DNA of 64,000 nt from Flavobacteriales bacterium (GCA_028122735.1 JAOHSR010000001.1:103798-167797), one strand, 5' to 3'; positions 1-64,000 are shown, counted from the first letter of the stretch. The notes: generated from the letters alone by a model not told the origin. Program-made: numbers and translations.

Positions 1-641
1 TTTAATACAGTTACGTTATCTTTTTTAAATGATATTGGGTTAACATTTGCAATTTGTGTGTAAATATTATTAATTCTATCCTCTTGAGTAATGCTTAAAA
101 ATGATAGGCCTATTAAAGGAATAATGATTGCTGCAGCTTTTAGTAATCTCTTTGCTGTGAAGTTGTTTTTTTGCTTAATAAGCTTTAGTGACTCTTCAAT
201 TATTTCAGAATTATCTCTTGTTATTTTGTTATTTATAACATCTTGAAATCCAAAAGCATTTAAATTGTAATTTCTTTTTAAATCTTGTGTGAAAATTATA
301 TTTCCATCACTATTTAAAGTGAATAAGCCAATCTCTTCAAATCTGCATGACTTGAATTTATTTAGATTTTCAAGGCTTTGATTAACAAATTTTAGTAGAT
401 TTAGTTTTGCATTTTCTTGTGAAATATTCTCTGCTTGAGCAATATGATTTATAAGAAGTCCATCATTATCTTTTAGTTGAGAATTGAATAAAATAGATTT
501 ACTTGGAGGAGTTAGTATGCCAGTTTTTTTATTAAGATTTGCAGAGATGCTGCTACAAACAAATCCGCCAAAGTTCATTAGTATTACACAATCATTCTTG
601 TATAATAGTTGAGAAATATAATATTCGATGGAATTTTTCAC
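1..641 (-). CDS. HU-CCDC81/SPOR-type protein, N-terminal part (truncated at window start)
   Basis: Manual reverse-strand translation from GTG at 641 is open to the window edge: (M)KNSIEYYISQLLYKNDCVILMNFGGFVCSSISANLNKKTGILTPPSKSILFNSQLKDNDGLLINHIAQAE...; a TM-like segment (LLKAAAIIIPLIGLSFLSI) follows. Resembles Bacteroidota HU-CCDC81/SPOR proteins. Absent from ORF track. Confidence 0.75.
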   Translation of the reverse strand, partial: MKNSIEYYISQLLYKNDCVILMNFGGFVCSSISANLNKKTGILTPPSKSILFNSQLKDNDGLLINHIAQAENISQENAKLNLLKFVNQSLENLNKFKSCRFEEIGLFTLNSDGNIIFTQDLKRNYNLNAFGFQDVINNKITRDNSEIIEESLKLIKQKNNFTAKRLLKAAAIIIPLIGLSFLSITQEDRINNIYTQIANVNPISFKKDNVTVL

Positions 642-679
642 TTACACAAAAATAACATAAATATCATTATCTTTACAAT

Positions 680-3600
680 ATGAAAAAACACCTTTTAATT
701 TTATTATTTTACTCCTTTTGTTTTAGTGCAATATCTCAGACATATATCAATTTAAAATCTGGAAAAATTAAATTAAGCGACAGTTTGGAGCTAAACCTCA
801 CACAAGAGAATAATTATTGTTTCTTAACTCTGAAAAATATTCCTACGGATAAAGAAAAAGAAAATTTAACCTTACTTGGCCTTTCTTTTTTAGAGTACAT
901 ACCAAAGAATACATTCCTTGTAAATTTCCCAAAAAATTTTAACATTAATAGTTTAAATAATTCTAATCTTATTAATGTTTTAAATGTTCTCCCTAAGCAC
1001 AAGTTAGATTTTAAAATTAATGATGGAAAGTTTCCTGACTGGGCTTTAAATGGTGATAGGTTAACTATTAAGATTCTGTTTTATAAAGATTATGATTTCA
1101 GCACTTACAGAGAAAATTTAATCGGTGTAAATTATGCGTTAAAGTATGAAAATGAATCGTATAAATCAATAACTGTTGAGATTGACAAAGAAGATCTTTC
1201 TGCAATTTCTAAAATTAATGATGTATGGTTTATTGAACCTATTGACCCTCCATCGATTGCTGAAAATAAAACAGCAAGAACATTACATAGATCAAATGCA
1301 ATTAATACACAATATTTGGGAGGAAAAAAATATAATGGTGAGGGTATAAATATAATGATGCAAGATGATGGATTAGTTGGACCACACATTGACAGACAGG
1401 GTCGTCTTGATCAATCTTTTTGTATAGGATGTAGTTCTAATGCCAATGATGACCATGGAGATCATGTTTCTGGAACTATTATGGGGGCTGGAAATCTTGA
1501 CCCTACAACCAAAGGCATGGCTGATGGTTCTTTTCTGTATGTATATGGAAGTAGCAATAATAATTATTATGATGTTCCAACAATTTACCAGAATAATGAT
1601 GTGATTATTACATCTAAGTCTTATAGTAATGGATGTAATGCGGGCTACACTTCGTTAGCAGAAGATCTTGACGCTCAGATAAATCAACATCCATCTCTAA
1701 TACATGTTTTTTCGGCAGGAAATAATGGTACTTCTGATTGTGGCTATGGCGCTGGCTCAGGATGGGGTAATGTAACTGGTGGACATAAGCAAGCAAAAAA
1801 TGTTATTTGTGTCGCAAATTTAACTCAAATTAGTAATCTGGCAGGTTCTTCTAGTAGAGGCCCAGCTGCTGATGGAAGAATTAAGCCTGATATAGGCGCT
1901 AAAGGAACATCAGTAAATTCTACATTAACTGATAATACTTATGGGAGCTTTACTGGTACATCAATGGCATGTCCTGGCATAGCAGGCTGTATGGCTCAAC
2001 TCTATCAAGCATTTAAAGAATTAAACGGAAATGTAAACCCACCTTCTGATTTAATGAAATGTATTATGCTAAATTCTGCAGATGATATTGGTAATCCAGG
2101 CCCAGATTTTAAACATGGATGGGGAGAGGTAAATGTCTTAAGAGGATTGAGAATGCTGGAAGAATCTAACTACCAATCAGGGGCAGTATCTCAAGGAGAT
2201 GATAATGATCATGATTTAATAGTTCCAGCAGGCATAAAAGATTTAAAAATTATGGTGTATTGGCATGATAAGGAAGCTAGTCCATCATCCATAATTGCAT
2301 TAGTAAATGATTTAGATATTCAATTAACATCTCCAAATGGAACTGTATTTCAGCCTTGGGTTTTAGACCCTTCCCCAAACTCTACATTATTAAATTCTAA
2401 TGCAGTTAGAGGTACTGATAGTTTAAATAATATGGAACAGATTACTATAAAAAATCCAGCTCCTGGAATATATAATTTGTTAGTAAACGGTACTAGCGTA
2501 CCATTTGGACCGCAAGATTATTGGCTTACATACGAGTATAATTATGAAGATATAACATTAACATATCCAGTTGGTGGTGAAGGTTTAGTTCCTGGAGAAT
2601 TTGAATTAATAAGATGGGATGCACCTGAAGATACCTTGCCTTGTGTGTTGGAATATACAACTGATAATGGTCAGTCATGGATAACAATTACATCAAGTAC
2701 TAGTATTAATACAAATTTTTATAATTGGCAAGTACCATCAATTATTTCTGATGAAGTAAGAGTAAGAATTAGTAGAAATGGAATTTCTGATGAGAGTAAC
2801 GCTAATTTAACAATTGTTGATGTGCCTAATGTATCAGTAAGTTGGATATGTCCAGACTCTATATATGTTAATTGGTCAACTGTTGCTGGAGCAACATCTT
2901 ATGAAGTAAGTATGTTAGGTCAAAAATATATGGATTCTATGACGACAGTTGTTTCAAATGGAAATACTACTCAATCTGCTTTAATATTAAATCCTAACCC
3001 CAATGTATTAGATTCCTGGTTTTCTGTTTGTGCAAAAATTAATAGTAATAAAGGAAGAAGAGATATTGCAGTAAATGCTCAGCCGTTTAATAGTAGTTGT
3101 GCAGCTCCTCCCGTTGCAGGTTTTATTGTAAACGATCCATTTACATGCTCTGGTGATGTAAGTTTTCAAGATGATAGTTATGGTCAGCCTAGTGGGTGGT
3201 TCTGGGATTTTGGTGATGGGAGTACTTCTTCTTTACAAAACCCAATTCATTCTTACCTAAGCGAGGGAACATATGATGTTTCTTTATTTGTTTCAAATGC
3301 ATTAGGACAAGACTCAATTCTTTTAACCTCGATTGTAGTGGTAGATTTTGCCAATCCTCCAATTACATTTAATGATACGGCATATGTAAATCCATCAACC
3401 TTCACTTTAACCTCTTTAAGTAGTTCTGTAAACTGGTATGCTGATACAGTTGGTAGTCAGCCTGTTGGAAACGGATCTTCATACACTACACCACTATTAT
3501 CTAATAATACTACATATTATGCCCAAGAATTAGGAGGTCCTATTGTTAGTGGTGGGCCATTAGATAATAATATTGGGGGAGGTAGTTTTTATAATAATGA

Positions 3601-4255
3601 TAGACATATTATTATTGATTGTTATAAACAAAGCAAATTAATTTCAGCGGATGTTTATTCAGGCACTAGTCAAAATGTAACTTTTGAACTGAGAGATAAT
3701 AATAGTCAAGTTATTGAAGATAAAACAATTTTTCTTCAAACAGGATTAAATACTCTTCAATTAGGATTTAATATGCCAATTATGAATGATTTAGAACTAG
3801 GAGTCAGCGGAACAGGTTCAGATCTATTTAGAAATAATTCAGGTGCTTCTTATCCATATCTTCTTGGTAATTTGGCAAGTATAACAGGAAATAGTTCTCC
3901 TTATGCTGGAGATACAAATTATCACTACTTTTTTTATAATCTGAATATTCAGGAAAGCTGTTTGTCAAATTTCTCACAAACATATGCTGTTTTTGTTACA
4001 CCTTCTGAAGTAAATAATTTTGAAAGTTCTTTAATTGATGTCTACCCAAATCCTGCAGTGGATAAGGTTTTTATATCATCAAAAAGTCTCATTAGTAACT
4101 TAAAGATATTTGATTTAAGTGGTAAGTTGTGTTATGTGGATAATACCATTTCTAATCAACAGGAAGTGGATATAAGTAAATTTTCAAAAGGGATATATAC
4201 TATAAATGTTATTGATCAACAGAGCTCTTATGTTAGGAAATTATTCGTTGAATAA
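680..4255 (+). CDS. Secreted S8 (subtilisin-like) serine peptidase with PKD domain and T9SS type A C-terminal sorting domain
   Basis: Signal peptide; NDDHGDHVSGTIMGAG (His), GTSMACPGIAG (Ser); PKD motif GWFWDFGDGSTSSLQNPIHSYLSEGTYDV; C-term IDVYPNPAVDKVFI...GIYTINVIDQQSSYVRKLFVE. Confidence 0.92.
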   Translation: MKKHLLILLFYSFCFSAISQTYINLKSGKIKLSDSLELNLTQENNYCFLTLKNIPTDKEKENLTLLGLSFLEYIPKNTFLVNFPKNFNINSLNNSNLINVLNVLPKHKLDFKINDGKFPDWALNGDRLTIKILFYKDYDFSTYRENLIGVNYALKYENESYKSITVEIDKEDLSAISKINDVWFIEPIDPPSIAENKTARTLHRSNAINTQYLGGKKYNGEGINIMMQDDGLVGPHIDRQGRLDQSFCIGCSSNANDDHGDHVSGTIMGAGNLDPTTKGMADGSFLYVYGSSNNNYYDVPTIYQNNDVIITSKSYSNGCNAGYTSLAEDLDAQINQHPSLIHVFSAGNNGTSDCGYGAGSGWGNVTGGHKQAKNVICVANLTQISNLAGSSSRGPAADGRIKPDIGAKGTSVNSTLTDNTYGSFTGTSMACPGIAGCMAQLYQAFKELNGNVNPPSDLMKCIMLNSADDIGNPGPDFKHGWGEVNVLRGLRMLEESNYQSGAVSQGDDNDHDLIVPAGIKDLKIMVYWHDKEASPSSIIALVNDLDIQLTSPNGTVFQPWVLDPSPNSTLLNSNAVRGTDSLNNMEQITIKNPAPGIYNLLVNGTSVPFGPQDYWLTYEYNYEDITLTYPVGGEGLVPGEFELIRWDAPEDTLPCVLEYTTDNGQSWITITSSTSINTNFYNWQVPSIISDEVRVRISRNGISDESNANLTIVDVPNVSVSWICPDSIYVNWSTVAGATSYEVSMLGQKYMDSMTTVVSNGNTTQSALILNPNPNVLDSWFSVCAKINSNKGRRDIAVNAQPFNSSCAAPPVAGFIVNDPFTCSGDVSFQDDSYGQPSGWFWDFGDGSTSSLQNPIHSYLSEGTYDVSLFVSNALGQDSILLTSIVVVDFANPPITFNDTAYVNPSTFTLTSLSSSVNWYADTVGSQPVGNGSSYTTPLLSNNTTYYAQELGGPIVSGGPLDNNIGGGSFYNNDRHIIIDCYKQSKLISADVYSGTSQNVTFELRDNNSQVIEDKTIFLQTGLNTLQLGFNMPIMNDLELGVSGTGSDLFRNNSGASYPYLLGNLASITGNSSPYAGDTNYHYFFYNLNIQESCLSNFSQTYAVFVTPSEVNNFESSLIDVYPNPAVDKVFISSKSLISNLKIFDLSGKLCYVDNTISNQQEVDISKFSKGIYTINVIDQQSSYVRKLFVE

Positions 4256-4975
4256 TTAATTACCTACTTTTTTATAATATTCTAATAAGTTATCCAGATC
4301 ATCTTTTGTATCTATTGATATACTCTCAAAATTTGTCTCAATAATTTTAATCTTATAATTATTATCCATCCATCTTAATTGTTCTAATTTTAGCTTTAAT
4401 TCATTCTCAGATGGATTAAGAGCGCAAAGTTTTTGAAGAATACCCTTTTTAAAAGCATATATACCAATATGCTTGTAATAAGTTAAACTTTCTTTTTCTA
4501 CATCTCTATAAAAGTCAGTGGCAATCATTTCTTTATTGAAGTTAACTTTTACTGTATTTGGATTGTGTATTTCATTTTTAGATGTAATTTTTTTTGCAAG
4601 AGAAATTATATCATCTGAACAAACTCCAAACGAATCAATTATCTTGTCAATTTGTTTAGGATTAATAAGAGGTTCATCTGCTTGTACATTAATGATTAAA
4701 TCATAATCTATGTTTAAAGACTTGACTACTTCATTACATCTATCAGTGCCAGAAATGTGATTTTTATTAGTCATTATTGTTTTTGCATTAAAAAGTATTG
4801 TATGATCATAAATTTCCTTACTGTCAGTGGCTATCAGTATATCTAAATCATTTTTACATTTTTTAATTTGATTATAAACAGTTTTAATCATGCTTTTACC
4901 ATTTATATTTATTAATGGTTTTTTTGGTAATCTTGTTGATTCTAATCTAGCTGGAATTAAAACTAAGATCTTCAT
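4256..4975 (-). CDS. kdsB: 3-deoxy-manno-octulosonate cytidylyltransferase
   Basis: N-term ILVLIPARLESTRLPKKPL and INVQADEPLI motifs typical of KdsB. Confidence 0.93.
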   Translation of the reverse strand: MKILVLIPARLESTRLPKKPLININGKSMIKTVYNQIKKCKNDLDILIATDSKEIYDHTILFNAKTIMTNKNHISGTDRCNEVVKSLNIDYDLIINVQADEPLINPKQIDKIIDSFGVCSDDIISLAKKITSKNEIHNPNTVKVNFNKEMIATDFYRDVEKESLTYYKHIGIYAFKKGILQKLCALNPSENELKLKLEQLRWMDNNYKIKIIETNFESISIDTKDDLDNLLEYYKKVGN

Positions 4976-4976
4976 T

Positions 4977-7373
4977 TTATATTTTTATACTTAATTGAAG
5001 TGCTATAGTTCGCTGAGGTTGCATATCAGCAGGCCTACTCATATATTCTCTATTAAAAACATTATTTACCATTAAACTTAGCTTTGAATTTTTATCCACA
5101 TTATAACCTAATCTAATATCAAATATCACATCTCCATTTTTGAATTTTTCTCTTGCTTCATTGATTCCAGGGATTAATTCTTGGTTTAGCCATTCATCAG
5201 TAAAAACTTTATCAATATTTTTCATAAACGAATTATAACGAACACTTCCTCCCAAAATATAATTATCAAAATAAGTTATTTCAGCATCGATTTTAGCAAT
5301 ATGTTGGTATCGATATTTTAGTATAGAAGGATCAGAGCTAGAATTGTTGTATGTTAGTTCGGGTCCTATGATTTCGCCATTAATTGAGATTTCTCCGATA
5401 CTTTCTGTATAAACTTCATCAGGATTTAATGCAATAGGATTCATATATGTGTAACCACCAATGATATATGCCTTAATATTTGGAGTTATTTTTCCTTGTC
5501 CATTAAAACTTAATTCCAATCCACTAATTTGTGTTGCTCCAATATTTACTGATTTAAATCCAAGTCCATATAATGGCATTGTCTGTGGGTCTCCCCATTG
5601 TCCAAAAGTAAACTCCATCATATCATTATATCTCATATTGAATGCAGCAATATCAATTGAGCCATTCCAATTTCTTATTTTAATATTTTGTTTAATTCCA
5701 ATTTCTGCACTCCAACCTGTTTCAGGTTTTAATTCTGGATTTGAATAAACTTCAATACCAGATGCATTTGTTGAAACAAATAGCTCTGCCATTGATGGGA
5801 AACGATATCCTTGACCCCAAGATGTCCTTAAGAAAGTTGTTTCGCCAATTTGATAATTAAGACCAGCTCTAAAGACAGGGCTTCCAATAGCGAAATGGTC
5901 TGTAGTATCTCCATTAATTATATGTTTTGATTCAGAGTTTAAGCTAAAATATTCATATCTACCACCAACTGAAATATTCAAGTCCCCAATTTTTTTATCA
6001 ATCTGACTATATACAGCGTGATTTCTTCTATAATTCTTTCCTTTAAATATTTTTGCTCTTGCAAATATTATTTCATTAGTTATTCCAGAAGTAAAACTTA
6101 GATTGTGTTTCTTGATATTTTTTTGCCACCGATAATCACTGTAGTATGATTTAGAAGTATTATCATTTTCTAGCAGACTATCAAGAGATTCATTATCATT
6201 AATTACTTTTAAAAAGCGTGTCCTTAAAGAATGTCTATTATTTCCTTTTATATAAGTTACATAAGGATCAATATTGTATGAATCCCCACTAGTTGTTGAA
6301 ACATCATTGTTTAGAGCCGTAAATGCTCTGTCAAAGCTATCCCATATGATCACTGAGGCAGTTGATTCAAATAGAAAGTTAGCATTAATACCATAGCTAA
6401 GGCCAGTAATTTTTTTGCTTTTAAAAAGGGAATTAATATTAAATCTTTTTCTTTGAGTTTCTTCATCTTTCCTATAACCTTCATCTTCAAAAATATTACC
6501 TCCAAATGAAATGTCAAGATTATCATATTTTATTGCTTGTAAGAATTCAATTCCTTTGAATGTGTTTCTTTCTCCCTCATACCAATTAAGGGAGGATCTT
6601 TTGGCAAAATCAATTATACCATAATTAATATTAACCTTTGTATATCCAATATTAGGATTCTTATCAATTTCAGATTGTTTAGGATATGCTGTTCGAATAT
6701 TTATTATTCCATTTAATGCAGAAGACCCATATAATGCAGAAGATGCTCCCTTTATAATTTCTACTTGATTTATATTTTCTGTTGCAACTAAGTTCCATTG
6801 AACTTGACCTGCATCTCCTGAAATAAGAGGCATATCATCTACCATAACTAAAACTCTTGTCCCCGCCCCATAACTCCAGCCACTACCCCCTCTAATATTT
6901 GCCTGACCATCAGTAATATTTAATCCAGGGATTTGCTCCATAGCTGTTTCAATATTTGATGAATTTTTATTTTCTATTAAATTAGGCTTAATCACTTCCA
7001 TTGAAACTGTAGTTTCTTCAAGTCTTTGATTAAATTTTCCTGCTGATACTACCACTGTATTTAATTGCTCGGAAGATGGGGATAACTTAATATTAAGATT
7101 TATAGATGAATCTTTTTTGGAAGAGATATTTTTGATTTGGTTTTCATAACCAATATATTTAAAAGTAATCTTGCTCTCTCCAACAGGAATTTTTATTTCA
7201 TAAAAACCATCAATATTTGTTGAGGTTCCCTGATTATTGCAAATTATATTTACACCTATTAGTGCCTCTGAAGTTACTTTATCAATTACATTTCCTCTTA
7301 TAATAACTTCTTTGTTTTGAGAGTATGTGTCAAGAAAAAATAGTAAGAATAAAATTGAAAGAAGTCTTTTCAT
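4977..7373 (-). CDS. TonB-dependent outer-membrane receptor with carboxypeptidase-regulatory-like N-terminus
   Basis: ORF track starts at 7412; signal peptide MKRLLSILFLLFFLDTYSQ suggests start at 7373. Plug domain (IRGGSGWSYGAGTRVLVMVDDMPL, GASSALYGSSALNGIINI); C-term barrel NVFNREYMSRPADMQPQRTIALQLSIKI. Confidence 0.9.
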   Translation of the reverse strand: MKRLLSILFLLFFLDTYSQNKEVIIRGNVIDKVTSEALIGVNIICNNQGTSTNIDGFYEIKIPVGESKITFKYIGYENQIKNISSKKDSSINLNIKLSPSSEQLNTVVVSAGKFNQRLEETTVSMEVIKPNLIENKNSSNIETAMEQIPGLNITDGQANIRGGSGWSYGAGTRVLVMVDDMPLISGDAGQVQWNLVATENINQVEIIKGASSALYGSSALNGIINIRTAYPKQSEIDKNPNIGYTKVNINYGIIDFAKRSSLNWYEGERNTFKGIEFLQAIKYDNLDISFGGNIFEDEGYRKDEETQRKRFNINSLFKSKKITGLSYGINANFLFESTASVIIWDSFDRAFTALNNDVSTTSGDSYNIDPYVTYIKGNNRHSLRTRFLKVINDNESLDSLLENDNTSKSYYSDYRWQKNIKKHNLSFTSGITNEIIFARAKIFKGKNYRRNHAVYSQIDKKIGDLNISVGGRYEYFSLNSESKHIINGDTTDHFAIGSPVFRAGLNYQIGETTFLRTSWGQGYRFPSMAELFVSTNASGIEVYSNPELKPETGWSAEIGIKQNIKIRNWNGSIDIAAFNMRYNDMMEFTFGQWGDPQTMPLYGLGFKSVNIGATQISGLELSFNGQGKITPNIKAYIIGGYTYMNPIALNPDEVYTESIGEISINGEIIGPELTYNNSSSDPSILKYRYQHIAKIDAEITYFDNYILGGSVRYNSFMKNIDKVFTDEWLNQELIPGINEAREKFKNGDVIFDIRLGYNVDKNSKLSLMVNNVFNREYMSRPADMQPQRTIALQLSIKI

Positions 7374-7430
7374 CAAATCTCTAGTAAAATTCATACAAAT
7401 ATAAAAAACCAAAATGGATACTTTAAAAGT

Positions 7431-7459
7431 TTGATTTTTATAAAAAAAATATACATTTG
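7431..7459 (+). promoter_or_regulatory. Bacteroidota-type sigma-A promoter for gdhA (TTG-N18-TACATTTG)
   Basis: TTG at 7431-7433, 18 nt spacer, TACATTTG at 7452-7459 matching -7 TAnnTTTG; gdhA ATG at 7501. Confidence 0.65.
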
Positions 7460-7500
7460 CGAAGATTATAAACTAAAAAGCACTAAAACACAAAAACAAA

Positions 7501-8835
7501 ATGGAAGAAAATGTAAGACAATTTCTCTCATGGGTAAAAGAAAGTAATCCAGGAGAATCTGAATTTTTACAAGCAGTTGAAGAAGTAGCAGAAGCAGTAT
7601 TGCCAATAATAGATGACCATCCAAGATTTAAAAACATAAAAATCTTAGAAAGAATGGTAGAGCCTGAAAGAGTAATTACTTTTAGGGTACCATGGTTAGA
7701 TGATAATGGAAATGTTCAAGTTAATAGAGGTTACAGAATTGAAATGAATTCAGCTATTGGTCCATACAAGGGTGGTTTGAGATTTCACCCATCTGTAAAT
7801 TTATCAATACTTAAGTTTTTAGCATTTGAGCAAGTGTTTAAAAATGCTTTAACATCCTTACCAATGGGTGGTGGTAAAGGTGGTTCTAATTTTGATCCAA
7901 AAGGGAAGTCTGATAATGAAATAATGAAGTTTTGTCAATCTTTTATGACAGAACTTTGCAGACATATAGGCCCTAACACAGATGTTCCTGCAGGAGACAT
8001 TGGAGTTGGAGGTAGAGAAATTGGTTACATGTTTGGACAGTATAAAAGAATTAGGAATGAATTTACTGGTGTTCTTACCGGTAAAGGTTTGGGATGGGGT
8101 GGATCTTTAATACGTCCTGAAGCAACTGGATATGGTAATGTGTATTTTGCACAAAATATGTTAGTTGAAAATGGGGATTCATTTGATGATAAAACTGTTG
8201 TTATATCAGGCTCAGGAAATGTTGCTCAGTATTCTTGCGAAAAAGCGACAGAACTAGGTGCTAAAGTAGTTTCTATGTCTGATTCATCGGGTTACATTTA
8301 TGATAAAGACGGAATTAGTTCAGAAAAATTAGCTTTTATAATGAATCTCAAAAATGTTAAAAGAGGAAGAATTAAAGAATATGCTAATCATTATGGTTGT
8401 GAATTTCATGAAGGAAGACCTTGGAGTTTAAAATGTGATATTGCACTTCCTTGTGCTACTCAAAATGAATTAAATAAATCAGAAGCAGAAGATCTAGTTA
8501 GTAATGGATGTATTTGCGTTGCAGAGGGAGCAAATATGCCATCAACTCCAGAAGCTGTTGAAGTTTTTTTAGCTGCTAAAATCTTATTTGCCCCAGGAAA
8601 AGCATCTAATGCTGGAGGTGTAGCTACATCAGGCCTTGAAATGTCTCAAAATTCCTTGAGAATGAGTTGGACTCGTGAAGAGGTTGATTCAAAGCTAAAA
8701 ACTATAATGAACGATATTCATTCTCAATGTGTAAAGCATGGGAAAGAAGGTGACTTTGTTAATTATGTCAAGGGTGCTAATATTGCTGGTTTTCTTAAGG
8801 TTGCTGATGCAATGTTCGACCAAGGAATTGTGTAG
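7501..8835 (+). CDS. gdhA: NADP-specific glutamate dehydrogenase
   Basis: GYRIEMNSAIGPYKGGLRFHPSVNLSILKFLAFEQVFKNALTSLPMGGGKGGSNFDPKGKS is diagnostic. Confidence 0.96.
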   Translation: MEENVRQFLSWVKESNPGESEFLQAVEEVAEAVLPIIDDHPRFKNIKILERMVEPERVITFRVPWLDDNGNVQVNRGYRIEMNSAIGPYKGGLRFHPSVNLSILKFLAFEQVFKNALTSLPMGGGKGGSNFDPKGKSDNEIMKFCQSFMTELCRHIGPNTDVPAGDIGVGGREIGYMFGQYKRIRNEFTGVLTGKGLGWGGSLIRPEATGYGNVYFAQNMLVENGDSFDDKTVVISGSGNVAQYSCEKATELGAKVVSMSDSSGYIYDKDGISSEKLAFIMNLKNVKRGRIKEYANHYGCEFHEGRPWSLKCDIALPCATQNELNKSEAEDLVSNGCICVAEGANMPSTPEAVEVFLAAKILFAPGKASNAGGVATSGLEMSQNSLRMSWTREEVDSKLKTIMNDIHSQCVKHGKEGDFVNYVKGANIAGFLKVADAMFDQGIV

Positions 8836-8954
8836 TGCTTCTTCTAAAGAAACATCGTATATTTATTTCAAATACAGGTTTTTTTGAGTTTTATAAAAAT
8901 GGCAACTTAAAGGTATGGACAGCCGGTCCGTATTCAATTTGGGAGAAGCAATAA
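8835..8954 (+). CDS. Putative small ORF (39 codons), GTG overlapping the gdhA stop (taGTG)
   Basis: Manual translation: VLLLKKHRIFISNTGFFEFYKNGNLKVWTAGPYSIWEKQ*; not in ORF track because of its length. Confidence 0.4.
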   Translation: MLLLKKHRIFISNTGFFEFYKNGNLKVWTAGPYSIWEKQ

Positions 8955-8998
8955 TTTTATTACTTTTTATTTACTTTTGCTAGAACAAAAAATCTACT

Positions 8999-10195
8999 AT
9001 GATTGGAAAGCTAAAAAAACAACTGCAAGAGGAGCTCAATAGTATTTCAGAAGCTGGATTGTATAAAAAAGAACGTATAATTACTAAACCTCAAGCTACT
9101 GAAATTGAGGTTAGTACGGGTGAAAAAGTGCTGAATTTCTGTGCTAATAATTATTTGGGACTTTCATCTCATCCAGAAGTGGTTCAAGCTGCAAAAGATG
9201 CTTTAGATACTCATGGTTTTGGTATGTCTTCAGTTCGCTTTATATGTGGTACTCAAGATATTCATAAAAAATTAGAAGAAAAGCTTTCCTCTTTTTTGTC
9301 AACCGAAGACACTATTTTATATGCTGCTGCATTTGATGCAAATGGAGGATTGTTTGAGCCAATTTTTGGGAAAGAAGATGCGATTATTTCAGATTCATTA
9401 AATCATGCCTCAATTATTGATGGGGTGAGATTATGCAAAGCTGTTAGATACAGATACCAAAATAATGATATGCAGGATTTAGAAACTAAATTAATTGAAT
9501 CTCAAGCTCAAAGAAATAGAGTGATTGTAACAGATGGTGTTTTTTCTATGGATGGATATATTGCTCAACTTGATAAAATTTGTGACTTAGCCGAGAAATA
9601 TGATGCACTTGTGATGGTTGATGACTGTCATTCAACAGGATTTGTAGGTAAAACAGGTAGAGGAACTCATGAACATTGTGGAGTTTTGGGGAGAGTAGAT
9701 ATTATTACTGGAACACTTGGAAAAGCTTTAGGTGGTGCAATGGGAGGTTTTACTTCTGGAAGAAAAGAAATAATTGAGATGTTACGTCAAAAATCAAGAC
9801 CTTATCTTTTCTCAAATTCTCTTGCACCTTCAATTGTGGGTTCTGGGATTAAAGTTTTAGAAATTTTAGAGAAATCTACTGATCTTAGAGATAAACTAGA
9901 GAAAAATACGAAATATTTTAGAGAATCAATGTCGTCAGCTGGATTTGATATAAAAGAAGGGATTCACGCCATTGTACCTGTAATGCTTTATGATGCTAAA
10001 TTAGCTAGCTTAATGGCTGATAAATTATTGCAAGAAGGGATTTATGTTATTGGATTCTCATTTCCAGTAGTTCCCAAGGGAAAAGCTCGTATTAGAGTCC
10101 AAATTTCTGCTGCTCATAGCATTGAAAATCTTGACCATGCAATTAATTCATTTGTAAAAGTAGCAAAAGAGTTGGGAGTTCTAGATAATAATTAA
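8999..10195 (+). CDS. kbl: Glycine C-acetyltransferase (2-amino-3-ketobutyrate CoA ligase)
   Basis: alpha-oxoamine synthase motifs: [67 protein letters not shown]. Confidence 0.93.
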
Positions 10196-10204
10196 TTAAT
10201 AAAA

Positions 10205-10235
10205 TTTTGAAATAGATAAAAAAAGTGTAGTTTTG
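10205..10235 (+). promoter_or_regulatory. Bacteroidota-type sigma-A promoter for rplM operon (TTTTG-N18-TAGTTTTG)
   Basis: TTTTG 10205-10209, 18 nt spacer, TAGTTTTG 10228-10235; upstream of the GTG start at 10268. Confidence 0.7.
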
Positions 10236-10267
10236 CACCCCTTTAAATTAAGTAAAAAATAAAAATT

Positions 10268-10723
10268 GTGGATACATTAAGCTATAAAACATTGTCATCA
10301 AACAAAATTTCTGCTGATAAGAAATGGTTTGTCGTTGATGCTGAAGGTCAAAACCTTGGAAGATTTTCATCTAAAATTGCAAAAGTTCTAAGAGGAAAAT
10401 ATAAAACAAATTTCACTCCACATGCAGATTGTGGAGACAATGTTGTTATTATAAATGCTTCAAAGATTGTTATGACTGGAAACAAATTAGAGAAGAGAGA
10501 AATTTTTAGTCACACTGGATACCCTGGAGGTCAAAAAAGAATTACCCCAAAAGAAATGTTAGTTAAGGACGGTACATCAGTAGTTAGACACGCTATTAAA
10601 GGGATGTTACCTAAAAATAAATTAGGAGCTGCAATTTTAAAGAACTGTTATATTTTCTCTTTAGAAAATCATGACAAAGAGGCGCAGAAGCCTACAAGTC
10701 TTAACTTAAACGATCTTATTTAA
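10268..10723 (+). CDS. rplM: 50S ribosomal protein L13 (GTG start)
   Basis: MDTLSYKTLSSNK...WFVVDAEGQNLGRFSSKIAKVLRGKYKTNFTPHADCGDNVVIINA; followed directly by rpsI. Confidence 0.97.
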   Translation: MDTLSYKTLSSNKISADKKWFVVDAEGQNLGRFSSKIAKVLRGKYKTNFTPHADCGDNVVIINASKIVMTGNKLEKREIFSHTGYPGGQKRITPKEMLVKDGTSVVRHAIKGMLPKNKLGAAILKNCYIFSLENHDKEAQKPTSLNLNDLI

Positions 10724-10725
10724 TT

Positions 10726-11112
10726 ATGGATACAATTCACACTATAGGAAGAAGAAAAGCATCTGTTGCTAGAATATATTTAAACAAAGGCAAAGGAGCA
10801 ATAACTATTAACAAGAAAGATTATAAAGATTTTTTTCCAGTTGAGGGTTTACAAAAGAAAGTTTTACAACCTTTTTCTGTTTTAGATTTAGAAGGAAAAT
10901 TTGATGTAAAGGTTAATGTAAATGGTGGTGGAAATACTGGTCAAGCTGATGCAATTAAACTAGCAATTGCTAGAGCATTATGTGAATTGGATTTAGAAAA
11001 TAGACCAGCTTTAAAAGCTGAAGGGCTTCTAACTAGAGATCCTAGAGTAGTTGAAAGAAAAAAACCTGGTCAGAAAAAAGCAAGGAAGAAATTCCAGTGG
11101 GTTAAAAGATAA
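10726..11112 (+). CDS. rpsI: 30S ribosomal protein S9
   Basis: IGRRKASVARIYL...GGGNTGQADAIKLAIARAL...LLTRDPRVVERKKPGQKKARKKFQWVKR. Confidence 0.98.
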   Translation: MDTIHTIGRRKASVARIYLNKGKGAITINKKDYKDFFPVEGLQKKVLQPFSVLDLEGKFDVKVNVNGGGNTGQADAIKLAIARALCELDLENRPALKAEGLLTRDPRVVERKKPGQKKARKKFQWVKR

Positions 11113-11201
11113 AAATATTATTAATTGTTTAGTATCTAAACTAATTAGACAAGCCAATGCTTTTACTAGTTAGTTGAATAAACTTAAAAAAGAAAGTAAA
11201 C

Positions 11202-11960
11202 ATGTCAAGAACAAATTTCAAAGAATTATTACAAGCGGGTGTACATTTTGGTCACTTAAAGAAAAAGTATAATCCTGCTATGGCTCCATATGTATTTATG
11301 GAACAAAATGGTATTCATATTATTGACTTAAATAAAACTGTAGCAATGCTGGAAGATGCTGCTGCAGCAATGAAACAAATTGCAAAGTCTGGTAAAAAAA
11401 TACTTTTTGTTGCTACAAAAAAACAGGCAAAATCAATAGTTGCTGAAGCAGCTCAAAAACTTGATATGCCATACATTACAGAGAGATGGCCTGGTGGTTT
11501 ATTAACCAATTTTGCTACAATTAGAAAATCAATCAAAAAGATGGATGGGATTGATAAAATGAAGGTTGACGGAACTTTTGATTCACTTTCTAAAAGAGAG
11601 AGGCTCCAGATTAGTAGAACAAGAGAAAAATTAGAAATTAATCTTGGTAGTATAGTAAAGATGAATCGTATGCCTGAAGCTATTTTTATTATTGATATTA
11701 ACAAAGAGCATATTGCATTAAAGGAATCAACAAAGCTCGGTATTCGTTCATTTGCTTTAACTGATACTAATACAAATCCAGCTCATGTACACTACCCTAT
11801 TCCTGGAAATGATGATGCTTCAAAATCTATTGCATATATAGTTGATGTGGTTTCTAAAGCTGTTTCTGAAGGATTAGAAGAAAGAGCTGAAGATCAGAAT
11901 ATGAAAGCAATGGAAAAACAAAAAAAGGCAAAGAAAATTTCTGAAGAAGCAAAAAAATAA
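11202..11960 (+). CDS. rpsB: 30S ribosomal protein S2
   Basis: ELLQAGVHFGHLKKKYNPAMAPYVF; ITERWPGGLLTNFATIRKSIKKM. Confidence 0.98.
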   Translation: MSRTNFKELLQAGVHFGHLKKKYNPAMAPYVFMEQNGIHIIDLNKTVAMLEDAAAAMKQIAKSGKKILFVATKKQAKSIVAEAAQKLDMPYITERWPGGLLTNFATIRKSIKKMDGIDKMKVDGTFDSLSKRERLQISRTREKLEINLGSIVKMNRMPEAIFIIDINKEHIALKESTKLGIRSFALTDTNTNPAHVHYPIPGNDDASKSIAYIVDVVSKAVSEGLEERAEDQNMKAMEKQKKAKKISEEAKK

Positions 11961-11979
11961 TTAAAAAATATTAGAAAAA

Positions 11980-12807
11980 ATGGGAAATATTTCAGCATCT
12001 GATGTAGGAAAGTTAAGAAAGCAAACAGGATCAGGAATGATGGATTGTAAAAAAGCACTAGTTGAAGCTAACGGTGATTTTGATTTAGCGGTAGATATAC
12101 TTAGAAAAAAAGGTCAGAAAGTAGCTGCTAAGAGAGCTGACAGACAAGCGATGGAGGGTGTTGTTGTTGCAAAAAACAATGATGATAACAGTAAGGCAAT
12201 TTTAATTTCATTAAACTGTGAAACAGATTTTGTTGCTAAAAATGAAGATTTTATAGCTATAGCTCAAGATATTTTAGATACAGCTGTTTCTGCTGATTTA
12301 TCTTCTGCAGAGTCAATTCATGACTTAAAGTTATCTGATGGAATGACAGTTGCTGAAAAGGTTTTAGAGCAAACTGGTGTTATAGGAGAGAAAATTGAAA
12401 TTAGCGCTCAGCTAATTGAAGATGTTCAGGTAAGTTCTTACATTCATGCAGGAAATAGATTAGCCACATTAGTTGGTTTTAATGCTGTAACTGATCTTCA
12501 AGTAGCTAGAGATGTTGCTATGCAGGTTGCTGCTATGAATCCTTTAGCTGTTGATAAAGATGGTATAGATCAAGAAACTATTGATAGAGAATTAGAAATT
12601 GCTAAAGATTTAGCAAGGCAAGAAGGTAAGCCTGAAGAAATGTTGGAGAAAATTGCTTTTGGAAGATTAAATAAATTTTACAAGGAGAATACTTTGTTAA
12701 ATCAAGCTTTTATTAAAGATGGTAAAAAAACTGTTGCTCAATATTTAAAAGACCAACATGATTCGCTTTCTGTAACTTGCTTCAAAAGAGTAGGTTTATC
12801 TAGTTAA
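11980..12807 (+). CDS. tsf: Elongation factor Ts
   Basis: VGKLRKQTGSGMMDCKKALVEANGDFDLAVDILRKKG; follows rpsB. Confidence 0.98.
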   Translation: MGNISASDVGKLRKQTGSGMMDCKKALVEANGDFDLAVDILRKKGQKVAAKRADRQAMEGVVVAKNNDDNSKAILISLNCETDFVAKNEDFIAIAQDILDTAVSADLSSAESIHDLKLSDGMTVAEKVLEQTGVIGEKIEISAQLIEDVQVSSYIHAGNRLATLVGFNAVTDLQVARDVAMQVAAMNPLAVDKDGIDQETIDRELEIAKDLARQEGKPEEMLEKIAFGRLNKFYKENTLLNQAFIKDGKKTVAQYLKDQHDSLSVTCFKRVGLSS

Positions 12808-12810
12808 TTA

Positions 12811-12843
12811 AAAAAAGAGATTTTTAAAAATCTCTTTTTTTTT
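12811..12843 (+). terminator. Rho-independent terminator after tsf
   Basis: Inverted repeat aaagagattttt / aaaaatctcttt followed by T-run. Confidence 0.8.
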
Positions 12844-12858
12844 ATAAAAAAATTGAAG

Positions 12859-13566
12859 ATGAAATATAAAAGAGTACTACTTAAGCTAAGCGGTGAAGCT
12901 TTGATTGGTAATCAACAATATGGCATTGATTCTTCTGTATTAAGCAATTATGCTTTAGAGATTAAATCAATAGTAGAAACAGGTTGTCAATTAGCTATCG
13001 TAATTGGAGGAGGTAATATTTATAGAGGGATTCAATCAGAAGAATCTGGATTTGATAGGGTTCAAGGTGATCACATGGGCATGTTAGCAACAATTATTAA
13101 TGGGATGGCCTTACAATCTGCGCTTGAATCTTTAAAGATTGAAACTAGACTGCAGACAGCAATTAAAATGGAGCAAATTGCAGAACCATACATAAGAAGG
13201 AGAGCAATTAGACATTTAGAAAAAAATAGAGTTGTAATATTTGGAGCCGGTACAGGTAATCCATATTTCACTACAGATACGGCTGCAGCCTTAAGAGCGA
13301 TTGAAATTGAGGCTGATATTATTTTAAAGGGTACAAGAGTAGATGGTGTTTATTCAGCAGATCCAGAGAAAGATTCTAAGGCCCAAAAGTTTGATCAGAT
13401 TTCATTTGACAAAGCATATGATTTGGGCTTAAAAGTCATGGATTTAACAGCATTTACACTATGCAAAGAAAATAAATTACCGATAAATGTGTTTAATATG
13501 AATGTGGCAGGTAACCTAAAAAAGGTATGCGATGGAATTACTGTTGGAACTTTAGTAACTTTATAA
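12859..13566 (+). CDS. pyrH: UMP kinase
   Basis: [46 protein letters not shown] at 12859 preferred to TTG at 12853. Confidence 0.97.
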
Positions 13567-13575
13567 ATAATTATT

Positions 13576-14139
13576 ATGAACGAAGAAATAAATTTTTGTT
13601 TAGATCTTGCTAGAGAACAAATGCAAGAAAGTTTAAATCATCTTGAGATAAGTTTGTCTAAAATTCGAGCAGGAAAAGCATCACCGCAGATGTTAAGAGC
13701 AGTTGTAGTTGATTATTATGGTTCTGTTACCCCATTAACACAAATGGCTAATGTTACAACTCCAGATTCTCAGACAATTACAATTCAACCATTTGACAAG
13801 TCGATGATTTCTGATATTGAAAAAGCAATTGTTAATGCACAGCTTGGATTTAACCCGTCAAATAATGGAGAAAAAGTTATTATTAATGTTCCTGCTCTAA
13901 CAGAAGAAAGACGAAGAGATTTAGTTAAACAAGTGAAGATTGAGATTGAAAAGTCTAAGATAAGCTGTAGGAATATTAGACAAAAATCTAATGATGAGCT
14001 GAAAAATATTGGAAAAGAAGGTGTTTCAGAAGATATTATTAGAGATGCTGAAGAAAGTGTTCAATTAATTACTAATGAATACACAATTAAAATTGATGAT
14101 ATTTTCTCTTCAAAGGAATCTGACATTATGCAAGTTTAG
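13576..14139 (+). CDS. frr: Ribosome recycling factor
   Basis: KIRAGKASPQML, VDYYGSVTPLTQMANV, PALTEERRRDLVKQVK. Confidence 0.97.
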   Translation: MNEEINFCLDLAREQMQESLNHLEISLSKIRAGKASPQMLRAVVVDYYGSVTPLTQMANVTTPDSQTITIQPFDKSMISDIEKAIVNAQLGFNPSNNGEKVIINVPALTEERRRDLVKQVKIEIEKSKISCRNIRQKSNDELKNIGKEGVSEDIIRDAEESVQLITNEYTIKIDDIFSSKESDIMQV

Positions 14140-14181
14140 TTGTAGTTTTTATTCATTTTTTTAAATATTTACTAGAAAATC

Positions 14182-16503
14182 ATGTGGAACTCATTATCAA
14201 GCTTTATAATTAAGTTCAGAGTTTTATTCCTATTTATAATAGCAGGAGTCACTTTTTTTATGGCACAAAACGCTGTAAATGTTGAATATTCTGTTGAAAG
14301 AGCAAAAATTCTCCCATCTTCTCACCAGGTTTTTCTTGATAACCAAAACTTTCAGAAAAAATACGGTAATAATCAGGTTATGGCCATTGCAATCTCAGAC
14401 TCATTATTTTTTAATATTGATAGATTTCTCTTTTGGGATAGTCTTTGCGCTGAGATAAAAAAAATTAATGGAGTAGAAAATATTATTTCGGTAAATAATC
14501 TTTCTAAGCTTGAAAAAAATTCTGATGAGAAAAAATTTGAAACATGTAAATGGTTTAATGATAGCCTCTTAAATCAAGAGATATTAGATTCTCTTGTGAT
14601 CGAACTTAATAAGCAAAAATTTTATGATGGATTTTTTAATGATAATAATGATGGTGCATTAGTTTTAATTGATCTTGATAGTGAAATTGTAATATCTAAG
14701 AATAGAGATGATCTTGTTTTTTCAATTAAGGAGATTTCAGAAATCTACTCAAAAAAATATAATATACGCATCCATTATTCAGGAATGCCATATATGAGAA
14801 GTGTACAATCTGTAAGTTTAAAAAAGGAAATTATACTCTTTGTTTTTTTGACATTACTAATAACTTCTTTGATTTTATATCTATTTTTTAGATCATTTAA
14901 AGCGATGTTTGTTTCTATTATTGTTGTAGTCTTAGGAGTAATATTTGCATTTGGTTTTATAGAGATTTTAGATTATAAAATTACACTGCTAACTGCATTA
15001 GTACCTCCAGTTTTAATTGTCATCGGCATACCAAATTGTATTTTTTTAATCAATAAGTTTCATAATGAATATAGAAAAAACAATAATAAAATTAAATCAT
15101 TAAAAATTATGATAGGTAAGATAGGTAATATTACTTTACTTACCAACGTAACAACTGCTACAGGTTTTGCTGCTTTTCTACTTACAAATAGTCAATCACT
15201 ACAAGAATTTGGTCTAATTGCTTCAATAAATATCTTAGTTATATATGTATTGTCATTGTGCTTGATTCCAATTTTCTTTTCTTTTTTCTCTCCTCCAAAG
15301 CATAACCACACTAAACATTTAGACAGAAAATGGGTTGTTTCTATTGTTGATTATTTAATTTTTCTAGTTAATAATAAAAGAAATGCAATATATATAGTAA
15401 CCTTTATTGCTATTTTACTTTCAATCGTAGGTTTAAATAAAATGAATTTAACTGGTAATCTAAGTGATGATTTTAATAAAAGAGATGCGCTATATAAAGA
15501 TCTAAAGTATTTTGAAAATAAATATAAAGGAGTATTACCACTTGAAATTTTAGTTGATACTAAGAAAAAAAACGGATTATTTAAGTCATATAATTTAAAA
15601 AAGATGGAAGAATTTTCATCTTTACTAGCAACATATCCTGATTTTTCTCAGCCGTCTTCTTATATTGATTTTATAAAATATACAAAGCAAGTATATTATA
15701 ATAATGATCCTGCCTACTTTAATTTACCAAATAATCAGGAACAGATTTTCTTAACAAACTATATCTCAAATACTAGTTCTTCATTTAATATGAGAGATAT
15801 GTTGATTGATTCATTAAATCAAGAAGCTCGTGTAAGTTTGAGGATTAAGGATCTTAGCGCTTCTGAAATGGATGAAATAATGTCAGATCTTGAACCAAAA
15901 ATTTCAACAATTTTTGATCCTGATAAATATGATGTTATTATTACTGGAACTACTAAAGTATTATTAACAGGTACTAAATTCCTTTTAAATAATTTATTTA
16001 TAAGTCTGTTTTTAGTTATTATTTTGATTTCAATTTTTATGGCATGGATGTTTTCATCTTTTAAAATGGTTTTAATTTCACTAATTCCAAATATAATCCC
16101 ATTATTAATAACGGGTGCTATAATGGGTTTCTTTGGAATTGCATTAAAGCCTTCTACAATTTTAGTTTTTAGTATTGCTTTTGGAATTTCAGTTGATGAC
16201 ACTATCCATTTTTTAGCAAAATATAGGCAGGAATTAATCTCTAATAAAGGTTTAATTAGAATATCTGTTTTTGCAGCTCTAAAAGAAACAGGAGTAAGTA
16301 TGCTTTATACTTCCATTGTTTTATTCTTTGGTTTTTTTATCTTTATTGCCTCAGATTTTGGTGGCACTGTTGCTTTAGGTCTTTTAGTTTCAATAACATT
16401 GTTAATTGCGATGCTTTCAAATTTATTATTGTTGCCAGCACTTCTCTTAACATATGAGAAAAAATTAATGGGTTCTTTTATAAGTCAAAACAAAAAAATA
16501 TAA
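14182..16503 (+). CDS. MMPL/RND-superfamily predicted exporter (SSD-like)
   Basis: Two repeats of large periplasmic loop plus TM bundle; [23 protein letters not shown] typical of RND-superfamily exporters. Confidence 0.85.
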
Positions 16504-16504
16504 A

Positions 16505-17362
16505 ATGAAAGGAATTATTTTAGCTGGTGGGGCTGGTACTCGTTTACATCCAATAACTATAGCAATGAGTAAACAGATGATACCTATTTATGATAAGCCG
16601 ATGATTTATTATCCTTTATCTACTTTAATATATTCCGGTATTAGAGAAATATTAATAATTTCTACACCAACTGATTTACCATTGTTTAAAAAGTTATTAG
16701 GAGACGGCTCAAGAATTGGATGTGAATTTTCATATAAAGTTCAAGAGGTTCCAAATGGATTAGCCCAAGCATTTGTTCTTGGTGAAGAATTTATTGGTGA
16801 TGATGAGGTTTGTTTAATTCTTGGAGATAATATTTTTCAGATGAAAATTAAAATTCTTTCAGAAATTTCTAATATAGATGGCGGGGTAGTTTTTGGATAT
16901 CATGTTACAGACCCTGAACGATATGGTGTGGTTGAGTTTGATGAGAATAATAAAGCAATTTCTTTAGAGGAAAAACCATTAAAACCTAAATCAAATTATG
17001 CGATTCCGGGTTTATATTTTTATGATAATTCAGTTATTGATGTTGCTAAAGAAATAAAACCATCTGCGCGAGGTGAATATGAAATAACGGATATTAATAA
17101 GCATTATTTAAGTCAGGGAAAACTTGATGTAAAGGTATTGTCAAAAGGATCTGTTTGGCTTGATACAGGAACAATTAATTCTTTAATGCAAGCGAATCAA
17201 TATGTTCAAGTTGTTGAAGAGAGACAGGGGAGAAAGATTGGTTGTATAGAAGAGGCTGCTTATTATAGTGGATTTATTAACAAAGATCAACTTTTAAAAT
17301 TAGCTGAGCCTTTAAGAAAAAGTGGATATGGAGATTATTTGCTTAGTATAGCAAATCAATGA
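16505..17362 (+). CDS. rfbA: Glucose-1-phosphate thymidylyltransferase
   Basis: [59 protein letters not shown]. Confidence 0.96.
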
Positions 17363-18327
17363 TAAGTTTTATAACATTCAAAGAGCTTATAGATAATGAG
17401 CTTAACAAATTAACTTTCCCTTCTAAACCATCTAATCTTTATGACCCAATTAAATATATCTTGTCCTTAGAGGCAAAAAGGATGAGATCGATAGCTTTAT
17501 TATTGTCTCATAATAGTTTTAATGAAAATTATGAAAATGCTTTACCTGCAGCTTTAGCAATTGAGTTGTTTCATAATTTCACATTAATCCATGATGATAT
17601 CATGGACAAAGCCAAGTTAAGAAGAGGTGCAAAAACCGTTCATGAAAAATGGGATAATAATATTGCTATCCTATCAGGAGATACCATGCTGGTTCAGTCT
17701 TATTCATTGTTGTCTGATTTGGAATTAAATATACAAGCTAAGGTATATAAAGTTTTCTCTGATACAGCTACCCAAGTATGTGAGGGTCAGCAGTTAGATA
17801 TGGATTTTGAGCAAATCCAAGATCTTGAGATTTCAGAATATATAGAGATGATACAAAAAAAGACTTCCGTACTTCTTGCTGCTTCTTTTCAAATAGGGGC
17901 ATTAATAGCTAATGCATCAATAGAAGACTCATCACTAATGTATCAATTTGGTTTGAATATTGGAATAGCGTTTCAACTTCAAGATGATATGCTTGATTTG
18001 TATGGTGAACAAAGTAAATTTGGAAAAAAAACTGGAGGAGATATTATATCCAACAAGAAAACTTATTTATATCTTAAATCTTTATTTCTTGCTAACTCTC
18101 AACAAGAACAAAAATTAATAGAATTGTTTTCAAAGCCTACCATAAATGAAGATAAAAAAATTCAAGAGGTTAAAAATATTTTTGATGAAGTTGGTGTGTT
18201 GGATCATATAAAAAATCAGATTAATCACTATCATAATAAAGCTCAAAAAAATTTAGAAGATCTTTCTATCACTAATAAGAATTACTTAATTGATTTTGCA
18301 AAATTACTGTTGAAAAGAGAGTTTTAA
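17359..18327 (+). CDS. Polyprenyl synthetase family protein
   Basis: Asp-rich motifs [15 protein letters not shown] and [12 protein letters not shown]. Confidence 0.92.
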
Positions 18328-18394
18328 AGAATAAATAAATCATTTAATATTTAAATTAAATTAAATAGTTTTACGAAACATTTAATTAACTCTT

Positions 18395-21100
18395 ATGGAT
18401 AAGTTTTCATTTTTAGGCGCTACCCATATAAATATGATTGAAGAGATGTATGCTAAGTATCTCTCAGGTGATGCAGATCTTGATAATGAGTGGAAACATT
18501 TTTTTCATGGCTTTGATTTTGCTCAAAAAACATATGAAAATGAAATTTCTCAAGATGATTTGCCAAAGGAATTTAAAGTTATTACTCTTATAGATGCTTA
18601 CAGGAAAAGAGGACATTTATTTACATTAACAAATCCTGTAAGAGAAAGGAGAAAACACAAACCATCACTAGAATATAAGAATTTTGGTTTTCAAGAAAGT
18701 GATTTAGATACAGTCTTTCAAGCAGGAAATGAGATTGGTATTGGGCCTAGCAAACTTTCAGAAATTATTAATCATCTCAATGTTGTTTATTGTCAATCTA
18801 TTGGGGTTGAATTTATGTATATACGGAATCCAGAAAAATTAAATTGGATAAAAAATAGATTACATAAGAATTCTAATACGCCAAATTTTTCAAATAAACA
18901 AAAAATACATTTGCTCCACAAAGTAAATCAAGCAGTAGCATTTGAAAGCTTCTTACATAAAAAGTTTGTTGGCCAAAAAAGATTTTCTTTAGAAGGAGCT
19001 GAATCATTAATACCAGCTTTAGATACTTTAATCGAACATAGTTCTTCTCTAGGTGTTGAGGAATTTGTTATGGGTATGGCTCATAGGGGGAGATTAAATG
19101 TATTAGCTAATATTTTTAATAAGACATATAAAGAAATATTCTCTGAGTTTGAAGGTAAAAAATACGAAGATGATTTAATAGCTGGAGATGTAAAGTACCA
19201 TCTTGGCTTTACTTCTATTCAGAAATGTACTAATGGCAATAATGTCAAGCTTAACCTATCTCCAAATCCTTCGCATTTAGAGGCAGTAGATCCAGTTGTA
19301 GAAGGAATTACTAGAGCTAAAATTGATGAAAAATATGCAGGAGATCAGAATAAAATATTGCCAATTTTAATTCATGGCGATGCAGCAATAGCTGGCCAAG
19401 GAGTTATGTATGAAGTTGTGCAAATGGCTCAATTAAAAGGCTATAAAAATGGCGGAACTATACATGTCGTTATTAATAATCAAGTTGGTTTTACTACGAA
19501 TTATTTGGATGCTAGATCAAGTACTTACTGTACTGATATTGCTAAAGTCACTTTATGCCCTGTTTTTCATGTTAATGGTGATGATATTGAAGCAGTTGCT
19601 CATACATTACAAATTGCTGCTGAATATAGGCAAGAATTTAATAAAGATGTCTTTATAGACTTATTGTGTTACAGGAAATATGGTCACAATGAAGGAGATG
19701 AACCTAGATTTACACAACCAAAGTTATATGATCTTATTGCAAAGCACCCAAATCCAAGAGAGATATACAAAGCAAAATTAATTAAAGAGGAAGTTCTTAA
19801 TGGTTCTGAAATTGATGCTGCAGATAATGAATTTAAAGTACTTTTAGAAACTCGTTTTGATGAGTCTCAAGAAATTAAAAAAGCTAAAATCACTCCTTTC
19901 TTAGAAGAAGAGTGGGAAGGCTTACCAAGATCAACAAAAATTGATTTTTTCAATACTGATACTACTTTTGATAAAAATAGGTTGATTGAACTATCAAAAT
20001 ATCTATACACTGTTGAAGATAAAAATCTATTCTTTAAGAAGACTCAGAAATTACTAGAAAACAGAAGAAAAATGGTAGATTCTGATCAATTAGATTGGTC
20101 TATGGGAGAGCTTTTGGCTTATGCAACATTAATTGATGAGGGTTTTCCAATTAGAATTAGTGGTCAAGATTCTGAGAGAGGTACATTTTCTCACAGACAT
20201 GCAATAATAAAGGAAGAAAAATCTGAGAAGGAAATTTCATTATTAGATATAATTAGTGACAATACTAATTTTAATATTTTTAATTCATTACTTTCAGAAT
20301 ATGGTGTGCTAGGATTTGATTATGGATATTCAATTACAACTCCAAATACTTTGACTATATGGGAAGCACAATTTGGAGATTTCAGTAATGGAGCACAGAT
20401 TATTATAGATCAATTTATTAGCTGTGCTGAAGACAAGTGGAAAGTGCAAAGCGGATTAGTAATGTTATTACCACATGGATATGAAGGTCAAGGAGCAGAA
20501 CATTCTTCTGCTAGGCTTGAAAGATATCTTCAACTATGTGCTCAATATAATATGCAAATTGTAAATTGTACAACACCAGCAAATTTTTTTCATGTTCTAA
20601 GAAGACAACTAAAAAGAAAATATAGAAAACCTTTAATTATTATGACTCCCAAGAGTCTTTTAAGATATCCAAAATGTATTTCTTCATTAAATAATTTGTC
20701 AAATGGTACTTTTATGGACACAATTGATGATTCTAATGTTAATCAAAAAGATATAAAGCGAATCGTGTTCTGCTCAGGAAAAATATATTATGAACTTGAT
20801 GAAAAAAGAAAAAAAATAAAAAATAAAAATGTTGCAATTATTAGAATAGAGCAATTATTCCCACTAAATATTGAGTTTATTGATAAACTTTTTAATAAAT
20901 ATAATAAGTCAGAAATGTTCTGGGTACAAGAAGAGCCTGAAAATATGGGAGCATGGTCTTTTGTTTTGTCTAAACTGAGAAAGTATAATATACAGCATAT
21001 TAGTAGGGACGAAAGTGCTGCTACTGCAAGTGGTTCTACTAAAGATTCTCAACATAAACAACAATTAATAATTGATAAGGTTTTTAATAATATTAAGTAA
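18395..21100 (+). CDS. sucA: 2-oxoglutarate dehydrogenase E1 component
   Basis: GMAHRGRLNVLANI, GDVKYHLGF, IHGDAAIAGQGV; followed by sucB. Confidence 0.97.
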   Translation: MDKFSFLGATHINMIEEMYAKYLSGDADLDNEWKHFFHGFDFAQKTYENEISQDDLPKEFKVITLIDAYRKRGHLFTLTNPVRERRKHKPSLEYKNFGFQESDLDTVFQAGNEIGIGPSKLSEIINHLNVVYCQSIGVEFMYIRNPEKLNWIKNRLHKNSNTPNFSNKQKIHLLHKVNQAVAFESFLHKKFVGQKRFSLEGAESLIPALDTLIEHSSSLGVEEFVMGMAHRGRLNVLANIFNKTYKEIFSEFEGKKYEDDLIAGDVKYHLGFTSIQKCTNGNNVKLNLSPNPSHLEAVDPVVEGITRAKIDEKYAGDQNKILPILIHGDAAIAGQGVMYEVVQMAQLKGYKNGGTIHVVINNQVGFTTNYLDARSSTYCTDIAKVTLCPVFHVNGDDIEAVAHTLQIAAEYRQEFNKDVFIDLLCYRKYGHNEGDEPRFTQPKLYDLIAKHPNPREIYKAKLIKEEVLNGSEIDAADNEFKVLLETRFDESQEIKKAKITPFLEEEWEGLPRSTKIDFFNTDTTFDKNRLIELSKYLYTVEDKNLFFKKTQKLLENRRKMVDSDQLDWSMGELLAYATLIDEGFPIRISGQDSERGTFSHRHAIIKEEKSEKEISLLDIISDNTNFNIFNSLLSEYGVLGFDYGYSITTPNTLTIWEAQFGDFSNGAQIIIDQFISCAEDKWKVQSGLVMLLPHGYEGQGAEHSSARLERYLQLCAQYNMQIVNCTTPANFFHVLRRQLKRKYRKPLIIMTPKSLLRYPKCISSLNNLSNGTFMDTIDDSNVNQKDIKRIVFCSGKIYYELDEKRKKIKNKNVAIIRIEQLFPLNIEFIDKLFNKYNKSEMFWVQEEPENMGAWSFVLSKLRKYNIQHISRDESAATASGSTKDSQHKQQLIIDKVFNNIK

Positions 21101-21138
21101 CATTATCATACTTTTGTAAAGTATTTAAATAAGATTCA

Positions 21139-22326
21139 ATGTTGTTAGAAATGTTAGTTCCTAGTCCTGGAGAATCAATTTCAGAAGTTGAAATTGCTGA
21201 ATGGTTAGTGGAGGATGGCGATTATGTAGAAAAAGATCAAGCAATTGCAGAAATTGATTCTGATAAAGCAACTCTTGAACTTCCTGCTGAGAAAAGCGGT
21301 AAAATAAAAATTATTGTCGCAGAGGGAGAAACAGTGGCAGTTGGAGATGTAGTTTGTTTGATTGATACCGATGAAATTCAATCTGAAAAATCATCTATAG
21401 AAAATATAAAAAAAGAAAGTACTTCAAAGGATTTATCACTTAATCAAAATAATCAGAAAAAAGTTAAATCAACTCCATTAGCTGATGCCATAATTAAGAA
21501 AAACAATTTAGACTTGAAAGATCTTAACGGTAGTGGTGAATATGGTAAAATAACTAAAAATGATGTGTTAGAAATGATTAATAACTCTTCAAAAGTTACA
21601 GGAAGAGAGTATACATCTAAAAAAATGTCTTCACTTAGAAGAAAAATTGCTACTAGACTAGTTGCTGTCAAAAATGAGACAGCAATGCTAACTACTTTTA
21701 ACGAAGTAGATATGTCATCAATTATGACTTTAAGATCTGAATATAAACAGAAATTTATTGATAAGCATGATATAAACTTAGGTTTTATGTCATTCTTTAC
21801 AAAAGCAGTGACAACAGCTCTTCTTGATTTTCCAGATGTTAATGCAATGATTGAAGGAGAAAATATTATTCATTTCAATTATATGGATATTGGAATTGCT
21901 GTAAGTGCTCCCAAGGGTCTTATGGTTCCCGTTGTTAGAAATGCACAGGACTTAACTTTTAAAGATGTTGAAAGTGAGATTAAAAGACTAGCGATTAAAG
22001 CAAGAGACGGTAAAATAACTGTTGATGAAATGCTAGGGGGAACCTTTACAATTACAAATGGAGGTGTTTTTGGATCTATGCTCTCAACTCCAATAATTAA
22101 TCCACCACAGAGTGCAATATTAGGAATGCATAATATTGTTGAAAGACCAGTTGTTATTAACGGAAAGGTTGTAGTTAGGCCTATCATGTATCTAGCCTTA
22201 TCCTATGATCATAGAATAATAGATGGGAAATCATCAGTTGGATTTTTATGTAAGCTAAAGGAATGTCTTGAAGATCCAAAACAGTACTTGATGAACAATA
22301 ATATTCAAAAAGCTCTAGAATTATAA
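21139..22326 (+). CDS. sucB: Dihydrolipoyllysine-residue succinyltransferase (E2 of 2-oxoglutarate dehydrogenase)
   Basis: Lipoyl domain ([17 protein letters not shown]), E3-binding domain, catalytic [11 protein letters not shown]. Confidence 0.96.
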
Positions 22327-22327
22327 T

Positions 22328-22657
22328 TTATTCTTCAGGAGCAATAGTTGCTTCTAAGCCATTCATATTTTCATTTATTGAAATTTGACAGCCTAGTCTA
22401 CTCCTATCTGTAATATTAAAAGCTTCTGATAACATAGCCTCTTCTTCATCTTCCATTTCAGGCAGATTATGATCAGATGTTATATAGCATTGGCAAGAAG
22501 CACACATAGCCATACCCCCACAAATCCCAATAGTTCCTTCAGGAGCTAGTTCATAAGAACGTATTACCTCCATTAAATTCATAGCCATATCAGTTGGCGC
22601 TAATATGTCATGGGTCACCCCATGTCTATCAGTTATCTTTAATTTTACGTCAGACAT
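22328..22657 (-). CDS. 2Fe-2S ferredoxin (adrenodoxin-like)
   Basis: CGGMAMCASCQCYI ... LGCQI cysteine pattern. Confidence 0.92.
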   Translation of the reverse strand: MSDVKLKITDRHGVTHDILAPTDMAMNLMEVIRSYELAPEGTIGICGGMAMCASCQCYITSDHNLPEMEDEEEAMLSEAFNITDRSRLGCQISINENMNGLEATIAPEE

Positions 22658-22667
22658 GTATTTTTAT

Positions 22668-23720
22668 TTACTCATTTATTGCTTGGACAACTGCCTTTGG
22701 AGCTTCTTTTCTTGAGCCATCAAAACCATCAATTCCACTAACAGTAGTATATTTGAGAACATATTTCTTACCAGGGTTAATAATCTTATATGCAGACTGG
22801 CACATAAGAGTAGCCTCATGAAAACCACATAGAATTAGTTTTAATTTACCAGGGTAAGTATTTACATCTCCAATAGCAAAAATTCCAGGAATATTAGTTT
22901 GATAGTCATATGTATCAACCTTGATTGCATTTTTTTCAATTTCTAAATCCCAATTTGCAATTGGCCCGAGTTTAGGGGAAAGACCAAAAAGAGGAATGAA
23001 ATGATCCACTTCTATAATTTCTTCATTGCCATTATGTGATATAGTTACGCTTTCTAAACTTGAGTTTCCATTTAATTTTATAATTTCAGCTGGAGTTATA
23101 ATCTTAATCTTATTTTGGTTTTTTAATTCTCTAGCTTTCTCAACAGAGTCAAGGGCACCACGAAATTCATTTCTTCGATGTACTAATGTAACATCTGTAT
23201 TTATATTTGCTAAAAAGATACTCCAGTCTAAGGCAGAGTCTCCTCCTCCAGCTATAACTACTTTTTTATTTCTATAAATTTCAGGGTCTTTAATAATATA
23301 TTCAATACCATTATCTTCAAATAGTTCAAGTTTTTCTAATTGAGGTTTTCTAGGCTCAAAGCTTCCTAAACCTCCAGCAATTGCTACAACAGGAGCTTGG
23401 TGTTGAGTGCCTTTATTTGTAGTTACTGTAAAAATCCCATCATGATCTTTTATTATTTTTTCAGCTCTTTCTCCCAAAGTAAATCCAGGTTCAAATTGTT
23501 TGATTTGCTCAAGGAGCTTATCAGTTAAATCTCCAGCAAGAATTTCAGGGTAAGCAGGTATATCATAAATTGGTTTTTTTGGATATATTTCAGAACATTG
23601 ACCACCAGGCTGAGCAAGCGCATCAATTAAATGACATTTTAGTTTTAAAAGACCTGCTTCAAAAACTGTAAATAAGCCAGTAGGTCCTGCTCCAATGATA
23701 ATAATATCTGTTTTAATCAT
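22668..23720 (-). CDS. Ferredoxin--NADP reductase (thioredoxin-reductase-like flavoprotein)
   Basis: IIIGAGPTGLFTVFEAGLLKLKCHLIDALAQPGGQCSEIYPKKPIYDIPAYPEI; VIAGGGDSALDW. Confidence 0.9.
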   Translation of the reverse strand: MIKTDIIIIGAGPTGLFTVFEAGLLKLKCHLIDALAQPGGQCSEIYPKKPIYDIPAYPEILAGDLTDKLLEQIKQFEPGFTLGERAEKIIKDHDGIFTVTTNKGTQHQAPVVAIAGGLGSFEPRKPQLEKLELFEDNGIEYIIKDPEIYRNKKVVIAGGGDSALDWSIFLANINTDVTLVHRRNEFRGALDSVEKARELKNQNKIKIITPAEIIKLNGNSSLESVTISHNGNEEIIEVDHFIPLFGLSPKLGPIANWDLEIEKNAIKVDTYDYQTNIPGIFAIGDVNTYPGKLKLILCGFHEATLMCQSAYKIINPGKKYVLKYTTVSGIDGFDGSRKEAPKAVVQAINE

Positions 23721-23874
23721 TTACTTAAATTCAAAAATTAATCTGATTGTAAAATTACAAAGCTTTTCATATCTTTTTTTATTTTTAATATCTTTTTATA
23801 ATATTATTTTCATCTTTATTTTTGTAAAAAACTGTTAAAGTAAATTCACTTATCTTTGCACTTAATTTTCATAT

Positions 23875-24228
23875 ATGGCAATAAGAATTACAGAAGATTG
23901 TATTAATTGCGGTGCTTGCGAGCCCGAATGCCCAAACAATGCTATTTACGAAGAGGATCAACCGTGGAAGTTTTCTGATGGAACAGGACTAACTGGTAGT
24001 ATAACCCTGCCTGATGGTTCAGTTACTAATGCAGATACAGAAAATACAGATGGAGGTTTTTCAGAGGATATATATTTTATTGCTACTGATAAGTGTACTG
24101 AATGTAAAGGATTTCATGACGAGCCTCAATGCGCTGCTGTTTGTCCAGTTGATTGCTGCCTTCCAGATGAAGAAAATGTTGAGACTGAAGAAGAATTATT
24201 AGCTAAAAAAGAGTGGATGCATATTTAG
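23875..24228 (+). CDS. 4Fe-4S dicluster ferredoxin
   Basis: [19 protein letters not shown] and [22 protein letters not shown]. Confidence 0.93.
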
Positions 24229-24230
24229 GT

Positions 24231-24833
24231 TTATCCATTTATAGATACGACTTCCTTAATTTCTTCTCCTAATTTTTGTTTTAATAAAGACTCAATACCG
24301 TGTTTTAAAGTAGCTGTTGAAGAAGGACAACCACTACAAGCCCCTTTTAGAATTACTTTAACTATTCCATTTGAAAATGAATCAAATTCTATTGCACCTC
24401 CATCACCTTCTACTGCAGGCTTAATATATTCATTTAGTAAGCCTATAATGTCCTGTTCAATTTCAGAATATATCACATTCTTTTTTTCTGGGTCTATATC
24501 TTTTTTTTCTGAGATTTTTTTTTCTTTTTCTATCTCAATATTTTCAGTATAATTTTGAATATCATCCTCATTTAATATTTTAGTAATAAAATTTCTTAAT
24601 TCTAAAATTATCTCTCCCCATTCAATATTATTTGTTTTTTTTATTGAGATGAAGTTAGAGCTCAAAAAAATACTTTCTACAAATGGTAACGAAAAAATCT
24701 TTTGAACCATAGGGATTTTTTTTGCTTCAGATGGTTTAAGAAATTCAAGACTCTTGTCTGCTAACATTCTATTTGAAACAAATTTCATTACTTCAGGGTT
24801 GGGAGTGCTTTCCGCGTAGATACTGTAAAACAT
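24231..24833 (-). CDS. Nfu-type Fe-S scaffold protein (Nfu N-terminal + NifU C-terminal domains)
   Basis: N-term ESTPNPEVMKFVSNR; C-term GACSGCPSSTATLKHGIESLLKQK. Confidence 0.92.
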   Translation of the reverse strand: MFYSIYAESTPNPEVMKFVSNRMLADKSLEFLKPSEAKKIPMVQKIFSLPFVESIFLSSNFISIKKTNNIEWGEIILELRNFITKILNEDDIQNYTENIEIEKEKKISEKKDIDPEKKNVIYSEIEQDIIGLLNEYIKPAVEGDGGAIEFDSFSNGIVKVILKGACSGCPSSTATLKHGIESLLKQKLGEEIKEVVSING

Positions 24834-24870
24834 AATTTATATTTTTACAAAAATACAAACTCATCATATT

Positions 24871-25383
24871 ATGCCATTAATAAAATCAATAAATAATATT
24901 ACTCCAAAAATTTTAGAAGGGGTTTTTTTAGCAGATAATGCTGTTGTTATCGGTGATGTAATTATTGGAAAACAATCTAGTGTGTGGTATAATACCGTTA
25001 TCAGAGGAGATGTTAACTCTATTATTATAGGCAATAGCGTAAATATACAAGATGGTGTTGTAGTTCATTGTACTTATAAGGAAACTAAGACAATTATTGG
25101 AGATAATGTTTCTATTGGTCATAATGCTATTATACACGGCTGTGAAATAAAAAATAATGTATTAATTGGAATGGGAGCAATAATTATGGACGATGTTATA
25201 ATAGAAGAAAATTCTATAATTGCAGCTGGAGCAATACTTACAAAAGGCACTTATGTTAAATCGGGTTCTCTTTTTGCGGGTGTACCAGCTAAATTTAAAC
25301 GTAGCTTGTCAAAACAAGAAATTGATAATAGTATTATCAAAACAGCAGAAAACTATAAGAAATATTTGTCTTGGTATAATTAG
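24871..25383 (+). CDS. Gamma-carbonic anhydrase family protein (left-handed beta-helix)
   Basis: SSVWYNTVIRGDVNSIIIGNSVNIQDGVVVHC...IGHNAIIHGCEI. Confidence 0.9.
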   Translation: MPLIKSINNITPKILEGVFLADNAVVIGDVIIGKQSSVWYNTVIRGDVNSIIIGNSVNIQDGVVVHCTYKETKTIIGDNVSIGHNAIIHGCEIKNNVLIGMGAIIMDDVIIEENSIIAAGAILTKGTYVKSGSLFAGVPAKFKRSLSKQEIDNSIIKTAENYKKYLSWYN

Positions 25384-26183
25384 TTTGATTTCCAAATATC
25401 TTTTTCTTCTAAACTTATATTCTCTTTGAAAAAAATATTTGCACTTTTAGAAAAAGATTCTGTAAAATTTGAAATAATGAAATTAAATTTAGGATTATTG
25501 GCTTGATTTAATAGTTTTAATTTACTGAGTTCTTTTTTAATATGTTCAGCAACAATTTCTGATGCATCAATAACATCAATCTTATTATAAAAGCTTTTTA
25601 TTTCATTTTGAATTAACGGGTAGTGGGTACATGCCAGAACAAGAGCATCAATTTTATCTAACTTTTTATCATTTAAGTAATTTTTGATGATAGTAGAACT
25701 TATTTCTTGATTAAAAAAACCTTCTTCAATCATTGGGGCTAATAATGGCGTCTCTAATGAAGCAATTTCTAATGTAGTCTCTTTCTCTGATAGTTTTCTT
25801 TTGTAAACTCCAGATTGTATTGTTGCTTTTGTGCCAATAACGCCTATTTTTTTATTAAAATATTTTTTTGATATAAAACTAACTATAGGATCAATTACAT
25901 TATAAATAGGAATAGAATTAATATTTTTTTTAATGTGATAATATGCTGCTGAAGAGGCAGAGTTACAAGCAATAATAATGGCTTTGCAATTATTATTTTT
26001 TAAAAAATCAGCAATTTTAAGGCTGTAATCTTTTATAGCTTGCTCAGATTTTTCGCCATAGGGTAAATGTTTTGTGTCTCCAAAATAAATTAAACTTTCA
26101 TTTGGAAGTTTAATTTTTATGGCATGAGCAATTGTAAGACCTCCAATTCCAGAATCAAATATACCTATAGGGTTCTTAGACAT
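25380..26183 (-). CDS. murI: Glutamate racemase
   Basis: PIGIFDSGIGGLTIAHAI, IIIACNSASSAAY, LACTHYPLI. Confidence 0.96.
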   Translation of the reverse strand: MSKNPIGIFDSGIGGLTIAHAIKIKLPNESLIYFGDTKHLPYGEKSEQAIKDYSLKIADFLKNNNCKAIIIACNSASSAAYYHIKKNINSIPIYNVIDPIVSFISKKYFNKKIGVIGTKATIQSGVYKRKLSEKETTLEIASLETPLLAPMIEEGFFNQEISSTIIKNYLNDKKLDKIDALVLACTHYPLIQNEIKSFYNKIDVIDASEIVAEHIKKELSKLKLLNQANNPKFNFIISNFTESFSKSANIFFKENISLEEKDIWKSN

Positions 26184-26196
26184 GACTTAAAGATAT

Positions 26197-26222
26197 AAAA
26201 AAAGCATCACTAGGATGCTTTT
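26197..26222 (-). terminator. Rho-independent terminator downstream of the bamA-ompH unit
   Basis: aaaagcatc-acta-ggatgctttt hairpin; T-run on minus strand. Confidence 0.7.
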
Positions 26223-26229
26223 AAGTACT

Positions 26230-26727
26230 TTAAAGTTTAAGCTTTATCTTGACCTTATCAAGGATATTTTCACTTTCTTTTACATACAGAATACTTCCGA
26301 CACTCTTGTCAAAAATATATGTATAGTCTCCTTCGCTTGCAACATCTTCTATTGCTTGACGGGCTTTTTGTAATATAGGCTCTAAGAGCTCTTGCTCTTT
26401 TGATTGTAATGCCTGTTGTGCATTCTGCTGAAAAGACTGTATTCTTTGTTCAAGACCTGTTATTTCTGTTACCTTATCTTGTTTTACTAAATCCGTATAT
26501 GTAGCTTCATTTGCTTGGTACTCTTGAACACTTTGTTGGTATTCGGCAGTCATTGCTTGCAATTGAGATTCTAAACTTTTAGCAAAGGTTTGAACTTCTT
26601 CTTCAGCTGTTTTTCTTTCAGGCATTAACAGTAATAACTCTTGTGAATCAATGTAGCCAAACTTATTTTGTGAGAATGAACTGATTGAAATTAAAAATGT
26701 TAAGCTTAGTAATAATATTTTTTTCAT
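26230..26727 (-). CDS. OmpH/Skp family periplasmic chaperone
   Basis: Signal peptide, KFGYIDSQELLLLMPERKTAEEEVQ, coiled coil; adjacent to bamA. Confidence 0.9.
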   Translation of the reverse strand: MKKILLLSLTFLISISSFSQNKFGYIDSQELLLLMPERKTAEEEVQTFAKSLESQLQAMTAEYQQSVQEYQANEATYTDLVKQDKVTEITGLEQRIQSFQQNAQQALQSKEQELLEPILQKARQAIEDVASEGDYTYIFDKSVGSILYVKESENILDKVKIKLKL

Positions 26728-26743
26728 TTTTGTTTTTATTAAA

Positions 26744-27253
26744 TTAATATCCTAGTAACTCTAGTATTTTATCACTCTTATCAAGGTTAGAATTTGTATA
26801 AAGCATTATTAAATCACTTGAACTATCAAAGATAACAGCATATTTGTTGTTAGTTGCTAACTGTTGTACAGCATTATATATTTTATCTTGAATGGGTTTT
26901 ACTAACTCTTGTCTTTTTATATATAAATCCCCCTGAGGAGCAAAGTATTTTTTTTGTAAATCTTTTGCTTCTTTCTCTTTACTCATAATTGCTTCTTCAC
27001 GTTTATTTTTCATAGGTTCAGTAAGAAGAACTTGTTCTTGTTGATAAGCGCGATACATAGCATCAACATCAGCATATTTTATCTCAATTTCTTTTTGCCA
27101 CTCCGTAGATAATGCATCAAGCTTATCTTGTGCTTGTTTGAATTCTGGAATTTTATTTAAAATATAGTCAGTATCAATATAAGCGAACTTTTGTGCATAA
27201 CTGTCAAAAGAGATAAATAGTAGAGTACTAACTAAGAATAATATTTTTTTCAT
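26744..27253 (-). CDS. OmpH/Skp family periplasmic chaperone
   Basis: KFAYIDTDYILNKIPEFKQAQDKLDAL, coiled coil; tandem paralogue. Confidence 0.9.
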   Translation of the reverse strand: MKKILFLVSTLLFISFDSYAQKFAYIDTDYILNKIPEFKQAQDKLDALSTEWQKEIEIKYADVDAMYRAYQQEQVLLTEPMKNKREEAIMSKEKEAKDLQKKYFAPQGDLYIKRQELVKPIQDKIYNAVQQLATNNKYAVIFDSSSDLIMLYTNSNLDKSDKILELLGY

Positions 27254-27266
27254 TTTGCAAATTTAG

Positions 27267-29801
27267 TTAAAAATTTTGTCCTATTGAGAAATGAAACTGG
27301 CCACCATTAGCATCTGGATTTCCTATTATTTCGTCTAATCCCCAACCATAATCTAATCCCATCATACCAATCATAGGAAGCATTATTTTAACCCCAATAC
27401 CTACACTCCTTTTAATCCCAAAAGGATTGAAATTATCAAAGTCTTCCCAAGCATTTCCAGCTTCTAAAAATGCCAATGCATACATGGTTGATGTTGGATT
27501 TAAACTTAACGCATATCTTATCTCAGCAGTGTATTTGTTGTAAATTGTAGCACCTGTTTGAGGTGAAAGAGAATTATTTGAATACCCTCTTAAAGCTACT
27601 AGTTCTCTACCGTCATTCATATACCCCATTCCACTTAACCCATCCCCACCAACATAAAACCTTTCAAATGGTGAAATTCCAAGTTGATCATTGTAGCCCC
27701 CAAGAAAACCAAATTCTGTTTTAGTAGCAAGAATGAGTTTTTCAGTAAATGGAGAAAACCATGTAGCTTTAAATTTCCATTTATAATATTCAACCCACTT
27801 ATATTTTTCTTGATCAGTTAAGGATGAATAATCATCCACATTATCAAACATTGAATAAGGGGGTGATAGCTTTATTGATAACAAGAAATTAGAACCTTGT
27901 CTTGGATAATTCAATTGATCAACTGAATTCCTACCAAGATTAATTTGATAATTTACATTGTTAGATTCACCATTCCTAAAAGAGAAGAATGATTGAGAGT
28001 TACTCAATTTGTACTGAATAAAATTAAGTCCGTTATATAATGTGAAATAATCATCAGGATTTTTTAATCTTTTACCAATGCCTAGTGAAAGACCAGAAAC
28101 TTGGATTTCTTGTCTCTCATCACCAGTTTGCCCATTTGAAGAAACAGATTTAGAAAGAGAAACTGATAGCGATGTAGGTTTTTTACCACCCAACCAAGGC
28201 TCTGTAAAAGACATCATATAATTCTGATAATAAGCTCCATTTGACCTTGCTGTTAAAGACAATCTCTGTCCATCACCAGATGGAAGTGGTCTCCACTTAC
28301 TTCCATTAAAAATATTTCTCGAAGAAAAATTATTAAAAGTAAGGCCTAAAGAACCAACCACTCTTCCTCCTCCCCAGCCTCCTTGAAGTTGGATTTGATC
28401 AGAAGATTTTTCAGAAACTATATACGTTACATCTACCTCATTTCTTGCTGGATTTGGATCTATTTTCACATCGAATGCTTCTGGATCAAAATATTGCATT
28501 TGAGCTAACTCCCTTTGAGAACGCATTATATCAGAACGTTTAAATAAATCCCCAGGTCTTGTTCTGAGCTCTCGCATAATTACATGATCTTGTGTTTTTG
28601 TATTTCCTTGTACACTTATTTTATTTAAGCGAGCTTGCTCTCCTTCATAAAGTCTTACCTCTATATCAATGGTGTTATTATTTGTTGCTATTTCTACAGG
28701 AGTTGCGTTAAAGAAAAGATATCCATCATTTAAGTATAATGAACTAATGTCGGTTCCCTCTTGACTACCAAATAATCTAGAGTCTAAAATGGATTGATTA
28801 AACACCTCTCCTTTGTCAATTCCTAATTGTGAACTTAATTGTTCATTTGTATATCTTGTGTTTCCAATAAAACTAATATCTCCAAAAAGATATGGTTCTC
28901 CTTCTTCTAAAGTTATTTCTATTGTTATTGTATTATCTTCATTTAGATAAGTTGTGTCATTAATAATTTTAGCATCACGGTATCCCTTATTGTTATATTC
29001 TTCTATTATATTATTCTTATCATCTTCATAATTAGAATTTATAAATTTAGAAACTTTAAAAAACCTCCATTTGTTTTTAACTTTGGTTTCCTTCATGCTT
29101 TTCTTTAATCTTTTATTGCTTATAGCATATACTGTGTCTTTATTATTGAAAAAAGATTTGTTAGTGTTTACAATTTCTTTTCTTCCATAAACGATAATAT
29201 CTTTAATCTTAACTTTATCATATTTATTAATATCAAAAATTAAGATTGAGGCATTTGCAGATGTTGAATCTTTTGCGACGATATGCTTTACACTAACATT
29301 TAAATATCCTTTATCAGTATAAAACTTTCTAATCTTATTTACACTATTTTTAATTAAGTTTTGAGTTAAAACTTTTCCTCTCATTAATTTCAGATCATCT
29401 TTTAATGTCGTAATATTTGATTTACTGATATCACCTTTAAACTTAAATTTGGATAATCTTGGATACTCTTTTAGAATAATATTTAAATAGATTGAATCAT
29501 TTATAATTTTATCATACTCAATTTTTATATCTGAAAATAGATTTTGTTTCCAAAGTTTGTTAATGGCAATGCTTATGTCATTTCCTGGAATAGAAATGAT
29601 TTGATTTATTTTTAATGCTGATATATCAGTTATTGTAGACTTACTTAAAAATTTAATCCCTTTTATAGAAATATCAGCAAGAATATAATCTTTAGGCTGA
29701 GTATAATCAATAGGATCAGTATTAACTATACTATCTTGAGCATTAATAAAATGATTGCTAAAAATCATTACTAGAAATATCAATAATAATTTTATCTTCA
29801 T
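27267..29801 (-). CDS. bamA: Outer membrane protein assembly factor BamA (multiple POTRA domains)
   Basis: Successive POTRA repeats, VQGNTKTQDHVIMRELRTRPGDLFKRSDIMRSQRELAQMQYFD, Omp85 barrel with ALRGYSNNSLS. Confidence 0.95.
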   Translation of the reverse strand: MKIKLLLIFLVMIFSNHFINAQDSIVNTDPIDYTQPKDYILADISIKGIKFLSKSTITDISALKINQIISIPGNDISIAINKLWKQNLFSDIKIEYDKIINDSIYLNIILKEYPRLSKFKFKGDISKSNITTLKDDLKLMRGKVLTQNLIKNSVNKIRKFYTDKGYLNVSVKHIVAKDSTSANASILIFDINKYDKVKIKDIIVYGRKEIVNTNKSFFNNKDTVYAISNKRLKKSMKETKVKNKWRFFKVSKFINSNYEDDKNNIIEEYNNKGYRDAKIINDTTYLNEDNTITIEITLEEGEPYLFGDISFIGNTRYTNEQLSSQLGIDKGEVFNQSILDSRLFGSQEGTDISSLYLNDGYLFFNATPVEIATNNNTIDIEVRLYEGEQARLNKISVQGNTKTQDHVIMRELRTRPGDLFKRSDIMRSQRELAQMQYFDPEAFDVKIDPNPARNEVDVTYIVSEKSSDQIQLQGGWGGGRVVGSLGLTFNNFSSRNIFNGSKWRPLPSGDGQRLSLTARSNGAYYQNYMMSFTEPWLGGKKPTSLSVSLSKSVSSNGQTGDERQEIQVSGLSLGIGKRLKNPDDYFTLYNGLNFIQYKLSNSQSFFSFRNGESNNVNYQINLGRNSVDQLNYPRQGSNFLLSIKLSPPYSMFDNVDDYSSLTDQEKYKWVEYYKWKFKATWFSPFTEKLILATKTEFGFLGGYNDQLGISPFERFYVGGDGLSGMGYMNDGRELVALRGYSNNSLSPQTGATIYNKYTAEIRYALSLNPTSTMYALAFLEAGNAWEDFDNFNPFGIKRSVGIGVKIMLPMIGMMGLDYGWGLDEIIGNPDANGGQFHFSIGQNF

Positions 29802-30518
29802 TTATATTGTAGTTGTTTTTCCAAATCTTCTTTCTCTATTTTGATACTCAATTATTGCTTCTTTTAAATCCTCTTTTCTAAAATCTGGCCATTTTTTTTC
29901 TGTAAAATAAAGTTCAGAATATGCTATTTGCCAAAGCATGAAGTTGCTAATTCTTTTCTCTCCACTTGTTCTAATTAAAAGTTCAGGATCAGGAACGTTA
30001 TTTGTGGATAGATATTGTAGGAAAATATCCTCAGAAAAATTTTCTGAAGTAACCTCTTGCTGTAATATTTTTTTTATGGCATTAATTATCTCCCATTTTC
30101 CACTGTAACTTAGAGCTAATATTAATGTCATTCCAGTGTTATCTTTTGTTTTTTTAATTGATTCAGCAAGTTCTTTTTGACATTTTAAAGGTAATTGTGA
30201 AATATCTCCTATTGTTTTTAAGGAAATATTGTTTTTTATAAGATCTTTTGTTTCGTTATTTATTGCTTTTATTAAAAGTGTCATTAATGCATTTACTTCA
30301 GATTTTGGTCTTTTCCAATTTTCTGTTGAAAATGCAAATAATGTTAAGAATTCAACTCCATATTCAACAGCACCTTCGATTGTATCTCTCACAGATTTAA
30401 TCCCTTGATTATGTCCAAAAACTCTTTTTTTTCCGCGTTCCTTTGCCCAACGTCCATTGCCATCCATTGTAATGGCTATGTGTTTGGGAATATTTAGTTT
30501 GTTTATTAATTCTGACAT
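29802..30518 (-). CDS. uppS: Isoprenyl transferase (undecaprenyl diphosphate synthase)
   Basis: HIAITMDGNGRWAKERGKKRVFGHNQG; FAFSTENWKRP; ELLIRTSGEKRISNFMLWQIAYSELYF. Confidence 0.96.
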   Translation of the reverse strand: MSELINKLNIPKHIAITMDGNGRWAKERGKKRVFGHNQGIKSVRDTIEGAVEYGVEFLTLFAFSTENWKRPKSEVNALMTLLIKAINNETKDLIKNNISLKTIGDISQLPLKCQKELAESIKKTKDNTGMTLILALSYSGKWEIINAIKKILQQEVTSENFSEDIFLQYLSTNNVPDPELLIRTSGEKRISNFMLWQIAYSELYFTEKKWPDFRKEDLKEAIIEYQNRERRFGKTTTI

Positions 30519-30534
30519 TTAAATTTGGCACCTA

Positions 30535-31365
30535 TTATTCGTAATTACAACCATTTGTGTCATTATTTAATCTAAACGAGATAGTAATTCCACTATAATA
30601 GTACCAGTCATCTTTTAACTCATTACCCCTTTGTTCATCTTTACTATGAGTATATGTAGGGTCAGACATTTCTATATTTGAAGCTCCAAATTCAGTTGGT
30701 GTTCCAGGATATGTAGTGCTTACATCATCTAAATAGTCGGTATATGTTTTTCGTGCACTAAAGGAAAAAATGATATTGAGGTTGTCATTTAGTGAGATTT
30801 TTACCCCTCCCCCCATTGGAATTGCAATCTGTGTTCTAGAATATTTCTTTCTATCTGGATATGCTGTAGTTCCCTGTCCTTCTGTTCCAAGCGGCTGGAG
30901 ATCTACCCATTGACCATTGGAGTTTTCAGCTTGAGGATTAAAGTTATATATTGATATTCCACTAAAAATAAAAGGTGTCCAATCATATAACACACTTCCC
31001 ACTTCATAAGGAAGAAAGTTAAATTCAATTTGGGATGAAAGCTCTTGGATTGAGCTTTTAAAATGTAGTCCTCTATCTAAGCGGATAATATCATCTGATT
31101 CTCTGTCATCAGCATCGATTTTTAGTAGTGAAATTTCTGCTTTTAATGAAAATCTCCTATCAATATTTCTTCTTATTGTAAAGCTTGCAGCCGGATTTGC
31201 AGAATTGAAGTGATTACTATTTAAATCACCTGTATAATAAGAAAGACCACCTTTAATTCCAAGCTCAGTATTTGGTTTGAAAAGTTGAGAAGATACAGTT
31301 TTTGGAAAAAAACAAATACATATTAATAGCAAAGTTGATTTAAGTACATGATTTAATTCAGTCAT
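30535..31365 (-). CDS. DUF6089-like outer-membrane beta-barrel protein
   Basis: LGIKGGLSYYTGDLNSNHFNSANPAASFTIRRNIDRRFSLKAEI; position between uppS and nadK. Confidence 0.8.
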   Translation of the reverse strand: MTELNHVLKSTLLLICICFFPKTVSSQLFKPNTELGIKGGLSYYTGDLNSNHFNSANPAASFTIRRNIDRRFSLKAEISLLKIDADDRESDDIIRLDRGLHFKSSIQELSSQIEFNFLPYEVGSVLYDWTPFIFSGISIYNFNPQAENSNGQWVDLQPLGTEGQGTTAYPDRKKYSRTQIAIPMGGGVKISLNDNLNIIFSFSARKTYTDYLDDVSTTYPGTPTEFGASNIEMSDPTYTHSKDEQRGNELKDDWYYYSGITISFRLNNDTNGCNYE

Positions 31366-31425
31366 TTTCTTATAAGGAAGATGTTTTACAAATATAATTT
31401 TTATCGATTGTTTTATAAAGAATTA

Positions 31426-32304
31426 TTAATTTCTTTTATCACTTCCCCACATTAATTTACTTCTAATAGTAGATGTAAACGTATTTCCTTGGGGTTCAAT
31501 TAAATTTATTCTAAAATTGGCTTTTTTTATTGTTAGCTCTTCTGATGAGTCAAATGCTCTAGAACAGGAGTCTAAAGCAACAAGAGCTAATTGATCTCTA
31601 TCTTCAACTTTTAGCTTTATAATACTATTGTCATTAATAATTATCGGCCTTACATTTAAATTATGAGGAGCAATTGGAGTTATGATAATGTTGTTTGTTC
31701 CAGGAGAAATTATTGGACCACCACAACTTAGAGAATATCCGGTAGAGCCTGTAGGAGTAGAGATTATTAAACCATCTGCCCAATACGTATTTAAAAATTC
31801 GTCATCTACAAAAGTGTCAATTTTCACCATTGAAGAGGTGTCTTTTTTTAACACAGCAACTTCATTAAGAGCAAAGTTTTTGTTTTTAAAAAGATTATTT
31901 GTTGATGAAAGAGTGAGTAGTGTACGTCTATTAATATTATAGTTGTTAGCTAAAACATCATTAACCGCTTTATCAATTTGATCAGGCGCTACACTCGAGA
32001 TAAAACCAAGTCTTCCTGTATTAATTCCTAATATAGGAATGTTACTATCTCTTACATATGATACTGCATTAAGTAGTGTTCCGTCACCACCAATACTAAA
32101 TAAAACATCTGCTTTGTTTTTTAAATCATCATGGTTGGTAAATGTGAAAACATCATTTTTAAAGCGCAATCTATCTTCGAGATAATTATAGAAAAATTGT
32201 TCTACATAAATTTTTACATTTTCAGCTTCTAATTTATTAATTAGATGTTGAATGTATTTGTTGAAATTTTCAGAAAAATTTGTTCCAAAAAGTGCTATTT
32301 TCAT
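31426..32304 (-). CDS. nadK: NAD kinase
   Basis: LFSIGGDGTLLNAV, NTGRLGFIS, TPTGSTGYSLSCGGPI. Confidence 0.96.
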   Translation of the reverse strand: MKIALFGTNFSENFNKYIQHLINKLEAENVKIYVEQFFYNYLEDRLRFKNDVFTFTNHDDLKNKADVLFSIGGDGTLLNAVSYVRDSNIPILGINTGRLGFISSVAPDQIDKAVNDVLANNYNINRRTLLTLSSTNNLFKNKNFALNEVAVLKKDTSSMVKIDTFVDDEFLNTYWADGLIISTPTGSTGYSLSCGGPIISPGTNNIIITPIAPHNLNVRPIIINDNSIIKLKVEDRDQLALVALDSCSRAFDSSEELTIKKANFRINLIEPQGNTFTSTIRSKLMWGSDKRN

Positions 32305-33734
32305 TTTTTATTTGTTTCTCCAAATGGGTTCGAAAAGTGTAAAAATACTCCTTTTTCACCTAATTCATTTATAGAAAATTCAATTCTTAACATCTTATCA
32401 TAATAGGTTACGTAATCAATACTAAAGCCTCTTCCCCATAGAAGTGTGTTTTCTAGAGAATTTTGATTGTAATTATGCCTGATATTAGTATATCCAAGAT
32501 CAGAAAAAACAGTAGCATAAATTGAGAAGTGAGCCTTGTTGAATTGCTTTCTTTTAATATATTGAAGGTTAATTTTTTTATTTTCTATTAAAATTAATTT
32601 TAATGCAGTTTTTGACAAATAAAAATCTTTTCCATCAACAACGTAAAACTCATATCCTCTTACATAATCTTCAAATCCAAGTGTTTGATTTGCAAAATAA
32701 GCGAGCTCATCTGCATTACTAATTCTAGATTTAAGGCTTGATCCTAAAATAAATCTATTTGAGAAGTGCCTGTGTTTTTCTAATTGAAAACTAATTTCAT
32801 AATGATTAATAGGGCTTTTAAAAGCAATATTTTTAGAAATCTCAATATCAAAATAATTTCCATTAGTTGGATAAATATTACTGTTTCTATTTTCATGAAT
32901 AAGTTGATAGCTTATTTTTCCAAAACTACCTTTATCATTTGTATTAAGTAGATAGTTTGGGTTTCTGAAAATTATCTCAGTATTAACTTTTGTTGAATGA
33001 TAATCAAAATTTATTTTGTGTTTTGTTTTTAAATTTTTTCTATATATAAACTCAATATTGAGAAGCATTTCGTTAGAGGAAAAAGAATTATCATCTTCAA
33101 AATACACTAACTCATTATTAATTGTTTGATAAAACGTTTTTTTCCTTCTAAAAAACTCAAGATGCGTATTTATTCCAAGAGTTTTTTGTTTATTCATATT
33201 TGGTGTCTCGAACCTTAGCATGTAGTGCTCTTTAAATCCTTTTCTGAATTTGAGCATTAGTAGTTCATTTTGACCTCTAAAGTTTTCGATATTTAGAAAT
33301 AACCCATAATTAAGTCTTGAGAAGTCAGAATAATTGCTGCTTTTAAATTCGTCCCACCAAACATTGAAGTTTCTTTCTGAAATTTCAAGTATTGGATATG
33401 GCCAAATGTACCATCTCTCTGTTACTTCAATTAAGATTATTATATTTTTTTCGTTTACGGTATTACTAATTGTAATGAAGTTAAAAAGGTTAAGATTTGT
33501 TAAGTTAACTTTACTTTCAGCCTCTATTTTTTTTAGTTTGGCAATATCTATTAGATCACCTTTTTTAAAACTTAACTCTCTTAAGATTATAGATTCCTTT
33601 GTGATTTTATTACCTGTAATAATGATTTTTGATATTTGATGCTCTTTAGTTTCTGTAGATATATCATTATTACTTAAACATATATTTATATTAACTGTCA
33701 ATAAACAAATAAAAATTGCTATTAACTTGTTCAT
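32301..33734 (-). CDS. Small Omp85/BamA-TamA-like outer-membrane protein with one apparent POTRA domain
   Basis: Signal peptide; single POTRA-like segment (ISKIIITGNKITKESIILRELSFKKGDLIDIAKLKKIEAESKVNLTNLNLFNFITI); barrel with EDYVRGYEFY. Confidence 0.8.
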   Translation of the reverse strand: MNKLIAIFICLLTVNINICLSNNDISTETKEHQISKIIITGNKITKESIILRELSFKKGDLIDIAKLKKIEAESKVNLTNLNLFNFITISNTVNEKNIIILIEVTERWYIWPYPILEISERNFNVWWDEFKSSNYSDFSRLNYGLFLNIENFRGQNELLMLKFRKGFKEHYMLRFETPNMNKQKTLGINTHLEFFRRKKTFYQTINNELVYFEDDNSFSSNEMLLNIEFIYRKNLKTKHKINFDYHSTKVNTEIIFRNPNYLLNTNDKGSFGKISYQLIHENRNSNIYPTNGNYFDIEISKNIAFKSPINHYEISFQLEKHRHFSNRFILGSSLKSRISNADELAYFANQTLGFEDYVRGYEFYVVDGKDFYLSKTALKLILIENKKINLQYIKRKQFNKAHFSIYATVFSDLGYTNIRHNYNQNSLENTLLWGRGFSIDYVTYYDKMLRIEFSINELGEKGVFLHFSNPFGETNKK

Positions 33735-33841
33735 TAATTCTTTGTTGATTTTGAAAGAGTCATAATTAATTTTTATAAAAAGTAATTATTTTTTAAATAG
33801 CAAACATACTATTTTTTACATTTGTTAAATAAGTTTTTGAG

Positions 33842-34552
33842 ATGACTAAACTGAGTGTTAATATTAATAAAATTGCAACTTTAAGAAATGCTAGAGGAGG
33901 TGATTTCCCAAATGTTTTAAAAGCAGCAGTTGATTGCCAGGCTTTTGGAGCTGATGGGATTACAGTTCATCCAAGACCAGATCAAAGACATATTACTAAG
34001 AAAGATGCATTTGATCTTAAAGGCGTAATTACAACAGAATATAATATTGAGGGCTATCCTTCTAAAGATTTTATTGAAATGGTTTTAGAGATATCTCCTG
34101 ATCAAGTAACACTTGTTCCGGACGCTGTTGATGTAATCACATCAGACAGTGGTTGGGATACTATAACACATAATTCATTTTTAAAAGAAATAATTACAGA
34201 GTTTAAGGCAAACGGTATTAGAACTTCAATTTTTGTTAATCCTGAAGTCAAAATAATTGAAGGGGCCAAATTATGTGGAACTGATAGAATAGAGTTATAT
34301 ACAGAAGATTATGCATCTAGATATTCTGTTGATAAAAATCAAGCCATTTTCCCATATTTGGCCGCAGCTGAAAAAGCTCTTGAGTATGACCTTAAAATTA
34401 ATGCTGGTCATGATTTAAATCTTAATAATCTAGGTTTTTTTGTGGATAACATTAATCATGTATCAGAGGTCTCTATAGGTCATGCCTTGATCTCAGATGC
34501 CATTTATCTAGGTCTTGAAAATACAATACAAATGTATAAACGATTATTATGA
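33842..34552 (+). CDS. pdxJ: Pyridoxine 5'-phosphate synthase
   Basis: LSVNINKIATLRNARGGDFPNV, GADGITVHPRPDQRHI, NAGHDLNLNNL, EVSIGHALISDAI. Confidence 0.97.
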   Translation: MTKLSVNINKIATLRNARGGDFPNVLKAAVDCQAFGADGITVHPRPDQRHITKKDAFDLKGVITTEYNIEGYPSKDFIEMVLEISPDQVTLVPDAVDVITSDSGWDTITHNSFLKEIITEFKANGIRTSIFVNPEVKIIEGAKLCGTDRIELYTEDYASRYSVDKNQAIFPYLAAAEKALEYDLKINAGHDLNLNNLGFFVDNINHVSEVSIGHALISDAIYLGLENTIQMYKRLL

Positions 34553-35337
34553 TGTTTTCTAGAATTTATGGTAAAGGGCAAGCGGTTATTATTATACATG
34601 GCCTTTTTGGAATGAGTGATAACTGGAATTCAATTGGAAAAAAAATATCTGACAATTTTAATGTACATATTATTGACTTAAGGAATCATGGTAGGTCTTT
34701 TCATAATAATAATTTTTCATACCATGATATGTCTAATGATCTGCAAGAATATCTGTTTCAACATAATATTCAAAAACCAATTTTAATAGGCCATTCCCTT
34801 GGGGGAAAAGTAGCTATGGATTTTTGTTTTAAAAACGCAGAAAAAGTGAAAGGACTAATTGTTGTTGATATAGCGCCTAAAACTTATAATGTTGATTTTC
34901 ATAATAAACTGTTAAATATTCTCAATAGTTTGCCTATTAGTAATTATAATAGTAGAGATGAAATTGATAAAGTTCTTTCTAAATCTATTACTGAATTATC
35001 TATAAGATCTTTCTTAATGAAGAGTCTTTACAGAGATGGGGATAAAAGTTTTAATTGGCGATTTAATATAGAAGTTCTAAAAAAAGAGCTTAGTAATATT
35101 AAAAATGCAGATTTTTTAAATGGAGAGCTTACCCTTCCAACAGTTTTCATAAAAGGAGGTAATTCTAACTATATAAATTCTGTTGATGAGAGTTTGATTT
35201 CAAAGCATTTTAAAAATTCAAGAATAAGAGAAGTTGTTGGGGCAGGACATTGGGTTCATGCTGAAAAACCAAACCTTTTTTATGATGAGGTTATAACTTT
35301 TATAACTCAAGAACTAGGTTGTCCATTGCAAAATTAA
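34549..35337 (+). CDS. Alpha/beta-hydrolase fold protein
   Basis: IIIHGLFGMSDNWNSIGK, DLRNHGRS, LIGHSLGGKVAMDF. Confidence 0.92.
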   Translation: MMFSRIYGKGQAVIIIHGLFGMSDNWNSIGKKISDNFNVHIIDLRNHGRSFHNNNFSYHDMSNDLQEYLFQHNIQKPILIGHSLGGKVAMDFCFKNAEKVKGLIVVDIAPKTYNVDFHNKLLNILNSLPISNYNSRDEIDKVLSKSITELSIRSFLMKSLYRDGDKSFNWRFNIEVLKKELSNIKNADFLNGELTLPTVFIKGGNSNYINSVDESLISKHFKNSRIREVVGAGHWVHAEKPNLFYDEVITFITQELGCPLQN

Positions 35338-36181
35338 AACCTAACTTTTTCACTTCGAATTGCTCTTTGCTTTCTTTAATTATAAGAGGATTAGTATGGT
35401 TAAGATGAGTGAAAAACACTTTTTGTTTATTTTGTTTTGATAAATCCTTAAAAAGCTTCATGCTTTCCTTTACAAATGGATGCGGTATTTTACTCATATC
35501 TCTACCAAGCTCACCATCTTGATAAAATGTTCCATCAAGCAAAGCATAATCAACAATCTTTATCATTTCTATTATGTCTTTGTCCCACAGGTGCCACTTA
35601 TCAATATCTGGTATATACAATAGCTTTTTTTTCATTGTAGATACCAAATAACAAACTGTTTCAGAATATTCATCTCTATGAGGAACTAAAATTGGAGTAA
35701 TACTAATTCGTGAATTTAATTTTATAGTAAGCTCATTTTGGATTTTTTCTAATGTAATATTTTGAAGTTTTATTAATTGATCCCATGGGCCATTATTGCT
35801 TAAAAAGTCAAACATTCTCTGCATACAGTAAACTTTTATTTTCTTGCTCCCAATTACTTCTTGACCTAATTGAGCTAAGCCAAGATAGTGTCCGATGTGA
35901 GCGTGAGTTAAAAAAAATCCGTTAATTTTTTCTGATTTGCTTTTTTTATAAAGTTCATTTAGCTGTTCCTTTAAGTCGGGAGTTGCGTCAATTATCCATT
36001 GCTCTGAACTTATGGGGTCTACAATTGCTATAGAGCTGACCCTAGTTGGTTTTTCATTTTTTAAAACAGCATTCTTACAGCATACTTTTTTGCAAATAGC
36101 CATTGGGTACCCACCATCCTGAGCGCTACCAAGTATCATTATATATGGTTTCTTTAATCCTTCTTTTTTGTTTTTAAGCAT
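35300..36181 (-). CDS. PqqB-like MBL-fold protein
   Basis: ILGSAQDGGYPMAICKKVCCKNAVLKNEKPTRVSSIAIVDPISSEQWIIDATPDLKEQL resembles PqqB; overlaps preceding gene by 38 nt (convergent). Confidence 0.8.
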   Translation of the reverse strand: MLKNKKEGLKKPYIMILGSAQDGGYPMAICKKVCCKNAVLKNEKPTRVSSIAIVDPISSEQWIIDATPDLKEQLNELYKKSKSEKINGFFLTHAHIGHYLGLAQLGQEVIGSKKIKVYCMQRMFDFLSNNGPWDQLIKLQNITLEKIQNELTIKLNSRISITPILVPHRDEYSETVCYLVSTMKKKLLYIPDIDKWHLWDKDIIEMIKIVDYALLDGTFYQDGELGRDMSKIPHPFVKESMKLFKDLSKQNKQKVFFTHLNHTNPLIIKESKEQFEVKKLGFNFAMDNLVLEL

Positions 36182-36198
36182 TATGATTCAAAAAGTTT

Positions 36199-36702
36199 TT
36201 ATTTTATCAATTTTTCAAAACAATAATATTCGTTTTTATTTGGCTTTAAATAAATTTCTCCTAAAATTTTATATCCTAAATTCTTATAAAAATTGATAGC
36301 CTTTATATTAGTGTTGTAAGTGTCAAGTCTAATTGATTTTAATTTTTTCTTTGTCACTAATTTTTCTGCAAAAAGCATGAGTTTTTTTCCTGTACCTTTA
36401 CTCCAATATCTTTTATCTACCGCGAGCCTATGAACAACTAAAAATAAGTCTTGCGTATCCTCCCAATTTATTGAAAGATAAGTTTTGTCTTGTTTATTAT
36501 CAATATTTATTCCAGCAATAATTTTGTTTTTTTCTGTAAGTACATAAAATGTTTTGTTTTGAATGTCGTGCAGTATAATTTCTTTGTTTGGATATGTATT
36601 GTCCCATTGATCTATGCCAATTTTAATCATTCCTACAACACAAGAACTGTACATCTTCATGATTTTCTCTATGTCATTTACATTGGCTTGTCTAATTGTC
36701 AT
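36199..36702 (-). CDS. GNAT family N-acetyltransferase
   Basis: MTIRQANVNDIEKIMKMY; HRLAVDKRYWSKGTGKKLM; INFYKNLGYKILGE. Confidence 0.88.
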   Translation of the reverse strand: MTIRQANVNDIEKIMKMYSSCVVGMIKIGIDQWDNTYPNKEIILHDIQNKTFYVLTEKNKIIAGINIDNKQDKTYLSINWEDTQDLFLVVHRLAVDKRYWSKGTGKKLMLFAEKLVTKKKLKSIRLDTYNTNIKAINFYKNLGYKILGEIYLKPNKNEYYCFEKLIK

Positions 36703-37679
36703 TGTATTAAAAGATTACATCCACGCATATCTGAATTTGATAGTCGACCATTAATTTTAAATTCATTCTGATTTAATTTAATTCCTAGATCGTCTGTAGC
36801 AATAAATGAGCATGAGTTTAAATTTGCTAGATCAATAATATTCACCCCTCCTAATTTATTAAAACCTAGAATTGACAGTGGATCATTAATATCTCTAATT
36901 AATATATCCATCCAGCTTGGGCTAAGGAAAACCCCATCTTTTTTTGAATATGCCTGAGAGAGAAGCTCCGTCATCCCATATTCAGAGTGAATATGATTTA
37001 ATCCAAAATCATCTTTAAGTATTTTGTGTAATTCCTCTTTTAGCATTTCCTTTCTTTTGCCTTTCATGCCGCCAGTTTCAATAACTATTGTATTTTTTAA
37101 TTTTTGAGGATATTTTTTTCCGAAATCTAAAAGGGCATATGAAACACCTATTAAAATTGTATTTGTTTTGCTAGACTCTAATATTTTTAATGATTTATTA
37201 AGTTCTTGGAAATTATTATTGTAGAAACCACTAAGTTTATTTTGGCTGATATTTATTAATTCATTTATCATATAAATTAATGAAGAATCTCCATTTTCTT
37301 CATAAGATGGGAGTAGGCCAATTATACATGTGTCTTCAATTTTATGATATTGTTGTAAAAAATTATTGACAAAACTTTTTTTATAAAGCTCTAAATCAGC
37401 CACATAGTGACTGCTTCTAGCTCCGCTAGTACCACTGCTTTTAAAAATTAATTTATGATTAAGATTATTTAAAATAATTTTACTTGTTTTAAAAAAACTA
37501 ATTGGTAAAAAAGGAATTTCTCTTATTGAAGTTGGTTTTTTCCCTTTTAAAATAAAGCTCGAATATTCTGAGTAAAAATTATTGTTTTTGTTTTGATAAT
37601 CAAATATTTTTAAAGCTAATTCCTCAAAATTACTTCGTGATTTTATTTCAAATATTTCATTTGTTTCAAATGATTTCAT
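36699..37679 (-). CDS. LuxE/PaaK-like acyl-activating protein
   Basis: IPFLPISFFKTSKII, LIFKSSGTSGARSSHYV, IVIETGGMKGKRKEM, HSEYGMTELLSQAYS. Confidence 0.82.
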   Translation of the reverse strand: MKSFETNEIFEIKSRSNFEELALKIFDYQNKNNNFYSEYSSFILKGKKPTSIREIPFLPISFFKTSKIILNNLNHKLIFKSSGTSGARSSHYVADLELYKKSFVNNFLQQYHKIEDTCIIGLLPSYEENGDSSLIYMINELINISQNKLSGFYNNNFQELNKSLKILESSKTNTILIGVSYALLDFGKKYPQKLKNTIVIETGGMKGKRKEMLKEELHKILKDDFGLNHIHSEYGMTELLSQAYSKKDGVFLSPSWMDILIRDINDPLSILGFNKLGGVNIIDLANLNSCSFIATDDLGIKLNQNEFKINGRLSNSDMRGCNLLIQ

Positions 37680-37684
37680 ACTTA

Positions 37685-38737
37685 TTATTTATTAAAAATA
37701 TTCAGCAACGTATTCCAGTTAGTATCCTCATTTCTTTCTTTTATGTTTTGAAATTTTTGAGTGGTTACAATCAGATTTTTTAAAATGATTTCATTTTGAT
37801 TGATAGATTTAAAGTATCTAGATTCTGATAAATATTTGGATAAATATTCTTGCTCTGTTTGTCCTGGCGTTGGTATAAGTACTGCGTTTTTTTGAAGTTT
37901 AAACAAGTCCATTATAGTAGAATAACCAGCCCTACATATTATCAGTCTTGATTCTATCATTGCTAAGTTTAATTCCTCTGATGAAAGATGAGACTTAATT
38001 GTTAAGTTATTTATTTTGTCAGTATATTTTTTTTCTGGTTTTCCTTGTAGTAGGAGTGATTTATTCTTGTGAAGTTTTAATTCTCTTATAAGATTTTTTT
38101 CTAAAATTGATCTTTGGGGTTCAGGGCCAGATATTATTGCTAGAATATCATATTTTATTTCACTTCTCTTTTTTGTAAACCTAGATAAAGGACCAATATA
38201 TTTGTAATTTATTGTTGTATTTGTGGTATGTGATAATTTCCCTGCAATACCATTTGTTTTAAAATCTGGGACCCAACATTCAGAGAACTTATCGATTAGT
38301 TTATGGTTTATTTTGTTAATAAAGCTACTAAATATAGGAGCTTGAATCTCAAGCTGATGCGTAATAAATACTGAAGGTATTTCTTTTGAATATATTCCAT
38401 ATCTATTGTCTGAAATTATTCCATCAATTTTAAAGTCATTTATTATTGATTTTAGTTGAGCGTGTTCTTTTTTGATGCTTAATAAGATTTTTGGTATTTG
38501 AATTAAAATAGAAATAGCCATTGGAAGGAATGAGTAGTATTTAATATTATAATCATCTATTTTAATAAAGTCTTGATTTGGAAATTCTTGAATTAATAAT
38601 TTTAATGATCTACCAGAAGAAGCTATAATAACATTGAAATTATGTTCCTGTAATTTTCTAATAATGGGAATACATCTTGTAGCATGTCCAATACCCCAGT
38701 TTAAAGGAGCAACAAGAATATTTTTTTTTAATTTCAT
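37685..38737 (-). CDS. MurG-like (GT28-type) glycosyltransferase
   Basis: ILVAPLNWGIGHATRCIPIIRKL; LIICRAGYSTIMDLFKLQKNAVLIPTPGQTEQEYLSKYL. Confidence 0.85.
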   Translation of the reverse strand: MKLKKNILVAPLNWGIGHATRCIPIIRKLQEHNFNVIIASSGRSLKLLIQEFPNQDFIKIDDYNIKYYSFLPMAISILIQIPKILLSIKKEHAQLKSIINDFKIDGIISDNRYGIYSKEIPSVFITHQLEIQAPIFSSFINKINHKLIDKFSECWVPDFKTNGIAGKLSHTTNTTINYKYIGPLSRFTKKRSEIKYDILAIISGPEPQRSILEKNLIRELKLHKNKSLLLQGKPEKKYTDKINNLTIKSHLSSEELNLAMIESRLIICRAGYSTIMDLFKLQKNAVLIPTPGQTEQEYLSKYLSESRYFKSINQNEIILKNLIVTTQKFQNIKERNEDTNWNTLLNIFNK

Positions 38738-38787
38738 TTAACGAAAATACTTAAAAGACTATATTTTTGTTCAAAATATTTTTTCAA

Positions 38788-39456
38788 TTGGCTAAAAATA
38801 AACTAAAAAAATTTGCTGAGCTTAAAACTTTGGCGCATGTAATTGAACCACCTATTGATGAACCTAATAAATCTTTTGATTTAAAAGGGCAATGGAGTAG
38901 AGATTTTTTTAAAAATGAGAATCCAATTACATTAGAACTTGGTTGTGGTAGGGGGGAATATACAGTTGCCTTAGCAAAAAAATTTCCTCAAAAAAATTTT
39001 ATTGGCATAGATGTTAAAGGATCTAGAATTTGGTCGGGAGCTAAGGAGTCGCAAGAAAATAAATTAACCAATGTTGGTTTTTTAAGAACTAGAGTTGATT
39101 TGATTCAAAAATATTTTTCTAAAAATGAAATTGATGAGATTTGGATTACATTTCCAGACCCCCAATTGAAAAGGTCCAGATTGAAAAAAAGATTAACTCA
39201 TCCAAAATTTCTTAATTTATATAATCAGATTTTAAAGCCTAATTCTGTCATTCATTTAAAAACAGATAGTCAGTTTTTTCACGGATTTACTTTAGGAGTA
39301 ATTTCAGGTGAGGGGCATATATTAAAGGATTCAACAAATGATTTATATGCCTCTGAAGTTCAAAGAGATAATTTAGATATTAAAACTTATTATGAAAAAA
39401 TTTTTCTAAAAAAAGGGATGTCTATTACTTATTTAAAATTTATTTTAAATTATTGA
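38788..39456 (+). CDS. trmB: tRNA (guanine-N7)-methyltransferase, probable TTG start at 38788
   Basis: LELGCGRGEYTVALAKKFPQKNFIGIDVKGSRIW, WITFPDPQLKRSRLKKRLTHPKFL. ORF track starts at 38767, but that lies on a TAnnTTTG-like element; AKNKLKKFAE resembles the usual TrmB N-terminus. Confidence 0.92.
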   Translation: MAKNKLKKFAELKTLAHVIEPPIDEPNKSFDLKGQWSRDFFKNENPITLELGCGRGEYTVALAKKFPQKNFIGIDVKGSRIWSGAKESQENKLTNVGFLRTRVDLIQKYFSKNEIDEIWITFPDPQLKRSRLKKRLTHPKFLNLYNQILKPNSVIHLKTDSQFFHGFTLGVISGEGHILKDSTNDLYASEVQRDNLDIKTYYEKIFLKKGMSITYLKFILNY

Positions 39457-39522
39457 TTAAAAAAACTATAGCTTATACTATCAGCTATTAATAATTTATA
39501 TTTGCATATACAATTATACCCT

Positions 39523-40641
39523 TTGGATTTAAATAAAAAAAATATAAAAGAAGTTTTTAAAAAAGTCATATTTCCAACTACTGATAAGAATTTTATTGAT
39601 TTAAGTGTAATCTTAAATATTCAGCTTTTTGGTAATGAGGTTATTTTAGATATTGAGATTTCAAACCCAAGCCTACAATTTAAAAAACGCATTGAAAATA
39701 TATGCGTCGAGGCTTTGCAAAAACAATTTGGGAAAACTATAGTTGTAAAGCTTAATTTTATAATTAAAAAAGTTGAAAAGGATAATAAGATAAAAGGAAA
39801 TCCAATACCTGGGGTTAAAAATATTATTGCTGTTTCATCGGGTAAAGGAGGTGTAGGGAAATCTACAATTTCTGCGAATTTATCTGTCGCTTTGGTTGAG
39901 TTAGGTTATAAAGTTGGATTAGTAGATGCTGATATCTATGGTCCCTCAATGCCTATTATGTTTGACCTAGTTGGTGAATCTCCAAATGCTATCGATGTTG
40001 ATGGTAAGAAAAAAATGCAGCCTCTTGAAAATTACGGAGTAAAAATGGTATCTATGGGTTTGTTTACTCAGGCTAACCAAGCGATTGTTTGGCGTGGTCC
40101 AATGGCATCAAAAGCTCTTAATCAGCTTATTTGGGATTCTCATTGGGGAGAGTTAGATTATTTAGTAGTCGATTTGCCTCCGGGAACAGGTGATATTCAT
40201 TTATCATTAGTTCAGGCAATTCCAATTACAGGTGCTGTTATTATAAGTACCCCTCAAGAAATTGCATTGGCTGATGCTGAAAAAGGAGTTAATATGTTTA
40301 AAATGGATAGTATTGATGTTCCTGTTTTAGGAATTATTGAAAACATGTCCTTTTTTGTTACGGAAGAAAATCCAGATAAAAAATATTTTATCTTCGGCAA
40401 AGACGGTGCAAAGAATTTAGCTGAAAAGTTAGGTGTTGAACTGCTTGGTCAGATACCAATTGTTCAATCAATAAGGGAAGCTGCTGACGCAGGAAGGCCT
40501 GGGGTTTTACAGTTAAATACTGAAATTTCAAATTCATTTATTAATTTAGCAAAAAAAGTAGTTGTAAGTATTGATGAAAGAAATGCAAATCTTCCAACTA
40601 CAGAGTCTGTTAAAATAACAAACATGAAAGGTTGCTCATAA
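39523..40641 (+). CDS. Mrp/NBP35 family P-loop ATPase (Fe-S carrier), probable TTG start at 39523
   Basis: IIAVSSGKGGVGKSTISANLSVAL, DADIYGPSMPIMF, DLPPGTGDIHLSL. ORF track starts at 39502, which overlaps TATATTTG (39497-39504). Confidence 0.93.
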   Translation: MDLNKKNIKEVFKKVIFPTTDKNFIDLSVILNIQLFGNEVILDIEISNPSLQFKKRIENICVEALQKQFGKTIVVKLNFIIKKVEKDNKIKGNPIPGVKNIIAVSSGKGGVGKSTISANLSVALVELGYKVGLVDADIYGPSMPIMFDLVGESPNAIDVDGKKKMQPLENYGVKMVSMGLFTQANQAIVWRGPMASKALNQLIWDSHWGELDYLVVDLPPGTGDIHLSLVQAIPITGAVIISTPQEIALADAEKGVNMFKMDSIDVPVLGIIENMSFFVTEENPDKKYFIFGKDGAKNLAEKLGVELLGQIPIVQSIREAADAGRPGVLQLNTEISNSFINLAKKVVVSIDERNANLPTTESVKITNMKGCS

Positions 40642-40654
40642 AAATAAGAAAATA

Positions 40655-40906
40655 GTGATAACAAGTAAAAGGATATTAAATAAAATTGAAGCTGCTTTGG
40701 ATGAAATTAGACCTTATCTTAAAAAAGATGGAGGAGATATTGACTTGATTGAAGTTTCAGATGACTATGTTGTAAAGGTGAAATTGCTTGGGGCATGTGA
40801 AACTTGTCATGTGAGTATGATGACCTTAAAAAACGGAGTCGAGATTGCTGTTAAAAATGCTGTTCCTAAAGTTAAGAAAGTTGTTGAAGTTAGTTCCATC
40901 AAATAA
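40655..40906 (+). CDS. NifU C-terminal domain (Nfu-type) protein
   Basis: IRPYLKKDGGDIDLIEVSDDYVVKVKLLGACETCHVSMMTLKNGVE. Confidence 0.92.
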   Translation: MITSKRILNKIEAALDEIRPYLKKDGGDIDLIEVSDDYVVKVKLLGACETCHVSMMTLKNGVEIAVKNAVPKVKKVVEVSSIK

Positions 40907-41048
40907 AATAACCATACTTTTTTTGTCTCATTGATTTTATCCGAAATAGTTATTTAGACTGATTATAAATTACAATATTTCCTCAGTTTTTTGCTAGAGG
41001 GATTAAATAAAATAAATTAATTTTGTCAAGCAAATTGGTGAATGATTT

Positions 41049-42281
41049 ATGACGAAATATACATATAGCTTAGTTTTTCTAACATTAGCTATTTTTTTAA
41101 CTTCTATTACAAGCGCTTTCTCTCAGGAAACAGTAGATTCTCTTGCTGTTCAAAAAGGTGAACAAATTTATAAAGCAAACTGTACGTCATGTCACATGAT
41201 GACAGACAAGGCATTAATTGGACCAGGATTAAAGGGCGTTACGGATCGAAGAAATAAAGTATGGTTGAAAAAATGGATTAACAGTTCATCAGATTTTATT
41301 GCTTCGGGAGATGCTGACGCGATAGCATTATATGAAGAGTATAATAAAGTTGCAATGCCATCATATTATTTTGAGGATGCTGATTTCGAAGCTCTTTTTG
41401 CGTATTTAAAAAACCCACCAATTGTTGAAGAAGTTGTTACTGCAGACTTAGTACTCTCTGAAGAAGAAGGAATCAAGACTTCAACAATTTTAATGATTAT
41501 AGCTTTGTTTTTATTGTTGTTAGTTTATCTTTTAACATCTTTAAAAAACAAATTAAAAGAAAGTATTGGTCAAGAAACTGAAACCATCCCAGAAACTCTT
41601 ATTGGTCAGTTTAATTCATTTATTTCTGATAACAAAAATGTAGCATTTGTTTCATTTGCTGCATTAATTGTAGTCTTAAAATTTTCATACGATACAATGT
41701 TAGGAGTGGGTGTTTACACTCAGTATATGCCTGAACAACCTATTGCCTTTTCACACAAGGTTCATGCTGGTGAAAATGGTGTTGATTGTAACTACTGCCA
41801 CTCTTCAGCTAGAAAAAGTAAGCACTCAGGCATACCATCTGCGAATGTATGTATGAACTGTCATACTTATATTAATGAAGGTAAAATTACAGGAACTACA
41901 GAAATTTCAAAGATATATGATGCCGTTGGTTTTGATCCTGACTCAAAAACATACATTGAGGGTTATGAACAAAAACCTATTAAATGGGTTAGAATACATA
42001 ACCTTCCTGATCTTTCCTATTTTAATCACTCACAGCATGTTGTAGCTGGAAAAGTAGAATGTCAAACATGCCATGGTCCTGTTGAGGAAATGGAAGTTTT
42101 ATATCAACATGCTTCTCTTACAATGGGTTGGTGTATCGACTGTCATAGGGAAACTGAAGTTGCAATGGAGGGTAATGAATATTATACAGAACTTCATGAT
42201 CAGTTAAAAGAAAAGTATAAAGGAGAGAAAATTACAGTTGATAAAATTGGTGGTATTGAATGTGCAAAATGTCATTATTAA
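41049..42281 (+). CDS. actA: Alternative complex III subunit A-like multihaem cytochrome c with N-terminal monohaem domain
   Basis: Six CxxCH motifs: CTSCH, CNYCH, CMNCH, CQTCH, CIDCH, CAKCH; first gene of act operon. Confidence 0.9.
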   Translation: MTKYTYSLVFLTLAIFLTSITSAFSQETVDSLAVQKGEQIYKANCTSCHMMTDKALIGPGLKGVTDRRNKVWLKKWINSSSDFIASGDADAIALYEEYNKVAMPSYYFEDADFEALFAYLKNPPIVEEVVTADLVLSEEEGIKTSTILMIIALFLLLLVYLLTSLKNKLKESIGQETETIPETLIGQFNSFISDNKNVAFVSFAALIVVLKFSYDTMLGVGVYTQYMPEQPIAFSHKVHAGENGVDCNYCHSSARKSKHSGIPSANVCMNCHTYINEGKITGTTEISKIYDAVGFDPDSKTYIEGYEQKPIKWVRIHNLPDLSYFNHSQHVVAGKVECQTCHGPVEEMEVLYQHASLTMGWCIDCHRETEVAMEGNEYYTELHDQLKEKYKGEKITVDKIGGIECAKCHY

Positions 42282-42287
42282 AAAACC

Positions 42288-45257
42288 ATGAGTAAAATGA
42301 AAACAACTAAGAAATATTGGAAAGGGCTTGCTCAGTTAAATGACGATCCTATTGTTGAAAAACTTGCTCAAAATGAATTTGTTGAAGACTTACCTGTTGA
42401 TCAATTTTTAGGAGATAAAGAAAACCTTTCCTCAACTAACAGTAGTAGAAGAGATTTCTTAAAGTTTTTAGGATTTAGCACGGCAGCTGCTACATTAGCA
42501 GCATGTGAAACTCCAGTTGTTAAATCAATCCCATATTTAGTTAAGCCTGACGAAATAATACCTGGAGTTGCGAATTATTACGCCTCTACAATTTATGACG
42601 GAAGAGATTATGCTAGCGTTCTTGTAAAAACACGAGAAGGCAGGCCAATTAAAATTGAGGGCAATAAAACATCTTCTAATGCTCGTGTTCAAGCTTCTGT
42701 GTTATCACTTTATGATTCTTCTCGTTTGAAGTATCCATTAAAAAATAATGATGAATCTGATTGGAGAACTATAGATTCTGAAATAAAAGACAAATTATTA
42801 AGAATAAAAAATGGTAAAATAGTCTTACTTTCTTCTACCATCTTAAGTCCTACAACTAATGAGTTAGTTAAGAGTTTTTCAAAAAAATATAGAAACGTAG
42901 AACATCTTATGATTGATTCTAATCCATATGATGGTTTGCTTGATGCAAATCTAGAATCGTTTGGAGTAAGGTTAGCTCCTACATATAGTTTTGATAAGGC
43001 GCATGTTATTGTATCTTTTGGAGCAGACTTTTTAGCTAACTGGATGGCAAATGATTATGCTACTGATTATATAAATGGTCGAAATCCAAAATCTGGAAAA
43101 ATGTCCAAGCATTACCAACTTGAAACAAATTTGTCTCTTACTGGTGCTAATGCTGATAAAAGAATTCAGATAAAGCCATCAGAACAGGCGTATTTACTAT
43201 CTAATCTTCTTGGGGCATTAAAGGGTGAGAGTTTTGATAAAAGACTAACTAAGATTGTTAAAGATTTAAAATCAAGTAAAACAAAATCAATTGTAATTAG
43301 CAATAGCAACGACAAGAACACGCAACTGATAGTTAATGCTATAAATCATCAACTATCTAATTATGGGAATACTATTTCTATAACTAATCCTTCAAAATTA
43401 AAGCAAGGAAATACTAGTAATGTAGATGCATTAATTTCTGATATGCAAAATGGAAATGTTGAAGCTCTAATTACATACAATGTCAATCCATCTTATACAT
43501 TAGCTAATTCTAAGGAGTTTAATAATGCCTTGAAAAATGTTAGTCTTAAAATATCTACATCTCAGCATCATGATGAAACAGCACATTTAATGGATTATGT
43601 ATGTCCCGATAGTCATAATCTTGAAAGTTGGGGAGATGCAAATCCAAAGCATGGAGTTTATTCTTTAATGCAACCTACTATTTCTCCTCTTTTTAATACA
43701 AGACAATTTCAAGAAAGTTTACTGAGTTGGATGAATAAATCTGACTTTCAATCATTTCAAAAGAATTACTGGATATCCAAAGGTGTAGATTGGAATAAAT
43801 CATTACATGATGGCTACTTTAATCTTAATGAACCTTCTATTAAAGTTAAAAGATTTACTGATAATTCGATTTCTGTTGCAAAGAAAAATAATGAGTCAAT
43901 AGAACTTGAAATTTATGAAACTGTTGCTTTAGGCGATGGAAGACAAGCAAATAATCCTTGGTTACAAGAACTTCCTGATCCTATTACACGAGCTTGTTGG
44001 GACAATTATTTAACAATTTCTTCCTCTACAGCTGATAAACTAGGACTTTCAAATTGGAATGTTTCTAATGGTGCTATGAATGGGAGTTTAGTAAATATAA
44101 CAGATGGCAATAATATTCTGGAAAATGTTCCAGTTATGATTACACCCGGTCAAGCCCAGAATACTGTTGGCATGGCTGTAGGGTATGGAAGAACAAGAGC
44201 GGGTAAGGCAGGAGACAATGTAGGTTTTAATGCTTATCCTTTTTTAAATACTAAAGAGCTAACAATTACAAAAATTGAAGGAGAGTATGAATTCGCCTCC
44301 ATACAATTGCATCATACTATGATGGGGAGAGATATTGTTAAAGAAACTTCTTTAGCTGAATATATAAAAGATCCATCTGCTGGAAATCATCGTGAATTAT
44401 ATCATACCTATAAAGGAAAATTACCTTCTAACGAGGTTTCACTATATGAAGAGCATGATTTAGAAACTGGTCACTTTTGGAATCTATCTATCGATTTAAC
44501 TTCTTGTGTCGGATGTGGAGAATGTGTCGTTGCCTGTCAATCTGAAAATAATATTCCGGTTGTTGGTAAAGAAGAAATGAGGAAGAGTAGAGACATGCAT
44601 TGGTTAAGAATTGATCGCTATTTCTCTTCTGACATGACTAAAGAGCTTTCTAAAGAAGAAAAGATTTCAGCTATAACAATGTATAGTGAAATGGAAGTTC
44701 CTTCAGAAAATCCTGAAGTAGTATTCCAACCTGTTATGTGTATGCATTGTAATCACGCTCCATGTGAAAATGTTTGTCCTGTTGCTGCTACAACTCACAG
44801 TAATGAGGGACTTAATCAAATGACATACAATAGATGTATTGGTACTAGATATTGTGCTAATAACTGCCCATATAAAGTGAGAAGATTTAACTGGTTCCAA
44901 TATTCAGAAAATGAAAAATTTGATTTTCATATGAACGATGATCTTGGTAAAATGGTTTTAAATCCTGATGTAGTTGTTCGATCAAGAGGAGTTATTGAAA
45001 AATGTAGTATGTGTATTCAAAAAATACAAGAAGTTAAACTTACTGCAAAAAGAGAAGGTAGACCTGTAAAAGATTATGAAGCTCAAACGGCATGTTCTTC
45101 TTCATGTTCAACTAATGCGTTAGTATTTGGAGATTCAAATAACAAGGAGAGTAAAGTTTGGAATTTAAGAAATGATGAAAGAGCTTATGATTTATTAGAT
45201 CATTTGAATGTTAGACCCTCTGTATTTTATCAAACTAAAATTAGAAATAAAGCCTAA
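42288..45257 (+). CDS. actB: Alternative complex III subunit B: Tat-type molybdopterin-oxidoreductase-like/Fe-S protein
   Basis: SSRRDFLKFLGFSTAAATLAAC; ferredoxin clusters CVGCGECVVACQSENN, CMHCNHAPCENVCPVAAT, CIGTRYCANNCPYKVRRFNW, CSMCIQKIQ. Confidence 0.93.
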   Translation: MSKMKTTKKYWKGLAQLNDDPIVEKLAQNEFVEDLPVDQFLGDKENLSSTNSSRRDFLKFLGFSTAAATLAACETPVVKSIPYLVKPDEIIPGVANYYASTIYDGRDYASVLVKTREGRPIKIEGNKTSSNARVQASVLSLYDSSRLKYPLKNNDESDWRTIDSEIKDKLLRIKNGKIVLLSSTILSPTTNELVKSFSKKYRNVEHLMIDSNPYDGLLDANLESFGVRLAPTYSFDKAHVIVSFGADFLANWMANDYATDYINGRNPKSGKMSKHYQLETNLSLTGANADKRIQIKPSEQAYLLSNLLGALKGESFDKRLTKIVKDLKSSKTKSIVISNSNDKNTQLIVNAINHQLSNYGNTISITNPSKLKQGNTSNVDALISDMQNGNVEALITYNVNPSYTLANSKEFNNALKNVSLKISTSQHHDETAHLMDYVCPDSHNLESWGDANPKHGVYSLMQPTISPLFNTRQFQESLLSWMNKSDFQSFQKNYWISKGVDWNKSLHDGYFNLNEPSIKVKRFTDNSISVAKKNNESIELEIYETVALGDGRQANNPWLQELPDPITRACWDNYLTISSSTADKLGLSNWNVSNGAMNGSLVNITDGNNILENVPVMITPGQAQNTVGMAVGYGRTRAGKAGDNVGFNAYPFLNTKELTITKIEGEYEFASIQLHHTMMGRDIVKETSLAEYIKDPSAGNHRELYHTYKGKLPSNEVSLYEEHDLETGHFWNLSIDLTSCVGCGECVVACQSENNIPVVGKEEMRKSRDMHWLRIDRYFSSDMTKELSKEEKISAITMYSEMEVPSENPEVVFQPVMCMHCNHAPCENVCPVAATTHSNEGLNQMTYNRCIGTRYCANNCPYKVRRFNWFQYSENEKFDFHMNDDLGKMVLNPDVVVRSRGVIEKCSMCIQKIQEVKLTAKREGRPVKDYEAQTACSSSCSTNALVFGDSNNKESKVWNLRNDERAYDLLDHLNVRPSVFYQTKIRNKA

Positions 45258-46642
45258 TGCATCAAGAATCAGAAATAAGAGATCCTTTAATACTTGGTAA
45301 TAAAACTTATCATGATATTACTAGGGAAATTGCCTTGCCTGTTGAAGGTAAAGCAAATAAATATTGGTGGATTTTATTTGGTCTGTCTGTTGTTTTGTTT
45401 TTATGGGGAATTGGATGTATGGCCTATACTATAGGTACTGGTATTGGAGTATGGGGCTTAAATAAAACAGTCAACTGGGCTTGGGATATTACTAACTTTG
45501 TTTGGTGGATTGGAATTGGACATGCTGGAACGTTAATATCTGCAGTACTTCTTCTTTTTCGTCAGAAATGGAGAATGGCAATTAATAGATCTGCTGAGGC
45601 AATGACAATTTTTGGAGTTGTACAAGCCGGTTTATTTCCATTAATTCATATGGGTCGTCCTTGGCTTGCATATTGGGTTTTTCCTATTCCTAATACATAT
45701 GGTTCTTTATGGCAAAATTTCAACTCACCACTACTTTGGGATGTATTTGCAATCTCTACCTATCTAACAGTTTCTACTGTTTTCTGGTATATTGGATTGA
45801 TTCCTGATTTTGCTATGATTAGAGACAGAATGAGTAAGACTATCAGCCCAATGAAAAAGCAATTATACACTTTATTAGCATTTGGATGGAGTGGAAGAGC
45901 AAAGCACTGGCAAAGATTTGAAGAAGTATCATTAGTTTTAGCGGGATTAGCAACTCCACTTGTCTTCTCTGTACACTCAATTGTAAGTATGGATTTTGCT
46001 ACTTCAGTTATCCCTGGATGGCATACAACTATTTTCCCTCCTTATTTCGTATTGGGAGCACTTTTTTCAGGTTTTGCAATGGTTGAAACTTTATTGATTA
46101 TTGTGAGAAAAGTTGTTCATATGGAAGCCTATATTACAATAAAGCATATAGAATACATGAACATCATTATTCTATTTACCGGATCAATGGTAGGAACTGC
46201 ATATATAACTGAGTTGTTTATGGCTTGGTATTCAGGAGTTGAATTTGAACAATATGCTTTTCTAAATAGAGCTACAGGACCCTATTGGTGGGCATATGTT
46301 TCAATGATGTCTTGTAATGTTATTATACCTCAGCTTTATTGGATTAAAAAGATTAGAACATCATTTATCGCAACATTTATTTTGTCAATTTTTGTAAATA
46401 TTGGAATGTGGTTTGAAAGATTTGTAATTATTGTAACTTCATTACACAGAGATTTTCTTCCATCAGCTTGGTCAATGTTCTCACCAACTTTTATTGATAT
46501 TGGAATCTTCCTTGGAACAATTGGATTCTTCTTTGTTCTATTCTTAATGTATGCTAGAACATTCCCAGTTGTTGCTCAAGCAGAATTAAAGACTATTTTA
46601 AAATCATCTGGATCTGAATATAAAAAGAGAAGTCATGAGTAA
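45257..46642 (+). CDS. actC: Alternative complex III subunit C (NrfD/PsrC-like membrane protein)
   Basis: NrfD-like multi-TM protein: VWWIGIGHAGTLISAVLLLFRQKWRMAINRSAEAMTIF; operon position. Confidence 0.93.
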   Translation: MHQESEIRDPLILGNKTYHDITREIALPVEGKANKYWWILFGLSVVLFLWGIGCMAYTIGTGIGVWGLNKTVNWAWDITNFVWWIGIGHAGTLISAVLLLFRQKWRMAINRSAEAMTIFGVVQAGLFPLIHMGRPWLAYWVFPIPNTYGSLWQNFNSPLLWDVFAISTYLTVSTVFWYIGLIPDFAMIRDRMSKTISPMKKQLYTLLAFGWSGRAKHWQRFEEVSLVLAGLATPLVFSVHSIVSMDFATSVIPGWHTTIFPPYFVLGALFSGFAMVETLLIIVRKVVHMEAYITIKHIEYMNIIILFTGSMVGTAYITELFMAWYSGVEFEQYAFLNRATGPYWWAYVSMMSCNVIIPQLYWIKKIRTSFIATFILSIFVNIGMWFERFVIIVTSLHRDFLPSAWSMFSPTFIDIGIFLGTIGFFFVLFLMYARTFPVVAQAELKTILKSSGSEYKKRSHE

Positions 46643-47177
46643 GAAAGTTATACATGCTATATTTGATGACGAGGAAATCCTTTTACAATCAGTAAAAGAG
46701 ATAAGATCAAAAAAATATGATATTGAAGAGGTATACAGTCCTTTTCCAGTTCATGGTCTTGATCATGCTCTTGGTTTAAAAGAGACAAGAATGGCAATTA
46801 CAGCATTTATTTATGGATGTATTGGTTTATCTTTTGGAGGTTTATTAATTTACTATATAATGATTTCTGGAGTTGGAAAAAGTTGGCCTATGAATATTGG
46901 TGGAAAACCAAACTTTACATTTTATCAAAATGTTCCTTCTTTTGTGCCAATTATGTTTGAGTGTACTGTTCTCTTTGCAGGTCATTTAATGTCACTAACA
47001 TATTTTTACAGAAACAAGCTTTATCCAGGAGCATCAACCAAAAGTCCTGATCCAAGAACAACAGACGATAAATTTTTAATGGAACTTATTGTAGAAGATA
47101 GTGATAAAGAGATTACTAAAATTTTAAAATCAACAGGAGCATCTGAAATCAATGAAAAAAATATAGAAGATGAATAA
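46635..47177 (+). CDS. actD: Alternative complex III subunit D (DUF3341-like)
   Basis: HAIFDDEEILLQSVKEIRSKKYDIEEVYSPFPVHGLDHALGLKETR; two TM segments. Confidence 0.92.
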   Translation: MSKKVIHAIFDDEEILLQSVKEIRSKKYDIEEVYSPFPVHGLDHALGLKETRMAITAFIYGCIGLSFGGLLIYYIMISGVGKSWPMNIGGKPNFTFYQNVPSFVPIMFECTVLFAGHLMSLTYFYRNKLYPGASTKSPDPRTTDDKFLMELIVEDSDKEITKILKSTGASEINEKNIEDE

Positions 47178-47739
47178 AATATATTTAATAGCATTTCTTG
47201 TATTAATATGTTCGTGTTCAAATCCTGGTCCTGGATATGAATTTATGCCTAATATGTATAGGTCACCCTCTCTTGAAACGTATGGACAGAATAGTTATTT
47301 TAGTGATAGTTTAAATGCTAGAAAGCCAGTTAAAGGTACAATTGCAAGAAATTATTTATCTACTTTTTATTATGAAAACTCATTAGAAGAGTATATAAGA
47401 GCAGGAAATGAAGCTGTTAATCCTTTTGAAGGAAGTGAGGAGAATATTGAGGAAGGAAAAAAATTATATTCTATGTTCTGTAAACATTGCCACGGAGAAT
47501 TTGGTGCTGGTGGAGGTTCAATAAATCACCCGGTGTATTCTGCTGTACCTCATTACAATGATGGTAAGATGTTAAGAAGACCTAATGTTCCTATGAATCA
47601 ATTAAAGGCTGGGCATATTTTTCATTCTTTAACATATGGATTAAATGCAATGGGACCACATTCATCACAGCTTAGTGAGGAAGAAAGGTGGAAAATTGTA
47701 CTTTATGTTCAAGAGTTACAAAATTATAGTGCTGAATAA
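47170..47739 (+). CDS. actE: Alternative complex III subunit E (monohaem cytochrome c lipoprotein)
   Basis: Lipobox-like ICSCSNPGPGYEFMPNMYRSPSLETY; FCKHCHGEFGAGGG. Confidence 0.92.
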   Translation: MNKIYLIAFLVLICSCSNPGPGYEFMPNMYRSPSLETYGQNSYFSDSLNARKPVKGTIARNYLSTFYYENSLEEYIRAGNEAVNPFEGSEENIEEGKKLYSMFCKHCHGEFGAGGGSINHPVYSAVPHYNDGKMLRRPNVPMNQLKAGHIFHSLTYGLNAMGPHSSQLSEEERWKIVLYVQELQNYSAE

Positions 47740-47750
47740 ATAAATTTATA

Positions 47751-48941
47751 ATGTATAAAATATCAAAATCTACACATTTATTATCACTGGTCTTAATCGC
47801 TATAGGATTAATATCAACAGTTTATGCATTTATTAATGACTCTCATGCTGCTTGGACAAGTTTAATTTTTAACAATTATTTTTTCTTAGGAATTTCAATT
47901 TTTGCAGTATTTTTTGTTGCACTTCAGCATGTTGCTGAGGCTGGTTGGTCTACTGTTATAAAAAGGGTGCCTGAAGCAATTATGACCTTCCTTCCTTATA
48001 CATGTGCAGTAATGATTTTTATTGTTATTGCAGCTATGTTACATTGGAATCATATATATCACTGGATGGAAGTAGGGATAATGACAGAAGGAGCTCCCAA
48101 TTATGATAAAATTATTGCAGGTAAGGAAGCATATCTAAATCCTATATTCTTCTTAGTTAGATCAATAATTTATGTTGTTGTATGGATTTACTGTGCGAAA
48201 AGACTAAGAGATATCTCTTTGCAGGGTGATCTAGAAGGAGGTATTGGTAAAAATTCTTATAATAAAGGAATCACCGTTTCTGCTTGGTTTATTGTTTTTT
48301 TTGCAGTTAGTTCGTCAATGGCTTCATGGGACTGGATTATGTCTATTGATACCCATTGGTTTAGTACTTTATTTGGCTGGTATATATTTTCTGAATGGTC
48401 TGCTATTGGTTTTACTACAATATTATTGTTTTGTTTATTTCTTAAAAAACAAGGTTACCTACAGGATCTTAATGATAGTATAATTCATGATTTAGGTAAA
48501 TGGGTTTTTGCATTTTCAGTTGTATGGACTTATATGTGGTTTTCACAGTTCATGTTAATATGGTATGCTAATATTCCTGAGGAAGTAACTTACTTTATGG
48601 AAAGAATTGAATTGTCTAATTATAGATTCCTTTTTTGGTTTAGTGCTGCAATAAATTTTGTTGTTCCAACGATAGTCTTGATGAGTAGAGATGCAAAAAG
48701 AAATACTAATTTCTTAATCGTTGCATCTGTTGTTATTTTAATCGGTCATTGGATTAACTCTTATCTTTTATTTGCTCCCGGGACATTGCACGATCATGGA
48801 CATTTAGGTCTAACCGATCTTGGAATGGGATTGGGCTTTTTAGGATTATTTTTCTATGTTGTATTTAGAAGTTTAACAACAAGACCATTGAGTGTTAAGC
48901 ATCATCCATTCTTGGATGAAAGTAAACATCTTCATACATAG
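47751..48941 (+). CDS. actF: Alternative complex III subunit F (quinol:cytochrome c oxidoreductase membrane subunit)
   Basis: Multi-TM; MASWDWIMSIDTHWFSTLFGWYIFSEW; operon position. Confidence 0.92.
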   Translation: MYKISKSTHLLSLVLIAIGLISTVYAFINDSHAAWTSLIFNNYFFLGISIFAVFFVALQHVAEAGWSTVIKRVPEAIMTFLPYTCAVMIFIVIAAMLHWNHIYHWMEVGIMTEGAPNYDKIIAGKEAYLNPIFFLVRSIIYVVVWIYCAKRLRDISLQGDLEGGIGKNSYNKGITVSAWFIVFFAVSSSMASWDWIMSIDTHWFSTLFGWYIFSEWSAIGFTTILLFCLFLKKQGYLQDLNDSIIHDLGKWVFAFSVVWTYMWFSQFMLIWYANIPEEVTYFMERIELSNYRFLFWFSAAINFVVPTIVLMSRDAKRNTNFLIVASVVILIGHWINSYLLFAPGTLHDHGHLGLTDLGMGLGFLGLFFYVVFRSLTTRPLSVKHHPFLDESKHLHT

Positions 48942-49009
48942 GTCTTCACGACTTTTTAGTCTATTTAGAATAACATTTTTAATTTATTGTTTGTTACTTT
49001 TGTTTGTAT

Positions 49010-50032
49010 ATGAATGAAGATTTAAATCCAGAATCTGATAACTATAGTAGCGAGGAAAAAGAATTTGAACAAGTTCTACGGCCAAAACTATTTTCAGATT
49101 TTAAGGGTCAAGAAAAGATAGTTGATAATCTTGAAGTTTTTATTCAAGCTGCTAAACAAAGAGAAGAAGCTTTAGATCATGTTCTTTTACACGGCCCTCC
49201 AGGACTTGGGAAAACTACCTTATCCTATATTATTGCTAATGAATTAGGAGTTGATATCAAAACTACATCAGGACCCGTATTAGACAAGCCTGGTGATTTA
49301 GCTGGACTATTAACTAATCTTGAAGATAGAGATGTTTTGTTTATTGATGAAATACATCGATTAAATCCAATTGTAGAAGAATATTTGTATTCCGCTATGG
49401 AAGATTATCAAATTGACATTATGATAGAATCAGGTCCAAATGCTCGTACTGTTCAAATAAAGCTAAACTCATTTACTTTAATTGGTGCTACAACAAGATC
49501 AGGTTTATTAACCTCTCCGCTTAGGGCTCGTTTTGGGATTAATTCTCGTTTAGAATATTACGGTACAGAGTTACTTTCAGAAATAATTAATCGTTCATCA
49601 TCAATCTTAGATGTTAGTATTTCTTCTAGTGCTGCGTCTGAAATTGCAGGTAGATCAAGAGGTACACCAAGAATAGCTAATGCGCTTTTAAGAAGAGTGA
49701 GAGATTTTGCTCAAATTAAAGGTGATGGGAATATAGATACAGAAATAACTAAATATGCTCTTAATGCTTTAAATGTAGATGAAAATGGTTTAGATGATAT
49801 GGACAATAGGATATTATCGGCAATTATTGACAAATTTAAAGGTGGCCCTGTAGGTTTAACAACTATTGCAACTGCTGTAGGAGAGCAGGCGGGTACTATT
49901 GAAGAAGTTTATGAACCCTTTTTAATTAAAGAGGGTTATCTAATGAGAACTCCAAGAGGAAGACAAGCAACTGATCTAGCCTTTAAGCACTTAGGGAGAG
50001 TAAAGTCTACCAATCAAAGTAATCTTTTTTAA
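49010..50032 (+). CDS. ruvB: Holliday junction branch migration DNA helicase RuvB
   Basis: [54 protein letters not shown] at 49010 preferred over TTG at 49004. Confidence 0.97.
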
Positions 50033-50214
50033 GATAAAGAATCAAATACTTCTTGAATAGTTTGCTTATAATGGGAAAAGCATCCAAGTGCCCATACTTT
50101 TAATTTAGACAATTCTTTTTTATTTAGCCATCTCGTGGCTTTCATAAGTTCTTTTCTAAAAAGTTGAGGGTCAAAGCTTACCTTCTCAAGAACTGACTTG
50201 CAAAATTTTAGCAT
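50029..50214 (-). CDS. Small basic helical protein (61 aa), unknown function
   Basis: [66 protein letters not shown] overlap with the upstream small ORF. Confidence 0.72.
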
Positions 50215-50360
50215 TATGATTTAAAGATTTTAATTAAACAATAAATAATAACTAAAGAAAAACCTATTGTATATAAATATCCTGCGAAAGGCCAATGCAT
50301 TGTTTTGAATAATACACCTAGGCTTGTTATAGCAATAGAAGTGTATTTTAGTTTTTCCAT
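50214..50360 (-). CDS. Small membrane protein (48 aa) with GldL-like KTMHWPFAG motif
   Basis: Manual translation: MEKLKYTSIAITSLGVLFKTMHWPFAGYLYTIGFSLVIIYCLIKIFKS*; two hydrophobic segments; not in ORF track. Confidence 0.65.
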   Translation of the reverse strand: MEKLKYTSIAITSLGVLFKTMHWPFAGYLYTIGFSLVIIYCLIKIFKS

Positions 50361-50382
50361 ATTTATATAACTAAATCATATT

Positions 50383-50955
50383 TTATTTATTGTCTTCTCC
50401 CCAAGAATACTTGTTAAATTTAAAGCCACAAAGGTCTAGTACTCTATCAACTACAGTTGCAGTGAGTTCTTCAAAATCTGTTGGTTTACTGTAGTAGGAT
50501 GGAGTAGCAGGACATATAATTCCTCCTGCTTCGGTAATAGTTTTCATATTATTTATGTGAATTAAACTATATGGCGCTTCTCTTGCAACTAATATTAGTT
50601 TTCTTCTTTCTTTTAAGATTACATCTGCTGCTCTAGTAGTTAAATCATTAGAAATCCCACTTGATATTCTTCCCATTGTTCCCATAGAGCATGGACAAAC
50701 TATCATAGTATTGTATTTAGCAGATCCTGAGGCAAATGGAGCTTCAAAATCCATCTTTTCATAAAATTTAAAAGGATAGTTATTATAGTTTTCATTATCC
50801 AGTTCTGTTCTCCAAACATATTTTGCATTATCTGACATGATAACACCAACCTCATCAATTTGATCCTGAAGTGCTTGAAGTTTGTCTAATAAAACTTTTG
50901 CATATATAGCACCACTTGCTCCAGTTATTGCAACTATAATTTTATTTTTTTTCAT
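50383..50955 (-). CDS. ubiX: UbiX-family flavin prenyltransferase
   Basis: IIVAITGASGAIYAKVLLDKL, IVCPCSMGTMGRISSGISNDLTTRAADVILKERRKLILVAREAPYS. Confidence 0.93.
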   Translation of the reverse strand: MKKNKIIVAITGASGAIYAKVLLDKLQALQDQIDEVGVIMSDNAKYVWRTELDNENYNNYPFKFYEKMDFEAPFASGSAKYNTMIVCPCSMGTMGRISSGISNDLTTRAADVILKERRKLILVAREAPYSLIHINNMKTITEAGGIICPATPSYYSKPTDFEELTATVVDRVLDLCGFKFNKYSWGEDNK

Positions 50956-50956
50956 T

Positions 50957-51550
50957 TTAGATTTGATATTTTAATATAAAGTTTAAACCAGTATTATACT
51001 TTCCCTTATTGAATTTATAAGTTTGTCCAGAGGCATGTTCGGCAGTAGGAATAATAGAGTTGCTTAATCTTGTATTTAGAGAAATTTTTGAACTTAAATT
51101 ATATGATATTCCAATAATTGCGCCTAACTCAAAACTATTAAAACTTGTTTGGTTTTCTAATTCTCCATAAAGATCTTTGTAGTATCCATCAATTAGTGCT
51201 GAACAATGAACCCCTCCTTCAATAGAGAGTTTTTCTGAATTTTTAATAATAGCTAACAATGGAATTTCAATATAGTCTAAATGTATATCAGCTAAATTAT
51301 TTATATTCTGATTTGGATTTGAACTTCCCTTTTGAATATAAATAATCTCCATTTGAACCATTAATAAATTATTAATTTTTCTATTTACAAAACCACCTAA
51401 AATTATACCTGCCTTATTAAAACCTGCTAGATTATCACCAGAGATCTGACTTGTACTAATTCCTGCAGAAATTCCAGCATTAAATTCTTGAGATAAGCTG
51501 CTGAATTTTATAGAACAAATAAATATAATTAGAAAAAATATTTTCTTCAT
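50957..51550 (-). CDS. Outer-membrane beta-barrel (porin-like) protein
   Basis: Signal peptide; NAGISAGISTSQISGDNLAGFNKAGIILGGFVNRKI; amphipathic strands to C-terminus. Confidence 0.78.
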   Translation of the reverse strand: MKKIFFLIIFICSIKFSSLSQEFNAGISAGISTSQISGDNLAGFNKAGIILGGFVNRKINNLLMVQMEIIYIQKGSSNPNQNINNLADIHLDYIEIPLLAIIKNSEKLSIEGGVHCSALIDGYYKDLYGELENQTSFNSFELGAIIGISYNLSSKISLNTRLSNSIIPTAEHASGQTYKFNKGKYNTGLNFILKYQI

Positions 51551-52497
51551 TACCTTAGACTTGCTCCTACTCCAATTGTTGTTACAGGGAATTCACTAAA
51601 CGTATGATTTGCACTAACAGTTATTACTGCCAAGCTTAGTTTTAATCCAATATTTCCTCGAAGTTCATTTACTGTTTCAAATTCCATTTCAACAGGAAGA
51701 GATATTTCTAATTCATCAAGATTAAAATTGTCAGGATTTGTAATATTTTCTCCAGCCGTAAATGTAGTTGATGATGAATTGTAACCAATGCTAGCATATC
51801 CACATAACATCAAAATATTTTTTGAGATTATTAAATTAATATTTGTTGCTTGTATGTCCATACTTACTGGCTGATCTAATATTGAAATTTTTGATGTCAT
51901 CTGAGTATGAGCTGCTTGTAGTGATAGTGATAATGGAATAGTATTGCCAATAATCGGAATCCATTGTAAGAGGTCATGCTTAAATCCAATCCCCCACATA
52001 TTAATTTCTCCTTTTCCAATAAATCCAGCTTCATATTTATAATTAGGAATAAATCGACCATTTATTTCTGTCTTTTTAAATATTCCTAGACCTAAATTCA
52101 AGTTAGGCAGCACAATTAATGAAAATAATGGATCCTGATTTGGTAATTTAAATTCTTCGCCTTGATACTCTACTACTGCACCATTGCCTTTTCCTAATAT
52201 GGTAGGAGTTGAAGTGCTTGATGATGAGAAATTAGATATTGAATTGGGGTCAAAACTCTTTTGTTCATTACTTAAATTTAGAAAGCTTAGTGAGACTGTA
52301 GCATCAAAACCTAATAATTTATGTGGTCTAGCTGTATTGTACCAGCCATTGTTATTTATTGCGCCTAAACCACTTCCGAGAGGATTTAAGTATGCTTGCA
52401 AAAAAGATTTTGCATCATTAACATTGTCTACAGTTACCTGTGATTTTGAAGAAAAGGAAATAAATACTAATAGAGAAATAATTATAAACCGCAACAT
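51550..52497 (-). CDS. DUF6588-like outer-membrane protein
   Basis: Signal peptide; FLQAYLNPLGSGLGAINNNGWYNTARPHKLLGFDATVS; predicted barrel. Confidence 0.65.
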   Translation of the reverse strand: MLRFIIISLLVFISFSSKSQVTVDNVNDAKSFLQAYLNPLGSGLGAINNNGWYNTARPHKLLGFDATVSLSFLNLSNEQKSFDPNSISNFSSSSTSTPTILGKGNGAVVEYQGEEFKLPNQDPLFSLIVLPNLNLGLGIFKKTEINGRFIPNYKYEAGFIGKGEINMWGIGFKHDLLQWIPIIGNTIPLSLSLQAAHTQMTSKISILDQPVSMDIQATNINLIISKNILMLCGYASIGYNSSSTTFTAGENITNPDNFNLDELEISLPVEMEFETVNELRGNIGLKLSLAVITVSANHTFSEFPVTTIGVGASLR

Positions 52498-52504
52498 CTA
52501 CCCT

Positions 52505-53440
52505 TTATTTATTTAAAAGAGATTTTTCTTCTACTTGAAGAATTTCGTTATTAGATTCGTCATATATATATGCTAAGACATACATATTATTTAAATCCCA
52601 ATCACCTGCATTTCCATTTCCAAGTGTTAATATGTTTTGCGAATGATTAATATTGTTGTTTTCAAGAGTACTTATTACAGGCGAATATGCATTTGAAAAG
52701 CTATCGCCATTATTAATTTCCTCAGAAGCAAAATCTTCTCCAAATGTTGGTGTTAGAAATGATCGTAAGACATGTTTATGTACATATGATTCATCATCAT
52801 TATCTCCGTCTTTTTGCCAATTGGTAATATTATTTTCAGTTAGACAAACTACAAGTTTATAATTTCCGCTCATTGCAGAAAGTGATTCAGAGTTAATAAT
52901 TATATCAAACTGATCTGATAACATTAATGGGGTTTGATTAATTTCTATGTTTATTCCAAATAAGACATCTTTACTCAATTCATCCCCAACAATATTCGCC
53001 CACTCTCCCCAATCTTTTCTGTGATCTCCACTGCTGCTGTAGTCTATTCTATTGATCATTCCTTTTGGAAGTCCATTTGCACTGACCTGAAAAAAACCAT
53101 CTAGTTCTTCTCCCCAGCTTGTTCTAAAATCATAGATAAATTTTTCATCTGGATTTCCAGTTGGGTCAATTGGATACGGACGAGCAAAGGTTTGTCCAGC
53201 GTGTATTGCTAAGCCAATAATTTGGGAGCCATAGACATCATGAATTGCATCTAATTCTCTTGCGGCATCAGGACAGTTTTTGCATGTATGACCAGTAAAA
53301 TCTTCAATAAGAATATTTTTTACATATACGTTGTTTGTTGTGTCAATTGGGTCAATTGTACCGTTCATGTAAGGGCCTTCAATAACCTCACATGAGCTTA
53401 TGAATATAGTAGCTATTATTATATAAAAAAATCTATTCAT
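52505..53440 (-). CDS. Omp28-like outer-membrane lipoprotein with CxxC motif
   Basis: Likely start MNRFFYIIIATIFISSCEVIEGP (lipobox); VLIEDFTGHTCKNCPDAARELDAIHDVYG. ORF track extends upstream to 53515. Confidence 0.78.
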   Translation of the reverse strand: MNRFFYIIIATIFISSCEVIEGPYMNGTIDPIDTTNNVYVKNILIEDFTGHTCKNCPDAARELDAIHDVYGSQIIGLAIHAGQTFARPYPIDPTGNPDEKFIYDFRTSWGEELDGFFQVSANGLPKGMINRIDYSSSGDHRKDWGEWANIVGDELSKDVLFGINIEINQTPLMLSDQFDIIINSESLSAMSGNYKLVVCLTENNITNWQKDGDNDDESYVHKHVLRSFLTPTFGEDFASEEINNGDSFSNAYSPVISTLENNNINHSQNILTLGNGNAGDWDLNNMYVLAYIYDESNNEILQVEEKSLLNK

Positions 53441-53442
53441 AT

Positions 53443-55092
53443 TTAAAAACTTGTTGTTATACTTAAATTTAATCCATTCGATGAAGGAACTAACTTGCAC
53501 ACCCCACCAACACAAAAGATTCCTTCGCGTTTTTTCCCATATCCAATTTCAAATCTAGTAGAGCCCTTTAAAAAACCAACATTTATATTCATATAATGTA
53601 ATCTTTTACTTTCATTTTCATTTCCGTAATTATACATGTCTTGAATCGCAAAGAACCAATTAGGAGAAATTGTATACTCAGCAAGAGCCATTAACCAATC
53701 ACCTTCAGCTTCTTTGCTCGCTGTCTCCAATTGTTTTGAAAATAATGCTTGCGTTTCAAATCTAATCGTGTGGCCTTTTTTAATTCTATAACTCAAATCT
53801 AGTACTGCAATAGTTGAATTAAGAACTCCATATTCTCCTGGAGTTTTTCCTTCAAGAAAATCTTTATTATAAGTCTGATTTGCAATCACAGCATTGTAAC
53901 GGATATTTTTATTTATCTTTTTATTGATTTCAATATTTATATCAGAATAATATAGTTCCTGAGAAAAATCAAATAAATCAGGAGAATGATCTTGATTATC
54001 ATTAAGCATAGAATATCCTCCTTCAAGCCCATTTATTCTTGAAAAGTTAAAGTTTACCTTTGTTCCATATTTTCCGCCTAAGAGAGTACCTTTTTTAATC
54101 TTGTAAAATATATCTAATTGAACTCCAAGCTCTCCCATTGCTTGAGTGGCACAAGGATAAATTGCAAGTAGCGTGTATGCGTGAGGTTTACTAAGAGTGG
54201 GTATGTAATTCATTATATACGCCTTACCAGTTCTTTCTCTTTCAGATAGTAATAACATATTATCTGCTCTATGGATTTCAGCAGTAATTCCAAAACCTCT
54301 TTGAGAATATGTCAAACTATTTGTAAAAGCACTTCCACTTGCATAATTCATTTGGTTTTCTTGCAGAGAGTTTATTGGATCATTAATCTTATATGCAAAT
54401 TCCCCATAATAATTCCAGCCACCATTAAGAATATTTAATCTCCCAGCATATGCTGCAACATTTTGAGGGATTATAAATTTTGGATTTGTTCTTTGCTCAT
54501 ATCTACTAATAAAGCTACCACCTAAAATATATTTTGTGGTATTTTCTAATTCAAAGCTTTCATTAATATCAATTTCAGCATCAATTCCTCTAAAAATACC
54601 TTCAGCATAAGTGAAAAAAGTTCGGCTTTTACCAATAAAGCTTTTTAAACTTATTCCTTTACCAATTTTGTATTTTAATCTAATACCGTCCATTGCATTA
54701 TCAATACCAAGTCCTTTTTCTTCATAACTTCTAAATATTAAGCCACTTCCAAACTGTTCATAAAAATTTCCAGCTGTAATTTCTAATCCATCGATTGTGT
54801 ATCCTGCATATCTATAAGGAACTCCATTTCCGCGAAATTCGCTATCATAGTCTAAAAGTGCATTTAGATAACTCTCATATCTTAAACCAATTATGAAATT
54901 ATTTGAAGAATAGGTAAGATTTAAAAAAGCATTATTTAAAACTACTTCATCAGCTGCAGCAGCATTTATTGCTGCATCTTCAACATAGCTTTGAAGATTT
55001 AAACTAAAATCTCCAGTTATTTGACCATTATTTTGTGCAATTAGATTGCAGCAAGAGATTGAAAATAAAAAAGTAAGAAATTTATTTTTCAT
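53443..55092 (-). CDS. DUF6029-like outer-membrane beta-barrel protein
   Basis: Likely start MKNKFLTFLFSISCCNLIAQNNGQITGDFSLNLQSY; long beta-rich protein with C-terminal aromatic. Confidence 0.72.
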   Translation of the reverse strand: MKNKFLTFLFSISCCNLIAQNNGQITGDFSLNLQSYVEDAAINAAAADEVVLNNAFLNLTYSSNNFIIGLRYESYLNALLDYDSEFRGNGVPYRYAGYTIDGLEITAGNFYEQFGSGLIFRSYEEKGLGIDNAMDGIRLKYKIGKGISLKSFIGKSRTFFTYAEGIFRGIDAEIDINESFELENTTKYILGGSFISRYEQRTNPKFIIPQNVAAYAGRLNILNGGWNYYGEFAYKINDPINSLQENQMNYASGSAFTNSLTYSQRGFGITAEIHRADNMLLLSERERTGKAYIMNYIPTLSKPHAYTLLAIYPCATQAMGELGVQLDIFYKIKKGTLLGGKYGTKVNFNFSRINGLEGGYSMLNDNQDHSPDLFDFSQELYYSDINIEINKKINKNIRYNAVIANQTYNKDFLEGKTPGEYGVLNSTIAVLDLSYRIKKGHTIRFETQALFSKQLETASKEAEGDWLMALAEYTISPNWFFAIQDMYNYGNENESKRLHYMNINVGFLKGSTRFEIGYGKKREGIFCVGGVCKLVPSSNGLNLSITTSF

Positions 55093-55093
55093 T

Positions 55094-55591
55094 TTATTTT
55101 GTAACAAGGTGCTGAATTTGTTCATATAGTTCTTCTTCATCTCCATCAATATATCCTTTGTGGTTCCATACAATTTTACCTTCCCCATTAATTAGGAAAG
55201 TGTGTGGTACAGTTGATACTCCCATTGCTCTTTTAAGATCGGAATTTGAATCTAGATATACCTCGTAATCCCAATCGGATGAATTTACATAAGGAGCAAC
55301 TTTTGACATAGATCTTGTATCGTCAATTGAGATGGCTATTAACTTCACACCGGTTTCTTCTTGCCAATCGTCATAAACTTCAGCAATAGTATTGAGTTCT
55401 TTTTTACAAGGCTTACACCAGGTTGCCCAAAAACTAATCACCATTGGCTTACCATCATTTTCTAAATCTTGAATATTAATAGTTTTTCCTTGCAATGTTT
55501 TTACATCTATGTTTGGTAAAGACTTTCCTTGTGCCAAAGTAAGTGTAGCGCAAAAGAAAATAGATGTTAGAAATAGGATTGTTTTTTTCAT
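55094..55591 (-). CDS. TlpA-like thioredoxin-family protein
   Basis: Signal peptide; MVISFWATWCKPCKKELNTIAEVYDDW; STVPHTFLINGEGKIVW. Confidence 0.9.
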   Translation of the reverse strand: MKKTILFLTSIFFCATLTLAQGKSLPNIDVKTLQGKTINIQDLENDGKPMVISFWATWCKPCKKELNTIAEVYDDWQEETGVKLIAISIDDTRSMSKVAPYVNSSDWDYEVYLDSNSDLKRAMGVSTVPHTFLINGEGKIVWNHKGYIDGDEEELYEQIQHLVTK

Positions 55592-55635
55592 CTTATTGAG
55601 TTTTTGTATATAACAAATTTACAAAACTTAAATAA

Positions 55636-55668
55636 TAAAAAACCCTAGCATTGCTAGGGTTTTTTATT
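55636..55668 (-). terminator. Rho-independent (bidirectional-looking) terminator
   Basis: aaaaaaccctag-cattg-ctagggtttttt inverted repeat with flanking A/T runs. Confidence 0.75.
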
Positions 55669-55687
55669 AAAAATATAAGTGTTTAGT

Positions 55688-57736
55688 TTACTTAGTTACA
55701 GTAACCTTTCTCTTAATTACTGCATCTTGAGTAAGAATATTTACATAGTAAGATCCATTTGCAAGGCTAGAGATATTCACTTCTGATTTATTGTCAGATG
55801 CTAAAACTAGTTTACCAAATACATCATAAATTTCTATGCTTTTGAAGTTTCCTTCAATATTTAGTATGTCTTGAGCAGGGTTAGGGAATAATTCAAATTT
55901 ATTATCTGAACTTTCATTTATCGCTGTAGAACCACTACAAGGATTAGTTGCATCATCAATACATTCTTGTTCTGTGTTGTATGATCCAAGTCCTGCTGTT
56001 CCAACATCTATACATCCTTGAACAGGATCACAATTCCAAGTTGGACCTACGTAACATCCAGTTGTAGGGTCTGATTCACATTGAGACTCACTCATGTAAA
56101 TTCCTAAGCCAGGTGTTCCTTCAACACAACCAAAAGGAGAACACTCCCATGCTGGACCTGATGCCGCACCAGTAGAGAATGCAGTAGGTATAGCACTAAA
56201 GTTTTGCAGATTTACAGGGTCTCCTTCAAAAATGATAGTTCCATTAACATCAGTTACTATACATGTTCCAACACCGTTTGCACAGCACATCCCATCACCG
56301 TAAGAATCGTATAAGATAAATTCAAAACACATGTTTCCAGGAACAGCAACATCAATATTGTATGGAGTGTTACTTGCGTATGGTCCACCAGAACCTAATA
56401 TAGTTCCATCTTCAGCAACAATTTCCCATGAAGTTTCAGATCCATATCCATCAGTTAAAAGATCAATATTAACATTTCCAGCAGCGATTCCTTGAAGAAC
56501 ATCACCTGACATGTCTTTATGACTAAACTTAGATACTGATGAGTTGTTTGTAGTATTTTGATCAACTTGACCATTTGGATTAGAAGCAGTCCATGAAACT
56601 GTGTTGCCTGGATTTCCAAAGCTATCAGCAAGTGGGCTAAATGAAACATTAGTAATAGTTACAGTCTCTTGTGCTCCAGAAGCTAAATTACCTGTCCAGT
56701 TATAAGTAGCTGGAGTTCCACCGTTAATGTCATAAGTTAAATCTAATGAAGTTAATGCTTGGTTTCCGTAATTTCTAAAAGTAATATCAATATTAGTTTC
56801 AGAAGCACACATTACATCTGCAGCAGAAGATGCAGTTACATTTGCATCATATGCATTAGGGAATATACAAACTACTTCAGCTTGTACTCCTGTAATAATT
56901 TCACCTGGACCTTCAGCTATATAAGCTATAATATCCATATTTGTAGGATCAAGATCTGGGAAGTAACCAGTTGTTGATTGTCCAGTAGCTAAATTTGCTG
57001 GCATTTGCCATGTATGCGTATTTGGTACAAAAGTTCCAGCTGTTGTTACATTGTACTCTAATCCATTAGCACCATCCATTAAATGTCTAAACATATGTTG
57101 GTGGTTGTATGTTGGACTCCAAGGTCCAGAAATAATAGCTCCAGGATTATAATTCTGCGCTCCAGACTGAGGTCCTGCAACATTATTTTCAACTACAGCA
57201 ACATGTAGAACGTTAATGTTTGAAGTTGAAGAAGTATAATATGTTTCAGTATTAACAGTAAGAATGCCAGTAGACATGTCATAAGAAGCTTGTGCTCCTA
57301 AATTAACATAAGATGGTTGAGACATAATAAGTGTAGATGCAGCTGCCCAGTCACCTCTGCTTAATGCAGTTGTTCCAGCACTACCTTGTGGAGAAATACC
57401 ACTAAAAGTAGCTCTGTTCACTGTTCCGGCTGGATATCCAGCTAGTCCAGAAGCACTACCAATAGCAGCACCATATAAGCAATTAAAGTCAGGGTCACTA
57501 GGACCATTTGGAGTTGCATAACCACCTGTGTGAATATTAATTAAAAAAACGTCATTTGGATTAGCATCGTGTAGTCCTTGACCTATAACGTGACCATCAG
57601 GACAGAAACCACAATAAATTCCTGTGAACTCTTCAAGAACAACATTCTTATTTTCTGGTGTTGTGCTTACAAAAGTTTGTGCAAAAGAAATAGTCGTCAC
57701 TAAAGCTAATGCGATTGTTAGTAAATTTTTCATCAT
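55688..57736 (-). CDS. Omp28-like secreted protein with CxxC motif, Cys-rich repeats and T9SS C-terminal domain
   Basis: NVVLEEFTGIYCGFCPDGHVIGQGL; two Cys-rich repeats; C-term FELFPNPAQDILNIEGNFKSIEIYDVFGKLV...VIKRKVTVTK. Confidence 0.85.
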   Translation of the reverse strand: MMKNLLTIALALVTTISFAQTFVSTTPENKNVVLEEFTGIYCGFCPDGHVIGQGLHDANPNDVFLINIHTGGYATPNGPSDPDFNCLYGAAIGSASGLAGYPAGTVNRATFSGISPQGSAGTTALSRGDWAAASTLIMSQPSYVNLGAQASYDMSTGILTVNTETYYTSSTSNINVLHVAVVENNVAGPQSGAQNYNPGAIISGPWSPTYNHQHMFRHLMDGANGLEYNVTTAGTFVPNTHTWQMPANLATGQSTTGYFPDLDPTNMDIIAYIAEGPGEIITGVQAEVVCIFPNAYDANVTASSAADVMCASETNIDITFRNYGNQALTSLDLTYDINGGTPATYNWTGNLASGAQETVTITNVSFSPLADSFGNPGNTVSWTASNPNGQVDQNTTNNSSVSKFSHKDMSGDVLQGIAAGNVNIDLLTDGYGSETSWEIVAEDGTILGSGGPYASNTPYNIDVAVPGNMCFEFILYDSYGDGMCCANGVGTCIVTDVNGTIIFEGDPVNLQNFSAIPTAFSTGAASGPAWECSPFGCVEGTPGLGIYMSESQCESDPTTGCYVGPTWNCDPVQGCIDVGTAGLGSYNTEQECIDDATNPCSGSTAINESSDNKFELFPNPAQDILNIEGNFKSIEIYDVFGKLVLASDNKSEVNISSLANGSYYVNILTQDAVIKRKVTVTK

Positions 57737-57854
57737 AAATTATGTTTAAATATTAAATGTTTTGCACAAATATAGTTTAAAAAGTTAAAAATTCCTATTT
57801 AATCATAGAAAATTACTTATACCAATTTTACTATATTTGAACAAATAATAAACT

Positions 57855-58580
57855 ATGAAAAGAATTTCTTTTACCTCCTTATTGTTAATTTTAATATTTA
57901 ATTTTTGTTCTTATGAAAATTTACAAGCTCAAAGCTTAGAGCTTATTGGTGATTCATATGTTTCAGGAAATCCAGGTATTCCTATTGCTTCTCATATAAT
58001 AGTCAAGAATGTTACATCGGCCTCACTAGATGTTAGATGTCAAAAAAATATTATTGATACAGCAGCAGGAACTCAAAATTATTTTTGTTGGGGAATAAAT
58101 TGTTGGCCATCATCTACATATGTTTCACCAGTTCCAGATGGTTTAAGAACTATTCCCGCAGGTTATGCTGATACAAATAATTTTACTGGTTATTATGATG
58201 CTGCTTTTTCTGGAATACCATCTCAAGCTCGTGCTGTAGTGGAGTATTGCTTTTATCCTGTTGGAAATATATCTGACTCTACATGTCTTACAGTTCATTA
58301 TAACGATAATACTTCTTCAATTGCCGAAAATACAAGAGAAATAGGTTTGGGTAATTTTTATCCAAACCCTTCTAAAAATATAACAAGAATAAATTATGTT
58401 GCAGATAATAATTCTTACCTGCAAATTCTTGATATTTTGGGTAATAAAATTAAAAGTTTTGATTTAGATGATTCTGGAGTTTTAGAAATTCCAACAACTA
58501 ATTTTAGTTCAGGAATTTATTTTGGTAACTTAATATCTGATAGAAAGGTGGTATCAGTTAAAAAAATAATTATTAATTAA
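57855..58580 (+). CDS. Small secreted T9SS type A sorting domain protein
   Basis: Signal peptide; C-term GNFYPNPSKNITRINYVADNNSYLQILDILGNKIKSF...VVSVKKIIIN. Confidence 0.85.
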   Translation: MKRISFTSLLLILIFNFCSYENLQAQSLELIGDSYVSGNPGIPIASHIIVKNVTSASLDVRCQKNIIDTAAGTQNYFCWGINCWPSSTYVSPVPDGLRTIPAGYADTNNFTGYYDAAFSGIPSQARAVVEYCFYPVGNISDSTCLTVHYNDNTSSIAENTREIGLGNFYPNPSKNITRINYVADNNSYLQILDILGNKIKSFDLDDSGVLEIPTTNFSSGIYFGNLISDRKVVSVKKIIIN

Positions 58581-58605
58581 CACTAACATAAAATATTATA
58601 AATTG

Positions 58606-58638
58606 AAAAAACCTTGTCTTAGTACAAGGTTTTCTTTT
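58606..58638 (+). terminator. Rho-independent terminator
   Basis: aaaaaccttgt-cttagt-acaaggtttt followed by T-rich run. Confidence 0.75.
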
Positions 58639-58653
58639 AAAAATTCACTTTAA

Positions 58654-59235
58654 ATGATCACACAAATTACAGGCAAGCTTTTAGAAAAAACTCCAACATA
58701 TGTTGTTGTTGAGTGTAACGGTATAGGATATTTTATAAATATATCTCTGCAAACTTTTTCCTCTATAAATGAAGAAGCTTGTAAGTTATTTACTCATCTC
58801 TCAGTTAAGGAAGATTCACATACCCTTTATGGTTTTTATGATCAGAATGAGCGTCATTTATTTAGAAATTTGATAAGTGTTTCTGGAGTTGGACCCAGTA
58901 CCGCTCAAGTAATACTATCTACATATAATCCAAGTGAGATTGTAACATACATCACGACAGCCGATGTAGCGGCAATACAACATGTAAAAGGAATTGGCGC
59001 AAAAACCGCTCAGAGAATAATCATTGATTTAAAAGATAAGGTAGCAAAAGGACTTCCAAAATCAGATATTTTGTTTGAATTGGACAATACAATTAAAACT
59101 GAATCGTTATCAGCACTACTAGCTCTAGGATTTAACAAGAAAAGCGCTGAACAAAAAATTGATAAGGTGCTTAAAGAAAATCCAGATATTTCTAGCGTTG
59201 AAGAATTGGTTAAGATGGCTTTAAGTCAGATGTAA
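58654..59235 (+). CDS. ruvA: Holliday junction branch migration protein RuvA
   Basis: MITQITGKLLEKTPTYVVVECNGIGYFINI; HhH motifs SVSGVGPSTAQVIL, VKGIGAKTAQRIIIDLKDK. Confidence 0.97.
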   Translation: MITQITGKLLEKTPTYVVVECNGIGYFINISLQTFSSINEEACKLFTHLSVKEDSHTLYGFYDQNERHLFRNLISVSGVGPSTAQVILSTYNPSEIVTYITTADVAAIQHVKGIGAKTAQRIIIDLKDKVAKGLPKSDILFELDNTIKTESLSALLALGFNKKSAEQKIDKVLKENPDISSVEELVKMALSQM

Positions 59236-59260
59236 CCAAAAATAATTTAGAGGATTCAAT

Positions 59261-62200
59261 TTGATTATTAAGAATAAATACAGAATACTATTAACTGTTT
59301 TTACATTATTGTTTCATGTAAATAGTTTTTCACTTGTTTTAGATTCTTTAGAAAACAATTATAATTTACCATATCCATACCTTCAAAATTCTTCCAGTGG
59401 ATTGTTTATGAATAATCCATCTAATTTTAACACACAAATTAATTACGACATAATAAATAATCAGTATTTATTTCAAAACAGATTAGGAGAGTTTAATTTA
59501 GGCACACCAAAAATTTTATCTTTCGAAGAATTTCAAGAATATAATTTTAAAAAATCAATTTCTAGCTACTGGAATCAAAAATCAAATGACAGAAATTCTC
59601 AATCCGGTTCAAGATTTGGAATCCCAAAATTATATATACCTGGACAAGCATTTGATAAAGTATTTGGAGGTAACTCTGTTGATATTAGACCTCAAGGGTC
59701 TGCAGAATTGATATTTGGCCTAAAAATTAATCGCTTAGATAATCCCTCGCTGACTGAGGAGCAAAGAAGAACTACCACTTTTGATTTTCAAGAAAAAATT
59801 CAGATGAATGTAATAGGTAAGATTGGAGACAAACTTAAATTAACTACTAATTTTAATACTGAAGCAACATTTGACTTTGAGAATAATATGAAACTTGAAT
59901 ACACAGGTTATGAAGATGAGATAGTCAAAAAAATTGAAGTTGGAAATGTAAGTTTACCTTTGAACGGATCTTTAATAACAGGAAGTCAATCATTATTTGG
60001 CTTTAAAACTCAGATGCAATTTGGACGAACAACTATAACAGGTATTTTATCACAACAAAAAAGTACCATGTCTGAAATTGAAGTCAGTGGTGGAGCCCAA
60101 ACATCAGAATTTGATATTTATGCAGATCAGTATGAAGCTAATAAGCATTTCTTTTTAGCACATTATTTTAAAGAAAACTATGATATTGCTCTTCAACAAC
60201 TTCCCTTTGTTAATTCACCAATAAATATAAATAAGGTTGAAGTCTGGATAACAAATAAAACTGGGACTACCAATGATACCAGAAATATAGTTTCTTTTCT
60301 TGATTTAGGAGAGACAAGTCCTAATATCTACAATACGCAATTTACACTTTCAAACGGTGGTATTTTCCCAGATAATGATGCGGCAAATGATATGTTTGAA
60401 TCTCTTACAAATCAATTTAGTGGAATTAGAGATATAAATGATGTGAATAATATATTGTCCTCTCAAATTGGTATTGGGTTTTTAAATGGTCAGGATTATG
60501 AAAAATTAGAAAGGGCTAGAAAACTTTCAGAACAAGAATATTCTGTTCATCCTCAGCTTGGATATATTTCTTTAAATCAGGCTTTAAATAATGATGAGGT
60601 TTTAGCAGTTGCTTTTCAATATACAATAGGAAATAATACATTTCAAGTTGGAGAATTCACTAACTCAGGTCCTGTAGCTCCAAACGCACTAATTGTTAAA
60701 CTTTTAAAAGGAACAAATTTCTCGCCTAATTATCCAAACTGGCATTTGATGATGAAAAATATTTACGCTCTTGGAGCCTATCAGATGAGTAATAATGGTT
60801 TTATTTTAGATGTTATGTATGAAAATACAGAGGAGTCAGGAGCATTAACAAACTATATACCTGAAGGTAATCTTGAAGGTGTCCCACTAATCAAAGTAAT
60901 TAATGTTGATCAGTTAGATCAGCAAATGGATAATAGATCAGATGGAGTTTTTGATTTTCTTGAGGGATTAACTGTTAAATCTGCAAATGGTAGAATTATT
61001 TTTCCAGTAAGGGAACCATTTGGTAAATATTTAAGAAGCCAATTTATCGATCAGAATCTTGCTGATAAATATGTATATCAAGCCCTTTATGACTCTACAC
61101 TTACAGTAGCTCAACAATATCCTGAATTGAATAAATTTAGAATAAAAGGAAGTTACCAGGGGGCCTCTGGCTCTGAAATAAGATTAAATGCAATGAACGT
61201 TCCAGAAGGTTCAGTAACTGTAACTGCTGGTTCTCAAAAGTTAGTTGAAAATCAAGACTATACAGTTGATTATAATATGGGTAGAGTTACTATTATAAAT
61301 GAAGGTATATTAAATTCTGGTATCCCAATTAAGATTTCTTTGGAGAATAATTCAATGTTTGGAATTCAAAATAAGACATTAGTCGGTTTACATGCAGATT
61401 ATGATATTAATAAAGATTTTATTTTAGGTGCTACTATCTTAAATTTAACAGAAAGACCATATACTGATAAAATTAATACGGGTGATGAGCCAATATCAAA
61501 CACTATATGGGGGTTAGATGGTACCTATCAAACGGAAGCTCCTTGGATGACTAAGGCTGTTGATTTCATACCTTTTATAGAAACAAAAGCAAAGTCAAGA
61601 CTAATTGCTACAGCAGAATTTGCTCATTTAATCCCTGGACATCATAGAGCAGTGGGAAAGGAAGGTGTTTCATATATTGATGATTTTGAAGCTAGTAAGA
61701 CTTCAATAGATATCAGGAATATGGGCGCATGGAGATTAGCAAGTATACCACAAGGTCAAGATGATATTTTTCAAAATGCGTCATTAAATGATAATCTTGA
61801 AATCGGTTTTAAAAGAGCAAAGCTTGCATGGTATACAATTGACCCATTATTTTTTAGAAATACATCAATAACTCCTCCAAACATTAATAAAACTCTGTCT
61901 CTTGCAAATGGAAATACTGTAAAACAGCAATCTTATCATTACGTTAGAGAGATACTTGAAACTGAAGTTTTTCCTAATCGTGATCCAGATTTAGGTAGTC
62001 AAATAACAAATCTTGCAGTTTTAGATGTGGCATATTACCCACTAGAAAGAGGTCCAAATAATTATACAGTTTCAGGTTTAAAAGCTAATGGAGAATTGTA
62101 TAATCCCTCTGATAACTGGGGAGGTATAATGAGAAAATTAGAAACGAATGATTTTGAAGCAGCAAATATTGAATTTATTGAATTCTGGATGATGGATCCA

Positions 62201-64000
62201 TTCAACAATGAAGATGGCTTATCTAATCATAGTGGTGGAGATATGTATATAAATCTTGGTAATATATCTGAAGATGTTTTGAAGGACGGTTATAAAAGTT
62301 TTGAAAATGGTTTGCCAATAAGTGAAAATGTTATAGATGTAGACACCACACAATGGGGGAGGGTACCAACAAACTTTTCAATTGTAGAAGCTTTTGATAA
62401 TGACCCTCTCTCTAGAGAATTTCAAGATGTTGGATTGGATGGGCTTAGCAATAATGATGAAAAATTATTTTTTGAATCTAATTATTTAGAACAAATAGAA
62501 TCGCTGTATGGATCATCTTCACCTGCATATCTGAATGCATTAAAGGATCCTTCTGGCGATGATTTTCATTATTTTAGAGGAACTGATTTTGATAATTTGT
62601 CAACTGATATTTTAAATCGTTATAAAAATTATAATAACACTGACGGAAATTCTTCAACTACAGAACAATCGCCTGAGAATTATCCTACTTCAGCAACTAC
62701 TCAACCAAATTCAGAAGATATTAACCGCGATAATACTCTAAGTGAAACAGAAAGTTATTTTCAATATAAAATTAAATTATATCCAGGCATGGATGTTGGT
62801 GATAGTTATATTTCTGATGTTTTAGAAACCTCTGTTAAAGCTGAAAATGGAAGTCAAAGGAATATTAAATGGTACCAATTTAGGGTTCCAGTATATCAGC
62901 CAGACAAGGTAGTTGGGGGTATACAAGATTTTAAGTCAATTAGGTTTGTAAGAATGAATTTTACAAACTTTAATCAACCCATTGTATGCAGATTTGCAAC
63001 TTTTGATTTAGTAAGAGGGGAGTGGAGAAGATATAATTTTGATCTTGCAGAACCGGGAGAATATATTCCAATCGATAATCAAGGAGAAACCTCTTTTGAT
63101 GTTTCGGCGGTTAATATTGAAGAAAATGGAAATAGATCGCCTATCAACTATGTTTTACCACCAGGAATTGAACAAGAGACAGATAATACCACTACCACAC
63201 TTAGACAACAGAATGAACAGGCTCTTGTTCTGAAAATATGTGATTTAAAAGATGGAGATTCCCGAGCTGCATATAAAACCTCTGATTTAGATGTGCGAGC
63301 TTATAAAAGAATTAAAATGTTTGTACATGCTGAGGGAGAAGAAGATGATTTAGGAGAGGGTGATTTATCTTGCTTTATAAGATTAGGGACTGATTTTACA
63401 TCCAATTTTTATGAATATGAAATTCAATTAATACCTACACCTCATTATGCAACTTCACCGGATGAGATATGGCCATCATCAAATGAAATCGATATTGCAT
63501 TTGAAATTTTTCAACAAACTAAGCAAGAGAGAAACTTTAATAATGCTGATGTATCATCCCCATATATAAAATATGCTTCTGGTGGTAAGATTACTGTTGT
63601 TGGTAATCCAAACCTCTCGCAAGTAAAGACTATTATGATTGGGGTGAGAAATCCTAAGAAAACATCTTTTAATGGTGATGATGATGGTTTGTCTAAATGT
63701 GGTCAGATTTGGGTAAATGAACTTCGTCTAACTGATTTTGATGAATATGGGGGCTGGGCTGCAAATGGAAGATTAACTGCCAGAGTTGCAGATTTAGGTA
63801 ATGTTACTGTTTCAGGGAATTTAAGTACTATTGGTTTTGGAAGTATTGAAAAGAAAGTAAATGAAAGACAAAAATATAATGCTTATCAATATGATTTATC
63901 ATCTACTATTGATTTAGGTAAATTTTTTCCTGAGAATTCTGGAGTTAAAATTCCTATGTATTTAGGAAAGTCTGAATCAATAAGGAATCCTCAATATAAT
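59261..64000 (+). CDS. sprA: Cell surface protein SprA, T9SS translocon component (truncated at window end)
   Basis: Manual translation from TTG at 59261: PKLYIPGQAFDKVFGGNSVDIRPQGSAELIFGLKINRLDNPSLTEEQRRTTTFDFQEKIQMNVIGKIGDKLKLTTNFNTEATFDFENNMKLEY...; same frame gives GVKIPMYLGKSESIRNPQYN at the edge. Follows ruvA. Absent from ORF track because it runs off the end. Confidence 0.9.
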   Translation, partial: MIIKNKYRILLTVFTLLFHVNSFSLVLDSLENNYNLPYPYLQNSSSGLFMNNPSNFNTQINYDIINNQYLFQNRLGEFNLGTPKILSFEEFQEYNFKKSISSYWNQKSNDRNSQSGSRFGIPKLYIPGQAFDKVFGGNSVDIRPQGSAELIFGLKINRLDNPSLTEEQRRTTTFDFQEKIQMNVIGKIGDKLKLTTNFNTEATFDFENNMKLEYTGYEDEIVKKIEVGNVSLPLNGSLITGSQSLFGFKTQMQFGRTTITGILSQQKSTMSEIEVSGGAQTSEFDIYADQYEANKHFFLAHYFKENYDIALQQLPFVNSPININKVEVWITNKTGTTNDTRNIVSFLDLGETSPNIYNTQFTLSNGGIFPDNDAANDMFESLTNQFSGIRDINDVNNILSSQIGIGFLNGQDYEKLERARKLSEQEYSVHPQLGYISLNQALNNDEVLAVAFQYTIGNNTFQVGEFTNSGPVAPNALIVKLLKGTNFSPNYPNWHLMMKNIYALGAYQMSNNGFILDVMYENTEESGALTNYIPEGNLEGVPLIKVINVDQLDQQMDNRSDGVFDFLEGLTVKSANGRIIFPVREPFGKYLRSQFIDQNLADKYVYQALYDSTLTVAQQYPELNKFRIKGSYQGASGSEIRLNAMNVPEGSVTVTAGSQKLVENQDYTVDYNMGRVTIINEGILNSGIPIKISLENNSMFGIQNKTLVGLHADYDINKDFILGATILNLTERPYTDKINTGDEPISNTIWGLDGTYQTEAPWMTKAVDFIPFIETKAKSRLIATAEFAHLIPGHHRAVGKEGVSYIDDFEASKTSIDIRNMGAWRLASIPQGQDDIFQNASLNDNLEIGFKRAKLAWYTIDPLFFRNTSITPPNINKTLSLANGNTVKQQSYHYVREILETEVFPNRDPDLGSQITNLAVLDVAYYPLERGPNNYTVSGLKANGELYNPSDNWGGIMRKLETNDFEAANIEFIEFWMMDPFNNEDGLSNHSGGDMYINLGNISEDVLKDGYKSFENGLPISENVIDVDTTQWGRVPTNFSIVEAFDNDPLSREFQDVGLDGLSNNDEKLFFESNYLEQIESLYGSSSPAYLNALKDPSGDDFHYFRGTDFDNLSTDILNRYKNYNNTDGNSSTTEQSPENYPTSATTQPNSEDINRDNTLSETESYFQYKIKLYPGMDVGDSYISDVLETSVKAENGSQRNIKWYQFRVPVYQPDKVVGGIQDFKSIRFVRMNFTNFNQPIVCRFATFDLVRGEWRRYNFDLAEPGEYIPIDNQGETSFDVSAVNIEENGNRSPINYVLPPGIEQETDNTTTTLRQQNEQALVLKICDLKDGDSRAAYKTSDLDVRAYKRIKMFVHAEGEEDDLGEGDLSCFIRLGTDFTSNFYEYEIQLIPTPHYATSPDEIWPSSNEIDIAFEIFQQTKQERNFNNADVSSPYIKYASGGKITVVGNPNLSQVKTIMIGVRNPKKTSFNGDDDGLSKCGQIWVNELRLTDFDEYGGWAANGRLTARVADLGNVTVSGNLSTIGFGSIEKKVNERQKYNAYQYDLSSTIDLGKFFPENSGVKIPMYLGKSESIRNPQYN

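Follow-up and report, generated by a model that had tools for sequence, protein, structure and literature searches.

Little is understood of how bacteria govern the disulfides exposed at the cell surface. The inner membrane is known to be crossed by thiol relays; for the outer membrane, to our knowledge, none has been described. The locus described here raises the question of whether such a relay exists. It occupies positions 52505-57736 of a 64,000-nt stretch of DNA (the window) from a Flavobacteriales bacterium (GCA_028122735.1 JAOHSR010000001.1:103798-167797), where an earlier note had read a same-strand run of two Omp28-like proteins, a DUF6029-like barrel and a TlpA-like thioredoxin, and had suggested that they could form a thiol relay at the outer membrane or cell surface. 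We give the reading of the cluster as a thiol-disulfide relay across the outer membrane an even chance of being right.

The four genes are all present on the minus strand at the positions given in that note, and their family names are backed by Pfam. When better start codons are chosen, the ORFs of TlpA, DUF6029 and the Omp28 lipoprotein become shorter than the first-ATG/TTG ORFs reported previously (Table 1). The shared strand holds; a strong terminator-like hairpin follows the gene of the T9SS-tailed Omp28, so that this gene and TlpA-DUF6029-Omp28 are probably two separate transcripts. The divergent gene of P0008, which had been missed, is part of the same conserved neighbourhood. On the plus strand the PorA-like gene, ruvA and sprA stand in a row, with the sprA start 25 nt past ruvA, and 10 other loci likewise have sprA in their flanks. 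Of the genes downstream of the cluster, OMP_b-brl_2 recurs at +2/+3 in 33 of 121 loci, and 29 of the 121 have ubiX, usually at +3/+4; together with DUF6588 they are conserved in some lineages and probably not core. The genome, which is incomplete, contains four PF11551 copies, two of them beyond the window on contigs C9 and C22.

Table 1 Features of the cluster and its surroundings in the window.
Feature	Position	Strand	Remarks
ubiX	50383-50955	-	downstream side
OMP_b-brl_2	50957-51550	-	downstream side
DUF6588	51550-52497	-	downstream of the Omp28 lipoprotein gene
Omp28-family lipoprotein (P0001), N-terminal thioredoxin-like domain	53440-52505	-	starts 2 nt past the DUF6029 stop
CKNC active-site motif of the Omp28 lipoprotein (C53, C56)	53273-53284	-	invariant in alignment A2
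DUF6029 outer-membrane barrel, predicted ~24 strands	55092-53443	-	starts 1 nt past the TlpA stop
Small last-loop hairpin of DUF6029 (residues 524-535)	53488-53523	-	invariant cysteine pair
DUF6029 C527 codon	53512-53514	-	
DUF6029 C532 codon	53497-53499	-	
TlpA/ResA-like periplasmic thioredoxin (P0003), WCKPC	55591-55094	-	dedicated subfamily
Terminator-like hairpin, gap between T9SS-tailed Omp28 and TlpA	55669-55633	-	17-pair stem and T tail
T9SS-tailed Omp28-like protein (P0004), CGFC, T9SS type A C-terminal sorting domain	57736-55688	-	
PorA-family protein (P0008), Ig-like N-terminal domain and T9SS type A tail	57855-58580	+	
Invariant PorA-family cysteine pair (CWGINC)	58086-58103	+	columns C56, C61 of alignment A4
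ruvA	58654-59235	+	
sprA, T9SS outer-membrane translocon	59261-64000	+	runs off the window; PF14349 match at 62480-64000

The barrel protein matches PF19494 (DUF6029) with 583 bits against a gathering score of 27, over profile positions 1-538 of 538. The C-terminal Omp28 domain PF11551 scores 71.3 bits in P0001 and a marginal 35.9 bits in P0004 against a gathering score of 34.9, and both proteins (120.8 and 64.9 bits) stay under the 150-bit cut-off of the NCBIfam model lipoprot_Omp28 (NF033782). A Por_Secre_tail match in P0004 agrees with the T9SS sorting domain read previously. P0003 is a ResA-type thioredoxin with a WCKPC motif (AhpC-TSA domain, 82.6 bits against 26), and the PDB chain closest to it is 2m72 (E 8e-51), which we take to be the thioredoxin PG2175. 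Since P0003 scores below the curated NCBIfam cut-offs for ResA (100.5 against 170), TlpA (50.1 against 230) and DsbE (56.8 against 123), it represents a distinct subfamily.

The thiol motifs DFTGHTCKNCP, EFTGIYCGFCP and WCKPC are all present as first read. WCxPC occurs in 114 of 114 TlpA proteins at position -1 of DUF6029. The motifs are no chance matches. In Omp28 a CxxC follows the TG-type motif in all 104 proteins encoded directly downstream of DUF6029; the sole miss of the pattern (L152) reads EDCTGFRCNNCP and still contains the CxxC. In alignment A2 the lipobox cysteine and H80 are also invariant. The upstream Omp28 copies are less uniform, with a recognisable CxxC in 34 of 61; the other 27 have none by a simple pattern, so redox activity need not extend to every paralogue. 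No selenocysteine versions of the motifs were found in the loci, although NCBIfam includes an Omp28-related selenoprotein.

The predicted structure of P0001 (pLDDT 83.3) comprises a thioredoxin fold followed by a beta domain. The first helix has the CxxC at its N-terminal end, and a near-invariant proline precedes the next core strand. The earlier note had named a model with these cysteines outside an accessible thioredoxin-like site as a refutation, and the prediction does not bear this out. The best structural match in the PDB is HBP35 (E 1.4e-10), followed by 2axo, presumably a DUF1223 protein, and then by Omp28 itself. HBP35 (PG0616), a surface thioredoxin of P. gingivalis, resembles the Omp28 lipoprotein in its CxxC thioredoxin fold and subsequent beta domain, and P0004 in its export by T9SS. 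However, P0001 is a predicted lipoprotein and not T9SS cargo, and the two proteins are 15% identical in sequence over the structural match. The thioredoxin activity of HBP35 has been measured and is abolished by Cys mutation (PMC2907840).

The two-Cys segment FCVGGVCK of DUF6029, also present as first read, proves to be the only invariant cysteine pair of the family. CxxG[VI]C occurs in 138 of 138 intact homologues, at a distance from the C-terminus of 23 residues in 134 of them and of 24 in the remaining 4, and 108 of the 138 have no further cysteine past residue 60. Both cysteines are invariant in alignment A1 at 17-43% identity. The AlphaFold2 model (pLDDT 88.7, pTM 0.85) is a barrel of ~24 strands in which C527 and C532 lie in the small hairpin between the last two strands. 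Both ends of such barrels are usually periplasmic, so that the last loop with its cysteine pair would be extracellular. The pair could also be merely a structural disulfide. Foldseek returns the FimD/PapC ushers, which are 24-stranded too, as best matches, and MtrB and LptD are also among them; at TM 0.3-0.5 these matches reflect only a general likeness of large barrels. Profile matches to RecA fusion chains in the PDB were rejected as an artefact. At L055 8128-9246 (G226) the DUF6029 frame is only 372 aa long and the cysteine pair is gone, with TlpA, Omp28 and a PorA-like gene still there; this short frame may be a pseudogene or a sequencing error.

The adjacency on which the earlier proposal depended recurs in other genomes, the order TlpA-DUF6029-Omp28 being kept phylum-wide. 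The loci read were 59 sampled over the phylum (L035-L074, L155-L174) and 80 named ones (L075-L154); counts rest on mechanical ORF calls in partly draft genomes and exclude G227, a DUF6029 match from family f24 whose locus has no partners. In the phylum sample, which is spread by genus, TlpA is encoded directly upstream (-1) of DUF6029 in 45 of 58 loci and at positions -4 to -8 in 0 of 212, and Omp28 directly downstream (+1) in 30 of 58. The named set, biased to close relatives, has TlpA at -1 in 68 of 76 loci and Omp28 at +1 in 73 of 78. A same-strand Omp28 at -2, like the T9SS-tailed one of the window, is found in 38 of the first 121 loci. Searched viral contigs contained no relatives. Several loci (L036 3046-4611, L049 5585-7051, L079 and L105) encode, near the cluster, a secreted protein of yet another type whose thioredoxin-like motif reads CGPCWNYH or similar.

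Co-occurrence was assessed in 297 genomes that span the Bacteroidota, 80 with DUF6029 and 217 without. The dedicated TlpA subfamily, defined as P0003-like at E<=1e-25, is present in 67 of the 80 and in 0 of the 217; the genomes listed without a P0003-like match each have a dozen or more TlpA candidates. Omp28 was found in 62 genomes, 58 of the 80 and 4 of the 217, and PorA-like proteins in 41 and 7, respectively. Fisher P values are very small but inflated by shared ancestry, and it is the qualitative split that counts. SprA is found in 79 of the 80 DUF6029 genomes and in 150 of the other 217, and thus the gene set is nested within T9SS organisms. G230 (L052) has a DUF6029 cluster with a 689-aa Omp28 that contains two PF11551 matches; SprA was not found in this 99% complete genome, possibly a case of the cluster without T9SS.

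In six genomes (G212, G196, G288, G109, G160 and G128) TlpA is retained on a different contig from DUF6029, and in G212, G196, G288 and G160 a PorA-like gene divergently adjoins the relocated TlpA. A single 667-aa ORF (L042:7939-9942) joins a signal peptide, a thioredoxin domain (WCVPC) and a DUF6029 barrel devoid of a second signal peptide, which puts TlpA at the barrel's periplasmic side. Envelope genes may stay together by operon inertia with no joint function, and DUF6588, OMP_b-brl_2, ubiX and ruvA/B are likewise syntenic near the window. Nonetheless, linkage to DUF6029 persists at 17-20% DUF6029 identity and across classes, where ubiX and ruvA drop out, and the flanking positions of the loci are empty of cluster families. 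With the retention of relocated TlpA and the fusion, this makes inertia a very improbable explanation.

The relay reading can be stated as follows. A dedicated periplasmic TlpA would exchange electrons via the DUF6029 barrel and its surface-side cysteine pair, and this pair in turn with thioredoxin-fold partners outside, namely the Omp28 lipoprotein, commonly joined by a T9SS-anchored Omp28, so that both sides of the membrane would carry thioredoxin folds. The Omp28 partners, presumed to face the surface, would hold surface disulfides at a set redox state. PorA may be one client, its conserved Cx(2-4)C pair being switched or matured. Behind this reading stand gene linkage, co-occurrence, the dedicated TlpA, the fusion, invariant cysteines, predicted folds and homology to PorA. 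The idea of a relay put forward in the earlier note is partly supported, by conserved linkage, co-occurrence, the fusion, thioredoxin folds and an invariant pair; electron transfer between these proteins and its direction are inferred. Reduction is the more likely direction because TlpA/ResA proteins with WCxPC are usually reductants. No inner-membrane electron donor of the CcdA/DsbD type is encoded within the cluster.

The DsbD/CcdA/ScsB inner-membrane relays, which feed TlpA/ResA/DsbE, likewise combine a periplasmic TlpA-type thioredoxin, a cysteine pair in a membrane protein and further thioredoxin-fold partners. They are built on helical inner-membrane proteins, whereas the present membrane component is an outer-membrane barrel with no homology to them. 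LptDE, the FimD/PapC ushers and MtrB are large barrels among the Foldseek matches; the resemblance of DUF6029 to them is limited to TM about 0.3-0.5, and it lacks a plug, usher or cytochrome partner like theirs.

Alternatively, this could be ordinary oxidative folding, in which TlpA is an oxidase or isomerase dedicated to the structural disulfides within DUF6029, Omp28 and PorA, with DUF6029 acting as a porin or polymer channel for unrelated cargo. In favour, a single cysteine pair is invariant in each of the partners, and LptD offers the precedent of a barrel dependent on disulfide chaperones. Some Wzi-like polysaccharide barrels also resemble DUF6029 (PMC9603273). The type of TlpA, of a kind usually reducing, and the catalytic-looking partners outside nevertheless argue against plain oxidative folding; the Omp28 proteins have thioredoxin folds with a catalytic-looking CxxC, unlike plain substrates, and other thioredoxin folds replace them in family f24 (below). 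We regard this explanation as unlikely.

The candidate client P0008 has 241 aa, compared with 246 aa in PorA of P. gingivalis, and its family has no Pfam domain except the T9SS tail (Por_Secre_tail, 41.6 bits in P0008). The PorA-like profile was built on tail-stripped sequences, an earlier version having caught T9SS tails. Three residues, N30, C56 and C61, are invariant in alignment A4 (39 sequences, window row first, 11-44% identity). Its profile matches PDB 6kjk, the N-domain of P. gingivalis PorA (E 1.7e-7), with C56 and C61 falling on the CFGQC of PorA; judged by profile and motif, P0008 is a member of the PorA family. Most relatives contain Cx(2-4)C, and the 8 of 66 with no recognisable pair by pattern are few and divergent. 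PorA-family genes adjoin TlpA, Omp28 or DUF6029 in 63 of 68 cases in the loci. When 395 Bacteroidia genomes were searched starting from the PorA-N fragment, 3 matches emerged, and the two for which surrounding sequence was at hand both fall within TlpA-DUF6029-Omp28 clusters. PorA-like proteins are undetected in about half of the DUF6029 genomes, and thus PorA is not an obligate client.

In P. gingivalis, PorA is PG2172 (PMC8754138), also designated PGN_0123, PG2173 is the Omp28 lipoprotein (PMC9722745) and PG_2174 is an uncharacterised vesicle protein (PMC4335976). The consecutive numbers PG2172-PG2175 fit TlpA-DUF6029-Omp28-PorA, the order seen in one run at L131 and L147. Numbering and literature thus suggest that P. 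gingivalis has the same cluster, with PG2174 as DUF6029 and PG2175 as TlpA; the genomes sampled here contain no Porphyromonas genome. The window differs in that its PorA gene is divergent and an extra T9SS-tailed Omp28 lies between.

Normal expression of T9SS genes requires PorA, which acts through PorXY-SigP, as shown only in P. gingivalis, and PorA is located on the surface in T9SS-translocation mutants (PMC7712824). In the part of the literature searched, no redox role of PorA and no link of PorA to DUF6029 or TlpA was found, and DUF6029 was mentioned in one paper only. An extension of the relay reading, which we consider doubtful, is that a dedicated Bacteroidota pathway moves thiol reducing equivalents over the outer membrane and determines whether PorA is oxidised or reduced; redox conditions outside the cell would then tune type IX secretion via PorXY-SigP.

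The arrival of PorA at the surface in such mutants is what a different assignment would account for, in which DUF6029 and the Omp28 lipoprotein form an outer-membrane translocon that carries PorA outside by a route other than the T9SS machinery, and TlpA and Omp28 handle disulfides of PorA and the barrel. A barrel paired with a lipoprotein is the arrangement of LptDE, the FimD/PapC ushers head the Foldseek matches with LptD among them, and PorA genes adjoin the cluster. The Foldseek scores, however, convey no specific likeness to these exporters, and PorA has a T9SS sorting domain and was found with PorV-Sov (PMC8754138). There is, in our judgement, a small chance that this assignment is correct.

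The f24 lineage bears on the same choice. In f24, G183 and G218 a very divergent barrel keeps C-x4-C (GGPACTSGICYE) and the upstream TlpA; Omp28 is absent, and an unrelated redoxin-fold protein with CPHC or CPxC is encoded beside the barrel, in a lipoprotein form, a tailed form or both. On sequence grounds, the two outside roles may be filled by different protein families while the logic of the cluster persists. The swap favours a relay over a PorA exporter because the barrel stays in f24 where PorA is undetected. Divergent DUF6029 loci with redoxin-fold neighbours and no Omp28 are L155, L156, L158-L163 and L073.

An uncharacterised barrel family thereby gains a genetic context and an invariant motif. 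For P. gingivalis PorA, the arrival at the surface independent of the T9SS machinery and the link to the inner-membrane kinase PorY (PMC7712824) can now be pointed at three neighbouring genes. Uses beyond secretion control are hinted at by the Omp28-related PROKKA_00502 of Paraprevotella clara, which is required for degradation of trypsin at the surface (PMC9477747). If PROKKA_00502 adopts a thioredoxin fold, this degradation could be triggered by reducing the disulfides of trypsin.
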